Shown here: positions 1 to 64,000 of the stretch, one piece after another | Position numbering within the stretch: position 1 is the stretch's first letter | How the letters are laid out: each line of letters opens with the position of its first letter | Assembly: GCF_017876515.1 (NCBI RefSeq) | Contig: NZ_JAGIOC010000001.1 | Location: forward strand, 4,030,001-4,094,000 | Reading direction: 5' to 3' | DNA: 64,000 bases | DNA from: Brachybacterium fresconis | Lineage (GTDB): Bacteria; Actinomycetota; Actinomycetes; Actinomycetales; Dermabacteraceae | Notes under the pieces: generated by a model | What the model saw: the letters and a program-made list of their open reading frames with translations, nothing else | Told to the model about the DNA's origin: nothing | Databases searched by the model: none | Position numbers and translations under genes: made by a program

Positions 1-467
1 AGCTGAGGGAGCACGCCACGGCTCTCCGCCGCGGTGCCGACCGACTCACCCTGCTGCGTCTGCGGCTGGCCAACACGATCGCGGACGTCACCCGCTCCGA
101 GGGCGCGGCCACCCGACGGCTCGGGGAGCAGGTCCGCCAGCGGTGGACGGATCAGCAGCACCTCGAGCTGGGACGCATCGCGGCCGGCCTGCGGGCCGGC
201 GCCAAGCAGCTGGATGGGATCGCGACCACCGGGGAGCGCACCAGCGGCCGGCGGCTCGGAGGGTACGAGGGCGCCGGGTTCCTGGGTCGCGGCGACGACG
301 CCCACCGCCACGTGGGCGAGGTCGCGGAGTTCGTGGGCACCGCCCGCGGTGCCAGCATCGGCGGTTTCCCGCTCCGGCCGGCGGCCGACGAGGGACTGCT
401 CACCCACCCCTCGCACGCCCTCGGCATCGACACCCCGGCCTATGACGAGGACGCCGACGAGGAGTGA
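1..467 (+). CDS. Hypothetical protein, 5' end outside the window
   Basis: The frame that begins with the codon at position 3 is open to the TGA at 465-467 and has almost exclusively G or C in third codon positions, unlike the other two forward frames, so it is the real coding frame. The visible 154 residues are rich in Arg, Ala and Gly. They start in a charged, probably helical segment (GADRLTLLRLRLANTIADV) and end in a short acidic tail (DEDADEE). No signal peptide, membrane segment or known motif is visible, and I do not recognise the family. Its 3' end overlaps the 3' end of the opposite-strand membrane gene by 28 bp. Confidence 0.55.
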   Translation, partial: LREHATALRRGADRLTLLRLRLANTIADVTRSEGAATRRLGEQVRQRWTDQQHLELGRIAAGLRAGAKQLDGIATTGERTSGRRLGGYEGAGFLGRGDDAHRHVGEVAEFVGTARGASIGGFPLRPAADEGLLTHPSHALGIDTPAYDEDADEE

Positions 468-1561
468 CCTCGCCGGGCGGGCAGCGTGGCCGAGACGGCG
501 ATGCTGATCGCCCCCGCCAGCAACGGCACCACCAGAGTCGCCACCAGCATCAGCATCATCGCCGCCGCGGCTTCGGCCGCCGCGACCCCGAGCCCGACCA
601 GCGCCGCGGCCAGGACCGTCTCGGAGATGCCGGCCCCACCCGGGGTCACCGGCACCAGGGACAGCACCCGACCGAGCGCGAACACGGCCACCGTCAGCAG
701 CAGCGGCACCTCGGCGCCGACCGCCTCGATCGCCAGCAGCAGCGCCACCCACTGCGCGGCCCGCGCCGCCAGCGTGGGCAGCAGCAGCGCCGCCGCCCGC
801 CGACGCAACAGCAGGATCAGGGCATCTCGCTGGGCCAGGATCACGGCCGCGTACCGGGACGGGATCAGCTCCCCGAACCGCCGGAGCAGACGCGTGAGCA
901 CCCGGCGGCGCAGGACGATCACGGTCAGCGCCAGGGCGAGCACCGCGCCGAGGACCGCGACCAGCCCCGCCCACAGGGCACCGGGCAGGGAGACCCCCGT
1001 CGGGGCCAGCCACGAAGAGAGGGCGTAGGCGCCCAGTCCCAGCAGCGGGACCAGGATCGAGGTGATCACCATCTCGACCAGCGAGGCGGCGATGATCCCC
1101 GTGACGATCACGACCACCGTGATCCCCGACCGGCGCAGGATCCACCCCAGCAGGCCGAGGCCGAGCACCGACCCGCCCGGCAGCGCCAGTCCCATGCCCG
1201 CCGACGCCGTCTGCCCGAGCAGCGCCGAGGGATACCGGGCGCCGTCCACGGCAGTGCGCACGGTCAGCGCCTCCAGCGCCAGGGCGAGCAGTCCGAGCAG
1301 GGCGACCGCGATCGGGGCCCAGGCGGGGACCGCGGCCAGCGCGGCGCCGATCTGCGCCCAGTTCACGCCGACCACCCAGGGCAGCCCCCAGACGAGCACC
1401 GCGACCACCAGCAGCAGCGAGAGCACACCGGTGACGATCTTGCCGGGCGAGACCGTCGGGCGGTGCTCGAGGTCCAGATCCGACGGCACCCAGGCGGGCC
1501 CCAGCCCGGCGGTGGGCTCGGGAGCAGGTGTGTCGGGAGAGCCGTCGGGAGCCGCTGACAT
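440..1561 (-). CDS. YbhN/UPF0104 family (lysylphosphatidylglycerol synthase TM region) membrane protein
   Basis: The protein is 373 aa. After a Pro-rich cytoplasmic N-terminus of about 45 residues it has roughly eight hydrophobic segments. Near the C-terminus lies VTPGGAGISE, the signature loop of the UPF0104/YbhN family, whose members resemble the membrane flippase half of MprF. The family is linked to lipid or polyprenol translocation, but no substrate can be assigned here and the aminoacyl-transferase half of MprF is absent. I chose the ATG at 1561 (MSAAPDG) because residues upstream in the same frame are Arg-rich, non-family sequence that overlaps the next gene's promoter. It is divergent from the small membrane gene at 1623. 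Confidence 0.8.
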   Translation of the reverse strand: MSAAPDGSPDTPAPEPTAGLGPAWVPSDLDLEHRPTVSPGKIVTGVLSLLLVVAVLVWGLPWVVGVNWAQIGAALAAVPAWAPIAVALLGLLALALEALTVRTAVDGARYPSALLGQTASAGMGLALPGGSVLGLGLLGWILRRSGITVVVIVTGIIAASLVEMVITSILVPLLGLGAYALSSWLAPTGVSLPGALWAGLVAVLGAVLALALTVIVLRRRVLTRLLRRFGELIPSRYAAVILAQRDALILLLRRRAAALLLPTLAARAAQWVALLLAIEAVGAEVPLLLTVAVFALGRVLSLVPVTPGGAGISETVLAAALVGLGVAAAEAAAAMMLMLVATLVVPLLAGAISIAVSATLPARRGHSSSASSS

Positions 1562-1610
1562 GCGGCGATTCTCGCACGTCGCAGGCAGATCCCACTCAGG
1601 TCCCGCCCCG

Positions 1611-1616
1611 TATCGT
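1611..1616 (+). promoter_or_regulatory. -10 hexamer TATCGT, leaderless-type promoter
   Basis: TATCGT ends 6 nt before the ATG at 1623. That distance would place the transcription start at or next to the start codon. GGAGG also lies directly in front of the ATG. Confidence 0.5.
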
Positions 1617-1622
1617 GGAGGC

Positions 1623-1967
1623 ATGTCCTTCGTGATCTCACTCCTCGTCGTCCTGCACCTGCTCTGCTGGGCCATCAGCCTCGGCCTGTGGGTGGCCGCC
1701 CTGCGCACCAAGCAGCCCGACCGGGCCATGGCGCACGCCGCCGGCGGGGCCCTGGTGCTGGGCGTCATCATGATGGGTCTGTCGATGGCCACCGGCACCG
1801 ACGCGCACCTGTGGTTCACCCTGAAGCTGGTGATCGCCCTGGTCGTGACCGCCTTCTCCTATGTGGCGATCAACCGCCGCGAGGAGACCCCCGCGATCAT
1901 CTGGTACGGCATCCCGACCGCGATCGCGGTGAACGTGGTCATCGCGGTCTTCGGGATCGGGCGCTGA
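1623..1967 (+). CDS. Small four-TM integral membrane protein, unknown function
   Basis: The 114-aa protein is almost entirely hydrophobic. Four membrane segments can be drawn at about residues 3-25, 36-58, 66-85 and 92-112, joined by very short loops (RTKQPDR, TGTDAH, NRREETP). No catalytic or metal motif is seen and the family is not recognised by name. I chose the ATG at 1623 over upstream in-frame starts because a -10 hexamer ends 6 nt upstream and the first membrane helix starts at once. It lies upstream of pcrA, 114 bp away and in the same direction, but pcrA has its own -10-like TATCCT. Confidence 0.7.
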   Translation: MSFVISLLVVLHLLCWAISLGLWVAALRTKQPDRAMAHAAGGALVLGVIMMGLSMATGTDAHLWFTLKLVIALVVTAFSYVAINRREETPAIIWYGIPTAIAVNVVIAVFGIGR

Positions 1968-2081
1968 CCCGACCGGGACCACCGGAGCGGCGGGTCGCTC
2001 CGTCCTCCACCACGACCTCTCGTCCACACGGGGCCTGCCGGAACTCGCGCCGTCGGGCCCCGTGCCTATCCTGGGGACCTC

Positions 2082-5063
2082 ATGAGTTCACTCTTCGACG
2101 ACCTCTCCCTGCCCGATGCCTTCCGCCGCCTCGACGGTGTGACGGTCGCGCCATCGACCTCCGCGGCCACCGACGGGAGCGCGGGACAGGAGCAGCGGCA
2201 TCCGGCACCGCAGGACGCATCCGCCGGGGAGGGGCCGTCCTGGGAGGAGCCACCCCTGGAGGAGGAGCCACCGCCGGAGGAGGAACCACCGCCGGAGGAC
2301 GAGCCGCCGTTCGAGGACGAGCGGCCGGTCGGGGACGAACCGCCGCCGGCGGCGATCCCCGCGGCGCCGGCGGAGTTCGAGCAGATCCCGCATCCGGCCG
2401 ACCGCGCCCGATCCGTCGGAGCCCGCCACGACGCGTTCGCCGTCGACCCCGCCATCCTGACCGAGCTCACCGACGGGTTGAACCCGGCCCAGCGCGAGGC
2501 CGTCGAGCACCGCGGCAGCCCGCTGCTGATCGTCGCCGGCGCCGGCTCCGGGAAGACCCGCGTGCTCACCCGGCGCATCGCGCACCTGCTGCGCGCCCGG
2601 GAGGCCCTGCCCGGTGAGATCCTCGCGATCACCTTCACCAACAAGGCCGCCGCCGAGATGCGCGAACGGGTCCAGGAGCTGGTGGGGCCGGTCGCCCGCA
2701 GCATGTGGGTCTCCACCTTCCACAGCGCCTGCGTGCGGATCCTGCGTCGGGACGCCCAGACCGTCGGCCTCAAGTCCACCTTCACGATCTACGACAGCGC
2801 CGACTCCCTGCGGCTGATCACCACGATCGCCAAGGACCTCGAGCTCGACACCAAGAAGCACGCCCCGAGGGCCCTGGCCTCGCGCATCTCCTCGCTGAAG
2901 AACGACCTCACGGACCCGATCGACTTCGCCGACGAGGCCGAGAGCGCGAAGAACCCCTTCGAGCGGACGCTGGCGCGGATCTACACGAACTACACCGAGC
3001 GGCTGCGCCAGGCCAATGCGGTGGACTTCGACGACCTCATCGCCCTGACCGTGACCCTGCTGCGGGAGAACCCGGCGATCCGCGAGAGCTACCGCCGCCG
3101 GTTCCGCCACCTCCTGGTCGACGAGTACCAGGACACCAACATCGCGCAGTACCAGCTGGTGCGGGAGCTGGTGGGGGAGGACCCCCGCGCAGACCTCACC
3201 GTGGTGGGTGACTCCGACCAGTCGATCTACGCCTTCCGCGGGGCCACGATCCGCAACATCGTCGAGTTCGAGAAGGACTTCCCCTCGGCGCGCACCATCG
3301 TGCTGGAGCAGAACTACCGCTCCACCCAGAACATCCTCACCGCGGCCAATGCGGTGATCGAGGAGAACGAGGGCCGGCGCAAGAAGAACCTGTGGACCGA
3401 CCAGGGTGAGGGCGAGCGGATCACCCTGTACGTCGCCGACGACGAGCAGGCCGAGGCCCGCTACATCGGTCGCCAGATCGATGCCCTGGTCGACGACGGC
3501 CGCAGCGCCGGGGACATCGCGATCTTCTACCGCGCCAACGCGCAGTCCCGGGCCCTGGAGGACCAGCTGATCCGGGTGGGGCTGCCCTACCGGGTCGTCG
3601 GCGGGACCCGCTTCTACGAGCGGCGCGAGATCAAGGACGCCATGGCGTACCTGCGCGTCCTGGCCAACCCGGCCGACGAGATCAATCTGCGGCGCATCCT
3701 CAACGTGCCCAAGCGCGGGATCGGCGACCGGGCCGAGGCCGCGATCGCGATGCTGGCCGAGCGAGAACGGATCAGTTTCGGTCAGGCGCTGCGGCGAGCC
3801 GAGGAGGCGCCGGGGATCGCCACCCGCTCCCTGAACGCGGTGCGCAGCTTCGTCGCGATGCTCGAGGACCTCCAGGAGATGGCCTCCCGCGGAGACGGCC
3901 CCGCCGAGCTGGTCGAGGCGATCCTGCAGCGCTCGGGCTACTACGCCGAGCTGCAGGGCAGCGAGGACCCCCAGGACGAGTCGCGCCTGGAGAACCTCGC
4001 CGAGCTGATCAGCGTGGCCGCCGAGTTCGAGGCCGAGACCGAGGCGGCCGACGCCGCCGCCAGCGAGTTCGAGGAGGCCGACGAGGACGAGACGGCGACC
4101 GGCGACCGGGCCGGGGCCAACGAGGGAGAGGCCGACGGGGGCGAGCCCGCGGCGACGACGGCCGCGCCCGAGGCGGCGGGGACGTCCGAAGCGCCCCGGC
4201 TCGCCGCGGCCGCCGCGGCGGACGAGACTCCCGCGGCGGGCGAGACCACGTCGTCCGACGACGCTCCTGTGACCGGTGCCGTCCCCGAGGCGATCGGGGC
4301 CGACATCGACCCCGAGGCCGCGCTGAGCGCCCCCGACGACCCCGCGGCCTCGCTCCTGGATCGCTTCCTGGAGAAGGTCTCCCTGGTGGCCGACGCCGAC
4401 CAGCTGCCCGGCGGGGAGGACCAGTTCGTCACCCTGATGACCCTGCACACGGCCAAGGGCCTGGAGTTCCCGGTCGTCTTCCTCACCGGCATGGAGGACG
4501 GCACCTTCCCGCACAACCGCACCCTGTCGGACCCCGACGATCTGCAGGAGGAGCGACGCCTGGCCTACGTGGGCATCACCCGCTCCCGCGAGCGGCTCTA
4601 CCTCACCCGCGCCCAGATGCGCACCACCTGGGGCCAGTCGCAGTTCATGCCCGGAAGCCGCTTCCTCGACGAGATCCCCGAGGACGTGCTCGACGTGGCA
4701 CGGGCCGGCTCCACTCTCGGCGGCGCGGGCTTCGGCGGTATCGGCGCGGGCGGATACGGCTCCGTCAGCCATGGCGGCGGCAACCGCTCCGGCGGCGGGC
4801 GCGGACCCTCCTTCAGCGGCGGGATCGGCGGGGGACGCAGCGACGTGAAGCGGCCCAGCTTCGGCTCGGGGCGCCAGCCCGTCTCCGCCGCGGCGATGCC
4901 CCAGCTGAGCGTCGGCGACCGCGTCACGCACGACTCCTTCGGCATGGGCTCGGTCACCGAGGTCTCCGGACAGGGGGAGAAGACGCAGGTCGAGGTGCAG
5001 TTCAAGCCGCCGAACGGGACCAAGCGGCTGCTGCTGCGCTATGCGCCGCTGACGAAGCTCTGA
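2082..5063 (+). CDS. pcrA: ATP-dependent DNA helicase PcrA/UvrD (superfamily 1A)
   Basis: The 993-aa protein unwinds DNA 3'-5' in repair and replication restart. Motif I GAGSGKT is near residue 153, motif II VDEYQDT near 346, motif III GDSDQSIYAFRGA near 375, motif V TLHTAKGLEFPVVFLTG near 785 and motif VI EERRLAYVGITRSRERLYLT near 825. The last 50 residues (VGDRVTHDSFGMGSVTEV) form the Tudor-like domain PcrA uses to contact RNA polymerase. Two parts are unusual. There is an acidic, Pro-rich N-terminal extension of about 125 residues with EEPPPEE repeats, and an acidic Ala/Glu-rich insertion of about 110 residues (roughly 645-755) between motifs IV and V, in the region of subdomain 2B. Together they explain the length over the usual 720-780 aa. 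TATCCT lies 9 nt before the ATG. Confidence 0.95.
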   Translation: MSSLFDDLSLPDAFRRLDGVTVAPSTSAATDGSAGQEQRHPAPQDASAGEGPSWEEPPLEEEPPPEEEPPPEDEPPFEDERPVGDEPPPAAIPAAPAEFEQIPHPADRARSVGARHDAFAVDPAILTELTDGLNPAQREAVEHRGSPLLIVAGAGSGKTRVLTRRIAHLLRAREALPGEILAITFTNKAAAEMRERVQELVGPVARSMWVSTFHSACVRILRRDAQTVGLKSTFTIYDSADSLRLITTIAKDLELDTKKHAPRALASRISSLKNDLTDPIDFADEAESAKNPFERTLARIYTNYTERLRQANAVDFDDLIALTVTLLRENPAIRESYRRRFRHLLVDEYQDTNIAQYQLVRELVGEDPRADLTVVGDSDQSIYAFRGATIRNIVEFEKDFPSARTIVLEQNYRSTQNILTAANAVIEENEGRRKKNLWTDQGEGERITLYVADDEQAEARYIGRQIDALVDDGRSAGDIAIFYRANAQSRALEDQLIRVGLPYRVVGGTRFYERREIKDAMAYLRVLANPADEINLRRILNVPKRGIGDRAEAAIAMLAERERISFGQALRRAEEAPGIATRSLNAVRSFVAMLEDLQEMASRGDGPAELVEAILQRSGYYAELQGSEDPQDESRLENLAELISVAAEFEAETEAADAAASEFEEADEDETATGDRAGANEGEADGGEPAATTAAPEAAGTSEAPRLAAAAAADETPAAGETTSSDDAPVTGAVPEAIGADIDPEAALSAPDDPAASLLDRFLEKVSLVADADQLPGGEDQFVTLMTLHTAKGLEFPVVFLTGMEDGTFPHNRTLSDPDDLQEERRLAYVGITRSRERLYLTRAQMRTTWGQSQFMPGSRFLDEIPEDVLDVARAGSTLGGAGFGGIGAGGYGSVSHGGGNRSGGGRGPSFSGGIGGGRSDVKRPSFGSGRQPVSAAAMPQLSVGDRVTHDSFGMGSVTEVSGQGEKTQVEVQFKPPNGTKRLLLRYAPLTKL

Positions 5064-5073
5064 GCACGAGGAT

Positions 5074-5511
5074 CTAGGGTCGAGGCACGACCAGCTCCAC
5101 CTCGATGCCCTCCACGGTCTCGCCGTACCAGGCCGTGTGATCGGTGCCTCCGGCATGCGGGTAGGACTCGGAGAACAGCTCGCGCCACCCGTGCTGGGCG
5201 GCGTTCGCGCGGATCTCATCGAGCACAGCGCGGTCCGGTGAGATCAGAGCCAGGTGATTCATCCCTGGTGCACGGCGCTCCGCGTGATCGCCGATGACAT
5301 CGGGGGACTGCTCGAGCACCAGGTAGGCGTCGTCGCCGTGGCGCCAGATCCGACCGGCCTCCCACCCCTCGACGCGCTCCGCGACCCATCCCAAGCTGCT
5401 CAGCAACCAGTGCCAGGCGGGCGCGGCCTCGGCCAGGTCGGCGGTCCACAGCTCCAGATGGTGCAGTCCTGCAGGCGGCCTGCGGGGTGCCGAGGGACGG
5501 GAAAGGCTCAT
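5074..5511 (-). CDS. VOC (glyoxalase/bleomycin-resistance fold) family protein
   Basis: This is a 145-aa single-domain protein of the vicinal-oxygen-chelate superfamily. The repeat-module start LHHLELWTADLAEAAPAW near residue 16 and the later MNHLALISPDRAVLDEIRANA contain the two conserved metal-ligand histidine positions. The motif GIEVELVVP gives the C-terminal strand with the acidic ligand. The substrate cannot be told: members include dioxygenases, glyoxalases and antibiotic-binding proteins. The gene is convergent with pcrA, with only 10 bp between the stops. A -10 hexamer TACACT (complement of 5518-5523) ends 6 nt before the ATG, so the mRNA is probably leaderless. Confidence 0.75.
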   Translation of the reverse strand: MSLSRPSAPRRPPAGLHHLELWTADLAEAAPAWHWLLSSLGWVAERVEGWEAGRIWRHGDDAYLVLEQSPDVIGDHAERRAPGMNHLALISPDRAVLDEIRANAAQHGWRELFSESYPHAGGTDHTAWYGETVEGIEVELVVPRP

Positions 5512-5517
5512 GCGGGG

Positions 5518-5523
5518 AGTGTA
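5518..5523 (-). promoter_or_regulatory. -10 hexamer TACACT, leaderless-type promoter
   Basis: Read on the minus strand, TACACT ends 6 nt before the ATG of the VOC gene that starts at 5511. Confidence 0.5.
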
Positions 5524-5615
5524 CGGCGCAGGAGGTGATGAGGACCGCGCCCCACGGGCTGCGCCACCGGGTGTCCGGCCCTATCGGGTCACCTCGATCA
5601 GGGCCCGCGGGCAGG

Positions 5616-5637
5616 CCGTGACGGGGACAGGTCACGG
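5616..5637 (-). terminator. Hairpin downstream of the membrane-protein pair
   Basis: CCGTGAC (5616-5622) and GTCACGG (5631-5637) form a perfect 7-bp stem with an 8-nt loop, 15 bp past the stop of the gene at 5652. No T-run follows, as is common in high-GC actinobacteria. Confidence 0.4.
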
Positions 5638-5651
5638 GTATGCGGCGGCTC

Positions 5652-6302
5652 TCAGGACGCGGGGTCGTCCTCGCCCGTCTCCGTGTCGCGGTGGCGGAAG
5701 CGGGAGTACATGCCCGTCGCGAAGCTGATCACGACGATCACCAGGACGGCGATGACCACGGCCGAGAACGGGATCTGGAGACCCGCTGCCGCGAGCACCA
5801 GCCAGATCGCGAGCAGGGACAGGCCGATCAGGATCGCATCGCGCAGGGAGCGCAGGATCCGCGGGACGATCGCGGCGGAGCGCACCCGACGCTCGGCGAC
5901 CGTGTAGTACGCGGCGGCGCCCTTGCTCAGGGCATCGGTGTCGATCTGGCGTCGCGGCGAGGAGGTCCGACGCGATTCGTCGTCGGCGCTCTGCTCGCCG
6001 CTCGGACGCCGGTCACGGCTCACCGTCCGCTCGCGGGTCGGCGTGTGCACGTGGCTCGCCGGTCGCTCGTGGCTCGGGCCGCGGTCCCCATCCCGTCGCG
6101 GCTCGCGGTCGCGGGGGTCGTCACGTCGCTCGTCCGATGTGGAGTCTCCCTCGTCCTCCCGTCCGGCGTCCACGGCGCGGCCGGCGGCGCGGGCATAGTC
6201 GCCGGCTCGCGAGCCGGCCCGCTTCGCGGCGTCGCGCGCCCCGGGGGCCTGCTTGCGGGCCGTGTTCCGTGCGGCCTTCGCGTATGTCTTCCAGTCAGCC
6301 AT
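5652..6302 (-). CDS. Membrane protein with a long charged cytoplasmic N-terminus, unknown function
   Basis: The protein is 216 aa. The first 35 residues are basic and Ala-rich, and residues 40-115 are a disordered Arg/Asp/Glu/Ser-rich stretch with many short RD/RE dipeptides. Then come a basic amphipathic region (SKGAAAYYTVAERRVRSA), two membrane helices at about 150-172 and 176-196, and a charged tail. No enzymatic motif is visible and the family is unknown to me. The ATG at 6302 is used because the frame upstream runs through unrelated low-quality sequence. It follows the gene at 6317-6592 by 14 bp and is probably co-transcribed with it. Confidence 0.6.
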   Translation of the reverse strand: MADWKTYAKAARNTARKQAPGARDAAKRAGSRAGDYARAAGRAVDAGREDEGDSTSDERRDDPRDREPRRDGDRGPSHERPASHVHTPTRERTVSRDRRPSGEQSADDESRRTSSPRRQIDTDALSKGAAAYYTVAERRVRSAAIVPRILRSLRDAILIGLSLLAIWLVLAAAGLQIPFSAVVIAVLVIVVISFATGMYSRFRHRDTETGEDDPAS

Positions 6303-6316
6303 GGCGTCTCCTCGCC

Positions 6317-6592
6317 TCAGCGATCGTCGCCGGGACGGTCGTCCTCGCGCCAGCGGATGTCCCCGCCGCCCCGCGGCGCGGTCCGGGGTCGCGGATTCCG
6401 GGAGCGGTGGTCGTTGTAGTAGGAGAGCCCCACGTTCAGCGCGAGGGTGATCCCCACCGACAGCAGGAAGCCCGCGAAGGTCGAGCGCACCCCCAGCAGA
6501 CGCAGCACCACGAACAGCACGCCGATCGCGATGACGCTGAAGCCGAGGTGCTCGCGCACACGGCGGGCGAGACTGCGGGATCGTCGGCTCAT
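6317..6592 (-). CDS. Small two-TM membrane protein (DUF4229-like)
   Basis: The protein is 91 aa: a basic N-terminus (SRRSRSLARRVREHLG), a first membrane helix at about 17-34, a second at about 38-58, and then a highly charged, Arg/Pro/Asp-rich tail. The shape matches the small actinobacterial proteins called DUF4229, but I could not test this. It is the first gene of a two-gene unit with the membrane protein at 5652. The -10 hexamer TAGCAT (complement of 6599-6604) lies 6 nt before its ATG, suggesting leaderless translation. sucC is divergent. Confidence 0.6.
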   Translation of the reverse strand: MSRRSRSLARRVREHLGFSVIAIGVLFVVLRLLGVRSTFAGFLLSVGITLALNVGLSYYNDHRSRNPRPRTAPRGGGDIRWREDDRPGDDR

Positions 6593-6598
6593 CCGTCC

Positions 6599-6604
6599 AT
6601 GCTA
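6599..6604 (-). promoter_or_regulatory. -10 hexamer TAGCAT, leaderless-type promoter
   Basis: Minus-strand TAGCAT ends 6 nt before the ATG at 6592. Confidence 0.5.
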
Positions 6605-6708
6605 TCGGTCGGATCTGAACGCCCGATCCGGTGGGAGGCGGTTTCCTCGCTCGACGTGAGACTGCGCGCACCCTGGCCGCTGCGGTGTGGTGAGCACTGC
6701 AGAAGCGA

Positions 6709-6714
6709 TACGCT
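6709..6714 (+). promoter_or_regulatory. Possible -10 hexamer for sucCD (TACGCT)
   Basis: TACGCT in the divergent region would start transcription near 6721 and leave a leader of about 70 nt before the sucC start. I see no clear -35 box. Confidence 0.3.
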
Positions 6715-6789
6715 GAGCGCGTTCCCAGGGGTGGCATCGTGGCCGCTGTGGCCTGCCGCCCTCTGCCGATATCGAGAGGAATGCACCCC

Positions 6790-7959
6790 GTGGACCTGTA
6801 TGAGTACCAGGCCCGCGATCTCTTCGAGAAGCACGGCGTGCCCGTGCTCGGAGGAGTCGTCGCGGAGGATCCTGCCACTGCCAAGGCTGCCGCCCAGCAG
6901 CTCGGCACCCCGGTCGTCGTCGTCAAGGCCCAGGTGAAGACCGGTGGCCGCGGCAAGGCCGGTGGCGTGAAGATCGCCAAGTCCCCCGAGGAGGCGGAGC
7001 AGAAGGCCTCCGAGATCCTCGGGATGGACATCAAGGGCCACACCGTGCATCGCGTCATGGTCGCCGCCGGCGCCGACATCGCCGAGGAGTACTACTTCTC
7101 GCTGCTGCTGGACCGTGCGAACCGCAACTACCTGGCGATGTGCTCCGTCGAGGGCGGCGTGGAGATCGAGCAGCTCGCCGTCGAGCGGCCCGAGGCCCTC
7201 GCCCGCGTGGCCGTCGACCCCAATGTCGGCATCGACGAGGCCAAGGCCGCCGAGATCGTGCAGGCTGCGAACTTCGACGAGGAGACCGCGCACAAGGTCG
7301 CTCCCGTGCTGATCAAGCTGTGGGACGCCTACCGCGAGGAGGACGCCTCGCTGGTCGAGGTCAACCCGCTGGTCAAGACCGGTGACGGCGAGATCATCGC
7401 CCTGGACGGCAAGATCACCATCGACGAGAACGCGGCCTTCCGTCACGAGGACCACGCGTCCCTGGTCGATACCGCCTCCGAGGATCCGCTGGAGACCAAG
7501 GCCAAGGCCCTGGACCTCAACTACGTCAAGCTCGACGGCGAGGTCGGCATCATCGGCAACGGCGCGGGCCTGGTCATGTCCACGCTCGACGTGGTCGCCT
7601 ACGCGGGCGAGCAGCACGGCGTCAAGCCCGCCAACTTCCTCGACATCGGCGGCGGCGCCTCCGCCGAGGTGATGGCCAACGGCCTCGACGTGATCCTCGG
7701 CGACGAGCAGGTCGCCGCCGTGTTCGTCAACGTCTTCGGCGGCATCACCGCCTGCGACGCCGTGGCCAACGGCATCGTCGGCGCCCTGAAGAAGCTCGGC
7801 GACGCTGCGACCAAGCCGCTCGTGGTCCGTCTCGACGGCAACAACGTCGAGGAGGGTCGCCAGATCCTCGCGGACTTCGCGCACCCTCTCGTCACCCAGG
7901 CCGACACCATGGACGGCGGCGCCGCGAAGGTCGCCGAGCTCGCCGCCGCAGGAAAGTGA
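6790..7959 (+). CDS. sucC: Succinyl-CoA synthetase (ADP-forming) beta subunit
   Basis: With SucD it converts succinyl-CoA, ADP and phosphate to succinate, CoA and ATP in the TCA cycle. The 389-aa length matches the family. The N-terminal ATP-grasp domain starts [19 protein letters not shown] and carries the nucleotide-binding segment [16 protein letters not shown]. The C-terminal CoA-ligase domain has [17 protein letters not shown] and [17 protein letters not shown]. The GTG at 6790 is the start: the strong GAGAGGA sequence (6774-6780) lies 9 nt upstream, whereas it directly abuts the in-frame ATG at 6781, and family members begin MDLYEYQ. sucD follows after 12 bp in the same operon. Confidence 0.96.
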
Positions 7960-7971
7960 GCAGCACCCGAG

Positions 7972-8862
7972 ATGTCTATCTTCCTTGATGCCAACAGCAA
8001 GGTCATCGTCCAGGGCATGACGGGCTCGGAGGGCATGAAGCACTCCCAGCGCATGCTCGACTCCGGCACGAACGTCGTCGGCGGCGTGAACCCCCGCAAG
8101 GCCGGCCAGTCCGTCTCCTTCGACGGCGGCCACGACGTGCCCGTCTTCGGATCCGTCGCGGAGGCCATGGAGGCCACCGGTGCGAACGTCTCGGTGGTCT
8201 TCGTGCCGCCGAAGTTCGCCAAGAGCGCGGCGGTCGAGGCGATCGACGCCGCGATCGAGCTCCTGGTGATCATCACCGAGGGGATCCCGGCCAAGGACGC
8301 CGCCGAGTTCTTCAACTACGCCCAGTCCAAGGGCACCACCCGCATCATCGGGCCCAACTGCCCCGGTGTGATCACCCCCGGTGTCTCCAACGCGGGCATA
8401 ACGCCCTCGAACATCACCGGCACCGGCAAGCTGGGCCTGGTCTCCAAGTCCGGCACGCTGACCTACCAGATGATGTACGAGCTGGCCGACATCGGTTTCA
8501 CCACCGCCATCGGCATCGGCGGCGACCCGGTCATCGGCACCACGCACATCGACGCGCTCGAGGCGTTCGAGAACGACCCCGAGACCGTCGGCGTCGTGAT
8601 GATCGGCGAGATCGGCGGAGACGCCGAGGAGCGCGCGGCCGCGTACATCAAGGACAACATGTCCAAGCCGGTCGTCGGCTACGTCGCGGGCTTCACCGCC
8701 CCCGAGGGCAAGACGATGGGCCACGCCGGCGCCATCGTCTCCGGCTCCGCGGGCACCGCCCAGGCGAAGAAGGAGGCCCTCGAGGCCGCCGGCGTCAAGG
8801 TCGGCAAGACCCCGACCGAGACCGCCGACCTCATGCGCGAGATCGTCAAGGCCCAGGCCTGA
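7972..8862 (+). CDS. sucD: Succinyl-CoA synthetase alpha subunit
   Basis: The 296-aa partner of SucC binds CoA and carries the phosphorylated histidine. The CoA-binding Rossmann domain begins at [31 protein letters not shown] is conserved, and the active-site histidine is His251 in [14 protein letters not shown]. It lies 12 bp after sucC, so the two are translated from one mRNA. The operon ends in a strong double hairpin directly after the stop. Confidence 0.96.
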
Positions 8863-8877
8863 TCGATTCCTCGCCGG

Positions 8878-8908
8878 GGTGAGGCCGGCCGCGAGGCCGG
8901 TTCACCCG
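8878..8908 (+). terminator. First hairpin downstream of sucD
   Basis: GGGTGA with an adjacent GGCCGG pairs with CCGG and TCACCC a few bases later, with one bulge. It comes just before the stronger hairpin at 8912. Confidence 0.45.
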
Positions 8909-8911
8909 CAG

Positions 8912-8948
8912 GCAGTGCCCCGGACCCCACGCGGGTCCGGGGCACTGC
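8912..8948 (+). terminator. Strong terminator hairpin of sucCD
   Basis: There is a perfect 16-bp stem: 8912-8927 pairs with 8933-8948 around the 5-nt loop CACGC. It is entirely GC-rich and lacks a T-tract, the I-shaped form common in actinobacteria. Confidence 0.85.
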
Positions 8949-9039
8949 GTGGTCCGCAGGGTCGTGTGCCGCGCGAGGACAGGCCGATCTCCTTCGCGCG
9001 GAGGAGGCGGCGGATGGTTCGTTCCGCGAGGATCGCCCC

Positions 9040-9192
9040 ATGAGCACTCGCGCCGCAGATTCCCACGCCACCGCGTCGGTCTCCGACACCGGGCGGGAGA
9101 TCGGGACCGATCGTCCCGTCGTGATCGTTCCGCTGATCGGTGTCTTCGTGCTCGCGATCGCGGTGGGCGCGGCGCGTCGGTCGGGCGACTAA
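9040..9192 (+). CDS. Possible 50-aa single-TM protein upstream of ideR
   Basis: An ATG at 9040 opens 50 codons that end at TAA 9190-9192. GCGAGGA lies 7-8 nt upstream as a good ribosome binding site. The product has a polar N-terminal half (STRAADSHATASVSD), one membrane helix (VVIVPLIGVFVLAIAVGAA) and a short basic tail. It ends 43 bp before the ideR start in the same direction, so the two may share an mRNA. No homologue is recognised; the hydrophobic segment and ribosome site are the only evidence for coding. Confidence 0.45.
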   Translation: MSTRAADSHATASVSDTGREIGTDRPVVIVPLIGVFVLAIAVGAARRSGD

Positions 9193-9235
9193 GCTATCGG
9201 GAGCCTGCCGTGCGCCCGACCTAGGAGGGGACCCC

Positions 9236-9955
9236 GTGACCGGAGATCTCATCGACACCACCGAGATGTATCTGAAGACGGTGTTCGAGCTCCACGAAGC
9301 GGGCATCGCGCCGATGCGCGCGCGGATCGCGGAGCGCCTGGGTCATTCCGGACCGACGGTCTCCCAGACCGTCGCCCGCATGGAGCGCGACGGCCTGCTC
9401 CATCTGGACGACCAGCGACGCATCCGCCTGACCGAGAAGGGCCACGGGGTCGCCACGGACGTGATGCGCAAGCATCGTCTGGCCGAGCGTCACCTGCTGG
9501 ACGTGATCGGTCTGGACTACGCCCTCGTCCACGAGGAGGCCTGCCGCTGGGAGCACGTCATGAGCCTCGAGGTCGAGCAGCGGCTCGCGGAGAAGCTCGA
9601 GCCGCCCTTCGTCGACCCCTACGGCAACCCGATCCCCGGGCTGTCCGCCCTCGGGATCACCGAGACCCACGCCACCGAGGACGGTAAAGGAACGGCCAAT
9701 CCGCCCCGCGAGCTGATCGACGTCCTGCAGGACGGTCAGACGGCTCGGGTCCAGCTGCGTCGCATCGGGGAGAGAGTCCAGAGCGACGTCCAGCTCCTGG
9801 GAGAACTCGCACGTCAGGGCATTGTTCCGCAGGCGGAACTGGACGCCGAACGGCTCGGGGGCTCCCTCGTGCTGCGCGGCCCGGCCGGCGGTGAAGTGGC
9901 CGTCTCCGAGGTCGTGGCAGGTCAGCTCCATGTGACACTGCTCGCCGCCGGGTAA
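9236..9955 (+). CDS. ideR: Iron-dependent repressor of the DtxR/IdeR family
   Basis: This 239-aa Fe(II)-sensing repressor switches off iron uptake genes when iron is sufficient. The N-terminal winged helix (TEMYLKTVFELHEAGI, HSGPTVSQTVARMERDGL) is very close to Corynebacterium DtxR. The metal sites are present: Met11, Cys103 and His107 within CRWEHVMS, and the His80, Glu84 and His99 equivalents in VMRKHRLAERHLL and LVHEEA. PYGNPIPGL and a C-terminal SH3-like domain follow, which favours the iron (IdeR) over the manganese (MntR) type. The GTG at 9236 is fixed by the strong site AGGAGGGG at 9223-9230. I found no IdeR box in the window. Confidence 0.92.
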   Translation: MTGDLIDTTEMYLKTVFELHEAGIAPMRARIAERLGHSGPTVSQTVARMERDGLLHLDDQRRIRLTEKGHGVATDVMRKHRLAERHLLDVIGLDYALVHEEACRWEHVMSLEVEQRLAEKLEPPFVDPYGNPIPGLSALGITETHATEDGKGTANPPRELIDVLQDGQTARVQLRRIGERVQSDVQLLGELARQGIVPQAELDAERLGGSLVLRGPAGGEVAVSEVVAGQLHVTLLAAG

Positions 9956-9965
9956 AGGCTCCGTC

Positions 9966-9984
9966 AAGCTCTTCCCCAGAGCTT
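9966..9984 (+). terminator. Short hairpin after ideR
   Basis: AAGCTCT (9966-9972) and AGAGCTT (9978-9984) pair perfectly around TCCCC, followed by TCTGTC. Confidence 0.45.
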
Positions 9985-10146
9985 TCTGTCGCCCTGACTG
10001 CGGGGGGTCCCAGCGCCTAGGCTCGAACCCGTGCCGAGGCGTCCTGCTCTCGGCATTCCGCCTGGAGAGCCCCACCGCGCACCAGGACCGGAGATGGAGC
10101 ACACGCATCGCGCGGGGGCAGACGCCCGGGGGCCGGGAGCCACAAC

Positions 10147-11085
10147 GTGTCGAAGACTGTGAACAACACTCACCGCCGCGCCATGCGCACGGTGACCCCT
10201 GCCGTCCGTGCCGGACGCGCCACCGCCGGAGCCGCCATGGCCGCCGCGATGCTGTTCGGCGGCGCCGCCGCCGCGACCGCCGAGCCGTCCGATCCGCAGG
10301 CCGATGCCCCGGCCGCGCCGCAGGCCGACGCCCCTTCCACCGTGATCGCCCCCGTCGCCGCCCCCGCGGTCGGCCTCCCCGCCGTCGAGACCGGAGACGA
10401 CGCCGAGGAGCCCTCCTTCGCCCCCGCCGCCACCAGCATCTCCGTCGAGGTCGGCCCCACCGAGGAAGAGATCGCCGCCGCCGAGGCCGCTGCTGAGGAG
10501 GCCGCCGCCCAGGAAGCCGCTGAGCAGGAGGCCGCCGAGCAGGCAGCCGCTCAGGACGAGCAGGACCAGCAGGCGACCGAGACCCGCGAGGACGACGACT
10601 CGAGCCGTTCGAACGAGCGCTCCGAGCCCGAGGAATCCGAGGGCCAGAGCTCCGAGGGGCAGAGCTCCGAGGGCGAGAGCTCCGAGGGGCAGAGCTCCGA
10701 TTCCTCCGGCGATTCCGGCGAGCAGCAGTCCTCGTCGGCCCCCTCCGCCGCCAAGGGCGGCTCGATCCTCGCCACCGCACGTTCCGGCATCGGCACTCCC
10801 TACGTCTTCGGCGGCACCTCGCCCTCGGGCTGGGACTGCTCCGGCTTCGTCCAGTGGGTCTACGGCCAGCACGGCATCGACCTGCCGCGCGGCGCCAACG
10901 CGCAGGGTGCTTCCGGCACGGTCATCCCGCGCTCCCAGGCCCAGCCCGGCGACCTCGTCTTCAAGCCCGGTCACATCGGCATCTACGCGGGCAACGGTCA
11001 GTTCGTCGACGCCGGCAACCCGCGTGTGGACACCTCCGAGCGCGACATCTACTCCGGCAGCTGGACCTTCGTCCGCGTCGGCTGA
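10147..11085 (+). CDS. Secreted NlpC/P60 peptidoglycan hydrolase
   Basis: The 312-aa exported cell-wall peptidase probably cuts stem peptides of peptidoglycan. It has a long basic N-region followed by a hydrophobic signal segment (about 20-46, AAMLFGGAAAATAEP). A long Ala/Glu-rich linker (about 105-150, possibly coiled) and an acidic Ser/Glu/Gln repeat (SEGQS units, 165-190) follow, and then the NlpC/P60 domain from about 205. The catalytic Cys231 lies in DCSGFVQWVY and His276 in GHIGIYAG. The start is a GTG with GGGAG 9 nt upstream. The 190-bp region before it has no clear riboswitch that I could recognise. A terminator hairpin follows. Confidence 0.88.
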   Translation: MSKTVNNTHRRAMRTVTPAVRAGRATAGAAMAAAMLFGGAAAATAEPSDPQADAPAAPQADAPSTVIAPVAAPAVGLPAVETGDDAEEPSFAPAATSISVEVGPTEEEIAAAEAAAEEAAAQEAAEQEAAEQAAAQDEQDQQATETREDDDSSRSNERSEPEESEGQSSEGQSSEGESSEGQSSDSSGDSGEQQSSSAPSAAKGGSILATARSGIGTPYVFGGTSPSGWDCSGFVQWVYGQHGIDLPRGANAQGASGTVIPRSQAQPGDLVFKPGHIGIYAGNGQFVDAGNPRVDTSERDIYSGSWTFVRVG

Positions 11086-11103
11086 CACGCCTCGCACTTG
11101 CTG

Positions 11104-11135
11104 CGGCCCCGTTCCACCTCGGTGGGACGGGGCCG
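11104..11135 (+). terminator. Terminator hairpin of the NlpC/P60 gene
   Basis: CGGCCCCGTTCCACC (11104-11118) pairs with the mirrored GGTGGGACGGGGCCG (11121-11135) with one mismatch. It lies 18 bp past the stop and is followed by TTCCCG. Confidence 0.75.
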
Positions 11136-11162
11136 TTCCCGTTCTCGCGCCGGCTGGGGCGT

Positions 11163-11219
11163 GCGGCATCCGCTGGGGCCGGCGGCATCCGCTGGGGCCC
11201 GCGGCGTCCGCTGGGGCCG
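11163..11219. repeat. Three tandem copies of a 19-bp unit
   Basis: The unit is GCGGCATCCGCTGGGGCCG at 11163, 11182 and 11201, with one or two changes between copies. It sits between a terminator and the next promoter and does not appear to be coding. Confidence 0.85.
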
Positions 11220-11276
11220 GCGATGCGGACCGGGAGCCGGGGGAGCCCGCTGAGAACCTTCCCGGACGGCGCCCGG

Positions 11277-11282
11277 TACCGT
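11277..11282 (+). promoter_or_regulatory. -10 hexamer TACCGT, leaderless-type promoter
   Basis: TACCGT ends 7 nt before the GTG at 11290 and decides the start of that gene over the in-frame GTG at 11281, which overlaps the hexamer. Confidence 0.5.
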
Positions 11283-11289
11283 GGGGCCG

Positions 11290-12114
11290 GTGTCCACCGT
11301 CCGAGATCTCCTCGCCGTCCTGCTGCTGATCGCCGCCACCGTGCTCGCCAGCCTCTGGCTGCCCGCCGTCTGGCTGCAGTCACATGTCGTGGACCGGAGC
11401 GGGTTCCTGGAGATCACCCAGCCTCTCGCGGATGACCCTGCGTTCCAGCGCACCCTGACCGACGGGGCCGTGGAGACGATCCTCAGCGACGAGAACATGC
11501 CGGAATGGATCTCCGACCCGCTGACGCCGATCGCTCAGGAGCAGGCCGCCCGGGCCACCGACACCGAGGTCTACACCACCGTATGGGATGCCGCGATGAT
11601 CGAACTGCACGGAGCGCTGTTCTCCCCGGGCACCTCCGAGCTCGAGGTCGACCTCGCCCCGGTGATCGACGCGCTGCTGACCGGCGTCGAGGACCAGGTG
11701 CCCCTCCTGGATGTCCCGCGACCGGACTCCGCCGCCGTCACGATCGCCACCATCCCCGACGTCCCGCTGCTCACCCACGCCACGATCCTGGACCCCTGGG
11801 CGCAGCGGGCCGGCCCGATCGCGCTGGGCCTGGCGGTGCTGGCCCTGCTGATCGCCCGTCGCCGTCGGGGAATGCTGATGACGGCGGGTCTGGGCACCAT
11901 GATCGCCGGCCTCGCCACCTGGGCCCTCGCCCAGCGGATCACGGACCTGGTGCCGGACCGGGTCGATCAGGCGGCCTTCCTCGGGCCCATCGTGCAGGCC
12001 TTCGAGCAGCGCTTCACAGGCGACGTGACGCCGCAGGGCGTCATCCTGCTCGGGGTGGGCGCCCTGGTCGCGGCCACCGGACTCGTGCTGATCGGACTGC
12101 GCCGACACGGCTGA
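11290..12114 (+). CDS. Membrane-anchored protein with an extracytoplasmic domain, unknown function
   Basis: The protein is 274 aa. One N-terminal membrane helix (LLAVLLLIAATVLASLWLPA) is followed by an acidic extracytoplasmic region of about 150 residues (FLEITQPLADDPAFQ, ELEVDLAPVIDALL). Three further helices lie near 175-192, 198-215 and 250-268. The arrangement resembles actinobacterial proteins with a TM-soluble domain-TM layout, but no named family is recognised and no catalytic motif is seen. The GTG at 11290 is preferred because of the -10 hexamer 7 nt upstream. It is convergent with the HAD phosphatase gene. Confidence 0.65.
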   Translation: MSTVRDLLAVLLLIAATVLASLWLPAVWLQSHVVDRSGFLEITQPLADDPAFQRTLTDGAVETILSDENMPEWISDPLTPIAQEQAARATDTEVYTTVWDAAMIELHGALFSPGTSELEVDLAPVIDALLTGVEDQVPLLDVPRPDSAAVTIATIPDVPLLTHATILDPWAQRAGPIALGLAVLALLIARRRRGMLMTAGLGTMIAGLATWALAQRITDLVPDRVDQAAFLGPIVQAFEQRFTGDVTPQGVILLGVGALVAATGLVLIGLRRHG

Positions 12115-12202
12115 GAGCGCCCGCCTCCGGCACCTGCTGTGCCCGGCACCCGTCCGCGCCCGGCGACCGAGCACTGTGCACGGCTGCCGCGAGGGAAGGG
12201 TC

Positions 12203-13030
12203 TCAGCCCAGGCCGAGCTGGGTGAACGCTCGTGAGACCCCGTGCTGGGCCGGTCCGTGGACCTCGAGCTCCGCCGCCGCCCGGACCTCGGCGGGGGCGC
12301 CGGCGATCGCGATCGCCGTCCCGGCCTCCCGCAGCATGCCCAGATCGTTCATCCCGTCACCGATGGCGATGGTGGAGTCCCGGTCCATTCCCAGATGTGC
12401 TCTCACCCGGTGCATCCCGTCGGCCTTGTCCACCGCCAGCAGGTGCAGCTCCCCGGAGGAGAGGTCGTCGGTCGTGATCGAGCTGGGCAGCGCCCCGACC
12501 TCGGGCCCGCACTCGGCCGCGAGCTGCTCGATCGGTGCCCGTGAGTCCCACAGCGAGATCTTCGCGAAGGAGCAGTCGGCCAGGTCCTCGCGCACGCGGA
12601 CGGCGGCGATGATGTCCCGGGGGCCCTGTCCGATCCCCTCGGCCGCCTCCTCCGGCACGGGGCGCATCCGGGCGCGGATCCGCTCGGCGGAGGCCGGGGT
12701 GCACCACAGCGCGTCGGGCGCCTCGAGGGCGAAGGCGACGTCATGGGCGCGCAGCACCTCGACGGTGCGGTGGCCCAGCGCGGCGGGGAAGCGCTCGTCG
12801 TGCAGCACCTGATCGCCGAGGCGGACGTATCCGCCCGCGGAGGCGATCACCCCATCGAACAGCGCCGCGACCTCGGGCACCACGATCGAGACCGGGCGCC
12901 CGGTGCACAGCAGGACCACGTGCCCGGCCGCCCGGGCGCGCTGGACGGCCTCGGCGTGCTCGCGCGGGACCACGCCCTGCTCGGCGAGGGTGCCGTCGAA
13001 GTCGATGAACACGCAGCGGCGGTCGGCCAC
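12203..13030 (-). CDS. HAD superfamily (Cof-type) phosphatase
   Basis: This 275-aa cytosolic hydrolase is probably a sugar-phosphate or nucleotide phosphatase. HAD motif I is FIDFDGTL at residues 8-15, with the nucleophile and acid aspartates two residues apart. Motif II is the Thr in LLCTGRP, motif III the Lys in AVDKADG, and motif IV GDGMNDLGML near 220. A Cof-type (C2B) cap lies between motifs II and III. The substrate is unknown. The start is a GTG with GAGGAGA 6 nt upstream on the minus strand. Confidence 0.85.
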   Translation of the reverse strand: MADRRCVFIDFDGTLAEQGVVPREHAEAVQRARAAGHVVLLCTGRPVSIVVPEVAALFDGVIASAGGYVRLGDQVLHDERFPAALGHRTVEVLRAHDVAFALEAPDALWCTPASAERIRARMRPVPEEAAEGIGQGPRDIIAAVRVREDLADCSFAKISLWDSRAPIEQLAAECGPEVGALPSSITTDDLSSGELHLLAVDKADGMHRVRAHLGMDRDSTIAIGDGMNDLGMLREAGTAIAIAGAPAEVRAAAELEVHGPAQHGVSRAFTQLGLG

Positions 13031-13150
13031 AGGGGTCTCCTCGGAGAGGTCGGGATGAGGCCGTCCAGCTTAATCGTTGCTCCCGTGCGCCATGGCCCGT
13101 GCCCATGCTGCACAGGACGCCGCACGACTGAGCGCCCACCACCGGCGCCG

Positions 13151-14107
13151 TCAGCGCCGGCGGTGCGTGCTGATCAGTACGGAGACGGTGACCTCGGACA
13201 TCGAGGAGTCTTGCTCGGCGAGCGACCGGGCGAGGGTCTCCTGAGGGACGTGACGGGCGCTCGGGGTCATCGCCACCAGGTCCCGCGCCCGTGCCTCGTC
13301 CAGCGGCAGCTCATAGGTCAGCTCGCGCGTCGCGGTCGTGTCGAAGAACGGCTCGAGCGCCCCGTGCAGGCGCTCCTCCTTGCGCGGATCCATCGACACC
13401 ATGCCCGGGATCGCCTCCCGCAGCTCGGCGAGATGATCGGCCCCCGGACGCGCGACCACCAGGGCCCCGGACGGCCTGAGCACCCGGGCGAACTCGGCGG
13501 GATGACGCGGGGCGAACACGTCGACCAGCAGGTCGATCGAGTCATCGGCGAGCGGGAACGGCGCGAAGACATCCCCGGAGCATGCGGCCGCCCGGTCGTG
13601 GGCGCGGGCGGCGAAGCGCAGGGAGCGCGCCGAGGTGTCGACTCCGAGCCCCCGGGCTCCCTCGAAGCGGTCCAGGAGCCCCGCGAGGTAATAGCCGGGG
13701 CCGCACCCCATGTCCAGGACGGTCGGAGCGGCGCCGCTCGGGTCCGGGCCGGCCGACGGGCTCTGCACGGCGGGGACGGACGGACCGGGCGAGCGCGACG
13801 TGCGCGGCGGCTCCGTGACGGCCAGGGACGGGACGGCGGCTTCCGCGAGCTCGGCGATCGCCGCGAGCAGCGGGGCATAGGCTCCGCTGCCCAGGAAGCG
13901 CTCCCGGGCCCGGGCCATCTCGTCGTCGTCCCCGCTCCTGGCCCCGCCGCCGCCCAGCATCGAGGCGTACCCGGCCCGGGCGATGTCGAAGGTGTGCCGC
14001 TGCGAGCAGTGCAGGCTCCGATCGCGCACCGTCAGCTGTGCGCCGCAGGTGGGACAGCGCAGGATGTCGAGGGCGTCGAGCAGGGCAGCGGGGACGGCAG
14101 AGGGCAC
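13151..14107 (-). CDS. RlmA-type 23S rRNA (guanine-N1)-methyltransferase
   Basis: The 318-aa protein starts with a zinc-binding N-domain: Cys18, Cys21, Cys34 and His38 in RCPTCG and LHCSQRH, then FDIARAGYASML, the hallmark of RlmA enzymes (including TlrB-type) that methylate N1 of G745 or G748. A Rossmann methyltransferase domain follows, with SAM motif LDMGCGPGYYLAGL. A Pro/Ser/Ala-rich insertion of about 35 residues before motif I (about residues 97-130) is unusual. Which guanine is modified cannot be told. The start is a GTG at 14107, because -10 TATCCT lies 6 nt upstream on the minus strand. This makes it a leaderless gene whose promoter lies between the two genes, just past the end of the MBL gene. 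Confidence 0.85.
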   Translation of the reverse strand: MPSAVPAALLDALDILRCPTCGAQLTVRDRSLHCSQRHTFDIARAGYASMLGGGGARSGDDDEMARARERFLGSGAYAPLLAAIAELAEAAVPSLAVTEPPRTSRSPGPSVPAVQSPSAGPDPSGAAPTVLDMGCGPGYYLAGLLDRFEGARGLGVDTSARSLRFAARAHDRAAACSGDVFAPFPLADDSIDLLVDVFAPRHPAEFARVLRPSGALVVARPGADHLAELREAIPGMVSMDPRKEERLHGALEPFFDTTATRELTYELPLDEARARDLVAMTPSARHVPQETLARSLAEQDSSMSEVTVSVLISTHRRR

Positions 14108-14113
14108 GACGGC

Positions 14114-14119
14114 AGGATA
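14114..14119 (-). promoter_or_regulatory. -10 hexamer TATCCT, leaderless-type promoter
   Basis: Minus-strand TATCCT ends 6 nt before the GTG at 14107. It gives the rRNA methyltransferase gene a promoter of its own, separate from the upstream MBL gene. Confidence 0.5.
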
Positions 14120-14142
14120 TCCGTGCCGGCCCGCTCGGGTGC

Positions 14143-14922
14143 TCACGCGCTCCCGTCGCCCGGTGCCCGCTCCCAGGCGTCGCGGTCGTGGGCGGTCAGG
14201 ATGCGGACGCCCCCGTCGGCCGCGAGGGCGGACAGGGCCCGCTGCGTGCGCCGCAGCGCCGCCGTGTCGTGGGCGAGCAGTCCTTGGCGGAGGTGCACGT
14301 CGGGCCGGGTGTCGCCCGGGCGCAGCGAGGCCGCGGAATGCGCGGCGTCCCCGGCGTGCAGCAGCCACCCGTCCTCGACGGGGACGGCGACCCCCGCGTG
14401 CCCGGCGGTGTGGCCCGGCAGCGGCACCAGCAGCAGTCCCGGGGCGACCTCGGCGAGCTCGAGCACGCCCGCCACTCCGTGCCAGCGACCGTCGCCGGGC
14501 GGATGTCCGACGACCTCGGGCCGGTGGGCCCACTGGGCGGGACGGTAGCGCAGGGACTCCCGCAGGCCGCGACGGCGGAGGACCGCGACGTGCTCCATCG
14601 CCGTCAGGTGCACGCGGGCGGAGGGGAAGTCGCCGATTCCGCCGGCGTGGTCGAGATCGGCGTGGGTGAGGACGATATCGGTGACCGCCGCCGGATCGTG
14701 GCCCAGCGCGCGGACATGCGCGGACGCCGTCTCCTCCTCCCGCAGCGCTGCCCCGAGCACATGCCGCATCGGCCCCAGCCGGCGCGGATCACGGACGTCG
14801 GCGCTCCCGAAACCGGCATCGACCAGCACCAGGCGCGCATCGGCCTCCAGCAGCAGCACGTGGCACACCATCGCGGCACCCCCGGGGTGCAGGGTCCCGC
14901 AGTTCAGGTGGTGGATGCGCAT
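14143..14922 (-). CDS. MBL-fold metallo-hydrolase (lactonase-like)
   Basis: The 259-aa enzyme has the metal motif THADLDHAGG near residue 85, a variant of HxHxDH in which the second His is Asp. Further ligands are in LPGHTAGHAG, HAGDAAHS and a final TAHD. The HxDxDH form with the HTAGHAG element resembles quorum-quenching lactonases and related hydrolases, but the substrate is not known. The ATG at 14922 opens with RIHHLNCGTLHPGG, typical of such lactonases. The rRNA methyltransferase start follows 35 bp after its stop. Confidence 0.8.
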   Translation of the reverse strand: MRIHHLNCGTLHPGGAAMVCHVLLLEADARLVLVDAGFGSADVRDPRRLGPMRHVLGAALREEETASAHVRALGHDPAAVTDIVLTHADLDHAGGIGDFPSARVHLTAMEHVAVLRRRGLRESLRYRPAQWAHRPEVVGHPPGDGRWHGVAGVLELAEVAPGLLLVPLPGHTAGHAGVAVPVEDGWLLHAGDAAHSAASLRPGDTRPDVHLRQGLLAHDTAALRRTQRALSALAADGGVRILTAHDRDAWERAPGDGSA

Positions 14923-14965
14923 GGCGGTCCCGGTCCGGCGCTCAGCTCAGCATTCCGCTCAGCAC

Positions 14966-17353
14966 TCAGCCCTGCCCCACGTACTGCGCCAGGTGCGTCC
15001 CGGTCAGGGTCGAGGCGTCGGCGACCAGCTGGGACGGCGTCCCCTCGAACACGACCCGGCCGCCGTCGACACCGGCCCCGGGCCCGAGATCGATGATCCA
15101 GTCCGCATGGGCCATGACGGCCTGATGATGCTCGATGACGATCACCGTCCGGCCGGAGTCCACCAGGCGATCCAGCAGGGCCAGGAGAGTGTCGATGTCG
15201 GCCAGGTGCAGGCCCGTCGTCGGCTCGTCGAGCACCAGGACCCCGCCCGTGTCGCCCATGCGGGTGGCGAGCTTGAGCCGCTGCCGCTCGCCGCCGGACA
15301 GCGTGGCCAGTCCCTGGCCGATGGTCAGATATCCCAGGCCGACCTCCTCCAGGTGGCGCAGGATCTTCGCGGCCGCGGGGACCTTCGCCGCCGGGGAGGT
15401 CAGCAGCGTCAGCGCCTCCTCGACGGACATCTCCAGCACGTCGGCGATGTTCGCCCCGCCGAGGGTGTACTCCAGCACCGAGGCCTGGAACCGCCTGCCC
15501 TCGCACTCCTCGCAGGGGGTCGTGACGGTCTCCATGAAGCCGAGCTCGGTGAAGATCATCCCGGCGCCCCTGCACACCGGGCAGGCTCCCTCGGAGTTGC
15601 TGGAGAACAGCGCGGGCTTCACCCCGTTGGCCTTCGCGAAGGCCTTGCGGATCGGCTCCAGCAGGCCCGTGTAGGTCGCGGGGTTGGAACGGCGCGAGCC
15701 CCGGATCGCTCCTTGATCGACCACGGTGACCTCGGCGCCGCGGGGCAGTGAGCCGTGCACCAGAGAGCTCTTGCCGGAGCCGGCCACCCCGGTGATCACG
15801 GTGAGCACGCCCAGCGGCACGTCCACGTCCACGTCGCGCAGGTTGTGCTGGTCGGCGCCGCGGATCTCGAGGGCACCGGTCGGCTCGCGCACCTCGTCCT
15901 TCACCGTGGCGCGGCGGTCGAGATGGCGCCCCGTGAGGGTGTCGGAAGCCCGCAGACCCATCACATCCCCCTCGTACTGCAGGTCCCCGCCGTGCACGCC
16001 GGCGCGCGGGCCGAGGTCGACGACGTGGTCGGCGATGGCGATCGATTCGGGCTTGTGCTCGACCACCAGCACCGTGTTGCCCTTGTCCCGCAGGGCCAGC
16101 AGCAGCTGGTTCATGGTCGCGATGTCGTGCGGGTGCAGCCCGATGGTGGGCTCGTCGAACACATAGGTGATATCGGTCAGCGCCGAGCCGAGGTGCCGGA
16201 TCATCTTGGTGCGCTGGGATTCGCCGCCGGAGAGCGTGCCGGAGGAGCGGTCCAGGGAGAGATAGCCCAGTCCGATCGTCACGAAGGAATCCAGCAGGGC
16301 CGAGAGGTTGCCCAGCAGCGGGGCGACCGTCGGCCCCGTGTGCCGGGCGCGCAGCGCCTGCACCCAGGCGGCCAGGTCGGTGATCTGCAGGGAGCTGGCG
16401 TCGGCGATCGAGACGCCGTCGATCCGCGCGCCGCGGGCGTGCTCCGCCAGCCGCGTCCCCTCGCACTCCGGGCAGACGATGAACTTCACGGCCCGGTCCA
16501 CGAACGCCCGCACGTGCGGCTGCATCGCGTCGCGGTCCTTGGACAGCATCGACTTCTGGATCTTCGGGATCAGACCCTCGTAGGTCATGTTCACCCCGTC
16601 GATCTTCACCTTCGTGGGCTCCTTGTACAGGAAGTCGTGCAGCTGACGCTTCGTGAAGGACCGGATCGGCCGGTCCGAGGGGAAGAAGCCGGAGGCGGCG
16701 AACTGCTTCTGGTACCAGCCCCCGGCGGCGTAGTTCGGGATCGTGAACGGGCCCTCGTCCAGCGACTTGTCCTCGTCGTACAGCTCGGTGAGATCCACGT
16801 CGGAGACCTCGCCCATCCCCTCGCAGCGCGGGCACATGCCGCCCACCCGGGAGAAGGTGGTCTTCTCGGCGATGGTCTTCGCGCCCTTCTGCACGGTCAT
16901 CGCCCCGGACGCGGTGACGCTGGGGACGTTGAAGGAGTACGCGCCGGGCCCGCCGACGTGCGGCTCGGCGAGCTTGGAGAACAGGGTGCGCAGGTAGGAG
17001 CCCGCGTCGGTGACGGTCCCGACGGTGGAGCGCATGTTGGCCCCCATCCGTTCCTGGTCGACGATGATCGCGGGGGTCAGCCCCTGCAGCTCGTCGACGT
17101 CGGGGCGGGCGAGCGAGGGCATGAAGCCCTGGACGAACGAGCTGTAGGTCTCGTTGATCATCCGCTGGGACTCGGCGGCGATGGTCCCGAACACCAGCGA
17201 GCTCTTCCCGGAGCCGGAGACCCCGGTGAACACGCTCAGACGGCGCTTGGGCAGGTCGAGGGAGATGTCGCGGAGATTGTTCTCCCGGGCGCCGCGCACC
17301 CGGATCACGTCATGGGCGTCGGCAGGGCGGTGGTCGGCGGCGGCGGGAGTCAT
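14966..17353 (-). CDS. UvrA paralogue (UvrA2/drug-resistance type ABC protein)
   Basis: The 795-aa protein has two ABC ATPase halves: Walker A GVSGSGKSSLVFG near residue 44 and GVAGSGKSSLVHG near 515, and signature motifs TLSGGESQRTKM and TLSGGERQRLKL. CxxC zinc elements are CPRCEGMGEV, CPECEGTRL, CPVCRGAGM and CEECEGRRF. It is about 150 residues shorter than canonical UvrA (near 950 aa), as expected of paralogues that lack the UvrB-binding region. Relatives take part in DNA damage tolerance or self-resistance to DNA-binding drugs; the role here is inferred. It is divergent from mycothione reductase. Confidence 0.85.
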   Translation of the reverse strand: MTPAAADHRPADAHDVIRVRGARENNLRDISLDLPKRRLSVFTGVSGSGKSSLVFGTIAAESQRMINETYSSFVQGFMPSLARPDVDELQGLTPAIIVDQERMGANMRSTVGTVTDAGSYLRTLFSKLAEPHVGGPGAYSFNVPSVTASGAMTVQKGAKTIAEKTTFSRVGGMCPRCEGMGEVSDVDLTELYDEDKSLDEGPFTIPNYAAGGWYQKQFAASGFFPSDRPIRSFTKRQLHDFLYKEPTKVKIDGVNMTYEGLIPKIQKSMLSKDRDAMQPHVRAFVDRAVKFIVCPECEGTRLAEHARGARIDGVSIADASSLQITDLAAWVQALRARHTGPTVAPLLGNLSALLDSFVTIGLGYLSLDRSSGTLSGGESQRTKMIRHLGSALTDITYVFDEPTIGLHPHDIATMNQLLLALRDKGNTVLVVEHKPESIAIADHVVDLGPRAGVHGGDLQYEGDVMGLRASDTLTGRHLDRRATVKDEVREPTGALEIRGADQHNLRDVDVDVPLGVLTVITGVAGSGKSSLVHGSLPRGAEVTVVDQGAIRGSRRSNPATYTGLLEPIRKAFAKANGVKPALFSSNSEGACPVCRGAGMIFTELGFMETVTTPCEECEGRRFQASVLEYTLGGANIADVLEMSVEEALTLLTSPAAKVPAAAKILRHLEEVGLGYLTIGQGLATLSGGERQRLKLATRMGDTGGVLVLDEPTTGLHLADIDTLLALLDRLVDSGRTVIVIEHHQAVMAHADWIIDLGPGAGVDGGRVVFEGTPSQLVADASTLTGTHLAQYVGQG

Positions 17354-17478
17354 CGATCCTCCAGGGGCTCGGCCTGCGGGCGACCGGATCGGACGCTGCG
17401 ATCATCGATCCTAGTACCGGCCCCCGCATCCCTGTCTCGGCGTCGTGATACCGGAGCCCCGGTCCGGCACCGGGCGGA

Positions 17479-17484
17479 TAGCCT
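17479..17484 (+). promoter_or_regulatory. -10 hexamer TAGCCT, leaderless-type promoter
   Basis: TAGCCT ends 6 nt before the GTG of the mycothione reductase gene at 17491. Confidence 0.55.
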
Positions 17485-17490
17485 GGAGCG

Positions 17491-18918
17491 GTGACCGACG
17501 AGACGCATTTCGACATCGCCCTGATCGGCTCCGGCTCCGCGAACTCCTTCCCGGGGCCCGAGTTCGCGGGCCGCTCCATCGTGCAGATCGACCGTGGGGT
17601 GGGTCCCGACCACGTGTTCGGGGGGACCTGCCTGAACCTCGGCTGCATCCCCACGAAGATGTTCGTGCACACCGCGAACCTCGCCGCGACCCCCTCCGAG
17701 GCCGGCCGCTTCGGGCTGACCGAGCAGCTGCGCCACGTCGACTGGCCCGCGATCCGCGACCGCATCTTCGGGCGCATCGACCCGATCACCGCCGGCGGCG
17801 AGGTGTATCGCCGCGACCACTCGGACAACGCGAACCTCACCCTGCTGCGGGGCACCGCGACCTTCACCGGAGCGAAGACCCTGCGCGTGCAGGAGTCGGA
17901 CGGCGCCGAGCGCACCCTGAGCGCCGACACCATCGTCCTCGGCGCCGGCTCCCGGCCGACGCTGCCGCCGATCGCCGGTCTCGCCGAGTCGGCCCCGCAC
18001 ACCTCGGACACGATCATGCGGATCGACCGCCTGCCCTCCTCGCTCGCGATCCTCGGTTCCGGTGTGATCGCCGTCGAGATGGCGCACGTGTTCGCCTCCC
18101 TCGGCGTGGAGGTCACGCTCATCGCCCGCTCCGAGCGGGTGCTGCGCACGGCCGACGCCGACATCTCGGCACGGCTGACCGAGATCCTCGGCGACCGGCT
18201 GCACCTGGAGACCCGCCTGTCGACCGCCTCGGTGCGCCGCACCGCCGGCGGGGTCGAGCTGCGCGGCACGCGCGACGGCGAGGAGGTCGTGCTGTGCGCC
18301 GAGGAGCTGCTCGTCGCGACGGGGCGTCGCCCCAACTCCGACCTGCTGGGCGTCTCCGCCGCCGGCATCGACACCACCGAGGACGGCCGTGTCGCGGTCG
18401 ACGCCCACCAGCGGGTGCTCGCAGGCGGCGAGGTCCTCGAGGGCCTCTGGGCCCTGGGCGACCTCTCCAGCGACCACCAGCTCAAGCACGTCGCCAACCA
18501 CGAACAGCGCATCGTGCGGCACAACATCCTGCATCCCGAGCAGCTGCGCCGTTCCGACACGATGCCGATCCCCAGCGGTGTGTTCACCCACCCGCAGGTG
18601 GCCTGGGTCGGGATGGACGAGGAGGCGGCCCGCCGCAGCGGCCGCGACATCACCGTCGCCGTCCAGGAGTACGCCTCGATCGCCTACGGCTGGGCGATGG
18701 AGGACACCACCGGTTTCGTGAAGCTCATCGCCGATGCCGGGACCACCGAGATCCTCGGCGCCCACCTCATCGGCCCCGAGGCCACCACCCTGGTGCAGCT
18801 GATGATCCAGGCGATGAGCACCGGGCAGACCGCCCGGGACATCGCCACCGCCCAGTACTGGATCCACCCGGCGATGCCGGAGCTGATCGAGAACGCCCTG
18901 CTCCAGCTGGTGGACTGA
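17491..18918 (+). CDS. mtr: Mycothione reductase (NADPH:mycothiol disulfide oxidoreductase)
   Basis: The 475-aa FAD flavoprotein reduces oxidised mycothiol, keeping the cytosol reduced. The N-terminal FAD fold is ALIGSGSANS. The redox-active disulfide is Cys47/Cys52 in GGTCLNLGCIPTKM, followed by FVHTANLA, which favours mycothione reductase over lipoamide dehydrogenase. The NAD(P)H fold is ILGSGVIAVEMAHVF and the C-terminal dimer domain ends with HPAMPELIENALL, which carries the catalytic His. It starts with GTG behind a leaderless-type -10. Confidence 0.92.
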   Translation: MTDETHFDIALIGSGSANSFPGPEFAGRSIVQIDRGVGPDHVFGGTCLNLGCIPTKMFVHTANLAATPSEAGRFGLTEQLRHVDWPAIRDRIFGRIDPITAGGEVYRRDHSDNANLTLLRGTATFTGAKTLRVQESDGAERTLSADTIVLGAGSRPTLPPIAGLAESAPHTSDTIMRIDRLPSSLAILGSGVIAVEMAHVFASLGVEVTLIARSERVLRTADADISARLTEILGDRLHLETRLSTASVRRTAGGVELRGTRDGEEVVLCAEELLVATGRRPNSDLLGVSAAGIDTTEDGRVAVDAHQRVLAGGEVLEGLWALGDLSSDHQLKHVANHEQRIVRHNILHPEQLRRSDTMPIPSGVFTHPQVAWVGMDEEAARRSGRDITVAVQEYASIAYGWAMEDTTGFVKLIADAGTTEILGAHLIGPEATTLVQLMIQAMSTGQTARDIATAQYWIHPAMPELIENALLQLVD

Positions 18919-18940
18919 CTCCCCGGCGCAGCAGCCTCGC

Positions 18941-21280
18941 TCAGCCCTGCTGGGCGTCGCCTCCGGGCAGGCAGGACTGCAGCGGATCGTGGTCGATCTC
19001 CGGAGCATCCGTCGGGGCCGCCTCGGCCGATGAGGACTCCTCCTCGGTCGGGGTCTCCTCCTCGGTGGTCTGCTCCTCGGTGGTCTGCTCCTCGGTGGTC
19101 TGCTCCTCGGAGTCCGCGGTGTCGTCGGAGGAGCCCTCCTCCTCGGGGGCGGCACCGGTCTCCGCGGGATCGGTCGAACCGGGCTCGGTCTCCCCGAGCA
19201 CGGACTCCGGCGGGTCCTGCTTCATGGAGTCCTCGATGGAGGCCTGCACCCAGGACTCGAGGTACTCGTAGTCCGGATCGCCCGAGGGCGTCACGTCCGG
19301 GGTGATCGGGTAGGAGGTGAAGCCGCCGTCCTTGATCCGCAGGGCGAGGTCGACGAAGGCGTCCAGGTTCGAGACCGGGATGTCGGTCTGGATGTTCGCC
19401 TCCGTGGCGGAGACCAGACGGGGGACCGACATGGCCAGGGTCGCCGGGTCGGCCTCCTCGGCCACCGCTCGCACGATGCGCTGCTGGCGGCAGTTGCGGT
19501 CGAAGTCGTTGGAGCCCTCGCGGGAGCGGGCGTACCACAGGGCATGGTAGCCGTCGAGCTTCTGCGAGCCCGGTTCGATGTAGCCGTCGATCGGACCCGC
19601 GCCGCCGCCGATGGGGATGCGCCGCTCCACGACGAGGTCGACGCCGCCGATGGCGTTGACGATGTCCTCGAAGCCCTGCAGATTCACCATCGCGTAGTAA
19701 TCGGTGTCCAGGCCGAGGGTCTCCTCGACCGCCCAGCGGGTGGCCGTCAGCCCCGGGTTGGAATCACCGGGGAAGAGATCGGGATGCTCCTCCGCCCAGG
19801 TCCACACCGCGTTGATGAGGTCCTGGTTCGGACCGTAGTAGTCGAAGCCGTCGGGGAACTCCTCCGCCGCGGGGGTCCCCTCCGGGAACTCGACCTTCTC
19901 GAGGTTTCGCGGGATGGAGAACAGGGCGGTCTGGCCGGTCTCGGTATCGACCGAGGCGACCATGATCGTGTCCGGACGGGTTCCGGTGCGGTCGGCGCCG
20001 GCGTCCTGGCCCAGCAGCATGACGTTCACCCGCTCGGTGTTCGCCCAGGGGTCCTTGCCCTCCGCGAGCGTCCGACCCTCGCCGTCCCGGCCGCCGAAGA
20101 CGGAGGTCGAACCGAGCAGCCCTTGCGCGGCCCACAGTGACTGCACGCCGCGCCCGAAGGGGAGGGCGACTCCCACCACCATGAGGGCGGCCAGAGCGAG
20201 GGCGAGGTACCGCTTGGTCCCCGCGAGCTGCTCGCGGCGGGAGTGGACGAGGTTCGCCGCCACGATCTGCAGCGCCCAGACGAGCCCGACGACCACGATC
20301 GTGATCAGGATCCCGATCAGGATGGAGCGATTGGTCAGCAGCATCATGCCGTTGCGCACGGGATCGCCGATGACCAGGAAGGCCGTCAGCGTCACGGCAG
20401 CGAGGGCCAGGATCGCGAGCAGCACCCAGCCGATGCGTCGCAGGTGGGTGGTGACCAGGCCCGAGCCCGGCAGCAGCGCGGTGAGGACGGTCCAGAACGC
20501 CACCTTCGGCAGGGAGCCGTCGTCCGTCGTCGCCGCAGCCGCGCCGACGGCGGCGGAGGAGTCGGCGGCGTCGACGGCGGCGGGGGGATCGGGCTCCGTG
20601 GGGCCGTCGCCGGGTGCTGCGGGCTCGGACGAGCTGCGGGGGGCGAGCGAGTCCGACCAGGCGTCGTGCTCGCTCGAGGTCGCCTCCTGCGACCAGGCGT
20701 CGTGCACCGGCGCGTTGCCGCGCAGCGGGCGCGAGAACGAGGGGCGCGAGGGCGACGGCGCGGAGGCCGACGTCGAGGAGCTCGCGTGGTCGGTGTCCTC
20801 CTGGCCGGCGGCGCCCTGCGCGGATGCGGCCGCCGGGGTGCCGTCCGCGGCCAGCGGGTAGGCGGCGCGTCGGCCCCGGGGCCGACGCGGTGACGGGTCG
20901 GCGGAGGATCCGCCGGGGGTCGCGGGCTCTTCCGGAGGGGGTGAAGTCTCTGCCGGAGGGGGCGAGGGCTCTGCCGCCGCGGGAGGTGCGGACTCCGCCG
21001 CCGGAGGGGGTGAGGGCTCTTCTGCGGGAGCGGGGGAGGACTCTGCTGCGCCGGAGAGCGAGGACGAGCTCGACGCGGAGGGAGCGGGGGCTCCGGATTC
21101 CGCGGACGGGGCCGTGCCCCCGATCCACGTCCGCTTGGGGTTCGGGGTGCCGAAGGCCGCCTCTCGATTCCGTCGCGCCTGGTCCGGTGGCAGGGGCGAC
21201 GACGGGGCGCGTCGGACCGGCTCCTGGTGTCTGCCGGATCGACGTCGCCGGCGCCGGGAGGCCGAGGAGGGGTCCATCAT
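18941..21280 (-). CDS. LytR-CpsA-Psr (LCP) family cell-wall ligase with a long disordered N-terminus
   Basis: The protein is 779 aa. LCP enzymes move lipid-linked glycopolymers onto peptidoglycan outside the membrane. Residues 1-230 are cytoplasmic, disordered and rich in Pro, Ser, Ala and Glu. Four membrane helices at about 250-385 follow. The LCP domain (about 420-690) includes VMLLGQDAGADRTGTRPDTI, the acidic pair typical of the fold, and ALFSIPRNLE with the phosphate-binding Arg. A Glu/Thr-rich tail with three EEQTT repeats, coded by a 15-bp tandem repeat, ends the protein. Four helices instead of one, and both disordered ends, are unusual. Its -10 TAGGAT lies 7 nt from the ATG at 21280, and it is divergent from guaB1. 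Confidence 0.88.
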   Translation of the reverse strand: MMDPSSASRRRRRRSGRHQEPVRRAPSSPLPPDQARRNREAAFGTPNPKRTWIGGTAPSAESGAPAPSASSSSSLSGAAESSPAPAEEPSPPPAAESAPPAAAEPSPPPAETSPPPEEPATPGGSSADPSPRRPRGRRAAYPLAADGTPAAASAQGAAGQEDTDHASSSTSASAPSPSRPSFSRPLRGNAPVHDAWSQEATSSEHDAWSDSLAPRSSSEPAAPGDGPTEPDPPAAVDAADSSAAVGAAAATTDDGSLPKVAFWTVLTALLPGSGLVTTHLRRIGWVLLAILALAAVTLTAFLVIGDPVRNGMMLLTNRSILIGILITIVVVGLVWALQIVAANLVHSRREQLAGTKRYLALALAALMVVGVALPFGRGVQSLWAAQGLLGSTSVFGGRDGEGRTLAEGKDPWANTERVNVMLLGQDAGADRTGTRPDTIMVASVDTETGQTALFSIPRNLEKVEFPEGTPAAEEFPDGFDYYGPNQDLINAVWTWAEEHPDLFPGDSNPGLTATRWAVEETLGLDTDYYAMVNLQGFEDIVNAIGGVDLVVERRIPIGGGAGPIDGYIEPGSQKLDGYHALWYARSREGSNDFDRNCRQQRIVRAVAEEADPATLAMSVPRLVSATEANIQTDIPVSNLDAFVDLALRIKDGGFTSYPITPDVTPSGDPDYEYLESWVQASIEDSMKQDPPESVLGETEPGSTDPAETGAAPEEEGSSDDTADSEEQTTEEQTTEEQTTEEETPTEEESSSAEAAPTDAPEIDHDPLQSCLPGGDAQQG
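19061..19105. repeat. Three perfect 15-bp tandem copies inside the LCP gene
   Basis: The unit CTCGGTGGTCTGCTC occurs at 19061, 19076 and 19091 and encodes the TTEEQ repeats of the C-terminal tail. The 15-bp length keeps the reading frame. Confidence 0.9.
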
Positions 21281-21287
21281 GCGCTAC

Positions 21288-21293
21288 ATCCTA
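21288..21293 (-). promoter_or_regulatory. -10 hexamer TAGGAT, leaderless-type promoter
   Basis: Minus-strand TAGGAT ends 7 nt before the LCP ATG at 21280. Confidence 0.5.
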
Positions 21294-21330
21294 GATTCAC
21301 GAGGACGGATCGTCTCGCATCTGCCTGTGA

Positions 21331-22848
<1,518 letters not shown>

Positions 22849-22856
22849 CGGCCCGG

Positions 22857-22862
22857 TAGGAT
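22857..22862 (+). promoter_or_regulatory. -10 hexamer TAGGAT, leaderless-type promoter
   Basis: TAGGAT ends 7 nt before the ATG at 22870 and overlaps the upstream in-frame ATG at 22861, which argues against using that earlier start for galE. Confidence 0.5.
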
Positions 22863-22869
22863 GTCTCCC

Positions 22870-23868
22870 ATGACGACTCTCGTGATCGGTGGCGCCGGGT
22901 ACATCGGATCGCACGTGGTGCGACTCCTCCTCGACCAGGGGCAGAAGGTTCTCGTGGTCGACGACCTCTCCACGGGGATCCTGGCGCGGACCGAGGGCGC
23001 CGAGCTGATCGATCTCGACATCACCGGGCCCGACGCGAGCGAGAAGCTCGCCTTCCAGCTGCGCGCCTCCGGGGCCGACTCGGTGATCCACTTCGCCGCG
23101 CACAAGCAGGTCGGGGAGTCCGTGGCGAACCCCGAGATGTATTGGCACGACAACATTGGCGGTCTCGCCAACGTGCTGGCCGCCTGTGCGAGCGCCGAGG
23201 TGCGGGACGTGGTCTTCTCCTCGTCGGCGGCCGTCTACGGCATCCCGGACGTGGACCTCGTGACCGAGGACCTCACCCCGCGGCCGATCAACCCCTACGG
23301 CGCCACGAAGTACGTGGGGGAGTGGATGCTGGCCGATTCCGAACGTGCCCACGGCATGCGCACCGTCGCGCTGCGCTACTTCAACGTCGCCGGCGCCGGG
23401 TGGCCCGAGCTCGCCGACACCGCCGTGATGAACCTGGTGCCGATCGTGCTGGACCGCCTCGAACAGGGCAAGGCCCCCGTCGTCTTCGGCGACGACTACG
23501 ACACCCCGGACGGCACCTGCATCCGGGACTACGTCCACGTCCTCGACCTCGCCCATGCGCACATCGCGGCGCTGGACTACCTGCGCGGCGAGGACCGTCC
23601 CCACCGGGTGTTCAACGTCGGGACCGGGGAGGGCTCGAGCGTGCTCGAGGTGATCGACGCGATCGCCCGCGCCAAGGGCATCGAGATCACGCCGGAGATG
23701 GGGGAGAGGCGCGCCGGGGACCCGGCCCGCTTGATCTGCTCGGGAGACCGCATCGCTGCGCAGCTCGGGTGGAAATCCGAGCACGGACTGGATGACATCG
23801 TCCGCTCCGCGGTCGAGGCCCGGTCACGGACCGTCACCGCCGATGTCGAGGCCTACCCCGGGGCCTGA
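22870..23868 (+). CDS. galE: UDP-glucose 4-epimerase
   Basis: This is a 332-aa extended short-chain dehydrogenase that interconverts UDP-glucose and UDP-galactose, supplying cell-wall sugars. The NAD-binding motif GGAGYIGSH is at residues 7-15, HFAAHKQVGES follows, and the catalytic Ser and Tyr/Lys are in SSSAAVYG and NPYGATKYVGE. RYFNVAGAG and GTCIRDYVHV are typical GalE substrate-site segments. It starts 21 bp after guaB1 but has its own -10. It is convergent with ilvA, with a hairpin between. Confidence 0.93.
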   Translation: MTTLVIGGAGYIGSHVVRLLLDQGQKVLVVDDLSTGILARTEGAELIDLDITGPDASEKLAFQLRASGADSVIHFAAHKQVGESVANPEMYWHDNIGGLANVLAACASAEVRDVVFSSSAAVYGIPDVDLVTEDLTPRPINPYGATKYVGEWMLADSERAHGMRTVALRYFNVAGAGWPELADTAVMNLVPIVLDRLEQGKAPVVFGDDYDTPDGTCIRDYVHVLDLAHAHIAALDYLRGEDRPHRVFNVGTGEGSSVLEVIDAIARAKGIEITPEMGERRAGDPARLICSGDRIAAQLGWKSEHGLDDIVRSAVEARSRTVTADVEAYPGA

Positions 23869-23889
23869 CGGCAGAGGCCCGCGACGGTC

Positions 23890-23909
23890 GGGCCGCCCTC
23901 GGGCGGCTC
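23890..23909. terminator. Small hairpin between convergent galE and ilvA
   Basis: GCCGCC (23892-23897) and GGCGGC (23902-23907) pair around CTCG, touching the ilvA stop codon. It could serve both directions, but it is short. Confidence 0.4.
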
Positions 23910-25224
23910 AGGTGAGGTAGCGGTAGATCGGATCGTGGGGATCGATGCGCTCGATGTCCATGTTCGAGGCCGCCATGCGCGACATCAGCGGCTCGAGGTC
24001 GCGGCGATCGCCGATCTCGAGGCCCACCAGCGCGGGCCCCTCCTCGCGGTTGTTGCGCTTGATGTAGTCGAACAGCACGATGTCGTCGTTCGGCCCCAGC
24101 ACGCGGTCCAGGAACCGGCGCAGCGCCCCCGGCTCCTGCGGGAACGTGACCAGGAAGTAGTGCTTGAGCCCTTCGTGGACCAGGGACCGCTCGATGATCT
24201 CGTGGTACCGCGAGACGTCGTTGTTGCCGCCGGAGAGGACCACCACGATGTCGCCGGTCTCCTCCCCCGGGGAGGCGGAGTCCGCGGCCGGCAGCCCCAG
24301 GTGCTCGATCCCGCCGGTGGCGACGGCGGTGGCGGCCAGGGCCCCGGCGGGCTCGGCGATGATGCCGTCGACCTGGTAGAGCTCCAGCATCTCGGTGCAC
24401 ACCGCGCCCTCGTCGACCGCGGTCAGCTCGGGTTCGATGGCCTGCACCATGCGCAGCGGCTCCCCACCGACCCGACGCACTGCGGCGCCGTCGACGAAGC
24501 GGTCCATCTCGTGCAGGGTCACGGGATGCCCCGCTCGCAGGGCCGCCGCCATCGACACGGCACCGGCCGGCTCCACGCCGACGATCCGCACCGCCGGGGT
24601 GCGCTCCCGCAACCAGGCGCCGCAGCCGCCCAGCAGACCGCCGCCCCCCACGGGGAGCACCATCGTGCCGACCTCACGACCCTGCTCGGTGCGCAGCTGG
24701 TCCACGGCCTCGAGAGCCACGGTGCCCTGTCCGGCCATGATCGTCGGGTGGTCGAAGGGCGGGACCTGGGTGGCGCCGGTGCGGTCGGCGTCGTCGGCCG
24801 CGGCCTCGGCGGCGTCATCGAAGGTATCGCCCACCAGCACCAGCTCGACGAGGTCCCCGCCGATCGCGGTGATCCGCTCGCGCTTCTGGCGCGGAGTGCT
24901 GCCGGGGACATAGATCCGGCCGTGGATGCCGAGGGTGTGGCAGGCCTGGGCGACGCCTTGGGCGTGGTTGCCGGCGCTGGCCGCCACGACCCCGGCCTCC
25001 CGGGACGCCTGGTCCAGGGTGTCGAGGAAGAGCTGAGCGCCCCGCAGCTTGTACGAGCGCACCGACTGCAGGTCCTCGCGTTTGAGCCACACCGGGACCC
25101 CGGCGAGCTCGCTGAGGCGCCGGCTGCGGTGCAGAGGGGTGCGCCGCAGCACCGGGGCCAGGCGTTCCGCGGCGGCTTCCACGTCCTCGGCGGTCAGGGC
25201 CATGGTGGTGCTCTCGGTGGTCAT
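23908..25224 (-). CDS. ilvA: Threonine ammonia-lyase (threonine dehydratase)
   Basis: The 438-aa PLP enzyme turns threonine into 2-oxobutyrate, the first step to isoleucine. The PLP lysine is Lys59 in VRSYKLRGA. ASAGNHAQGVAQ is the substrate loop and VGGGGLLGG the glycine-rich phosphate loop. The C-terminal part (FLVTFPQEPGALRRFLDRVLG and on) is a single ACT-like regulatory domain, as in the Corynebacterium enzyme that is inhibited by isoleucine. The ATG at 25224 has GGAGGAG just upstream. The orphan EIIB gene precedes it by 22 bp, in the same direction. Confidence 0.93.
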   Translation of the reverse strand: MTTESTTMALTAEDVEAAAERLAPVLRRTPLHRSRRLSELAGVPVWLKREDLQSVRSYKLRGAQLFLDTLDQASREAGVVAASAGNHAQGVAQACHTLGIHGRIYVPGSTPRQKRERITAIGGDLVELVLVGDTFDDAAEAAADDADRTGATQVPPFDHPTIMAGQGTVALEAVDQLRTEQGREVGTMVLPVGGGGLLGGCGAWLRERTPAVRIVGVEPAGAVSMAAALRAGHPVTLHEMDRFVDGAAVRRVGGEPLRMVQAIEPELTAVDEGAVCTEMLELYQVDGIIAEPAGALAATAVATGGIEHLGLPAADSASPGEETGDIVVVLSGGNNDVSRYHEIIERSLVHEGLKHYFLVTFPQEPGALRRFLDRVLGPNDDIVLFDYIKRNNREEGPALVGLEIGDRRDLEPLMSRMAASNMDIERIDPHDPIYRYLT

Positions 25225-25246
25225 CGCTCCTCCTCGCCGATCCGGG

Positions 25247-25546
25247 TCAGGCCGTGGTATCGCCGTCGATCCGAGCCAGGACGCGGTCGATGTCGTCGTA
25301 GGTGACCTGGGGATTGGTGCCCAGCAGCAGGGGCATGCCGGAGATCTGGGGGATCCCGAGGGCGGGGGGCAGTCCGACGGTGCTGACGACGAGGTCGGCG
25401 TGGAAATCGGCCGAGAGCAGGTCCATCACGGTGGCCTGGACCACGTGGGCGTCGCGGCCGCGGGACGTGAGGTGATCGCGCACCTGCTCCGCGACCAGCG
25501 CGGAGGTGGCGATCCCCGCGCCGCACACGATGGCGATGGTGAGCAT
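25247..25546 (-). CDS. Orphan PTS EIIB domain (galactitol/lactose-type)
   Basis: The 99-aa protein has the EIIB P-loop IVCGAGIATSALVAEQVRDH, with the phosphorylated residue at Cys8, and the small alpha/beta fold of GatB-like EIIB proteins. EIIB normally passes phosphate from EIIA to sugar in an EIIC channel, but no EIIA or EIIC gene is near. It lies between carD and ilvA on the same strand. I start at the ATG 25546, where AGGAG sits 5-6 nt upstream; the open frame upstream is Pro/Ser-rich non-family sequence. A regulatory rather than transport role is possible, but this is inference. Confidence 0.8.
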   Translation of the reverse strand: MLTIAIVCGAGIATSALVAEQVRDHLTSRGRDAHVVQATVMDLLSADFHADLVVSTVGLPPALGIPQISGMPLLLGTNPQVTYDDIDRVLARIDGDTTA

Positions 25547-25688
25547 GCGAACTCCTGAGGCGGTCGAGGACGGGGCGCCGGTCGACGGCCCCGGGGCGTG
25601 CAGGTCGGCAGGGTGCCACGGCACCCCGGCGATCATCGATTCTGTCATGCGTGTCCGGGCGGGCACGCGGGAACCCGAGGGTGGATGC

Positions 25689-26171
25689 TCAGGAGGCGAG
25701 GACCTCGTCGAGGATCGACTCGGCATCGGCCTCATCGGTCTTCTCCGCGAGGGCGAGCTCGGAGACCAGGATCTGACGCGCCTTGGCCAGCATGCGCTTC
25801 TCCCCGGCGGACAGGCCGCGGTCCTGATCCCGGCGCCAGAGATCGCGCACGACCTCGGCCACCTTCTTGACGTCTCCGGAGGCCAGCTTCTCGACGTTCG
25901 CCTTGTAACGACGCGACCAGTTGGTGGGCTCCTCGGTGTAGGGCTGACGCAGCACCTCGAAGACCTCGTCGAGACCTTCCTTGTCCACGACGTCGCGCAC
26001 GCCGACGAGGTCGACGTTGTCAGCAGGGACCTCGATGGTCAGATCGCCCTGGGCGACCTTGAGCTTGAGGTAGGTGCGATCCTCGCCCTTGATGGTGCGG
26101 GTCTTGACCTCCTCGATGAGTGCGGCACCGTGGTGCGGGTAGACGACGGTCTCGCCGACAGCAAAATTCAT
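25689..26171 (-). CDS. carD: CarD family RNA-polymerase-binding transcription regulator
   Basis: The 160-aa protein has an N-terminal Tudor-like RNAP beta-binding domain ([20 protein letters not shown]) and a C-terminal helical DNA-binding domain with the conserved Trp in [13 protein letters not shown]. In mycobacteria CarD stabilises the open complex, chiefly at rRNA promoters, and is essential. The ATG at 26171 has a GGAAAGGGG ribosome site, and TAGACT in its leader is a likely -10. A divergent lipoprotein gene follows, and regX3/senX3 lie further on, close to the usual actinobacterial phoU-senX3-regX3-carD neighbourhood. Confidence 0.95.
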
Positions 26172-26427
26172 GTGGTGGGTCCCCTTTCCGCGGGCCAGTC
26201 TAGCACCGGTGTGCCGTGCTAGGATCCGCGCCCTCGCGCAAATCCGCAGTTCATGGCCCTTTCTTGCTGGCCCGGGGGACCGTACGAGGGCGTCATGAGC
26301 CCAGGGCACGGGGGCGGTCCGCGGGATCCCGCCGCGACGGCCGGATCCGGTGCCGAGGTGGGGTAACCTGTCAGGGCTGTCCCCAGAACGTCCCGCCGTC
26401 CTCAGCGGCACCGAACAGGAGTCCCCC

Positions 26428-26922
26428 GTGAGCCGTACTCGCCGTCTCGTGCTCTCTGCAGCAGCCGTGGGCCTCGCCCTCTCTGCTTCCGGGTGCGCCT
26501 ACTTCAGTCCGGTGCAGACACACGAGTTCTACCAGGCGGGCGACGGCAACAACGCCAACATCGAGCAGGCGGGCCGGCTCTACGCCGGCGTGCGCAACGC
26601 GCTCATCGTCTCCGATGCCGACGGCAGCAACCCGACGTTCTCGGCGACCGTGAAGAACTATTCGGAGGAGACCACGACGGTCGAGCTGGAGGGCGTCGCC
26701 GAGGGCACCACCATCTTCGCGACCTCCGTCTCCGTCCCGGCCGGCGAGACCGCCGAGGTCGGCCCCGGCGAGGGCCGTCAGGACGTCCCGATCACCGAGC
26801 TGCCCGCGAAGCCCGGCGAGCTGATCGACCTCGAGGTCACGGCGGCGGGCGAGACCACCACCATCAAGGTTCCGGTGATGCCGGTCTCGCTGGAGCACTA
26901 CGGCCCGCCCGAGGCAGCCTGA
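26428..26922 (+). CDS. Secreted lipoprotein, unknown function
   Basis: The 164-aa protein has a lipoprotein signal: SRTRR, a hydrophobic core and the lipobox LSASGC, which acylates Cys24. The mature part ([20 protein letters not shown]) forms a single beta-rich domain with repeated [17 protein letters not shown] strands. It resembles short actinobacterial lipoproteins near copper or phosphate genes, but no family is certain. The GTG at 26428 has ACAGGAG upstream. It is divergent from carD and convergent with regX3, with a shared strong terminator between. Confidence 0.75.
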
Positions 26923-26967
26923 GCGGGACCCGCTCAGCGGAGCCCAGGGCTCCGACGACCACCTCGG

Positions 26968-26998
26968 GAACGCCCCGCAGCCAGGCTGCGGGGCGTTC
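26968..26998. terminator. Bidirectional terminator between the lipoprotein gene and regX3
   Basis: A perfect 14-bp stem (26968-26981 with 26985-26998) closes on CAG and is followed by TTCAT. Convergent genes end on both sides. Confidence 0.85.
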
Positions 26999-27010
26999 TT
27001 CATGGGAGAG

Positions 27011-27709
27011 TCAGCCGGCGGTCCCGGCGGAGTCGAACTTGTAGCCCAATCCGCGCACCGTCACCAGGTGCACGGGATTCTTGGGATCGTCCTCGATCTT
27101 GGCGCGCAGGCGCTTGACGTGGACGTCGAGGGTCTTGGTGTCGCCCACGTAGTTCGCGCCCCACACCCGGTCGATCAGCTGACCGCGCGTGAGCACCCGG
27201 TCCACATTGCGCAGCAGCATCTCCAGCAGCTCGAACTCCTTCAGCGGGAGCGAGACGTCCTCGCCGCGGACCTGGACCACATGCCGCTCGACATCCATCA
27301 TGATGCCGCCCGCCGTCAGCGTCGCGTCCTCCTCGACCTCGGTCGGGTCCTGGCCGCGACGCAGCACCGCCTTGATGCGGGCGAGCAGCTCCCGCGAGGA
27401 GTACGGCTTGGTCACGTAGTCGTCGGCACCCAGCTCGAGCCCCAGGACCTTGTCGAACTCGTCGTCCTTCGCCGTGAGCATGATGACCGGGACGCTCGAG
27501 GTGCGTCGGATCTCCCGGCAGACCTCCGTGCCGCTCATCCCCGGCAGCATGAGATCCAACAGCACCAGGTCGGCGCCGTGCACCGAGAAGATCCGCACGC
27601 CGTCGGTGCCGTTGTCGGCGACCGCGACCTCGTATCCCTCCTTGCGCAGCGAGTAGGACAGGGGATCGGAGAACGACTCCTCGTCCTCCACGATCAGGAT
27701 CCGCGTCAT
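27011..27709 (-). CDS. regX3: Response regulator RegX3 (OmpR/PhoB type)
   Basis: In the 232-aa protein the receiver domain carries the phospho-acceptor Asp52 in VLLDLMLPG, with conserved LTAKDDEFDKVLGLELGADDY. The C-terminal winged-helix DNA-binding domain includes LPLKEFELLEML and TLDVHVKRLRAKIE. Partnered with SenX3, it controls the phosphate-starvation response in actinobacteria. The senX3 stop and the regX3 ATG are one nt apart, so translation is coupled. A candidate PHO box lies before phoU. Confidence 0.95.
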   Translation of the reverse strand: MTRILIVEDEESFSDPLSYSLRKEGYEVAVADNGTDGVRIFSVHGADLVLLDLMLPGMSGTEVCREIRRTSSVPVIMLTAKDDEFDKVLGLELGADDYVTKPYSSRELLARIKAVLRRGQDPTEVEEDATLTAGGIMMDVERHVVQVRGEDVSLPLKEFELLEMLLRNVDRVLTRGQLIDRVWGANYVGDTKTLDVHVKRLRAKIEDDPKNPVHLVTVRGLGYKFDSAGTAG

Positions 27710-27710
27710 G

Positions 27711-29063
27711 TCAGCTTCCCTTTCTCTGCGCGTGGCCGTTCGCCACGCCGCGTGTCGTTCTGCGGGGCCCGGGAGTCCCGTCCGTGCTCTGAACCGTCCG
27801 GGCCTCGCCCGTCACGTCGGCCCGGCGCTCGCCGGCACCGGGTGCCGGGCCGTCGACCGTCCCGGGCGATGTCCGCGACTCCGCGGTGTCCGCGGGGTGG
27901 GAGCTCGGGGCCGTGATCGTCTCGGTGCGGCCCATCTCCGGCAGGTGGAGCGTGAAGGTCGATCCCTGACCGGGCATCGACCAGGCGGTGACCTCGCCCC
28001 CGTGGTCGGTCGCGATGTGCTTGACGATCGCGAGCCCCAGACCGGACCCGCCGGTGGTGCGGGAACGGGCGCGGTCGACCCGGAAGAAGCGCTCGAAGAC
28101 CCGCTCGAGGTGCTCCTTGGTGATCCCGATGCCCTCATCCTTGACGGACAGCTCGACCATTCCGCCATCGCGCCTCACCGACACCCCCACCCGGGTCCCG
28201 GGCTCCGAGTACGCGATCGCGTTGGAGATCAGGTTCGACAGCGCGGTGGTCAGCATCGAGGCGGAGCCGAAGACCCGCAGACCGCTCGGCGCCCCGGTCG
28301 CCAGCTCGATGCTCGAACCGAGCGCGAGGTTGCGGCTGAGGGAGACCGCGTCGTCGACGACGTCGTCGATCTCGACCGGCTCCGCGTCCGGCAGGGAGGA
28401 GCTTCCCTGGACCCGGGAGAGCTCGATGATCTCCTGCACCAGGTGGGAGAGGCGGCGGGACTCGACCTGCATCCGCTCGGCGAAGCGGCGCACGGCGTCC
28501 GGGTCCTCGGCCGCGTCCTCCATGGTCTCGCCGAGCAGGGTGATCGCCCCCACCGGCGTCTTCAGCTCATGGGACACGTTGGCCACGAAGTCACGCCGGG
28601 TCTCCTCGACGCGGACGGCGCGGGTGAGGTCATCGGCCAGCAGCAGTGCCCCGTGCTCTCCGAGCGCCCCGATGCGCACGTCGATCACGGCGTCGGTGTC
28701 GCGCTGGCTGGAGCGGCGCAGGGTGAGACGCTCGTCGCGGAATCCTCCGTTGCGCCCGACGTCGGCCGCCAGCTCCATCAGCTCGGAGTTGGCCAGCCGG
28801 GGGTAGTCGCCCTCGGCGGCGCGCACGATGCCGTAGGAGTAGGCCAGCGGCGAGGCCCGCAGCACGTCGCCGCTGGCGTCGAGCACGACGTACGCCGAGG
28901 ACAGGATGGCCAGCACCTCGGCGGTCGCCTCGGGGACGCCCTGCTGGCCGACCGACGGGATCGTGGCACGCCGACGGTCCGACCGCACGAACGCCGACGT
29001 CGCCGCGCAGCCGATCACGAGGCCGATCGCCGCAGCGAGCAGGAGGAGGGCAGTCAGGGGCAC
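27711..29063 (-). CDS. senX3: Sensor histidine kinase SenX3
   Basis: The 450-aa kinase has one N-terminal membrane helix at about 4-27. A PAS-like region (about 50-140) carries SSAYVVLDASGDVLRA. The HisKA domain has phospho-acceptor His165 in FVANVSHELKTPVGA. The ATPase domain has NLISNAIAYSEPG (N box), KDEGIGI (G1) and GGSGLGLAIVKH (G2). It then has a Ser/Pro-rich tail of about 75 residues. The start is GTG at 29063 with TAGGCT 6 nt upstream, a leaderless type. Confidence 0.93.
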   Translation of the reverse strand: MPLTALLLLAAAIGLVIGCAATSAFVRSDRRRATIPSVGQQGVPEATAEVLAILSSAYVVLDASGDVLRASPLAYSYGIVRAAEGDYPRLANSELMELAADVGRNGGFRDERLTLRRSSQRDTDAVIDVRIGALGEHGALLLADDLTRAVRVEETRRDFVANVSHELKTPVGAITLLGETMEDAAEDPDAVRRFAERMQVESRRLSHLVQEIIELSRVQGSSSLPDAEPVEIDDVVDDAVSLSRNLALGSSIELATGAPSGLRVFGSASMLTTALSNLISNAIAYSEPGTRVGVSVRRDGGMVELSVKDEGIGITKEHLERVFERFFRVDRARSRTTGGSGLGLAIVKHIATDHGGEVTAWSMPGQGSTFTLHLPEMGRTETITAPSSHPADTAESRTSPGTVDGPAPGAGERRADVTGEARTVQSTDGTPGPRRTTRGVANGHAQRKGS

Positions 29064-29069
29064 ACCGAC

Positions 29070-29075
29070 AGCCTA
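29070..29075 (-). promoter_or_regulatory. -10 hexamer TAGGCT, leaderless-type promoter
   Basis: Minus-strand TAGGCT ends 6 nt before the senX3 GTG at 29063. Confidence 0.5.
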
Positions 29076-29135
29076 GGCCCCGCATCGCGTCGACCTCGCG
29101 GGGGACGGTCCCTCCGCGGGGACAGGGGGCCAGGA

Positions 29136-29184
29136 GTTCACGGGGCGGATGCCTGCCGTTCACCCCGGTGCGGTGGCCGTTCAT
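29136..29184 (+). promoter_or_regulatory. Candidate PHO box (RegX3/PhoP site) before phoU
   Basis: GTTCAC at 29136, GTTCAC at 29158 and GTTCAT at 29179 recur at 22 and 21 bp, that is two 11-bp turns each. GTTCACC-type direct repeats at 11-bp spacing are the PHO box of actinobacteria. They overlap the -35 zone of a likely phoU promoter (GATACT at 29195-29200). Confidence 0.55.
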
Positions 29185-29194
29185 CGGGCCTTGC

Positions 29195-29200
29195 GATACT
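29195..29200 (+). promoter_or_regulatory. -10 hexamer GATACT for phoU
   Basis: GATACT would start transcription near 29207 and leave a 32-nt leader with AAGGAG before the phoU ATG. Confidence 0.45.
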
Positions 29201-29238
29201 GCGGGGTGAGGAACCCGTCGGACGAAGGAGAAACCATC

Positions 29239-29913
29239 ATGCGCGAGGCGTACCAGAGCGACCTGCGGCATATCGTCGATGATCTGGTCGACATGGCCGA
29301 CCTGGTCGGGAGGGCGCTCGAGGGGGCGACCCGCTCGCTGCTCGAGGGCGATCTGGGGCTGGCCGAGCGGGTGATCGCCGCGGACCCCCACATCGATGAG
29401 CGGCAGGTGGAGCTGGACGCCAAGGCGGTCGAGCTGCTCGCCCGGCAGGCCCCCGTCGCCACCGATCTGAGGCTGCTGGTCGCAGCGATGCGCATGAGCT
29501 CCTCGCTCGAGCGCATGGGCGACCTGTGCGCGCACGTGGCGCTGGTGGCCCGTCGCACGCACCCGTCGACGGCCGTCCCCGAGCAGCATCAGGAGCAGAT
29601 CGCCCGGATGTCGTCCCTGGCGGGCGCCGCCCTGGCGGAAGCCGCCCAGGTGATCGCCGAGCGCGATCTGGCGCTGGCCGCCCAGGTGGAGAAGGACGAC
29701 GACGAGATCGACGAGCTGATGCTGGAGATCGCCCGGGAGATCTCCCGCGGCGAGGGGTACTCCAACCGTCAGGTCGTCGATCTCACGCTGCTGATCCGCT
29801 TCTACGAGCGCATCGGCGACCACGCCGTCTCCCTCGTGCGCCGGGTCGGCTTCCTGGTCACCGGGGATTCCCTGGACACCCTGCACGAGAGTGTGGACGT
29901 CCCCGAGTTCTGA
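29239..29913 (+). CDS. phoU: Phosphate signalling regulator PhoU
   Basis: The 224-aa all-helical protein is made of two PhoU repeats. Conserved metal-site elements lie in EGDLGLAERVIAADPHIDE and VEKDDDEIDELML. MRMSSSLERMGDLCAHV and LIRFYERIGDHAVSLVRR are the typical helix pair of each repeat. PhoU damps the SenX3/Pst phosphate signal. The ATG at 29239 follows GAAGGAG by 7 nt. The upstream in-frame region contains the promoter and is not translated. It is divergent from senX3. Confidence 0.93.
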   Translation: MREAYQSDLRHIVDDLVDMADLVGRALEGATRSLLEGDLGLAERVIAADPHIDERQVELDAKAVELLARQAPVATDLRLLVAAMRMSSSLERMGDLCAHVALVARRTHPSTAVPEQHQEQIARMSSLAGAALAEAAQVIAERDLALAAQVEKDDDEIDELMLEIAREISRGEGYSNRQVVDLTLLIRFYERIGDHAVSLVRRVGFLVTGDSLDTLHESVDVPEF

Positions 29914-30016
29914 GTCCGTCGCGCGCTCCGTCCCGATCCACGGAGTCGTCATAGCAGGGCCGGCCCCACAGGAGCGCGCGGAACCCTCCACCGGAGGGTT
30001 CGACCCGCCGCCTACG

Positions 30017-30066
30017 CGCCGTTGTGCGCTGCACTTCCATCATCGGAAGCACAGCGCACAACGGCG
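30017..30066. repeat. Long intergenic inverted repeat
   Basis: 22-bp arms at 30017-30038 and 30045-30066 pair with two mismatches around a 6-nt loop (ATCATC), beginning CGCCGTTGTGCGCTG. It can form one long hairpin about 100 bp after phoU. It may be a terminator or a dispersed REP-like element. Confidence 0.8.
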
Positions 30067-30084
30067 GGTTGCTTTGGGGACGGG

Positions 30085-30180
30085 GCCGAGCCGGGGACAG
30101 GTCAGCCGGGGACGGGGCCGAGCCGGGGACAGGGCAACCGGGGACGGAGCCGAGCCGGGGACGGGGCTGAGCCGGGCCGA
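30085..30180. repeat. Tandem 32-bp GC-rich repeat, about 2.7 copies
   Basis: Units start at 30085, 30117 and 30149, each opening GCCGAGCCGGGGAC. The third copy decays into shorter GAGCCGGG repeats. The array lies right before the DUF4235 stop and shows no coding sign. Confidence 0.8.
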
Positions 30181-30188
30181 GCCGGGGG

Positions 30189-30554
30189 TCAGCCCCGGTT
30201 GGGGCGGGGACGCCGGCTGGTCAGGCGCTCGGTGCCCGACTTGGCGCCGCGCTTGGCCGCCATCCGCAGTCCTTGCAGCAGGACGCCGGAGACGGTCGCC
30301 CACAGCAGCATCTTCCAGATCGGCTGATCGTCCTCGGGGTCCTTGATGGCCTCGATCTCGGACTTCGGCAGGCCGTCCTTCTTGGCCTGCTTGCGGCGCT
30401 TCTCGGCGTCCTTCTGGGCGGCCTTGTTCGCCTTCACGGTCGGGGCGTCCTCCCCGAATACGGCGCCCCACCCCTTGGCGGCGGCCTTGTTGCCGACCTG
30501 GGACGCGATGATTCCTGCCACCGGGACGGCGATCTTGACGAGTGGATTGGCCAC
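30189..30554 (-). CDS. DUF4235 family small membrane protein
   Basis: The 121-aa protein opens with a hydrophobic segment (LVKIAVPVAGIIASQVGNKAA), then GWGAVFGEDAP, a basic stretch (EKRRKQAKKDG) and a second helix (MLLWATVSGVLLQGLRMAAKR). This layout matches DUF4235, a short actinobacterial family of unknown role. I chose the GTG at 30554 because GGAGGAAT sits 5-7 nt upstream. It follows the LCP gene on the same strand by 46 bp. Confidence 0.75.
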   Translation of the reverse strand: MANPLVKIAVPVAGIIASQVGNKAAAKGWGAVFGEDAPTVKANKAAQKDAEKRRKQAKKDGLPKSEIEAIKDPEDDQPIWKMLLWATVSGVLLQGLRMAAKRGAKSGTERLTSRRPRPNRG

Positions 30555-30600
30555 GGGATTCCTCCAGGTGTCGGTCAACGGCGGCGGACGGGACGTGAGA

Positions 30601-31650
30601 TCAGTAGGTCCCGGCGTTCTGAGCGTAATAGGTTCCCATGTCATCCGTGCGCAGCGCCTCGCGCAGCACGTCCATCGCGTCCTCGTCGGTCGCCACGACG
30701 CTCGCCCCGCCGGAGGTGGTGGTCGGGCTCCCGTGCGGGACCGAGAGGTAGTGGATATCGCTGCCGCGGACCGAGCGCATCGAGAGCCCGAGCTCGACCA
30801 TCTTCCCGCCGGTCAGCCCCGCATCGGTCGTGAGATACGGGGAGATGGACTCGATGGTGCTGGAGAGCTTGCCCGGATCGCTCAGGGTGTCGGCGCTGAT
30901 CAGCTTGCTCGCGATGCCCTGGAGCACCGCCTGCTGATTCCGGTTGCGCTGGAAATCACCGCCGGAGAACTGCTTGCGCTCGCGGACGAAGGCCAGGGCC
31001 TCCTCGCCGTTGAGCGTCTGGGTGCCCTCGGTGAACTGATGGCCCTGCGCCTCGAAGGACTCCGGGATCTTCACGTCGACGCCGCCCAGGGTGTCGACCA
31101 GCCCCTCGATCCCCTCGAAGTCGATGAGGGCGACGTGGTCGATCGGCACCCCGACATAGTTCTCGACCGTGGTCACCGCCAGCCCCACCCCGCCGTAGGC
31201 CAGCGCGGAGTTGACGCGGTCCTTGCCGTGGCCGGGGACGTCGACGTAGAGGTCGCGCGGGAAGGAGGTGACGTAGACGCTCTTGTTGTCGTCGGAGATG
31301 TGCACCAGCATCATCACGTCCGAGCGCTGGCCGCTGACCCCCTCGGAGGCGGCGTCCTCAGGGGCGCGCTTGTCGGAGCCCAGCAGCAGGATGTTGCGGC
31401 CGGATCCTTCGATCTCCTCGGGGCGCTCCCCGTCGGAGGCGCCCCGGGTGATCTGCACGACCGTGCGCTTCTCGTAGGAGTTGCCGAGGCCGTGGAGGTA
31501 GTTCGCGACCACCAGACCCACTCCCAGCACGAGGACCGCGACCAGGCCGAGTCCGAGCAGTGCGAACTTGCGCCCACGGCGTTGGCGGGGGTCGGGCTGA
31601 TCAGCGTCCTCCCAATCGGACGGGAGGTCGACGTCGTCGGGGGCGTTCAT
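30601..31650 (-). CDS. LytR-CpsA-Psr (LCP) family cell-wall ligase
   Basis: The 349-aa protein has an acidic/basic cytoplasmic N-terminus, one membrane helix at about 30-50 (FALLGLGLVAVLVLGVGLVV) and an external LCP domain. LLLGSDKRAPEDAA and RSDVMMLVHISDD, then TSFPRDLYVDVPG with the phosphate-contacting Arg, are family signatures. GGVDVKIPESF and ALAFVRERKQFSGGDFQRNRN complete the site. It probably attaches teichoic acid or a similar polymer to peptidoglycan. An in-frame GTG at 31665 is a possible alternative start. It lies downstream of trmB. Confidence 0.9.
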   Translation of the reverse strand: MNAPDDVDLPSDWEDADQPDPRQRRGRKFALLGLGLVAVLVLGVGLVVANYLHGLGNSYEKRTVVQITRGASDGERPEEIEGSGRNILLLGSDKRAPEDAASEGVSGQRSDVMMLVHISDDNKSVYVTSFPRDLYVDVPGHGKDRVNSALAYGGVGLAVTTVENYVGVPIDHVALIDFEGIEGLVDTLGGVDVKIPESFEAQGHQFTEGTQTLNGEEALAFVRERKQFSGGDFQRNRNQQAVLQGIASKLISADTLSDPGKLSSTIESISPYLTTDAGLTGGKMVELGLSMRSVRGSDIHYLSVPHGSPTTTSGGASVVATDEDAMDVLREALRTDDMGTYYAQNAGTY

Positions 31651-31698
31651 AGGGCTCGCTCTCACAGGAGCCGCCGCGGCGGCCGAGGTCCGGAGGAT

Positions 31699-32523
31699 CT
31701 AGGTGGGGGCGCTTCCGGACTGCCGAGGCACCCGGGTGTACGCGAGATCCCATACTAGACGCCCGGCGCTGCGTCCCTTGGCCTCGAAGCTGGTCTTCAC
31801 ACGACCCTCGAATCGTGGGGCCCAACCGGTCCGGGGCATTCCCTCCGGCACGGCATCGCTGCTGTGGTCCCCGGGGCGGGGGCCCTCGGGGTGGGCGAGC
31901 TCGAGCTCCTCGCGGGCGTCGAGGAGGCGCCGCATGTGGTGGGCGTACTGCGCCCAGTCCGTGGCCAGGCGGAACGTCGCTCCGTCGGCCAGCAAGGGCA
32001 GCACCGCATCCAGGAACGGCGGGTTGATCAGCCGACGCTTGTGGTGGCGGGACTTGGGCCAGGGGTCCGAGAAGTACACCCACAGCTGCGCGATGGATGC
32101 TTCCGGCAGCAGGACGGGCAGGCTGCGCTGGGCGTCCAGCGGCAGCAGGCGGATGTTCTCCTGGAGACCCGCGCGCTCGAGGCGGCTGAGGGTCTGGGCG
32201 AGACCCGGGCGATACACCTCCACGGCCAGATGGTCCCGCTCGGGATGCTCGGCCGCGGCCGCGGCGATGTTCTCGCCCAGGCCGCTGCCCACCTCGACGA
32301 CGAGCTCGGCGCGGCGGCCGAAGATCTCCTCGAGGTCGAAGGACGCCTCCGGGTCCGGCAGGGTGTCGCGCTCCCCGCGCGCCGGGTCGAGCACGTACCG
32401 GTCCGACCAGCGGTCCCAGGCCTTCTGCCTCCCGGACGAGAGCCGTTCGCCGCGGCGGACGAAGGAGACGATCTCGCGCGGCGGCTTGGGGGCGCGGCCG
32501 TCAGCGGACACGACGGACGGCAC
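31699..32523 (-). CDS. trmB: tRNA (guanine46-N7)-methyltransferase
   Basis: The 274-aa SAM enzyme makes m7G46 in the tRNA variable loop. SAM motif I is VVEVGSGLGENIAAAA. The TrmB signature VYFSDPWPKSRHHKRRLI and the tRNA-binding LATDWAQYAHHM are both present. The C-terminus has TSFEAKGRSAGRLVWDL, the family's closing motif. The start is taken as GTG at 32523, which overlaps the end of the Rieske gene by 23 bp and suggests translational coupling. Confidence 0.92.
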   Translation of the reverse strand: MPSVVSADGRAPKPPREIVSFVRRGERLSSGRQKAWDRWSDRYVLDPARGERDTLPDPEASFDLEEIFGRRAELVVEVGSGLGENIAAAAAEHPERDHLAVEVYRPGLAQTLSRLERAGLQENIRLLPLDAQRSLPVLLPEASIAQLWVYFSDPWPKSRHHKRRLINPPFLDAVLPLLADGATFRLATDWAQYAHHMRRLLDAREELELAHPEGPRPGDHSSDAVPEGMPRTGWAPRFEGRVKTSFEAKGRSAGRLVWDLAYTRVPRQSGSAPT

Positions 32524-32929
32524 CGTCCTCGACCACCACGTCGATCTGGGGCAGGTGCCGGGTGGCCGGGCCGGCCAGCACCTCGCCGGTGTCGGCGTCG
32601 AACTTGGAGCCGTGGCACGGGCAGTCCAGCTCGTCCTGGAGCTGGCTCAGGGCACAGCCGTTGTGGGTGCAGTAGCCGGAGTAGGCGGTGAGGTCGTCGC
32701 CGGCGCCGCGGACCAGCAGCACGAAGGGCTGCTGACCGCCGAAGTTGACCATGGTGCTGGCGTTCTCCGGGACCTCGTCCAGGGGGACGGATCCGTCGTC
32801 GGCGCGGAGCGGCTCCGGATTGTCGGAGCCCTCCTCCTGGGGTCCGCAGGCGGCCAGGGTGCCGACACCTACGGCGGAGGTGGGCAGCAGGAGGGCATGA
32901 CGACGAGAGAGGCACGGACGGCGTTCCAT
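32501..32929 (-). CDS. Rieske [2Fe-2S] lipoprotein
   Basis: The 142-aa exported protein has a signal LSRRHALLLPTSAVG (twin Arg, possible Tat substrate) with lipobox LAAC at Cys28. Box 1 CTHNGC (Cys87, His89, Cys92) and box 2 CPCHGS (Cys103, Cys105, His106) supply the cluster ligands and the disulfide pair. No bc1-type partner is nearby, so an electron partner cannot be named. It heads the trmB-LCP-DUF4235 strand unit. Its -10 TACCCT lies 6 nt before the ATG. Confidence 0.88.
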   Translation of the reverse strand: MERRPCLSRRHALLLPTSAVGVGTLAACGPQEEGSDNPEPLRADDGSVPLDEVPENASTMVNFGGQQPFVLLVRGAGDDLTAYSGYCTHNGCALSQLQDELDCPCHGSKFDADTGEVLAGPATRHLPQIDVVVEDGAVRRVR

Positions 32930-32935
32930 GCCTCC

Positions 32936-32941
32936 AGGGTA
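32936..32941 (-). promoter_or_regulatory. -10 hexamer TACCCT, leaderless-type promoter
   Basis: Minus-strand TACCCT ends 6 nt before the Rieske ATG at 32929; GGAGG also lies in this spacer. Confidence 0.5.
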
Positions 32942-33041
32942 GCGATCATTGCTGGGGGGAGCGCCCGTCCGAGACCGGGCTGCGACGGTCCGGACGTGGA
33001 GGTCCGCCGCCGGGCTCCGATGCGCGCCGGGTGCTGACCGC

Positions 33042-33608
33042 TCAGACGTCCGCGGCCTCGACCTGCCGCGGGTCCCAGGCGCGCAGGCCCTCGGCCCGCC
33101 AGCCGCGCGCCGTCACCGCGTCGAGGGCCTCTCGTCGGCGGGCCGGCGTGAGACGGTCGAGGTAGAGGGTGCCCTCGAGGTGGTCGACCTCGTGCTGCAG
33201 CGCCCGTGCGAGCACGCCGCCGGTGTCCTCGACGACGACCTCCTGTCCGTCCAGGTCCATCCCGGTGACCCGCGCCCCGCGATGGCGGGCGGTCGGGAAG
33301 CCCTCGCCGGGCACCGACAGGCAGCCCTCCAGGGTCTCGTCATCCAGCGCGATACCGCCGAAGCGCTCCAGCCGCGGATTGACGACCACGCCGCGCTGCT
33401 CGATGCCCTGGGCGTCCTCGCAGGAGTAGACGAACAGCCGCCAGCGCGCGCCTACCTGAGGGGCGGCAAGACCGGCGCCGTCAGCCGCGTCGTTCGTCTC
33501 GAACATGTCCGCGACCAGGGTGCGGATGTCGTCGGTGACCTCGCGGACGCGGCGGGTGCGCTGGGTGAGGGCACGATGGCCGACGATCGTGATCGGGCGG
33601 ACGCTCAT
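33042..33608 (-). CDS. def: Peptide deformylase
   Basis: The 188-aa metalloenzyme removes the formyl group from nascent proteins. Motif 1 is GAGLAAPQVG, motif 2 EGCLSVPG with metal-ligand Cys96, and motif 3 QHEVDHLEG with His139, catalytic Glu140 and His143. The ATG at 33608 overlaps the TGA of the upstream YihY gene (ATGA), so the two are co-translated. Confidence 0.95.
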   Translation of the reverse strand: MSVRPITIVGHRALTQRTRRVREVTDDIRTLVADMFETNDAADGAGLAAPQVGARWRLFVYSCEDAQGIEQRGVVVNPRLERFGGIALDDETLEGCLSVPGEGFPTARHRGARVTGMDLDGQEVVVEDTGGVLARALQHEVDHLEGTLYLDRLTPARRREALDAVTARGWRAEGLRAWDPRQVEAADV

Positions 33609-34840
33609 GCGGCGGGGCCTCCTGTGCTCGGGGGGTCGGGGGGATCCGTCGGCCCGGAGGGGTCCGGGGGCCCGGAGGGATCCGGGGAGTCGCTGGGATC
33701 CGAGGGGTCGGCGGGATCCGAGGGGTCGGGGGCCGGGGGGACGGTGCGCTTCCTGGGTGGGTTCACCGCCAGCGGATTGCGGGCGTCGACGATCCACGGA
33801 CCGCGCGCCCGGTGCAGGCTCGTCCCGGCGTGCGCGGCCGCGGCCACCTCACGGCTGAGCTCCTCGGTCTCGGCGGCGTCCCGGGCCAGGAAGTCCAGCG
33901 TATGGGTCGCATGGGAATCCAGCACGATGCTGTCCCAGGCAGGCAGTCCGCTCGCGATCTGTCGGGCGCGCAGGAACTCTGCGTCCAGCGCGGCGCCGGT
34001 GACGATCACGATGTTGGCCAGCCACAGCAGCAGCAGGATCGCGATCAGCCCGTTCAGCACGGTCAGCACCTCCGTGACGCGGGTCGCGTACTCCAGCAGG
34101 CGACCGGCGGCGATCGCGGATCCGAAGATCACCAGCACCGAGATGACCGACCCCAGGGACATCAGCCGGTAGCGGGGCAGACGCACATTGGGGAAGAGGT
34201 AGTAGGCCAGGGACACGCCGATGATCAGGATCACCAGCAGGATCGGCCACTTCACCAGGTTCCACGCGTTGAAGGCGATGCGGGGGATGCCGATGAAGTC
34301 GCCGATGCGCTGGGAGGCCTCGCCGCCGACGATGATCATGCCCAGGGCCAGCAGCACCACCGCCACGATCAGCACCGTCTCGCCGAACACGATGGTGCGG
34401 AACCACAGGAACGGCCGGCCCTCCCGGGTGTCGTAGACGCGGTGCAGCGCACGGTGGAACGCCGCGACGCCGTTGGAGGCCGACAGCAGCGAGCCGACGG
34501 TGCCCAGCGCGAGCCCCAGCAGCCCGCCGTTGCTCGTGGTGACCGCGTGGATGGCCGTGAGGAACGGGCGCGGGTCCAGGGTCGGGAAGATCTCGCTGAA
34601 CATCCCCGACAGTGCCTCCAAGGTCTCGGCCTCGATGCCGATCAGCGACATCATCGACACCGCCGCGACCGCGCCCGGGAACAGCGAGAGCACCAGATAG
34701 AACGTCATGGTGCCCGCCACGTCCCACACCTGGATGTCCAGCAGGCGCATCCGGACCCGGTTCAGGACATGCAGGATGCTCAACCGGGGCCGGGGGTACT
34801 CGACCACCGGCTTCGGCCGACGGGGGCGGGATGCGGTCAC
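33605..34840 (-). CDS. YihY/BrkB family inner-membrane protein
   Basis: The 411-aa protein has six membrane helices from about residue 40 to 275. It shows the family elements AGTMTFYLVLSLFPG, ASNGVAAFHRALHRVYDT and YYLFPNVRLPRYR. The last 60 residues are a Pro/Asp/Ser repeat (PDPSDPADPSDPSD), coded by low-complexity DNA. YihY/BrkB proteins were first linked to RNase BN, a link later withdrawn; their role is unknown. It starts with GTG at 34840 and is coupled to def through an overlapping ATGA. Confidence 0.88.
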   Translation of the reverse strand: MTASRPRRPKPVVEYPRPRLSILHVLNRVRMRLLDIQVWDVAGTMTFYLVLSLFPGAVAAVSMMSLIGIEAETLEALSGMFSEIFPTLDPRPFLTAIHAVTTSNGGLLGLALGTVGSLLSASNGVAAFHRALHRVYDTREGRPFLWFRTIVFGETVLIVAVVLLALGMIIVGGEASQRIGDFIGIPRIAFNAWNLVKWPILLVILIIGVSLAYYLFPNVRLPRYRLMSLGSVISVLVIFGSAIAAGRLLEYATRVTEVLTVLNGLIAILLLLWLANIVIVTGAALDAEFLRARQIASGLPAWDSIVLDSHATHTLDFLARDAAETEELSREVAAAAHAGTSLHRARGPWIVDARNPLAVNPPRKRTVPPAPDPSDPADPSDPSDSPDPSGPPDPSGPTDPPDPPSTGGPAA

Positions 34841-35008
34841 CGTGCGCTCGTGCTCCGGGCTGTGGGGGAAGGTCAGGACGCCCGGAGCCTATGCCACCAG
34901 GGCCCCGGATGCCGGGATCAGGCAGGAGGTGCGCCGTGCCGGACCGGAGCTGTCAGGCGGGGCCTGCCGGGCTGTCCGGCCCCGGGGCGGGCCGGTCAGC
35001 GGTGGGGC

Positions 35009-37555
35009 TCAGGCCTCCTCGATGATGTCGTCGGGATCGGTCAGAGCCGGATACTCCCAGGGGTCCTCGGGGTCCCTGGGGACGAACGAGGTCATGATCG
35101 ACCCGTCAGCACGCTGGTCACCGAGGCCGACGGGGGAGGCCAGCACCGCGTCGTCGAGCACGGGGCCCTGGTCCGGCAACGGCACCGAGGTGCTCGCGGC
35201 GGTGACGAGGACGCTCCGGCCGCGCACCGAGACCTCGACCTCGCTGCCGCTCACGAGCGTGAGGATGATCTCCTCGCGCAGCAGGCGGACCCGGAGGCGG
35301 GAGCCCCGCACCGTCAGAGGGAAGGACAGCTCCGGCCAGCCCTCGGGCAGGCGAGGGTCGAAGGAGAGCCGCCCCTGATCGTGCCGCATCCCGCCGAAGC
35401 CGTGCACCAGGGCGTTCCACACCCCGCCCGCGGAGGCGACGTGCACCCCGTCGGCGGTGTTGCCGTGCAGATTGCCGAGGTCGACGAACAGCCCGGCCCG
35501 GAAATAGTCCAGCGCCGCCTTCTGATGGCCCACCTCGGCGGCCATGATCGACTGCACCACGGCCGACAGCGAGGAGTCACCGGTGGTGATCGGGTCGTAG
35601 TACTCGAAGTCCGCGCGCTTCTCCTCGGCCGTGAACTCGCCGCCGCGCAGGAACAGGGCGAGAACCACATCAGCCTGTTTGAGCACCTGGAAGCGGTAGA
35701 TGACCAGGGGATGGAAGTTCAGAAGCAGCGGAAAGACCTCGGCAGGGGTGCTGGAGAGGTCCCAGACCTCGCGCTCGAGGAAGCGGTCCTCCTGGAGGTG
35801 GATGCCCAGGGCCTCGTCCTTGGCGACGTACATCCCCTCGGCGCAGGCGTCCCACTGCTCGAGCTCCAGCTCATCGAGCTCGAGCTCCGCCAGCAGCACC
35901 TGGTACGCGGCCTCGTCGGCGTCCCGCAGCTCGCGCACCGCCCGCGCGGCTCGGCGCAGGTTGTGGCGGGCCATGACGTTGGTGAACATGTTGTTGTTGA
36001 CCACGGTCGTGTACTCGTCGGGCCCGGTCACCCCGTTGATGTGGAAGCTGGCGTCCCCGTCGGCGGTCAGCCGCCAGAACCCCAGATCGGCCCACAACCG
36101 TGCGGTCTCGACCAGGACCCTCACCCCGTCGCGATGCTGGAAATCCACATCGCCGGTGACGTCCACGTACTGGGAGAAGGCATAGGCCACGTCGGCGTTG
36201 ATGTGGTACTGCGCGGTGCCCGCCGCGTAATAGGCCGAGGCCTCGTCCCCGTTGATGGTGCGCCAGGGGAACAGCGCCCCGCGCTGGTTGAGCTCGCGGG
36301 CGCGCTCGCGCGCCTTGGGCAGCAGGTTGCTGCGGAAGCGCAGCGCATTGCGGGCCCAGCGGGGCTCGGTGAAGGTCAGGAAGGGCACGACGTAGATCTC
36401 GGTGTCCCAGAAGTAGTGGCCCTCGTATCCCGAGCCGGTGAGCCCCTTGGCGGGGATGCCCCACTGGTCGGAGCGGGCGGCGGCCTGGGCGAGCTGGAAC
36501 AGGCACCAGCGGGTGGCCTGCTGCTCGACGGGCCGGCCCGGCAGCTGGACGTCCGAGCGCTCCCAGAAGTCCGCGAGGTAGTCGCGCTGGTCCTGGTACT
36601 GGGGCTCGAACCCGTCGGCCCGCACCCGATCCAGCGTGCGCCGGCAGCGGTCGAACAGCTCGCGGTGGGGGACCGAGCGGGAGGAGTGGTAGGAGATCGC
36701 CTTGCGGACCGTCAGGGAGCCTCCCTCCTCGAGTCGCGCGCGGAAGACCTGCCGACCGCGGTCCTCGCTGGTCTCCACCAGGCGCTCGACCTCGGCGTCC
36801 GACTCGACGCTGTGATCCGCGCCGACGGCGAGGGTCATGCCCGAGGTGGCCACGCGGTAGCCCAGCAGCATCCGTCGCTCGCTGTGCCAGTCCTGGAGCG
36901 GCTCGAGCACCCGATGGGAGAAGGCCGTGGCCCGTCGGGGATCGTCGGAATCGGTGACCGGTGCCCCATCCACCCCGCGCCCGTAGTCGTCGGTGATGTC
37001 CTGACGGTTGATGATCTGGGAGGAGACCGCGATCGGGGCGGATCCGTCGAGCATCGTGACCTGCAGAGTCATCAGCGCCAGGTGCCGCTGGGTGAAGGAG
37101 ACCAGGCGGGAGGTGGAGACCTTCACCCGTTTGCCGGCGGGAGTGCGCCAGATCAGCTCCCTCCGCAGCACGCCCTCGCGGAAGTCGATCCAGCGCTCGT
37201 ACTCCACCAGGTCCGCGATCGACAGCAGCAGCGGCTCGTCGTCGACGTAGAGCTTCATGACGGTCGAATCCGGCACCGAGATCATGGTCTGTCCGGTCCG
37301 GGCGAAGCCGAAGGCGGATTCGGCGTGATTGATCTGCCAGGTCTCGTGGAAGCCGTTGAGATAGGTGCCGTGGCTGTGGACGTCGCGGCCCTCCGCCGGG
37401 GTGCCACGCATCCCGAGGTAGCCGTTGGCGGTGGTGAACAAGGTCTCCATCAGCCCCAGGTCCCCTCCGGGGCGGGACTCCACCAGTCGCCATTCGTCCA
37501 GCGGCAGGCGGGTGCGGTCGACGGGGTCGGCGGGCAGCGAGCGCAGGCGGGTCAC
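35009..37555 (-). CDS. Glycoside hydrolase family 65 phosphorylase
   Basis: The 848-aa protein is probably a disaccharide phosphorylase for maltose, trehalose or kojibiose, releasing beta-glucose 1-phosphate. An N-terminal beta-sandwich (residues 1-290, with FTTANGYLGMRGTP) precedes an (alpha/alpha)6 barrel. GSGYEGHYFWDTEIYVVPFL is the substrate and phosphate site, and the general acid is Glu in NGVTGPDEYTTVVNNN. The exact disaccharide cannot be told. The gene starts at a GTG that overlaps the stop of the pgmB gene by 4 nt (GTGA), so the two products act together. Confidence 0.9.
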   Translation of the reverse strand: MTRLRSLPADPVDRTRLPLDEWRLVESRPGGDLGLMETLFTTANGYLGMRGTPAEGRDVHSHGTYLNGFHETWQINHAESAFGFARTGQTMISVPDSTVMKLYVDDEPLLLSIADLVEYERWIDFREGVLRRELIWRTPAGKRVKVSTSRLVSFTQRHLALMTLQVTMLDGSAPIAVSSQIINRQDITDDYGRGVDGAPVTDSDDPRRATAFSHRVLEPLQDWHSERRMLLGYRVATSGMTLAVGADHSVESDAEVERLVETSEDRGRQVFRARLEEGGSLTVRKAISYHSSRSVPHRELFDRCRRTLDRVRADGFEPQYQDQRDYLADFWERSDVQLPGRPVEQQATRWCLFQLAQAAARSDQWGIPAKGLTGSGYEGHYFWDTEIYVVPFLTFTEPRWARNALRFRSNLLPKARERARELNQRGALFPWRTINGDEASAYYAAGTAQYHINADVAYAFSQYVDVTGDVDFQHRDGVRVLVETARLWADLGFWRLTADGDASFHINGVTGPDEYTTVVNNNMFTNVMARHNLRRAARAVRELRDADEAAYQVLLAELELDELELEQWDACAEGMYVAKDEALGIHLQEDRFLEREVWDLSSTPAEVFPLLLNFHPLVIYRFQVLKQADVVLALFLRGGEFTAEEKRADFEYYDPITTGDSSLSAVVQSIMAAEVGHQKAALDYFRAGLFVDLGNLHGNTADGVHVASAGGVWNALVHGFGGMRHDQGRLSFDPRLPEGWPELSFPLTVRGSRLRVRLLREEIILTLVSGSEVEVSVRGRSVLVTAASTSVPLPDQGPVLDDAVLASPVGLGDQRADGSIMTSFVPRDPEDPWEYPALTDPDDIIEEA

Positions 37556-38298
37556 GCGATCTCCCCCAGGTCGGTCACGACGAGGGTGGCCCCGGCGGCG
37601 GCGAGCGCGTCGGCCCCGACGCCGCGGTCCACCCCGACGACGGCCCCGAAGCCGCCGTCGGCCCCGGCGCGCACGCCGGAGACCGCGTCCTCGTAGACCA
37701 CCGCGTCGGCGGGGTCGACCCCCAGCAGGCGGGCGGCATGGTCGAAGGTAGCGGAGGAGGGCTTGCCGGGAAGACCCTTCTCGGCGGCGACGTTCCCATC
37801 GACGACGTGCTCGAACCGCGCGAGCAGACCGGCGCCGCGCAGCACCTCCTCGGCGTTGCGCGAGGACGAGACGATCGCGAGACGGGAGCGCGGCGGCAGG
37901 GCGTCGAGGTAGGCGAGGGTGCCCGGATACGGGGCGACGCCTTCGGTCCGGATCAGAGTCAGCACCAGGTCGTTCTTGCGGTTGCCGAGCCCGCGGACCG
38001 TCTCCTGCCCGGCCGGCTGGTCGCCGGGATCCTCGTCGTCGCCGTCGGGCAGCTCGAGGTCGCGGGAGGCGAGGAACGCACGCACCCCGTCATAGCGGGG
38101 CCGGCCGTCGACATGGGCGAAGTAGTCCGCGTCGGTGTAGGGCTCGGCGATCCCGCGTCCGGTGAGGAAGTCGCCGAACATGCGGGCCCAGGCGCGCATG
38201 TGGACCTCGGCGGTCGGCGTGATGACGCCGTCGAGGTCGAACAGATGGGCGGAGAAGGCGGACGGTCGGAAGGCGGCCTCGGCTATCACGCGTGCCAT
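37552..38298 (-). CDS. pgmB: Beta-phosphoglucomutase (HAD family)
   Basis: The 248-aa protein converts beta-glucose 1-phosphate from the neighbouring phosphorylase into glucose 6-phosphate. The HAD nucleophile and acid are in FDLDGVITPTAEVH, the cap contains RPRYDGVRAFLASR, and further motifs are VSSSRNAEEVL, GKPSSATF and VYEDAVSGVRAG. The start at 38298 is preferred, as it opens just before the domain; the open frame continues far upstream antisense to other genes. The GH65-pgmB pair is a known catabolic module. Confidence 0.88.
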   Translation of the reverse strand: MARVIAEAAFRPSAFSAHLFDLDGVITPTAEVHMRAWARMFGDFLTGRGIAEPYTDADYFAHVDGRPRYDGVRAFLASRDLELPDGDDEDPGDQPAGQETVRGLGNRKNDLVLTLIRTEGVAPYPGTLAYLDALPPRSRLAIVSSSRNAEEVLRGAGLLARFEHVVDGNVAAEKGLPGKPSSATFDHAARLLGVDPADAVVYEDAVSGVRAGADGGFGAVVGVDRGVGADALAAAGATLVVTDLGEIA

Positions 38299-38460
38299 CG
38301 TACGGCGAGGTCCTCGCCCATCGGGTTCCGGTTCGTCCCCAGCGGATCCCGCCCCGTGGCGCCGGATGCGCCGGTCGACTAGTCTGCCAGCGTCCGCTCC
38401 CGCAGCGTCCGCCCCACGGTCGCGCCGGCGCGGAACAGGTCCGACCCTGCCGAGGAGAAG

Positions 38461-39123
38461 ATGGCTGTCACTCAGTCGCCGTCCGTGGTCGATGCCGTGC
38501 GGCGTGCGCTCGAGATCGAAGACGTCGGGGATCATGACGCCGACGGGCGCCCCCTGGTGCGCACGACCGCGACCCTGACCACGAACGTCGCCCGGTCCCC
38601 GGCCCAGCTGTGGCCGCTGCTGACCGACCCCGCGCGCCTGGCCACCTGGTTCGGACCGGTGACCGGGGACCTGCGCGAAGGGGGACGATTCGCCGCGCCC
38701 GGCGCCCACGGGGCCGTGCGCCGGGTCGTCCCGCCCCATCTGCTCTCCCTGAGCTGGGAGCAGGACGGCACCGTCGATCCCCTGCTGATCCGCCTGGACC
38801 CCGAGGACGACGGCACCACCTCGCTGCGCCTGCGCTACACCACGCTCTACGATCGCGCACGATTCGACTCCGTCGGTCCGGGCCTGCGGGCACTGGACTG
38901 GGAGATCGCGCTGCTGGGGCTCGCCGCGGCCGCCGACGGCTGGCGCACCGTGTGCATGACCGAGGTGCCCACGCCGACGCCCGCATGGCTGACCGGGCCC
39001 GAGGGCCGCGAGATGCTGCGTGCCTGGTCGGTGCGCTGGGCGGCCGAGGCCGTCGCCGCCGGGGTCGACGAGGGCACCGCCCGCCGGGGGGAGAGGGCGA
39101 CCACGAGCGCCTATCTCGACTGA
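38461..39123 (+). CDS. SRPBCC (AHSA1-like) domain protein
   Basis: The 220-aa soluble protein has the START/Bet v1-like fold seen in LWPLLTDPARLATWFGPVTG, GGRFAAPGAHGAVR and LLSLSWEQDG. Such proteins bind hydrophobic ligands or act as chaperone cofactors (Aha1-like); no ligand is apparent. The second half is helical and Ala-rich. The ATG has GAGGAGA 2-3 nt upstream. It is divergent from the GH65/pgmB operon. Confidence 0.75.
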   Translation: MAVTQSPSVVDAVRRALEIEDVGDHDADGRPLVRTTATLTTNVARSPAQLWPLLTDPARLATWFGPVTGDLREGGRFAAPGAHGAVRRVVPPHLLSLSWEQDGTVDPLLIRLDPEDDGTTSLRLRYTTLYDRARFDSVGPGLRALDWEIALLGLAAAADGWRTVCMTEVPTPTPAWLTGPEGREMLRAWSVRWAAEAVAAGVDEGTARRGERATTSAYLD

Positions 39124-39198
39124 GAGTCCGGCAGCGCTGCGGTCGCCCCCGCCCGTCCGCCCGCCGGGAACTGTTTGCCCGGGCTCACTATCCGGTGA

Positions 39199-39204
39199 CA
39201 GACT
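39199..39204 (+). promoter_or_regulatory. -10 hexamer CAGACT, leaderless-type promoter
   Basis: CAGACT ends 6 nt before the GTG at 39211. Confidence 0.4.
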
Positions 39205-39210
39205 CGCGCG

Positions 39211-40524
39211 GTGACCACCCCCGAGCCCGCGTCTCCCTCCGGGAGGTCGCGGCCCGCGAGACAGGTGCTGTGGTCCCTGGCCCCCTCGGTGTACATCCCC
39301 AGCCTGCTGGAGTTCTCCGGGCTGGCCGCCCTGATGCCGGTGATCCCGCTGCTGGCCCTCGATCTCGGATTCAGCGCCTGGCAGGCCGCGGCGCTGACGA
39401 CGATCTTCGGGCTGACCTCGTTCCTGGGACCGATCCCGGCCGGGCATCTCATCTCCCGGGTCGGGGCGCGCAGCGCCCTGGTGGTCACCGGATGTCTGCT
39501 GGTGGTCGCGAACGTGATCGCCTTCGTGGTGCTCACGCCGGCGGTCCATGACGGGGCCACCCCGGTCCATCGCGTCGCCCTGGTGGTGCTGCTGCTGGTG
39601 ATGGCCACGAACACGCAGGTGTGGCAGCTGGGGCGACAGGCCTACCTGGGCACGGCCCTGCCACCGATGATGCGGGCGCGCGGGATGACGCTGTTCGGCG
39701 GGGTGATCCGCATCGGCCAGGTGATCGGCCCGCTGCTGGGCGCGGTGGTAATGGCCACCGGCTCCGACACGGGGGTGTTCCTGCTGTTCGCGGTGACCGC
39801 AGCCGCCGCCACCGTGATGATCGCGGTCTTCCTCCCGCCGGGGGAGGCGCAGCTGGGCCCGGCGCGCCCGCGCGGACAGCGCCCGTCCCGCAGCCCGGCG
39901 CGGAAGACGTTGAATCGCGCTGTGCTGGCCCGGATGGCGGTCGTGGGGCTCGGGATCACGCCGGTGATGATGGCGCGGGTGAACCGGCCGGTGATCGTGC
40001 CGCTGCTGGGCGCGGCGCTGGGGCTGGACTCGGTATGGATCTCGATCGTGTTCGGCCTCAGCGCCGTCCTCGAGATCCTGCTGGTGATCCCGGCGGGGAC
40101 CCTCATGGATCGCCATGGTCGTGCCGCCGTGGCGGTGCCGTGCGCGGTGCTGATGGGGGCCGGATACCTGCTGCTGGCGATCCTGGGGACCGCCTGGGCC
40201 GGGCAGGGGCAGAGCCTCGCTCTGCTCGCCCTGCTGCTGCCGAGTCTGCTGATCGGGATCGGCAACGGTCTGGGGTCGGGGATCGTCATGACGCTGGGGA
40301 TCGATGTGTCCCCGGTGCACGACCGCACCCGCTACCTCGCCTGGTGGAACACGATGCTCGGTGCGGGGCGGCTCGCTGCGCCGCTGGTCGTCACCGGGGT
40401 CGCCCTGTTCGCCCCGATCACCGTGGCCGGGGCCGCGATGGGCGGCCTGTGCGTCGTCGGCGGAGCGTGGCTGGCGCGGGTCCTGCCGCGGGTCACACCG
40501 TCGGGAGGGACGAGGGCGCGGTGA
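39211..40524 (+). CDS. MFS family transporter
   Basis: The 437-aa protein has twelve membrane helices in two halves, joined by a basic loop at about 210-230 (RPRGQRPSRSPARKTLN). The loop after helix 2 (LISRVGARSALV) is the MFS motif A and GTLMDRHGRAAVAV is its second-half counterpart. The family exports drugs or small molecules; no substrate can be predicted. The GTG at 39211 is preferred since a -10-like CAGACT lies 6 nt upstream. It is convergent with the CarD-like gene. Confidence 0.85.
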   Translation: MTTPEPASPSGRSRPARQVLWSLAPSVYIPSLLEFSGLAALMPVIPLLALDLGFSAWQAAALTTIFGLTSFLGPIPAGHLISRVGARSALVVTGCLLVVANVIAFVVLTPAVHDGATPVHRVALVVLLLVMATNTQVWQLGRQAYLGTALPPMMRARGMTLFGGVIRIGQVIGPLLGAVVMATGSDTGVFLLFAVTAAAATVMIAVFLPPGEAQLGPARPRGQRPSRSPARKTLNRAVLARMAVVGLGITPVMMARVNRPVIVPLLGAALGLDSVWISIVFGLSAVLEILLVIPAGTLMDRHGRAAVAVPCAVLMGAGYLLLAILGTAWAGQGQSLALLALLLPSLLIGIGNGLGSGIVMTLGIDVSPVHDRTRYLAWWNTMLGAGRLAAPLVVTGVALFAPITVAGAAMGGLCVVGGAWLARVLPRVTPSGGTRAR

Positions 40525-40567
40525 TGCGGAGCCCGATGACACGGAGCGCTCCGCCATCGTCGCGACT

Positions 40568-40598
40568 CCGCCCCGCGGCCGTCGGGCGCGCGGGGCGG
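40568..40598. terminator. Terminator between MFS and CarD-like genes
   Basis: A perfect 10-bp stem (CCGCCCCGCG at 40568-40577 with its complement at 40589-40598) has an 11-nt loop and no T-run. Convergent genes lie on both sides. Confidence 0.5.
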
Positions 40599-40687
40599 GC
40601 GGAGCGACCGGAGGCGACCGGCGAGATGCGCGCAGCGCCGGGGGAGGGAGACCGCGAGGTGCGCGGTGCGTCCCGGGAGGGGGAGTG

Positions 40688-41239
40688 TCAGGCGGCGTCG
40701 CCGGGGGCGCCGGCCGCGACGGCACGCTCGGCGGTGTCCTGGATGAGGTGATCAGCCTGCTCGATGGTGATCGAGCGGGCGATCGCGATCTCGGCGGCGA
40801 GCGGGGCGATCGCCTGCTTGAGCAGGTTGCGCTCCGCCAGGCTGGAGGGCGTCCCACCCGAGTCGCCGAGGATGCCGCGGATGACTCCGATGCGATCCGA
40901 GATCCGTCCCGACTGCAACTGCATGGTCAGGGACTTGATCCGGTGGGCCCAGGAGGCCTTCTTCGCCGGCGGCTCGATCGGCTCGGCGAGCTGGACGAGG
41001 AGCTCACCGATCTCCTTCTCCACGAGCACGGCGCGCAGCCCGATGACGTCCCTGCCGTCGGCCGGCACGGAGATTCGCATCTCGTCCCCGATGACCTCCA
41101 TGTCGACGTACTCCCGATCGGTTCCGCGGACGGCGCGGGTGCAGGTGGAGACGATGCGCACCGGGCCGTGGACCGGATGGGTGAGCACGTCGCCGGGGGT
41201 CGGGGCAGCGGTGTCGACGGACGCAGTGGCGACGGACAA
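40688..41239 (-). CDS. Second CarD-like RNAP-binding protein
   Basis: This 183-aa paralogue of carD starts PTPGDVLTHPVHGPVRIV, the Tudor-like module, and has a VPADGRDVIGLRAVL segment parallel to the car[16 protein letters not shown]. The helical C-terminal domain keeps the Trp (KASWAHRIKSLTMQLQ) but is otherwise divergent. It has an N-terminal extension (SVATASVDTAA) and an Ala-rich tail. It may act as an accessory regulator of a distinct promoter set; this is inferred from relatedness only. Confidence 0.75.
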   Translation of the reverse strand: MSVATASVDTAAPTPGDVLTHPVHGPVRIVSTCTRAVRGTDREYVDMEVIGDEMRISVPADGRDVIGLRAVLVEKEIGELLVQLAEPIEPPAKKASWAHRIKSLTMQLQSGRISDRIGVIRGILGDSGGTPSSLAERNLLKQAIAPLAAEIAIARSITIEQADHLIQDTAERAVAAGAPGDAA

Positions 41240-41601
41240 GGGGAAACCTCCTGGACGGACCTGTGCGCCGTCGGTACCGCGGACCCGTCAGGGCAGGGCG
41301 GCCGTGCTCCGGGCCGCGATGACCCGGATCGGGGCGCGGCATCAGGGATATGGAGACGACTCGAGTGCTGCTCGACCTGCAGGAACAGGGTGGCGGCACC
41401 TACGACAGCGCCCTCCCATGATCTCATGGATCTGACACGATATCTAGAGGGTGACGTTTCCGGATGCGTCACACGTTCCGATGGGCGCGCGGACACCTGC
41501 CCCGGTCCACGAGCGCGCCCGCTGCGACCGGTCGACGGGCGCCATCGAGGAACAGACCGAAGTCGGAGGTCCGCCGGCGGTCCCGTGAGGATGATGAGGG
41601 G
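41240..41601. other. 362-bp divergent intergenic region with two inverted repeats
   Basis: I see no supported gene. An inverted repeat CCATGA-TC-TCATGG lies at 41416-41429, and GTGACG (41451) with CGTCAC (41467) forms a 6-10-6 palindrome. They sit near an AT-rich patch (GATATCTAG) and could be operators for the divergent CarD-like or ABC genes. Confidence 0.5.
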
Positions 41602-42273
41602 ATGAGAGTCTCCGCAGCCCGTCCCGAGGGGAAGGATCGCACGCCCGTCCGCTTCGAGGACGTCGGCGTCGACCTCGACCAGAACGTGCTGCTGCGGGAG
41701 GCGACCGGTCGTGCGGAGGCGGGGGAGGTGCTGGCCCTGACCGGCGCGAACGGATCCGGCAAGACGACGCTGCTGCGCGTCCTCGCCGGCCTGCTCGCGC
41801 CCACCGAGGGCACGGTGCGCATCGCGGGCCGACGTCCTGATGACCGCGACCGGACCTTCCGCTCGGCGCTGGCAGCGCTGATCGGGCCGCCGCAGACGGC
41901 CCGCGATCTCACCGTCGTCGAGCATCTGCAGTTCATCGGCGCCACCTGGGGCACCGGGGCGAAGGATGCCCGCGCCCGGGCGCGGCAGCTGCTCGAGGAG
42001 CTGCAGATCTCCCACCTCGGGGGCCGTTTCCCCCATGAGCTCTCCAGCGGGCAGTCGCAGCTGGTCGCCCTCGCGCTCACGCTGGCCCGCCCGTGCAGCG
42101 TGCTGCTGCTGGACGAGCCCGAGCAGCGCCTGGACGCCGACCGCCTGGGCCTGGTGATCGGGGCGATCCGGTCCCGCGCCGAGTCCGGCAGCGCCATCGT
42201 GCTCGCCAGCCACAGTCCCCGTCTGCTCGAGGAGCTCGCCGATTCCCGCCTGCACCTTCAGGAGCAGCGGTGA
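41602..42273 (+). CDS. ABC transporter ATP-binding protein
   Basis: In the 223-aa cytosolic ATPase, Walker A is GANGSGKTTLLR near residue 50, the signature ELSSGQSQLVALALTLA, Walker B VLLLDEPEQRLD, and the switch His is in ASHSPRLL. The Q-loop is GPPQTARDLTVVEHL. It drives the membrane protein encoded next, and the genes overlap by 4 nt (GTGA). Whether it exports or imports is not shown. The ATG at 41602 follows GAGGG by 1-2 nt and is the first start in the domain. Confidence 0.88.
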   Translation: MRVSAARPEGKDRTPVRFEDVGVDLDQNVLLREATGRAEAGEVLALTGANGSGKTTLLRVLAGLLAPTEGTVRIAGRRPDDRDRTFRSALAALIGPPQTARDLTVVEHLQFIGATWGTGAKDARARARQLLEELQISHLGGRFPHELSSGQSQLVALALTLARPCSVLLLDEPEQRLDADRLGLVIGAIRSRAESGSAIVLASHSPRLLEELADSRLHLQEQR

Positions 42274-43784
42274 ACGGTTCGCTCGGTCCCGTGCGGGAGG
42301 TGTGGGCGCAGCGCGCCGAGGCCCGCACGACGGGAGACGTGCTCTACCTGGTGTACGTGGCCGTGCTCGGCCTGCTGGTCATCGGCGTCCCGGCGCTGCG
42401 GGCCGCCGGCGCCGGCCTGGCCCGACCGGACGTGCTGCCGGTGCTGGTCCTGGACCGGGCTCCCCAGGTCGGAACCGCTCTCACCCTCGCCGGGGGAGCA
42501 GCCGTGATGCTGCTCGGTGCCGTGCGAGGCCCTGCCCTGCTCTCCCCGTTCTTCACCGCGACGCTGGCCGCGAGCGGGATCCCGCGCCGCCGTGTGCTCT
42601 GGCGCCCCCTCGCCCGGGCCGTGACGGCGCTGGTGCTGGCCATGATCGTCCTGGCCGCTCTGATCGGCACCACCCTGATCGCTGCCGGGCGGGCGGGAAC
42701 GGGCGCCGTGGTCGCCTTCGCCCTCGCCGCCGCGGGCACCGGTCTGCTGCTGACGGTCGCCTGGCTGCTCGGCCAGCTGCTGGCCGACGCCGCCCGTCGG
42801 ATCCTCGCCGCGGTCCTCGCCGGCCTCGCAGCCGGGGCGCTGCTGCTGCCCGCGGGCCTCGGGATCGGTGGGGCCTATCCGACGTCGAACGCGCCGTCGA
42901 CGCCCTCGGTGGTCGGCCTGCTGGTGATCGGGGCGCTCGCCCTCGGAGTGTCCGTGCCGCTGCTGGATCGGCTGCGCGGCGCCGTGCTCCAGGAGCAGGC
43001 GATCCGCTGGGAATCCGCCACCATGGCGGCGACCAGCATGGACATGGCCGGGGCCGCGGGGCTGCTGCGGGCCCTGCCCAGCACCGGTCGCCGCCTGCGG
43101 GCGATCGGTCCCGGCCCGCTGATGGCGCTGTACGCCCGACGGGACGCGATCGCCTGGCTGCGCAGCCCGGACCGCCTGGCGACCGGGGTGCTCGGCGTGC
43201 TCGCCGCCGCTGCCGCCCTCGCCGGGGCCACGCTCCTCACCGGACCGCTGGCCTGGTGCGGGGTGCTCGTCGGCTCTCTCGCCCTGTGGGCCGCGAGCGG
43301 GACCTTCGTGGACGGTATGCGCCACGGCGTGCACACGCTCGGGGCACCGCGGCTGTTCGGCCAATCCGCCGGGGGTCAGGTCCTGCTGCATGCGATCGCC
43401 CCGCTGCTGGCGCTGATCGTGCTCGGAGCGCTCGGCGGCAGCACGATGGGACTCGTGGCCGCCGACGGGGCGGGCGCGGTGATCGAGGCGTCCCTCCTGC
43501 CCGTCGCGCTGGCACCGGTGCTCATCGCGGGCCGGGCCCGGGATGCCGCGAAGGGGCCGATGCCGCTCGCGCTCAGCACGCCGATGCCCACCCCGCAGGG
43601 GGACCTGTCGGTGATCACGATGCTCGCCTGGCAGTCCGATGCGGTGCTGCTGGCGCTTGCGGGCGGGGCCGTCCTGCTGGCCGTCGGCCCGCTCGGCACG
43701 GCCTGGCCGTTGGCCGCCGCCGGTGCCCTGACCGCGCTGATGATCCTGATGACCCGGGGGCGCCTGCGCGCCCTGCGCTCGTGA
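42270..43784 (+). CDS. ABC transporter permease-like membrane protein (DUF6297-like)
   Basis: The 504-aa protein has about twelve hydrophobic helices, partly arranged as repeated pairs with AGGAAVMLLGAVRGPALLS and similar segments. No substrate-binding domain or signature was recognised; the layout and the partner ATPase resemble actinobacterial proteins called DUF6297. A soluble stretch near 285-320 (LRALPSTGRRLRAIGPGPL) separates the halves. The GTG start overlaps the ATPase stop, so the pair form one transporter. A methyltransferase gene follows after 19 bp. Confidence 0.7.
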   Translation: MNGSLGPVREVWAQRAEARTTGDVLYLVYVAVLGLLVIGVPALRAAGAGLARPDVLPVLVLDRAPQVGTALTLAGGAAVMLLGAVRGPALLSPFFTATLAASGIPRRRVLWRPLARAVTALVLAMIVLAALIGTTLIAAGRAGTGAVVAFALAAAGTGLLLTVAWLLGQLLADAARRILAAVLAGLAAGALLLPAGLGIGGAYPTSNAPSTPSVVGLLVIGALALGVSVPLLDRLRGAVLQEQAIRWESATMAATSMDMAGAAGLLRALPSTGRRLRAIGPGPLMALYARRDAIAWLRSPDRLATGVLGVLAAAAALAGATLLTGPLAWCGVLVGSLALWAASGTFVDGMRHGVHTLGAPRLFGQSAGGQVLLHAIAPLLALIVLGALGGSTMGLVAADGAGAVIEASLLPVALAPVLIAGRARDAAKGPMPLALSTPMPTPQGDLSVITMLAWQSDAVLLALAGGAVLLAVGPLGTAWPLAAAGALTALMILMTRGRLRALRS

Positions 43785-43803
43785 CGAGGGAAGGACCTGA
43801 CCG

Positions 43804-44502
43804 ATGGATATCCGCACCACGCCGAACCCGCTGATCCGCTGGGCGGGTCGCGCCCTGGGGACCGTGAACGCCCGGCATCCGTGGAGCCACAACGACCACT
43901 TCCATCCCTGGGTCCTGGGCGCTCTGCCCGGGCCGACCGCCCGGGTGCTCGACGTCGGGTGCGGGCGCGGGGAGCTGCTGGCCGCCCTGGCCGGGATCGC
44001 GGGAGAGGTGGACGGGATCGACGCGGACCAGGAGATGGCCTACCTCGCCGCCACCCGGTTCCAGGACGTCCCGCACGTGCGCGTCCGCCGTCGCACCCTC
44101 GCCGAGCACGCCGCGCTTCCCGAGCTCGCCGAGAGCTACGACGCGATCACGATGATCGCCTCGCTGCACCACATGCCGCTCGACGCCGCACTCTCCGAAG
44201 CCCGGCAGCTCCTGCGCCCCGGCGGGCGACTGCTGGTGGTCACGCTGACCACGCCCGTGGGCGCGCTCGACCAGGCCTGGGACGTGGCCAACGCGCTCAC
44301 CAATCCGCTGATCGGACTGGTCAAGCATCCGCAGCCGGTGCGCGAGCCGGGCCCTGGGCGGCCGCAGCCGGTCCGGGACCCGGCGTGGTCGATCGCCGAG
44401 CTGCGGGAGCAGGCCGCCGCACAGCTTCCCGGTGCCGTGATCCGGCGGCGGGAGGGGTTCCGCGCCACCCTGCGCTGGCAGAAGCCGGGACGAGGGCGCT
44501 GA
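43804..44502 (+). CDS. Class I SAM-dependent methyltransferase
   Basis: The 232-aa protein has SAM motif I VLDVGCGRGELLAALAG near residue 48 and acidic motif II VDGIDADQEM. ASLHHMPLDAALSEARQLLRPGG is typical of small-molecule methyltransferases of the UbiE/Coq5 type. The substrate is unknown. The position after the ABC pair suggests that it modifies or resists what the transporter handles, but that is inference. GAAGGA precedes the ATG by 8 nt. A tandem repeat begins in its last codons. Confidence 0.82.
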   Translation: MDIRTTPNPLIRWAGRALGTVNARHPWSHNDHFHPWVLGALPGPTARVLDVGCGRGELLAALAGIAGEVDGIDADQEMAYLAATRFQDVPHVRVRRRTLAEHAALPELAESYDAITMIASLHHMPLDAALSEARQLLRPGGRLLVVTLTTPVGALDQAWDVANALTNPLIGLVKHPQPVREPGPGRPQPVRDPAWSIAELREQAAAQLPGAVIRRREGFRATLRWQKPGRGR

Positions 44503-44558
44503 CGCCGCGAGGGCGCCGGCACCGCGAGGGCGCTGACGTCGTGAGGGCGCCGGAACCG
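44491..44558. repeat. Four tandem copies of a 17-bp unit
   Basis: Units at 44491, 44508, 44525 and 44542 share CGAGGGCGC with alternating ends. The array starts in the last codons of the methyltransferase gene and runs past its stop at 44502. Copies 1 and 3 are nearly identical and so are 2 and 4, so it can also be seen as two 34-bp units. Confidence 0.85.
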
Positions 44559-44610
44559 TGGGGGATGGCCTCGGGGGCGAAGCGGGGGCCGCCTCCCGCG
44601 ACGACGCGGG

Positions 44611-45822
44611 TCAGGCCCGTCGGTGCTGGGCGATGACCTCGCCGAGGCGCTCGACCGCCCCCGCGATGACCTCGGGGGAGTGCGTCACGAAGCTCAGGCG
44701 CATGGTGGAGAGATCGGCGTGGTCGGCGTAGAAGGACCAGCCCGGAAGGTAGGCGACACCGGCCGCGACGGCGTCGGCGAGCATCCGCTGAGCGTCGTAG
44801 CCCTCGCCGAGCGCGGCCCACAGGAACATGCCGCCGTCGGGATGGGTCAGATGAGCACCCTCCGGCAGCACCGGCGCGATCGCGGAGGCCATCGCGTCGC
44901 GCCGTTCGCGATAGACGGCGCTGACCCGCGCGACGTGGCCGTCGAGGTCGGCGGTGTCCAGGTAGCGGGCCACGGTCAGCTGGTCCACCACGGAGGACTG
45001 CATCGAGATCGCGGCCTTGGCGACGGCCAGGGTGTCCAGGATCGGGCCCTCGGCGCGGATCCAGCCGATGCGCAGACCCGGGCTCATGAGCTTGCTCATG
45101 GAGTTCAGCAGCAGCGTGCGCTCACCCATCCCCGGCAGGGACGCGATCGGTGCCCAGGTGCTGCCCGTGAAGCTGAGCGCCCCGTACGGATCGTCCTCGA
45201 CGAGGGGGACGCTCGTGCGCAGCAGGACGTCGGCCACCGCCTGTCGGCGGGCGACGGGCATGGTCCGGCCGGTGGGGTTCTGGAAGGTGGGGATCAGGTA
45301 CACCATCCGCGGGTGATGGGTGCGGATCGCCTCCTCGAGCGCCTCCGGCACCACCCCGTCGTCGTCGGTGTCCACCCCGATCATGCGGGCGCCGTGCACG
45401 GCGAAGGCCTGGACGGCCGCGAGATAGGTGGGAGACTCCACCAGCACCACGTCGCCCGGCTCCAGCAGGGCCTCGGCCACGACGAACAGCCCTTCCTGCG
45501 ATCCGGAGGTGACCCGGATCTGGGAGGCATCGGTGGGCAGGTCCCGCGAGAGCCGACGGGCGGCCTGCTCGCGAAGCTCCACCTCGCCCTCGCTGACCCC
45601 GTACTGCAGGGCGCGGTGCCCCTGGTGGCTCAGCACCCAGTCGTAGCAGGCGGCGACGTCCTCGAGGTCGAACAGCTCCGGGTCCGGGATGCCGCCGGCG
45701 AAGGAGACGACGTCCTGGCGGGCGGCGAGGGCGAAGATGTCCTTCAGCGGCGAGGACTCCATGCCCGCGTAACGGGCGGCGACGGGGAAGCGGTACGGCG
45801 CGGAGGGCGGGGGCATGGTCAT
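44611..45822 (-). CDS. PLP-dependent aminotransferase (class I/II, LysN-like)
   Basis: The 403-aa enzyme shows AARQDVVSFAGGIPDPELF and VTSGSQEGLFVVAEALLEPG. The PLP-binding site has the conserved NPTGRTMPVARRQA and the Schiff-base Lys244 in LNSMSKLMSPGLRIGW. This subgroup covers 2-aminoadipate and aromatic/branched-chain aminotransferases, so the substrate is open. The ATG at 45822 follows the ogt stop by 12 bp on the same strand; co-transcription is likely. Confidence 0.85.
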   Translation of the reverse strand: MTMPPPSAPYRFPVAARYAGMESSPLKDIFALAARQDVVSFAGGIPDPELFDLEDVAACYDWVLSHQGHRALQYGVSEGEVELREQAARRLSRDLPTDASQIRVTSGSQEGLFVVAEALLEPGDVVLVESPTYLAAVQAFAVHGARMIGVDTDDDGVVPEALEEAIRTHHPRMVYLIPTFQNPTGRTMPVARRQAVADVLLRTSVPLVEDDPYGALSFTGSTWAPIASLPGMGERTLLLNSMSKLMSPGLRIGWIRAEGPILDTLAVAKAAISMQSSVVDQLTVARYLDTADLDGHVARVSAVYRERRDAMASAIAPVLPEGAHLTHPDGGMFLWAALGEGYDAQRMLADAVAAGVAYLPGWSFYADHADLSTMRLSFVTHSPEVIAGAVERLGEVIAQHRRA

Positions 45823-45834
45823 CGGCCCATCGTG

Positions 45835-46380
45835 TCACGCGGTCAGGGCGCCCTCGAGGGCCAGCAGTGCCTGTTTCGTCTCGATCCCGCCCGCATAGCC
45901 GGTCAGCGACCCGCTGGTGCCCAGCACGCGGTGGCACGGCACCACGATCGAGATCGGGTTCGAGCCCACCGCCGCCCCGACGGCCTGGGCCGCGCGAGGA
46001 CGCTCGAGGTCCTGCGCGATCCGGCCGTAGGTGGTGGTGGTGCCGCGAGGAATCGTCCGCAGCCGGGCCCAGACCGCGTGCTGGAACGCGGTCCCGCGCG
46101 GGGCCAGCGGCAGGTCGAAGTCCTCGCGCTCGCCGGCCAGGTAGGCGAGCAGCTGCTCCGCGGCGGCATCCAGCAGCGGATCCGCCGCCGGAGTCGGTTC
46201 CCCGAGCCGATCCGGCGCCGGGAAGTGGGACTGCTCCTCGCGCCACAGACCGGTGACGGCATCGCCCTCGGCGGCGATCACGTAGGTGCCCAGCGGGGTG
46301 GGCAGCCGACGGTGGCGGGGTCTCGACCCGGCGTGGTCGGCGCCGGGCGGGCGAGGTGTCGGTGAGGGGGTCGTGGACAT
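45835..46380 (-). CDS. ogt: Methylated-DNA-protein-cysteine methyltransferase (Ogt/MGMT)
   Basis: The 181-aa suicide repair protein removes alkyl groups from O6-alkylguanine onto Cys149 in the motif IVVPCHRV. FQHAVWARLRTIPRGTTTTYG is the helix-turn-helix DNA contact and SLTGYAGGIETKQALLALEG closes the domain. The N-terminal 25 residues are disordered. A ribosome site GGAAGGA lies upstream. The spacer to the preceding Ada-AlkA gene holds a heptamer repeat. Confidence 0.92.
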   Translation of the reverse strand: MSTTPSPTPRPPGADHAGSRPRHRRLPTPLGTYVIAAEGDAVTGLWREEQSHFPAPDRLGEPTPAADPLLDAAAEQLLAYLAGEREDFDLPLAPRGTAFQHAVWARLRTIPRGTTTTYGRIAQDLERPRAAQAVGAAVGSNPISIVVPCHRVLGTSGSLTGYAGGIETKQALLALEGALTA

Positions 46381-46410
46381 GTCGGAGGTCCTTCCGTGAG
46401 GTCGGGAGAG

Positions 46411-46473
46411 TCGGTCGTCGGTGGTCGGTGGTCGGTGGTCGGTCGTCGGTGGTCGGTGGTCGGTGGTCGGTGG
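46411..46473. repeat. Nine tandem copies of a 7-bp unit (TCGGTGG)
   Basis: Copies at 46411 and 46439 read TCGGTCG and the other seven TCGGTGG. The array fills the spacer between the Ada-AlkA stop and the ogt start. It is not in a coding frame, so copy number could vary without disrupting a protein but would change mRNA spacing before ogt. Confidence 0.9.
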
Positions 46474-46492
46474 TGCGGTCCCGGGGCGGTTG

Positions 46493-48034
46493 TCAGCGGG
46501 TCGAGTCCCGACCGCGGGTCCTCGCCGCGGCGCGCTGCGTGGCCTGGTGCTGCCACAGGTGGGCGGCGGCGTACGAGCGCCAGGGGGAGGCGGCCTCGAG
46601 CGTTCGCCGCAGGGCGGCGTGGTCATCGGCCAGGCCCAGGTCGCGGGCTGCGCCGAGCAGGGCGACGTCCCGGACGGGGGCGACGTCGACCGCGCGCACG
46701 CCGCGCAGCAGCACGTAGTCCGCGGTCCACGGCCCGATGCCGCGCAGCGCCAGCAGGCGCTCGCGCAGCTCATCGATGCTCCCCGCCAGGGGAAGGCCCT
46801 GCTCGTCCTCGGCGATCGCCGGGACCGCGGAGACCAGCGTCTCCCGGCGAGCACGCGGCCCGCGGAACCACTGCGGTGCCGCGGCCGCTGCGGCGGCGGG
46901 ATCCACCGGGGCGCGGTGGACGCCGGCCAGGTGCAGCGGCTCCGGCAGCGCGGCTGCCAGCAGATCCGTGGCCCGGCCGATCTGCTCCCGAGCCTGCGCC
47001 GTGGTGATCTGCTGTCCGGTGATCGCCCACAGCAGTGCTTCGGCGAGGCTCGGGGTCCCCGGCAGTCGCACCCCCGGCCGCGCCGTGAGCAGGGGGGCGA
47101 GGGCGGGCAGGGCGGATGCCAGCCCGGCGTCGATGCCGACGGGGTCCGCGTCGAGGTCCAGCAGCCGCCGCACCAGCGCGATCGCCGCGGCATGGTCTCG
47201 CAGGTCCGTCAGGCGCATCGTCACCGGCAGCGCCCCGTCGGCTCCGAGATCGACCTGCACCACGCCCGGCCCGTGGGGCAGCTGCACCGCCCGCGTCCAG
47301 AGCAGGCCGGTGACGTCCTCGACGCCGGGCACGGCCCGGTGGGCGAACCAGGCGGCGAGACCGGGGCCGTCGAAGGGGCGACGCACGGCCAGGCGCGCCA
47401 TGACCACGGCGACGTCGTCGGCCGCAGGGACCGAGCTCACGGACTCACCGTCGGGCGCTCGGGAGCCCCGGATCCGCTCCCGGACCACCGAGGGGGCGTG
47501 GCCGAAGACCTCGGTGAAGGTCTCGTGGAACTGACGTTCGCTGCCGAAGCCGGCCGCATGCGCGATCCGTGCCAGCGGCAGCTGGGAGCCGACGACCAGC
47601 TCTCGGGCGCGTCGAGCTCGGCGCAGACGCGCATGGGCGAGGGCGCCCGCGCCGGTGGCCGCGATCAGGGCGCGGTGCAGCGTCCGCTCGGAGACCGCCA
47701 GGCGTCGGGCGAGGGAGGGCACCGTGCCCTCCTCGTCGAGAGCTCCCGCGTCGATCAGGCGCAGCGCCCGGCCGGAGAGCGAGCCCTGCGGATCGTCATC
47801 GGGGCTCCCGGGCGGGGCCGTCGGCCCGCAGCGCTTGCAGGCGCGGTAGCCGCCGGCGAGTGCCGCCGCGGCCGACGGCACGAACTCGACGCCGCCGCGC
47901 TGCGGTGTCCGGGCCGGGCAGGAGGGACGGCAGAAGATGCCGGTGGAGCGCACGCACGTGAAGAACATCCCGTCGAAACGGGTGTCCCGGGCGCGGATCG
48001 CGGCATAGCGCTCGTCATCGGTCATCACGGTCAT
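46493..48034 (-). CDS. Ada-AlkA fusion: alkylation-sensor and 3-methyladenine DNA glycosylase
   Basis: The 513-aa protein joins three parts. The Ada zinc/methyl-phosphotriester domain has Cys35, Cys39, Cys66 and Cys69 in IFCRPSC and ACKRC. An AraC-type HTH (about 95-195) includes LARIAHAAGFGSERQFHETF. A C-terminal AlkA domain has the helix-hairpin-helix LRGIGPWTADYVLLR and ITGQQITTAQAREQ. It probably both senses alkylated DNA and excises damaged bases, and may induce ogt, which lies downstream. The start at 48034 is preferred; an in-frame ATG at 48025 is also possible. Confidence 0.9.
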   Translation of the reverse strand: MTVMTDDERYAAIRARDTRFDGMFFTCVRSTGIFCRPSCPARTPQRGGVEFVPSAAAALAGGYRACKRCGPTAPPGSPDDDPQGSLSGRALRLIDAGALDEEGTVPSLARRLAVSERTLHRALIAATGAGALAHARLRRARRARELVVGSQLPLARIAHAAGFGSERQFHETFTEVFGHAPSVVRERIRGSRAPDGESVSSVPAADDVAVVMARLAVRRPFDGPGLAAWFAHRAVPGVEDVTGLLWTRAVQLPHGPGVVQVDLGADGALPVTMRLTDLRDHAAAIALVRRLLDLDADPVGIDAGLASALPALAPLLTARPGVRLPGTPSLAEALLWAITGQQITTAQAREQIGRATDLLAAALPEPLHLAGVHRAPVDPAAAAAAAPQWFRGPRARRETLVSAVPAIAEDEQGLPLAGSIDELRERLLALRGIGPWTADYVLLRGVRAVDVAPVRDVALLGAARDLGLADDHAALRRTLEAASPWRSYAAAHLWQHQATQRAAARTRGRDSTR

Positions 48035-48179
48035 GCATCCAGTGAACCGCGTCGCGGCCTGCGACACCAGCGGAAATCGGACAGCGCGGTCGAGGGCGTT
48101 CCAGCTGGACCGCCGGGTGGCGGGTGGGAGAGCAGGGGTGACCTGGCGCGAGAGCCCCTCGCGGGCGGAGAATAGGAGG

Positions 48180-49472
48180 ATGGGGACATGTGCGATGCCG
48201 GAGCCGACGACGGCCGGACGGCACGATGCCCTCGTGGACCGGCTGCGCCGTGCCGGGTGCGTCTTCGCCGAGCAGGAGGCGACGGTCCTCGAGGGGGCCG
48301 CCTCGGATTCGCCGGAGCTGGAGCGCCTGTGCGCCCGCCGCGAGGCCGGGGAGTTCCTCGAGCACGTGGTCGGCGTCGTCGAGCTCTGCGGAGAGCGCCT
48401 GGCCGTCGGCCCTGGAAGCTTCGTGCCGCGCCAGCGCACCGCGCTGCTGATCGAGGCGGCCCTCGCCGAGGCGCAGCGACGGAGCCGACCCGTCGTCGTC
48501 GAGGCCTACTGCGGCGTCGCCCCCGTCGCCGCGCTGATCGGACGCCGGGTGCCCGCCGCCACTCTGCACGTGACCGACAGCGACCCCCGCCCGCTCGTCC
48601 ACGCCCGCCAGAACCTTCCCCGCAGTGCCGGCGTGCACCGCGGATCCGGCCTGGAGGCTCTGCCGCGAGAGCTCGCGGGCACGGTGGACCTGCTGGTCGC
48701 CGTGCCTCCGTACGTCCCCGCCGGGCAATGGGACCTGATGCCGCGCGAACCGAGGGAGTGCGAACCCGCCGCGGCGCTCGTCGCCGGGAGGGACGGGCTC
48801 GACGAGATCCGGCGCCTGGTGGCAGAGGCGCCGCGCTGGCTCGCCCCCGGCGGGGTTCTGCTGATCGAGATGCATCGTGACCAAGCGCCGCCCGCGCTCG
48901 CCGCCGCCCGGGGGATCGATGCTTGCGCTGACTGGGGGACGGCGGACGGCGAGGACGGCGAGACGGTCCTTCTGCGCGCGACGATGCCGGCTCCCCTCCC
49001 GGACTCCGGTGCCCCCGCCGCGCCGATTCCCCCTGCCGCCTCCGCTCCGGCGGGCCCGGCCCCGGACCTCGTGCTGCTGCGGAGGGTGCGCGACCGGATC
49101 GACCGTGACCACGCGCAGCCCCTGGACGTCGAGTCCCTCGCGCGGTCGGTGCACCTCTCCGGCGGGCATCTCAGCCGCCGCTTCCGGCAGGAGTACGGAG
49201 AATCGCCCTACTCCTACCTCATGACCCGTCGGATCGAACGGGCGATGGCCCTGCTGCGGCACACCGACCGCTCCATCACCGACATCTGCATGGCCGTCGG
49301 CTTCTCCTCGCTGGGCACCTTCAGCACCCGCTTCAAGGAGCTGCTCGGAGTGTCGCCGTCGGCCTATCGCGCCCAGGGCGCCGAGGTGCTGGATTCGATG
49401 CCGCCGTGCATCGCGCGGCGCGTGACCAGACCGATCAGGAATCGAGAAGCGCCGGAGCCGGACCGCGCTTAG
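48180..49472 (+). CDS. Degenerate PrmC/HemK-like methyltransferase fused to an AraC-type DNA-binding domain
   Basis: The frame is open for 430 codons. Residues 15-268 follow the layout of putative protein N5-glutamine methyltransferases (GSFVPRQRTALLIEA, ECEPAAALVAGRDGLDEIRR, RWLAPGG). The SAM motif I reads EAYCGVAPV rather than a Gly-x-Gly pattern, and the catalytic N(P/A)PY is VPPY (175-178). A Pro/Ala linker (268-296) leads to an AraC HTH (300-398, RIERAMALLRHTDRSITDI). Its C-terminus (MPPCIARRVTRPIRNREAP) matches short AraC regulators that sit beside VOC genes. An in-frame GTG at 49071 could start a separate 133-aa regulator. AGGAGG abuts the chosen ATG; another ATG is at 48195. Confidence 0.72.
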   Translation: MGTCAMPEPTTAGRHDALVDRLRRAGCVFAEQEATVLEGAASDSPELERLCARREAGEFLEHVVGVVELCGERLAVGPGSFVPRQRTALLIEAALAEAQRRSRPVVVEAYCGVAPVAALIGRRVPAATLHVTDSDPRPLVHARQNLPRSAGVHRGSGLEALPRELAGTVDLLVAVPPYVPAGQWDLMPREPRECEPAAALVAGRDGLDEIRRLVAEAPRWLAPGGVLLIEMHRDQAPPALAAARGIDACADWGTADGEDGETVLLRATMPAPLPDSGAPAAPIPPAASAPAGPAPDLVLLRRVRDRIDRDHAQPLDVESLARSVHLSGGHLSRRFRQEYGESPYSYLMTRRIERAMALLRHTDRSITDICMAVGFSSLGTFSTRFKELLGVSPSAYRAQGAEVLDSMPPCIARRVTRPIRNREAPEPDRA

Positions 49473-49475
49473 ATT
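49470..49475 (+). promoter_or_regulatory. -10 hexamer TAGATT, leaderless-type promoter
   Basis: TAGATT ends 6 nt before the VOC ATG at 49482 and overlaps the stop of the fusion gene. Confidence 0.5.
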
Positions 49476-49481
49476 CGCGGT

Positions 49482-49916
49482 ATGGCACCTGCACCCCGCT
49501 CCGCGTCCATCACCTGCTCCATCCACTCCAGCTTCCTGCCCCACACCGACGCCGACGCCTCCCTCGCCTTCTACAGTGACGTGCTCGGCTTCGAGGTGCG
49601 CCTCGACATCGGCGGCGGCCGGATGCGGTGGATGACCGTGGGCCCGCCCGGCCAGGACACCGCGATCGTGCTGCATCCGCTGTTCGAGGGCAACGGCATC
49701 ACCCCCGAGGAGAACGCGGTGCTCGCCTCGCTCATCGCGAAGGGCTCCTACTTCGGGGTGAACCTCGCCGCCGAGGACCTCGATGCGACCTTCGCCGCCC
49801 TCGAGGAGGCAGGGGCCGATATCGTCCAGGAGCCCATCGATCAGGACTACGGGCTGCGCGACTGCGCCGTGCGTGACCCCGCCGGAAACCTCCTGCGCAT
49901 CCAGCAGTCCGCCTGA
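49482..49916 (+). CDS. VOC (glyoxalase fold) family protein
   Basis: The 144-aa protein has metal-site elements ITCSIHSSFLPHTDADASLAF, then GFEVRLDIGGGRMRWMTVGP and, in the second module, EDLDATFAALEEAG. It ends with DYGLRDCAVRDPAGNLLRI, which carries the Glu/Asp ligand region of extradiol-like members. It is a likely target or partner of the AraC domain upstream, since such AraC-VOC pairs recur in actinobacteria. The start is leaderless in type. Confidence 0.82.
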   Translation: MAPAPRSASITCSIHSSFLPHTDADASLAFYSDVLGFEVRLDIGGGRMRWMTVGPPGQDTAIVLHPLFEGNGITPEENAVLASLIAKGSYFGVNLAAEDLDATFAALEEAGADIVQEPIDQDYGLRDCAVRDPAGNLLRIQQSA

Positions 49917-50080
49917 GAGCGGCATGGGGAAGGGCACCGAGGCGTCGATGCACCACTCGCCCCCGAAAGTCCGCCGGGGAGCGGGATGGGAAGGGGGCGT
50001 CGGGGTCCAGCAGGCCCCGACGAGCAGGACGGCCCACCGGCGAGCCGGACCCGCTGGTGGCAAAGGTGCGGCGATGAGAA

Positions 50081-50111
50081 GAGCCGCGACCCGGAGGACG
50101 GGCCGCGGCTC
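50081..50111 (-). terminator. Hairpin downstream of tRNA-Gly
   Basis: GAGCCGCG-A-CCCG (50081-50093) pairs with CGGG-C-CGCGGCTC (50099-50111) across one mismatch. It is 7 bp past the tRNA 3' end. Confidence 0.6.
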
Positions 50112-50117
50112 TCGCGC

Positions 50118-50191
50118 TGGAGCGGGCGACGGGAATCGAACCCGCGTAATCAGTTTGGAAGACTGAGGCTCTACCATTGAGCTACGCCCGC
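50118..50191 (-). tRNA. tRNA-Gly (anticodon UCC)
   Basis: The minus strand forms a full cloverleaf. The acceptor stem is GCGGGCG/CGCCCGC. The anticodon loop is CTTCCAA with anticodon TCC, flanked by TCAGT/ACTGA. The T arm holds TTCGATT. CCA is encoded at the 3' end (TGG at 50118-50120 on the plus strand). It reads GGA and, by wobble, GGG. Confidence 0.95.
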
Positions 50192-50328
50192 GGACCGCAC
50201 CATTGAACCAGATCAGCGCCCCGAAGGCACATCCGCAGTGGGCCAGAAGACATGGATCTGCTCACAGCGCCCCGGCACGAATCAGGCGCGGGGCAGGGGG
50301 AACGGGTAATATCCCCTGGGTTGCCCTC

Positions 50329-50402
50329 CGGGGTGTAGCTCAGCTTGGTAGAGCACCCGCTTTGGGAGCGGGAAGTCGCAGGTTCAAATCCTGTCACCCC
50401 GA
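50329..50402 (+). tRNA. tRNA-Pro (anticodon UGG)
   Basis: The acceptor stem is CGGGGTG/CACCCCG. The D arm is AGCTC, the anticodon arm CCCGC/GCGGG has loop TTTGGGA (anticodon TGG), and the T arm is GCAGG-TTCAAAT-CCTGT. CCA is not encoded. tig starts 89 bp later, the usual actinobacterial order. tRNA-Gly runs the other way. Confidence 0.95.
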
Positions 50403-50490
50403 CTCCGTCTCCGGGTCGCCACCGCGTGCGAGCTCCGAGGCGTCCGTGAGAACAGACCATAGACCGACCATCCACAGGGAGACCTGACCA

Positions 50491-52065
50491 GTGAAGACCG
50501 AGTCCGAGAAGCTCAGCCCCACCCGGGTGAAGCTCACCGTCGAGGTGCCCTTCGACGAGCTGCAGCCGGCCGTCGAGACCGCCACGAAGAAGATCGCCGA
50601 CCAGGTGCAGATCCCCGGCTTCCGCAAGGGCAAGGTCCCCTCCAAGCTCGTCGAGCAGCGCTTCGGCCGCCCCGCGATCATGCAGGAGGCCGTCAACGAC
50701 GCGCTTCCCGACTACTACCAGCAGGCTGCGGCCGAGGCGGAGATCAAGCCCGTCGGCCGTCCCGAGGTCGAGGTCAGCGAGATCCCGGGCCTGGACGGCT
50801 CCTCGGAGGGGAACCTCGTGTTCGTCGTCGAGCAGGACGTGCGCCCCGAGATCGACCTGCCCGACTTCTCGACCCTCGAGGTCGAGATCGAGGAGCCCAC
50901 CGTCGACGACGACGCCGTCGAGGTGCGCCTGACCGAGCTGCGCGAGCGCTTCGGCACCCTGGTGGGCGTGGACCGCCCCGCCGAGGACCGGGACTTCGTC
51001 TCGGTCGACCTCGTCGCCACCATCGAGGGCGAAGAGATCGAGACCGTCGAGGGCGTGTCCTACCAGATCGGTGAGGGCAACATGCTCGAGGGCCTGGACG
51101 AGGCCCTGATCGGCCTCTCGGCCGAGGAGACCACCACCTTCACCTCGAAGCTCGCCGGCGGAGATCGCGCCGGTGAGGAGGCCGAGGTGAAGGTGACCGC
51201 GCAGTCCGTCAAGGTGCGCGAGCTGCCCGAGGCCGACGACGAGTTCGCCGAGATGGCCTCCGAGTTCGACACCATCGACGAGCTCAAGGACGACCTGCGC
51301 ACCCAGGCTGCGGCCGACGCCGAGGGCAATCGTGTGGCCCTGGCCCGCAACGCCCTGCTCGAGAAGCTCCTGGGAGAGCTCGAGATCCCCGTGCCCGAGC
51401 AGCTGGTCCAGGACGAGATCAACGCTCACCTCGAGAACGAGGGCAAGGAGGAGGGCGATCCGCACGGCGAGGAGATCCGTGAGGACACCGCCAAGGCCGT
51501 CCGCGCCCAGTTCCTGCTGGACGAGATCAACGCGACCCGCGAGGTCAGCGTCGAGCAGGACGACCTCATGAACTACATGACGCAGCTGTCGGCGCAGTAC
51601 GGCATCGAGCAGAACCAGCTGCTGCAGATGCTGGCCCAGTCCGGCCAGCTCGAGCAGATCTTCGGCGAGGTGCAGCGCTCCAAGGCGCTCGAGGTCGTCC
51701 TGGCGGACGTCATCGTCAAGAACGCCGCCGGCGAGACGCTGGACCTGGACCTGCAGACCCCGGAGGAGGCGTCCGAGGACGAGTCCGACGAGGCCGTGGC
51801 CGAGACCGAGCAGGCCGACGCCCCGGCCGAGGCTGAGCAGGCCGAGGAGCCCGCCGCCGAGGAGAAGCCGGCCAAGAAGGCTCCGGCGAAGAAGGCTCCG
51901 GCGAAGAAGGCCGCTGCCGAGACAGTCGACGCCGACGCGGCTCCGGCCAAGAAGACCCCGGCGAAGAAGGCCCCGGCCAAGAAGGCTGATGCCGAGAAGG
52001 CCCCGGCCAAGAAGGCGCCGGCCAAGAAGGCCGACGCCGAGAAGGCTGACGACACCGAGGCGTGA
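50491..52065 (+). CDS. tig: Trigger factor, ribosome-associated chaperone
   Basis: The 524-aa peptidyl-prolyl isomerase/chaperone meets nascent chains at the ribosome exit. The N-terminal ribosome-binding domain has the signature GFRKGKVPSKLVEQRFG. A central FKBP-like PPIase domain (about 155-240, DRDFVSVDLVATIEG) and a helical C-domain follow. The last 95 residues are unusual: acidic Glu/Ala repeats and then Lys/Ala/Pro repeats (AKKAPAKKA units), resembling histone-H1-like tails. The GTG at 50491 follows AGGGAGA by 8 nt. It is followed by a terminator. Confidence 0.95.
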   Translation: MKTESEKLSPTRVKLTVEVPFDELQPAVETATKKIADQVQIPGFRKGKVPSKLVEQRFGRPAIMQEAVNDALPDYYQQAAAEAEIKPVGRPEVEVSEIPGLDGSSEGNLVFVVEQDVRPEIDLPDFSTLEVEIEEPTVDDDAVEVRLTELRERFGTLVGVDRPAEDRDFVSVDLVATIEGEEIETVEGVSYQIGEGNMLEGLDEALIGLSAEETTTFTSKLAGGDRAGEEAEVKVTAQSVKVRELPEADDEFAEMASEFDTIDELKDDLRTQAAADAEGNRVALARNALLEKLLGELEIPVPEQLVQDEINAHLENEGKEEGDPHGEEIREDTAKAVRAQFLLDEINATREVSVEQDDLMNYMTQLSAQYGIEQNQLLQMLAQSGQLEQIFGEVQRSKALEVVLADVIVKNAAGETLDLDLQTPEEASEDESDEAVAETEQADAPAEAEQAEEPAAEEKPAKKAPAKKAPAKKAAAETVDADAAPAKKTPAKKAPAKKADAEKAPAKKAPAKKADAEKADDTEA

Positions 52066-52100
52066 TCCTCGTGCCCGGCCTCGGCGCCGGGTGAGTCGAC

Positions 52101-52137
52101 GACGGGCCGTCGCCCCCTTGCGGGGCGGCGGCCCGTC
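52101..52137 (+). terminator. Terminator after tig
   Basis: A 16-bp stem (52101-52116 with 52122-52137) contains one G-T pair and a short CTTGC loop. It lies 35 bp past the stop. Confidence 0.75.
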
Positions 52138-52157
52138 GGCGTGTCCGCGGTGTCATC

Positions 52158-52211
52158 GCTGGTGCTGGTGCTGGTGCTGGTGCTGGTGCTGGTGCTGGTG
52201 CTGGTGCTGGT
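52158..52211. repeat. Nine perfect tandem copies of a hexamer GCTGGT
   Basis: Perfect copies run from 52158 to 52211, then one decayed copy GCTGGG. It lies about 20 bp after the tig terminator. Confidence 0.95.
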
Positions 52212-52275
52212 GCTGGGGTCGGAGGACGGTGGGGTGGAGGGCGAGTACCTGCGGCTGCTGCACCGCGCCGTGCTC

Positions 52276-52440
52276 GCCGCGCCTCACCGCTGCGTTCAGG
52301 GTGTCCTCTGCGCCATCGGTGCGATGGCGCCGACTGCTGTGTCCAGGGAGCCGTCCGCGCCTACCGGTGAGACGGTGCCGATCGCTGCGTCCGGGGAGCT
52401 GTCCGCGCCTACCGGTGCGATGGTGCCGATCGCTGCGTCC
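52276..52440. repeat. Degenerate 48-bp tandem repeat, about 3.4 copies
   Basis: Two well-kept copies start at 52324 and 52372 (atggcgccgactgctgtgtc and on). A partial one starts at 52420 and an older, decayed one precedes them (52276-52323). Each contains the block CCGTCCGCGCCTACCGGTG or a variant. The length is a multiple of 3. Confidence 0.8.
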
Positions 52441-52644
52441 TGTCGCTTCGACAGCCCACCGTTGCGTTCGCGGTGCTCTCCAGGTCTCGAAGCGCCATCT
52501 GTGCACCGGTGGGTGTCACAGGGACCGCTCGGGGCTGACGGCCGGGGCCCGGGCGACTCGATGCCGCGTCGGAGGAGCGCACGAGCCGTCATCTCCCGGC
52601 AACGGTCGGCAGGGATGGCGGCGGGACACGGTGCGGGCATGCGC

Positions 52645-52678
52645 GAGGGCCCGGCCTCCGTGTGGAGACCGGGCCCTC
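52645..52678 (-). terminator. Terminator after the second NlpC/P60 gene
   Basis: A 15-nt arm GAGGGCCCGGCCTCC (52645-52659) pairs with its complement at 52664-52678 across one mismatch, with loop GTGT. It lies 20 bp past the stop of the minus-strand gene. Confidence 0.7.
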
Positions 52679-52698
52679 GGCGAACTGTGCTGCGTGGA

Positions 52699-53511
52699 TC
52701 AGCGGTAGGTCACGAAGCCGATTGGGTTGCCCCAGATGCCGCGCTCGACGACCTGCTGCTTGGAGCCGGAGGCGTCGATGATCTCGCCGTTGCCGGCGTA
52801 GATCGCGACGTGGCCGGACCAGGCGACGATGTCGCCGGGCTGGGCCTCGGACTGCGAGATCCAGCGACCGCCGTTGGCGATCTGGCTGCTGGTGCGCGGG
52901 ATGTCGATGCCGGCCGCCTCATAGGCGTAGTTCACGAGGCCGGAGCAGTCCATGCCGCCGAGGCTCGCGCCGCCCCAGCTGTAGGGGGTGCCGAGAGCGG
53001 AACGGGCGGCGTCCACGATGGAGCTGCTGTTCGAGGAGGACGGGGCCGGAGCCGAGGTGCCGCCGGAGGGGACCGAGGAGCTGCCGTTGAGGGCACCGAA
53101 GGTCTCCGGGCCGACGACGCCATCGACCTGCAGGCCGTTGGTGGCCTGGTAGTCCTTGACCGCACCGAAGGTGCGCGGGCCGAAGACGCCGTCCTCGGCG
53201 AGGTCCGCGCCGTGGTTGTTCAGCTCATCCTGCAGATCTTCCACGGTCGCGCCCTCGGAGCCCCAGCGCAGCTTCTGGCTGGTGTCCAGGTGAGCGGTCG
53301 GCGCGGTGGCGACCGGGGCGGCCGGCGCGGTCTGCGCGGCCGGAGCGGGGGAGGTGGCCGGGGCGGCCTGCGCGGCGGAGCCGGCGAACGCGGTCCCGAC
53401 CAGGACGCCACCGAGGACGGCGGCGCCGCCGACGCCGCGGACGGCGCGCTGGGCGTGGTGGGTGGGGAGCTGGGCGCGTCCGATGGTGCGGTGCGTGTTG
53501 TGCTGGGCCAT
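52699..53511 (-). CDS. Secreted NlpC/P60 peptidase with a peptidoglycan-binding domain
   Basis: The 270-aa exported hydrolase has a signal peptide of about 50 residues (basic HHAQRAVRG, then a hydrophobic stretch ending AAQAAPA) and an Ala/Pro linker. A PG_binding_1 domain at about 82-142 shows LRWGSEGATVEDLQ and GVFGPRTFGAVKDYQ. The C-terminal NlpC/P60 domain has catalytic Cys189 in GMDCSGLVNYAYEAAG and His234 in GHVAIYAG. It cuts peptidoglycan stem peptides during growth. It is convergent with tig. It is divergent from clpP1 across a 489-bp region. Confidence 0.92.
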   Translation of the reverse strand: MAQHNTHRTIGRAQLPTHHAQRAVRGVGGAAVLGGVLVGTAFAGSAAQAAPATSPAPAAQTAPAAPVATAPTAHLDTSQKLRWGSEGATVEDLQDELNNHGADLAEDGVFGPRTFGAVKDYQATNGLQVDGVVGPETFGALNGSSSVPSGGTSAPAPSSSNSSSIVDAARSALGTPYSWGGASLGGMDCSGLVNYAYEAAGIDIPRTSSQIANGGRWISQSEAQPGDIVAWSGHVAIYAGNGEIIDASGSKQQVVERGIWGNPIGFVTYR

Positions 53512-53762
53512 GATGTGCGGATCGTTCCTTCCGTTCCCGGCGCGGGAGGCCAGGGACTACCTGCTTGGTGAGCGACCACCGCTGTCAGGGCGATCGTCGT
53601 AGGGGCGATGGGAACCACCGTAGGAGCGCTTCGCCTGCAGGTCTCTGGGCTTGGAAGAGGTCGGCACGGAACTTGACGGGATTTTTGCGAGACCACGGGT
53701 CCTCGTGACCAGAACCAGGTCGAACTTGACGCTCCCCGGGGGAGCCAGGACACATGGGTCAA

Positions 53763-53887
53763 GGTGGCTGAGGTGGCTGAGGTGGCTGAGGTGGCTGAGG
53801 TGGCTGAGGTGGCTGAGGTGGCTGAGGTGGCTGAGGTGGCTGAGGTGGCTGAGGTGGCTGAGGTGGCTGAGGTGGCTGAGGTGGCTG
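53763..53887. repeat. About 13.9 tandem copies of a 9-bp unit GGTGGCTGA
   Basis: Thirteen perfect copies run from 53763 to 53879, then an 8-bp partial copy. They end 114 bp before the clpP1 start. The 9-bp length makes all six frames read as repeated tripeptides. Confidence 0.97.
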
Positions 53888-53916
53888 CGGAGGCCGGCGT
53901 GGAGGCGGCGGCGATG

Positions 53917-53927
53917 CGCCTGCGGCG
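53917..53927 (+). promoter_or_regulatory. Possible ClgR-type operator CGC-N5-GCG before clpP1
   Basis: CGCCTGCGGCG followed by AA fits the CGC-N5-GCG core of ClgR operators that activate clpP genes in actinobacteria. GC-rich DNA makes such matches common by chance, so this is weak. Confidence 0.3.
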
Positions 53928-53958
53928 AACAGTGCACCGCGGCTTCCGGCGCAGGCAA

Positions 53959-53964
53959 TAGAGT
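53959..53964 (+). promoter_or_regulatory. -10 hexamer TAGAGT for clpP1
   Basis: TAGAGT would start transcription near 53971 and leave a 30-nt leader with AGGAGA before the clpP1 GTG. Confidence 0.45.
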
Positions 53965-54000
53965 CGACGCAACGACGGATACCGCTACCTAGGAGACCTT

Positions 54001-54630
54001 GTGACCTCTCAGAGCATCCAGCCCTCCTCGCCCCGCGCCGCAGCCGGCGACGCGCCGATGGGCCTGGACGACAATGTCTACCAGCGCCTGCTGCGCGATC
54101 GCATCGTGTGGCTCGGCTCCGAGGTCCGCGACGAGAACGCCAACGCGATCTGCGCCAAGATTCTGCTGTTGGCCGCCGAGGACCCCGACAAGGACATCTT
54201 CCTCTACATCAACAGCCCCGGTGGCTCCATCACCGCGGGCATGGCCATCTACGACACGATGCAGTACGTCCAGCCGGACGTCGTCACGATCGGCATGGGC
54301 ATGGCCGCGTCGATGGGACAGTTCCTGCTGTCCTCCGGCGCCAAGGGCAAGCGGTACGCCACCGCGCACACGCGGGTGCTGATGCACCAGCCGCTCGGCG
54401 GCCTCGGCGGCACCGCCACCGACATCAGGATCCAGGCCGACCTCATCCTGTCCATGAAGCGTCAGCTCGCCGAGCTGATCGCCGAGCAGACGGGCAAGAG
54501 CATCGAGCAGATCAACGAGGACTCCGACCGGGACCGCTGGTTCACGGCGCCCGAGGCCCTCGAGTACGGCTTCATCGACAAGATCGTCACCGGAGCGGCG
54601 GACGTCACCGGCGGCGGCGGCACCGACTGA
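54001..54630 (+). CDS. clpP1: ATP-dependent Clp protease proteolytic subunit 1
   Basis: This 209-aa serine protease subunit of the Clp complex has catalytic Ser104 in [15 protein letters not shown] and His129 in [10 protein letters not shown]. The third residue is an Asp in NEDSDRDRW. In actinobacteria ClpP1 and ClpP2 form one mixed tetradecamer, fed by ClpX or ClpC. The N-terminus has a 20-residue Ser/Ala-rich leader. A GTG start follows AGGAGA. clpP2 starts 44 bp later. Confidence 0.96.
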
Positions 54631-54674
54631 TCGCCCCCGGACGCACCCCGACCCGCTTCGAGCAAGGAGACCTC

Positions 54675-55376
54675 GTGACTTTCGATCCCCGCACCATCGG
54701 CGCCCTGCCGACCGCCCAGGCCGGGCGGACGGCCGCCACGGCCCCCATGCCGACCTCCCGCTACGTGCTTCCCCAGTACGAGGAGCGCACCGCCTACGGC
54801 ATGAAGCGCCAGGACCCGTACACCAAGCTGTTCGAGGACCGCATCATCTTCCTCGGCGTGCAGGTGGACGACGCCTCCGCCGACGACGTGATGGCCCAGC
54901 TGCTGGTCCTGGAGTCCCAGGACCCAGACCGCGACATCACGCTGTACATCAACAGCCCCGGCGGCTCCTTCACGGCGCTGACCGCCATCTACGACACCAT
55001 GCAGTACATCAAGCCGGAGATCACCACGGTCTGCCTCGGCCAGGCGGCCTCGGCCGCTGCGGTGCTGCTGGCCGCCGGCTCCCCGGGCAAGCGCCTGGCG
55101 CTGCCGAACGCCCGGATCCTGATCCACCAGCCCGCCATGGGTGGCGAGGGCGGCGGCGGCCAGGCCTCCGACCTGGAGATCCAGGCCAACGAGATCATGC
55201 GCATGCGCGAGTGGCTCGAGACCACCCTCGCCGAGCACACCGGTCGCACCCAGGAGCAGGTCAGCACCGACATCGAGCGCGACAAGATCCTCACGGCGTC
55301 CAGCGCGCTGGAGTACGGGCTCGTCGACCAGGTGCTGGAGTCGCGCAAGGCACCGCGGCGACCGATCACCTCGTGA
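54675..55376 (+). CDS. clpP2: ATP-dependent Clp protease proteolytic subunit 2
   Basis: The 233-aa partner of ClpP1 has catalytic Ser126 in [15 protein letters not shown] and His151 in [28 protein letters not shown] is typical of actinobacterial ClpP2. The GTG at 54675 has AAGGAGA 4-5 nt upstream. An in-frame ATG at codon 25 ([18 protein letters not shown]) is the boundary of the mature protein in many relatives, which are processed. Confidence 0.95.
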
Positions 55377-55381
55377 CAGCC

Positions 55382-55419
55382 CGCCGCGCCCGGGGATGAA
55401 CGCTCCGGGGGTCGCGGCG
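55382..55419 (+). terminator. Possible hairpin between clpP2 and clpX
   Basis: CGCCGCG (55382-55388) pairs with CGCGGCG (55413-55419), with an inner CCCGG/CCGGG stem. A -10-like TACCGT (55544-55549) follows, so clpX can be transcribed separately from clpP. Confidence 0.4.
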
Positions 55420-55543
55420 ACCGCAGCTGCTCCGTCGGCCCCTCGCCCTGCTGAGTGCGGGACGGGGGGCCGCACGCTGCGGCACAGCTGACCCGGCGGC
55501 GCCCCGCAGGGCCCGCCTCCCGCAGCGGGCCGCGCGGGCACGG

Positions 55544-55549
55544 TACCGT
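55544..55549 (+). promoter_or_regulatory. -10 hexamer TACCGT for clpX
   Basis: It would start clpX transcription near 55556, with a leader of about 75 nt. AAAGGA lies 12 nt before the clpX ATG. Confidence 0.4.
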
Positions 55550-55630
55550 GGAACGGTTCGCGGATCCCGGGCCGACAGCCCGGGGCGGACGACGAACGCA
55601 CTGATGGTGGCCCGACGAAAGGACACGGAG

Positions 55631-56970
<1,340 letters not shown>

Positions 56971-56971
<1 letters not shown>

Positions 56972-57315
56972 TGGCGCCCGAACGCGAGGCGAACGATCGC
57001 GACGACACCGCCCGGGCCCGCGAGCTGCTGGCCGAGGAGCGTCGCAGCATCGACAACATCGACGCCGCGCTCGTCCACCTTCTCGCCGAGCGCTTCGCAC
57101 ACACCCAGCGCGTCGGCGTCCTCAAGCACGCCCACGGCCTGCCGCCGGCCGACCCGTCCCGGGAACAGGAGCAGATCACGCATCTGCGCTCCCTGGCCGA
57201 CACCGCGGGCCTCGATCCGGTCTTCGCCGAGGCGTTCATGCGCTTCATCGTCACCGAGGTGATCCGCCATCACGAGCGGATCCGTGACGAGGGGTCCGGC
57301 GCCGAGAGCGCCTGA
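56971..57315 (+). CDS. Chorismate mutase (AroQ class)
   Basis: The 114-aa all-helical protein has the AroQ pattern RRSIDNIDAALVHLLAERFAH, then RVGVLKHAHGLPPADPSRE and FMRFIVTEVIRHHERI. These give the Arg and Lys residues that hold chorismate, which it turns to prephenate for Phe/Tyr synthesis. It overlaps the clpX stop by one base (TGATG) and is translated with it. It probably belongs to the secondary AroQ-delta type common in actinobacteria. Confidence 0.85.
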
Positions 57316-57331
57316 CCCCTCGTCCGGCTGG

Positions 57332-57337
57332 TAATCT
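57332..57337 (+). promoter_or_regulatory. -10 hexamer TAATCT for the formate dehydrogenase operon
   Basis: TAATCT ends 7 nt before the ATG at 57345, a leaderless-type arrangement. It is the closest match to TATAAT in the window. Confidence 0.5.
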
Positions 57338-57344
57338 GGATCAC

Positions 57345-60300
57345 ATGGCAGGATTTCAGTTTCTCGAGTGGCCGGTGATCCGGCAGCTGCGCGGCGCGGA
57401 TCCGTCCGGCCGGGGCAGCGCGGTCACCTCGCAGGCGACTCGGAACATCGCTCCCCGCACGCGGGATGCGGACACCGTCGTCCAGAGCGTCTGCCCGTAC
57501 TGCGCCGTCGGGTGCGGGCAGAAGGTCTACGCCAAGGACAACCGGGTCATCCAGATCGAGGGGGACCCGGACTCGCCGATCTCGCGAGGTCGGCTCTGCC
57601 CCAAGGGGGCTGCGAGCGAACAGCTGGTCAACTCCGCGCGCCGCGTCACGACGGTCCGCTACCGCCCTCCGTACTCCGCGGACTGGCAGGATCTCGACCT
57701 CGACACCGCCCTGGACATGATCACCGACCGCTTCCTCGAAGCGCGGCGCAATCACTGGGAGGAGGAGGACGAGGAGGGCCGCCCGCTGCGGCGGGCGATG
57801 GGGATCGCGTCGCTCGGCGGTGCGACCATCGACAACGAGGAGAACTACCTCGCCAAGAAGCTCTTCACCGCAGCCGGTGCCATTCAGATGGAGAATCAGG
57901 CGCGCATTTGACACTCCGCCACGGTCCCCGGTCTGGGGACCTCGTTCGGACGCGGTGGGGCCACCCAGTATCTGCAGGACATGGCCAATGCCGATTGCAT
58001 CGTCATCCAGGGCTCCAACATGGCCGAGGCCCATCCGGTGGGCTACCAGTGGGTCATGGAGGCGCGGTCCCGTGGGGCGCGGGTCATCCACGTCGACCCG
58101 CGGTTCTCGCGCACCAGCGCGAACGCCGACAAGCACCTGCCGATCCGAGCGGGCACGGACATCGTGCTCCTCGGCGCCCTCATCAACTACGTGCTCGCTC
58201 ATGACCTCTGGTTCGAGGATTACGTCAAGGCGTTCACCAACGCCTCCTCGATCCTCGAGGACGACTACGCCGATGCCGAGGACCTCGACGGCCTCTTCTC
58301 CGGGTTCGACCCCGCCACGGGCACCTACGACACCTCCTCGTGGCAGTACGCGGATGCGTCCGAGGAGGGTGAGAGCCGGGCGACGGGCACTCCGACGACC
58401 CACGGTGAGTCCCATGGCGAGTCGCACGGCTCCGGCGGTCCTCAGCTGGGACGCGGCGTGCCTTCGCGGGACGAGAGCCTCCAGGATCCCCAGTGCGTCT
58501 TCCAGATCCTGAAGCGCCACTACGCCCGGTACACCGCGGAGATGGTCGAGGAGGCGTGCGGGATCTCCCGCGCCGACTTCGAGTACCTGGCACGGTCGGT
58601 GACGGAGAACTCCGGGCCGGAGCGCACCACCTGCTTCGCGTATGCCGTGGGCTGGACCCAGCACGTCGGCGGCGCGCAGTTCATCCGGGCCGCCGGGGTG
58701 CTGCAGCTGCTGCTCGGGAACATGGGCCGCCCGGGCGGGGGGATCATGGCGCTGCGGGGCCACGCCACGATCCAGGGCTCGACCGATATCCCGACCCTGT
58801 TCAACCTGCTGCCCGGATACCTGCCGATGCCCAAGGTCGGAGCCCATGATTCGTTCCGGGATTATGTCGACTCGATCGGTACGAAGACCCAGAAGGGCTT
58901 CTGGGCGGACTCCGAATCGTATGCGGTGAATCTGCTGAAGGCGTGGTGGGGCGATGCGGCGACCGCGGAGAACGACTGGGCGTTCGACAACCTGCCCCGA
59001 CTGACCGGCGCCCACGGCACGTACCAGACCACGATGCGGATGCTCGAGGACGGCGTCGACGGGTACTTCCTGCTGGGACAGAACCCCGCCGTGGGCTCCG
59101 CCAACGGTCGCCTCCAGCGCCTGGGCATGTCGCATCTGAAATGGATGGTCGTGCGTGACTTCTCCATGATCGAATCGGCCACCTGGTGGAAGGAGGGGCC
59201 GGAGATCGAATCGGGCGAGCTGAGGACCGAGGACATCGCCACCGAGATGTTCTTCCTGCCCGCCGCGAACCACACGGAGAAGGCCGGCTCGTTCACCCAG
59301 ACACAGCGCCTGGTGCAGTGGAGGGAGCGGGCCGTCACCCCGCCCGGAGATTGCACGAGCGAGCTGACGTTCATGCACGAGCTCGGTCAGCGCATCCGGT
59401 CGCGGCTGAAGGATTCGCAGGATCCGCGTGACCGCCCGCTGCTGGACCTCACATGGGACTATCCGACCGATGAGCACGGTGAACCGGACCCGGAAGCGGT
59501 GCTCAAGGAGATCAACGGCTACCACGTCGGCGGGGAGAAGGACGGCACGCCTCTGTCCTCGTACACGGAGATGACGGCCGACGGCACCACCGCCGGCGGC
59601 TGCTGGATCTACGCCGGCGTGTACGCGGACGGGGTCAACCAGGCGGCCCGCCGCAAGCCCGGGAGCGAACAGGACAGCACGGCCGCCGAATGGGCGTGGG
59701 CGTGGCCGGCCAACCGCCGGATCCTCTACAACCGCGCCTCCGCCGACGCCGACGGCAAGCCCTGGAGCGAACGCAAGAGATATGTCTGGTGGGACGAAGA
59801 CACCGAGCAGTGGACCGGGAAGGATGTCCCCGACTTCCCGCCGGACAAGCATCCCCACGACAGCGGGGACGCCGAGAAGGGCGGCTCCGCGGCTCTCGCC
59901 GGCAACGATGCGTTCGTCATGCAGGCCGACGGGCGCGGCTGGCTGTTCGCGCCCTCGGGCATGGTGGACGGCCCGCTGCCCACGCACTACGAGGCGGTCG
60001 AGTCGGCGATCCCCAACCCGCTGTACGCCCAGCAGGCGAACCCCACGCAGAAGACGATCGCGGACAGCAGCAACATGAACGCACCGGGCATCACCGGAAC
60101 GGCGGCCCAAGGCGAGGTATATCCGTACGTGTTCACCACCTACCGCCTCACGGAGCATCACACCGCCGGCGGGATGAGTCGCTTCCTGCCGTACCTCGCC
60201 GAGCTGCAGCCCGAACTGTTCTGCGAGGTCTCCCCGGAGCTCGCGGACGAGGTCGGGCTGGCGCCGTACGGCTGGGCGACCGTGATCTCCGCCCGGTCGG

Positions 60301-60704
60301 CGATCGAGGCGCGCGTGCTGATCACCCGTCGCATGTCTCCGTTGCGCGCGGCCGGCCGCACGGTGCACCAGATCGGGATCCCGTACCACTGGGCACAGGG
60401 CAGCGAGGCGGTGGTCTCGGGTGACGCGGTCAACGACCTGGTCGGGATGAACCTCGACGCCAACACGCAGATCCAGAACTCGAAGGTCGTCGCCTGCGCG
60501 CTGCGACCCGGCCGTCGTCCGCGCGGACCGGCGCTGCGCGATCTGGTGGCAGACTTCCAGCGTCGGGCGGGAATCAGTCCGACGACGGGCGACGAAGCGA
60601 TCGCACCCGCCGTTCACCCCCCGGAAGCTCGATCCGAGGGCACCCCTGGCCAGGACGATGACGCGGGCCGCGGGGCCGAGCGCACCACGCGAGAGGAGCA
60701 CTGA
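57345..60704 (+). CDS. fdhA: Formate dehydrogenase alpha subunit, selenoprotein (Sec189 at TGA 57909-57911)
   Basis: The 1119-aa molybdopterin-guanine-dinucleotide enzyme oxidises formate. An N-terminal [4Fe-4S] binds Cys50, Cys53, Cys57 and Cys85 (CPYCAVGC, RLCPKG). TGA at 57909-57911 falls inside MENQARI-U-HSATVPG, aligned to the NQARV-U-HGPTV of E. coli FdnG, where Sec196 coordinates molybdenum. After it the frame carries GRGGATQYLQDMANAD and AEAHPVGYQWVMEARSRGAR, then GWTQHVGGAQFIRAAGVLQL, ending in the cofactor domain (TTYRLTEHHTAGGMSR). It lacks a twin-Arg signal, so the enzyme is cytoplasm-facing. It has an extra Gly/Ser/His-rich stretch near residues 345-375. Confidence 0.96.
57912..57950 (+). 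promoter_or_regulatory. Bacterial SECIS element
   Basis: GGTCCCC (57923-57929) and GGGGACC (57935-57941) form a perfect 7-bp stem with loop GGTCT. The loop begins 18 nt after the TGA, as in the E. coli fdhF element recalled from knowledge, and the GGTCT loop is the SelB-recognised sequence. The bulged U of E. coli is absent. Confidence 0.85.
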
Positions 60705-61738
60705 TGGGATCGATGATCGAATCCACAGGACGTCGGGGCACCGATGCCGGGTTGGAGCACGAGCATTCGCGCAAGGGCTTCTTCACCGACACCTCGATCT
60801 GTATCGGATGCAAGGCCTGCGAGGTGGCGTGCAAGGAGTGGAACCGCAACCCCGCCGACGGGGATCTGGAACTGCTCGGGTCGTCCTTCGACAACACCGG
60901 GGAGCTGGGTGCGAACACGTGGCGTCACGTCGCATTCGTCGAGCAGGAATCCGAGCGCATCGAGGAGGCCCGGGAATCGGGCCGACGCCTCGTCAGCTTG
61001 GGCATGCCCACCGTGGGCCCTCGCTCCGGCGGCCCCCGGCCCGGTGCGCCGTCCGTTCCCGGCGGTCGGCCCGGGGAGGACCTCAGCGACGAGGACACCG
61101 CCCCACCGGACACCCCTGAGTTCCGGTGGCTGATGTCCTCGGACGTCTGCAAGCACTGCACCAACGCCGGGTGCCTGGACGTGTGCCCGACCGGAGCGCT
61201 GTACCGCACGGAGTTCGGCAGCGTCGTCGTGCAGCAGGACATCTGCAACGGGTGCGGGACCTGTGTGGGCGGGTGCCCGTTCGGCGTGATCGAGCGCCGC
61301 GACGACGGCACCATCTCCCCGCGGTCCTCCAGCGAGGAGACCGAGCAGGACGTCCCCGAGCTCGGCACCGCCCACAAGTGCACCCTCTGCCATGACCGGC
61401 TGGTCGACGGCGAGACGCCCGCCTGCGCTCAGACCTGCCCGACCACCTCGATCAAGTTCGGTGATCACGAGGACATGGTCGAGTCCGCCGAGGAGCGGGT
61501 GCAGCAGCTGCACACTCAGGGCATGACCGAAGCACGTCTCTACGGCGCCAATGCGAACGACGGTGTGGGCGGCATCGGATCGGTGTTCCTGCTGCTCGAC
61601 GAGCCCGAGGTCTATGGCCTGCCGCCCGACCCCCAGGTGCCCACGAAGGCGCTGCCGCAGATGTACCGCACGGCCGGGGTCGCCGCCCTCGGGATGATCA
61701 CCGCGACCGCTCTCGCATTCCTCGGAGGGCGCCGGTGA
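60704..61738 (+). CDS. fdhB: Formate dehydrogenase iron-sulfur beta subunit
   Basis: The 344-aa electron-transfer subunit has four Cys motifs (16 cysteines): CIGCKACEVAC (33-43), CKHCTNAGCLDVCPTGA, CNGCGTCVGGCPFG and CTLCHDRL with CAQTCPTTSI. These bind four [4Fe-4S] clusters in a ferredoxin-like order, passing electrons from FdhA. A Ser/Gly/Pro-rich insertion lies at about 105-145. The C-terminus (VAALGMITATALAFLGG) is a single membrane helix that anchors it. The ATG overlaps the fdhA stop by one base (TGATG). Confidence 0.93.
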   Translation: MGSMIESTGRRGTDAGLEHEHSRKGFFTDTSICIGCKACEVACKEWNRNPADGDLELLGSSFDNTGELGANTWRHVAFVEQESERIEEARESGRRLVSLGMPTVGPRSGGPRPGAPSVPGGRPGEDLSDEDTAPPDTPEFRWLMSSDVCKHCTNAGCLDVCPTGALYRTEFGSVVVQQDICNGCGTCVGGCPFGVIERRDDGTISPRSSSEETEQDVPELGTAHKCTLCHDRLVDGETPACAQTCPTTSIKFGDHEDMVESAEERVQQLHTQGMTEARLYGANANDGVGGIGSVFLLLDEPEVYGLPPDPQVPTKALPQMYRTAGVAALGMITATALAFLGGRR

Positions 61739-62964
61739 CGCACGCAGCGCATTCCGAGTACGACGCGTACCGCCCCCCGGAGCCGCCACGGCGGAAGCGT
61801 CGACACGACGGGCGACCCCGTCGGCGGTCCGGATCGGCCGGCGGAGGCGACGGCTCGCGCGAGACGCCCATGGTCGAGGACATCGAGTTCAGCTCCTACT
61901 ACGGGCGCTCCGTGGTCAAGGCACCGCCGTGGGAGTGGCCGATCGGGCTGTACCTCTTCGTGGGCGGCCTCGCGGGCGGCTCCGCTCTGCTCGGCGCAGG
62001 CGGGGACCTCACCGGACGGCCCCGCCTGCGACGCAATGCACGGTTGACCGCGCTCGGCGCGGTCGGCGTCGGCCTCCCGGCGCTGATCCTCGACCTAGGA
62101 CGCCCGGAGCGCTTCCTGCACATGCTGCGCGTGTTCAAACCGACGTCGCCGATGAGCGTCGGCACGTGGCTGCTGACGGCATTCGGCACGTCCGCCGGGT
62201 TCGCCGTGGCCGGAGAGCTGGATCGCATGACCGGCGAGCGCCTGCAGCTGGGCCGTCTGCGACGCCTCCTGCGTGCGGCCGAGGGCGCCGGAGGCGCGAC
62301 AGCGGCGGTGCTCGGCGCGCCGCTGGCGGCCTACACGGCCGTGCTGCTCGGCGACACCGCCGTCCCGACCTGGGCGGCCTCCCGCAAGGGCTTGGCCTAC
62401 GTCTTCGTCTCCTCGGCGGGTATCGCCGCCGGTGGGGCCGCACTGGTGACGACCTCCACGCAGGAGTCCGGACCGGCTCGGAGCCTGGCCGTGCTCGGCG
62501 TCGTGGGGGACGTGATCGGGATGCGCAGCATGAAGAGGCAGATGCACCCGCTGGAGTCCGAACCGCTCGAGACAGGCGGCGCGGGGCGGAAGCTCCGGCT
62601 GGCCGAGGGTCTCGCGATCGCGGGCGGTCTCGGAGCGCTGCTGGGCGGACGCCATCGCGGGATCGCGGTCCTCAGCGGGCTCGCGCTCGCCGGCGCCTCG
62701 GCGCTCACCCGCTTCGGTGTGCTGGAGGCCGGTCTGGAATCAGTCAAGGATCCGCGCCGCGTCATCGAGCCGCAGCGTGAGCGGCTCGCTCAGCGCCGCG
62801 CGGCCGGTGTCACCGATGACTCGATCACCACCGGCCCTCGTCCTGCGGGCCCCGGGCCCGTGGACCCCGAGCAGACCGGGCCGGGCCCCGAACGGCCCGA
62901 GGCCACCGAGCCCGGCTCGCTGGGCACGGGAGCCCCCGAAGGACCGGAGAACAGCGGGCGCTGA
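61735..62964 (+). CDS. NrfD/PsrC-type membrane subunit of formate dehydrogenase
   Basis: The 409-aa protein has a charged N-terminus (PRRKRRHDGRPRRRSG). Eight or so hydrophobic helices begin at WPIGLYLFVGGLAGGSALLG. The NrfD/PsrC family (polysulfide reductase NrfD) carries quinone-linked electrons in the membrane, replacing the cytochrome b of E. coli FDH-N. LGRPERFLHMLRVFKPTSPMS is a family feature. The last 80 residues are acidic/Pro-rich and likely cytoplasmic. The GTG start overlaps the fdhB stop by 4 nt (GTGA). Confidence 0.87.
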   Translation: MTHAAHSEYDAYRPPEPPRRKRRHDGRPRRRSGSAGGGDGSRETPMVEDIEFSSYYGRSVVKAPPWEWPIGLYLFVGGLAGGSALLGAGGDLTGRPRLRRNARLTALGAVGVGLPALILDLGRPERFLHMLRVFKPTSPMSVGTWLLTAFGTSAGFAVAGELDRMTGERLQLGRLRRLLRAAEGAGGATAAVLGAPLAAYTAVLLGDTAVPTWAASRKGLAYVFVSSAGIAAGGAALVTTSTQESGPARSLAVLGVVGDVIGMRSMKRQMHPLESEPLETGGAGRKLRLAEGLAIAGGLGALLGGRHRGIAVLSGLALAGASALTRFGVLEAGLESVKDPRRVIEPQRERLAQRRAAGVTDDSITTGPRPAGPGPVDPEQTGPGPERPEATEPGSLGTGAPEGPENSGR

Positions 62965-63013
62965 CCGCGGCGGCACTGCCCGTGGTGAGCACCCTGCGCG
63001 GCGGGCGCATCGC

Positions 63014-63042
63014 GATCCGGCCGTCGCGGCGGGGCCGGGATC
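63014..63042. terminator. Hairpin between convergent fdh operon and selD
   Basis: GATCC-GGCC (63014-63022) pairs with the complementary GGCC-GGGATC (63033-63042) across one bulge. It overlaps the selD stop codon. Confidence 0.4.
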
Positions 63043-64000
63043 AGCGCACCTCGAGCCCCGAACCCTCGACGATCTCGCCGATGACCGGATGGCCGGGCAC
63101 CTCGCCGACCACCAGCAGACCGCCGGAGGTCTGCGCGTCGGCCAGCAGCAGCAGGTCGTCCTCGGTGATGCCGGGCCCGGTCCGCAGGTGGTCGCGGACC
63201 CAGTCGAGGTTCCGTCGGGTGCCGCCGGAGACATAGCCGTCCCGCAGCGCCTCGGCGGCTCCGTCGATCAGCGGCACCGCGGAGCGGTCCACGACCGCTG
63301 CGACCCCGGAGGCCCGGGTCATCTTGTGCAGATGGCCCAGCAGCCCGAAGCCCGTCACGTCGGTCGCGGCCCGGGCCCCGGCGTCCAGGGCGGCCCGGGC
63401 CGCATCCCGGTTCAGGGTGGTCATGGTCTCGATGGCGGCCGCGGAGACCTCGGCGGTGGACTTCATCCGGTTGTTCAGCAGCCCGACGCCGAGCGGTTTG
63501 GTCAGCGTCAGCGGCAGGCCGGGGCGCGCGGCGTCGTTGCGCAGCAGGCGGTCCGGGTCGGCGGTGCCGGTGACGGCCATGCCGTACTTGGGTTCCGGGT
63601 CGTCCACGGAGTGACCGCCGATCACGGGCACGCCCGCCTCCTGGGCGATCGCGAGCCCGCCGGCGAGGACCTCGCGCAGCAGCTCCAGCGGCAGCACGCC
63701 GCGCGGCCAGCCCACCAGGTTGATCGCCACCACCGGGTCCCCGCCCATCGCGTAGATGTCCGAGAGCGCGTTGGCGGCGGCGATGCGCCCCCAGTCGTAG
63801 GCGTCATCCACCACGGGGGTGAAGAAGTCCGCCGTCGACAGCACGGCGGTGCCGCCCGCGATCCGCACCGCGGCGGCGTCGTCCCCGTCGTCGAGCCCCA
63901 CGATCACCTGCTCGTACTGCTGGCCGGCGAGGGCACCGACCACCTCCTCGAGCTCGCCCGGCGGGATCTTGGAGGCGCAGCCGCCGCCGTGGGCCATCGT
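63041..64000 (-). CDS. selD: Selenide, water dikinase (selenophosphate synthase), 5' end beyond the window
   Basis: The 320 visible codons make selenophosphate, the selenium donor for selenocysteine and selenouridine synthesis. MAHGGGCASKIPPG holds the catalytic Cys and Lys (the E. coli Cys17/Lys20 pair). LDDGDDAAA and DFFTPVVDDAYDWGRIAAAN are ATP/metal motifs, and GGHSVDDPEPKYGMAVTG follows. The C-terminal AIRS half has DVTGFGLLGHLHKM. An ATG at 63997 exists, but relatives usually carry about ten more residues, so the true start probably lies off the end. It faces the fdh operon. Confidence 0.93.
   Translation of the reverse strand, partial: TMAHGGGCASKIPPGELEEVVGALAGQQYEQVIVGLDDGDDAAAVRIAGGTAVLSTADFFTPVVDDAYDWGRIAAANALSDIYAMGGDPVVAINLVGWPRGVLPLELLREVLAGGLAIAQEAGVPVIGGHSVDDPEPKYGMAVTGTADPDRLLRNDAARPGLPLTLTKPLGVGLLNNRMKSTAEVSAAAIETMTTLNRDAARAALDAGARAATDVTGFGLLGHLHKMTRASGVAAVVDRSAVPLIDGAAEALRDGYVSGGTRRNLDWVRDHLRTGPGITEDDLLLLADAQTSGGLLVVGEVPGHPVIGEIVEGSGLEVR

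Follow-up and report, generated by a model that had tools for sequence, protein, structure and literature searches.

The formate dehydrogenase alpha subunit heads a survey of bacterial selenoproteins, with 822 organisms (PMC5029168). In Actinomycetospora chiangmaiensis DSM 45062, selenium-dependent removal of formate is described for the enzyme FDH1 (FdhA1, FdhB1, FdhC1), and the proteins FdhA1, SelA, SelB and SelD were detected, the FDH1 proteins at low abundance (PMC7176365). Corynebacterium aurimucosum is described with a UGA-containing formate dehydrogenase (fdnG/fdxH) beside selD, selA, selB and selC (PMC2830990). In the Geodermatophilaceae, the selenocysteine (Sec) codon of the formate dehydrogenase is UAG and the tRNA-Sec has the anticodon CUA (PMC5330540, citing its ref. 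56). The name Brachybacterium is absent from the main text of PMC5029168 and of PMC1794560, and a literature search for Brachybacterium together with selenocysteine returned only unrelated-looking titles.

We analysed a window of 64,000 nucleotides from Brachybacterium fresconis (C1:4030001-4094000). Its fdhA gene is orthologous to the Sec formate dehydrogenase gene of actinobacteria that these sources describe in C. aurimucosum and Actinomycetospora. As is reported for FDH1, the predicted product belongs to a membrane-bound Sec enzyme with alpha, beta and gamma subunits and is encoded in a cluster with selA and selB; the alpha subunit of FDH1 has 1078 residues (PMC7176365). According to the same source, A. 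chiangmaiensis has three Sec formate dehydrogenases and its selD is listed outside the FDH1 cluster, whereas here one copy scored over the cut-off of the family profile NF041513 and selD lies inside the cluster. The arrangement beside selD, selA, selB and selC is also that of C. aurimucosum, which additionally has a separate thiol formate dehydrogenase (PMC2830990). The fdhA gene clearly exemplifies a type of gene that is already known from its bacterial group, and as such it is not surprising.

The fdhA gene and its operon

When open reading frames were called with translation table 11, fdhA appeared as two ORFs, one of 188 amino acids and a second of 907 amino acids starting at the next ATG, as the preliminary description had expected of plain gene calling. 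When the TGA was read as Sec, one frame was obtained that consists of 188 residues, U189, 930 further residues and a terminal TGA (Table 1). The joined product matched NCBIfam NF041513 (formate_DH_Act) with 1879.8 bits at a curated cut-off of 1400 and over profile positions 3-1067 of 1067, which makes it a full-length member of the actinobacterial formate dehydrogenases and bears out the claim of a single gene split by an in-frame TGA. In a search of the B. fresconis genome with the NF041513 profile only, one other match was found, with 31.4 bits and under the cut-off.

Among the chains of the Protein Data Bank, the product matched 1kqf_A (654.1 bits) and 1h0h_A (653.9 bits) best. In the printed alignments with both chains, residue 189 stood opposite an X. 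We take this X to be selenocysteine in E. coli FDH-N (1kqf_A) as well as in 1h0h_A. The joined product therefore has its Sec189 at the active-site position, where the preliminary description had placed it. A bacterial selenoprotein gene is expected to carry its in-frame UGA where a redox residue is conserved and to show homology before and after it, as is seen here.

The preliminary description had also noted full similarity to the FDH-N alpha subunit, and this was upheld in part. The product scored 894.9 bits against TIGR01553 (FDH-N alpha), over the cut-off of 814.2, and is homologous to the E. coli subunit FdnG over most of the chain with the Sec position aligned. However, its best family is NF041513. 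FDH-N of E. coli is periplasmic, carries a Tat signal and is anchored by a cytochrome b, whereas here no Tat motif was detected by a simple regular expression in residues 1-188 and the anchor is of the NrfD type. The score thus agrees with TIGR01553, but the Tat and cytochrome b gamma features of the E. coli enzyme were not observed. We conclude that fdhA encodes a relative of FDH-N and not an FDH-N strictly of the E. coli type.

The start of fdhB overlaps the stop of fdhA by 1 base, and the gene for the NrfD-type subunit overlaps fdhB by four bases. Against its best equivalog, TIGR01582, FdhB scored 165 bits, below the cut-off of 334.7. In a simple hydropathy scan, FdhB had a single hydrophobic segment, at its C-terminal end, and the NrfD-type protein had five. 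Elsewhere in the window, two perfect arrays were observed: 14 copies of the 9-mer AGGTGGCTG at 53762-53887, and 9.8 copies of the 6-mer GCTGGT at 52158-52216. The latter closely follows an ORF that resembles trigger factor by eye and has a tail rich in Lys and Ala.

Table 1. Features of the fdhA locus, with positions in the window
Feature	Position	Strand	Evidence
-10-like element TAATCT, 7 bases upstream of the fdhA ATG	57332..57337	+	TANNNT conservation
fdhA, predicted Sec-containing formate dehydrogenase alpha subunit, 1119 residues	57345..60704	+	translation, profile and PDB matches
Predicted Sec189 codon, in-frame TGA, Mo-ligand position	57909..57911	+	alignment to 1kqf_A and 1h0h_A
Predicted SECIS hairpin, 7-bp stem GGUCCCC/GGGGACC, loop GGUCU	57923..57941	+	comparative conservation, covariation, codon bias
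fdhB, beta subunit, 4Fe-4S ferredoxin-type	60704..61738	+	Fer4-type domains over cut-off
NrfD-type membrane subunit	61735..62964	+	PF03916, 61.1 bits (cut-off 25.8)
selD, selenophosphate synthetase	63041..64000, 5' end 93 bases past the window (L009:8041-9093)	-	TIGR00476

A hairpin directly after the TGA codon

Counting the T of the TGA as +1, the stem is formed by +15 to +21 with +27 to +33 and the loop by +22 to +26, so that the hairpin begins 14 bases after the T. Its conservation was analysed in 57-base segments bearing the stop codon. The family and named relatives supplied 47 distinct segments; 36 of these were used for the covariation test, and 96.8% of their cells were paired. The covariation score of 0.245 in these 36 segments was matched in none of 500 shuffles, and registers slid along the alignment gave at most 0.109. 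Three pairs were changed on both sides, which was matched in 3 of 500 shuffles, and the number of further pair types was matched in 24 of 500; the shuffles ignore the relatedness of the sequences. A recount was made with 70 distinct stop-bearing segments, drawn from all 47 family and named-relative segments and 25 segments of the class. Seven of the seven pairs were present in 52 segments and six of seven in 18, and the loop matched RGTYT in all 70.

The strongest pair, +18/+30, couples two synonymous third positions of a Val and a Gly codon. It was a standard pair in 69 of the 70 segments, the exception being G-G in one (L096). In 61 homologues that were distinct over 900 bases, the pair was T-A in 37, C-G in 14, T-G in 6, G-T in 3 and G-C in 1, and was never unpaired. 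A codon bias was found as well. At +22 the codon was GGT in 34 of the 61 and AGT in the remaining 27, with nothing else observed, though GGT makes up 12% of the Gly codons and AGT 2% of the Ser codons in these genes. Similarly, the codon at +16 was GTT in 43 of the 61, though GTT accounts for 2% of the Val codons.

The stem was not kept in homologues with cysteine at the site. Four Cys homologues of the class (TGC or TGT) retained 3-5 of the 7 pairs and a distant TGC homologue (L051) retained 2, although the loop letters GGTCT were still present in two of the four with their broken stems. Taken together, the hairpin behaves as a SECIS that is real by comparison, directly after the UGA. The element that the preliminary description had suspected after the TGA is thus supported by covariation, by codon bias and by 6-7 pairs in 70 of 70 stop-bearing segments, against 2-5 pairs in 5 of 5 Cys segments.

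When a hairpin model (R1) was run over every position of the window from 57000 to 64000, it scored 82.9 bits at the Sec codon and at most 10.8 bits elsewhere, with nothing at the terminal TGA of fdhA. The Rfam family SECIS_3 matched at 57906-57964 with 29 bits (E 1.1e-4), below its gathering score of 63. Folding of single sequences was no better than that of shuffled ones (z -0.37, 0.13 and -0.09). In the whole B. fresconis genome, R1 found the fdhA site with E 6.3e-14 and two weak matches with E 0.39 and 3.4; 150 of 10884 first-look candidates were scored, and divergent SECIS elements would escape this search. The match with E 0.39 (L082) starts at TGT instead of TGA and was rejected as a further SECIS.

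Selenium genes adjoining fdhA

The only match in the B. fresconis genome over the Rfam cut-off for tRNA-Sec (81.5 bits) is at C1:4094153-4094243, 153 bases beyond the right end of the window. ARAGORN called it as tRNA-SeC with the anticodon TCA. The selD gene straddles this end of the window, and tRNA-Sec, selA and selB all follow within 3.5 kb past it. Whole selD scored 382.5 bits against TIGR00476 (cut-off 125); it has no in-frame stop and, by eye, a cysteine at the usual Sec/Cys place. The selA gene (L009:9276-10679) matched TIGR00474 with 401 bits and selB (L009:10676-12466) matched TIGR00475 with 252 bits, both over the curated cut-offs. An FdhD-family gene is present elsewhere in the genome. 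The preliminary description had made its reading depend on selA, selB and selC, and all three were found adjacent to fdhA, with selD in addition.

Distribution in the family and the class

Of the 47 genomes of the family, 42 have a gene that scores over the NF041513 cut-off. All 42 genes contain an internal TGA, a single one in 41 genomes and two in the remaining genome, G003. The site codon, read by tblastn mapping, was obtained directly in 30 of the 42 (29 loci and the window) and was TGA in all 30. In G003 (C1:2854725-2857843), the fdhA match is split between frames with the extra TGA downstream, which is either a damaged copy or an assembly error. tRNA-Sec was over the cut-off in 40 of the 47 genomes and in none of the five without fdhA. 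In the class sample, 34 of 118 genomes had an fdhA match at E 1e-100. Of these matches, 29 had an internal TGA (the site was read directly in 25 and in the B. fresconis genome), four had Cys, and one, in G120, lay in two pieces without a stop, its site codon not being read. The statement of the preliminary description that selenoproteins are patchy among Actinobacteria therefore holds at the level of the class, where 29 of 118 genomes have the internal-TGA form, but not in the organism's own family, with 42 of 47.

At E 1e-9, tRNA-Sec was found in 27 of the 29 class genomes with the TGA form; it was missing in G068 (93% complete) and G104 (84%). Two family genomes, G026 and G032 (88% and 84% complete), likewise have a TGA-form fdhA and no tRNA-Sec over the cut-off. 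We interpret these four cases as probably due to incomplete assembly. All four Cys genomes of the class and G120 had no tRNA-Sec at E 1e-9. The link between fdhA and tRNA-Sec is not exclusive, because 10 of the 37 class genomes with tRNA-Sec had no fdhA at E 1e-100. Six of these 10 tRNA-Sec matches scored only 53.8-55.2 bits, and they are less secure since the family also matches other tRNAs: in G164, a second match over the cut-off (49.7 bits, L122) resembles tRNA-Ser (TGA) by eye. The genome-wide tRNA searches scored part of the first-look candidates.

Among named relatives, the best match to fdhA came from B. alimentarium, with 88% identity over the best segment. In 69 loci, with some genomes counted twice, the site codon was TGA in 57, TAG in 11 and TGC in one. 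The gene and hairpin of the Geodermatophilaceae are orthologous to fdhA (61-62% identical in the best segment). The Sec codon was TAG in 11 of 11 loci of this type, compared to TGA here, and all six such genomes that were searched had, by eye, the tRNA-Sec anticodon CTA, compared to TCA here. The TAG loci, titled Blastococcus, Modestobacter, Goekera and Klenkia, include L025:10538, L026:10541, L027:10538, L029:10538, L034:10538, L036:10538 and five more. An actinobacterial-type formate dehydrogenase, 53% identical and with TGA at the site, was also observed on a contig titled as an Acidobacteriaceae MAG (L041:10568), and a tRNA-Sec with TCA is located elsewhere in that assembly. A transfer or a binning error is possible in this case.

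Alternative readings of the TGA codon

The two ORFs given by table 11 would also be obtained if the TGA were a sequencing error or a nonsense mutation that marks a formate dehydrogenase pseudogene, and the damaged-looking copy in G003 indicates that the family is not free of decay or error. However, a chance stop would hardly be found at the same site in all 30 family homologues that were read, nor an internal TGA in all 42 genes. It would also not be followed by a covarying SECIS, in a gene that adjoins the complete Sec machinery and whose remaining frame is intact over the model positions 3-1067. The preliminary description had held a pseudogene or an error to be unlikely, and with these results we regard either as practically negligible.

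Programmed readthrough or a UGA suppressor could insert another amino acid, for example Trp or Cys, and the charging of tRNA-Sec is predicted here from the genes. Against this stand the genes for tRNA-Sec (TCA), SelA, SelB and SelD, and the occurrence of Cys at the site in the four class genomes read that have no tRNA-Sec. All 70 stop-bearing segments retained the hairpin stem and none of the 5 Cys segments did, and residue 189 is aligned with the X, presumably Sec, of the solved enzymes. We consider insertion of another residue very improbable. On conservation, the SECIS and the sel genes, pseudogene, sequencing error and non-Sec suppression were all rejected. From the sequence comparisons, it is very probable that the internal stop of fdhA functions as a selenocysteine codon and that the enzyme oxidises formate.

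Proposed function

The locus almost certainly encodes a membrane-associated bis-MGD formate dehydrogenase with Sec189 as a metal ligand and a UGA that is decoded via SelB and the hairpin. The fdhA product would be the catalytic subunit and bind molybdenum, or tungsten, in the bis-MGD form. SelA would convert the seryl-tRNA-Sec (UCA) with selenophosphate provided by SelD. SelB would then bring the Sec-tRNA to the ribosome and recognise the hairpin, which lies 14 bases downstream of the first base of the UGA. UGA 189 would be read as Sec and the terminal UGA, which has no match to the hairpin model, would end translation. Electrons from formate would pass over the Fe4S4 cluster of the alpha subunit to the ferredoxin-type beta subunit and through the NrfD-type membrane subunit into the quinone pool. 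Since no Tat motif was found, the enzyme is predicted to reside on the cytoplasmic side.

The region upstream of fdhA

Among 47 distinct upstream regions, 46 had the motif TANNNT at -12 to -14, compared to 0.09 expected from the local background. These are the regions of homologues with the N-terminus aligned from residue 4 or before, and their start codons were picked by alignment. When distant homologues with an uncertain start were included, it was present in 50 of 86 regions. With a conserved -10 element at this distance from the start codon, the fdhA mRNA is probably leaderless in the closer relatives. A wider proposal, to which we give about even chances, is that Brachybacterium, Gordonia and some neighbours have a leaderless selenoprotein mRNA and a cytoplasm-facing enzyme that feeds quinone via an NrfD-type anchor, unlike the periplasmic FDH-N.

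Significance

The results open nothing new on selenocysteine itself. They correct the annotation, as plain ORF calling splits fdhA in two, and they give a clean comparative case with UGA-Sec, UAG-Sec and Cys forms in one gene family. Among the homologues read, the hairpin stem was retained in the Sec forms only. In B. fresconis, the formate dehydrogenase operon, selD, selC, selA and selB form a compact selenium cluster. If the mRNA is indeed leaderless, the ribosomes that recode UGA 189 would start without a Shine-Dalgarno sequence.
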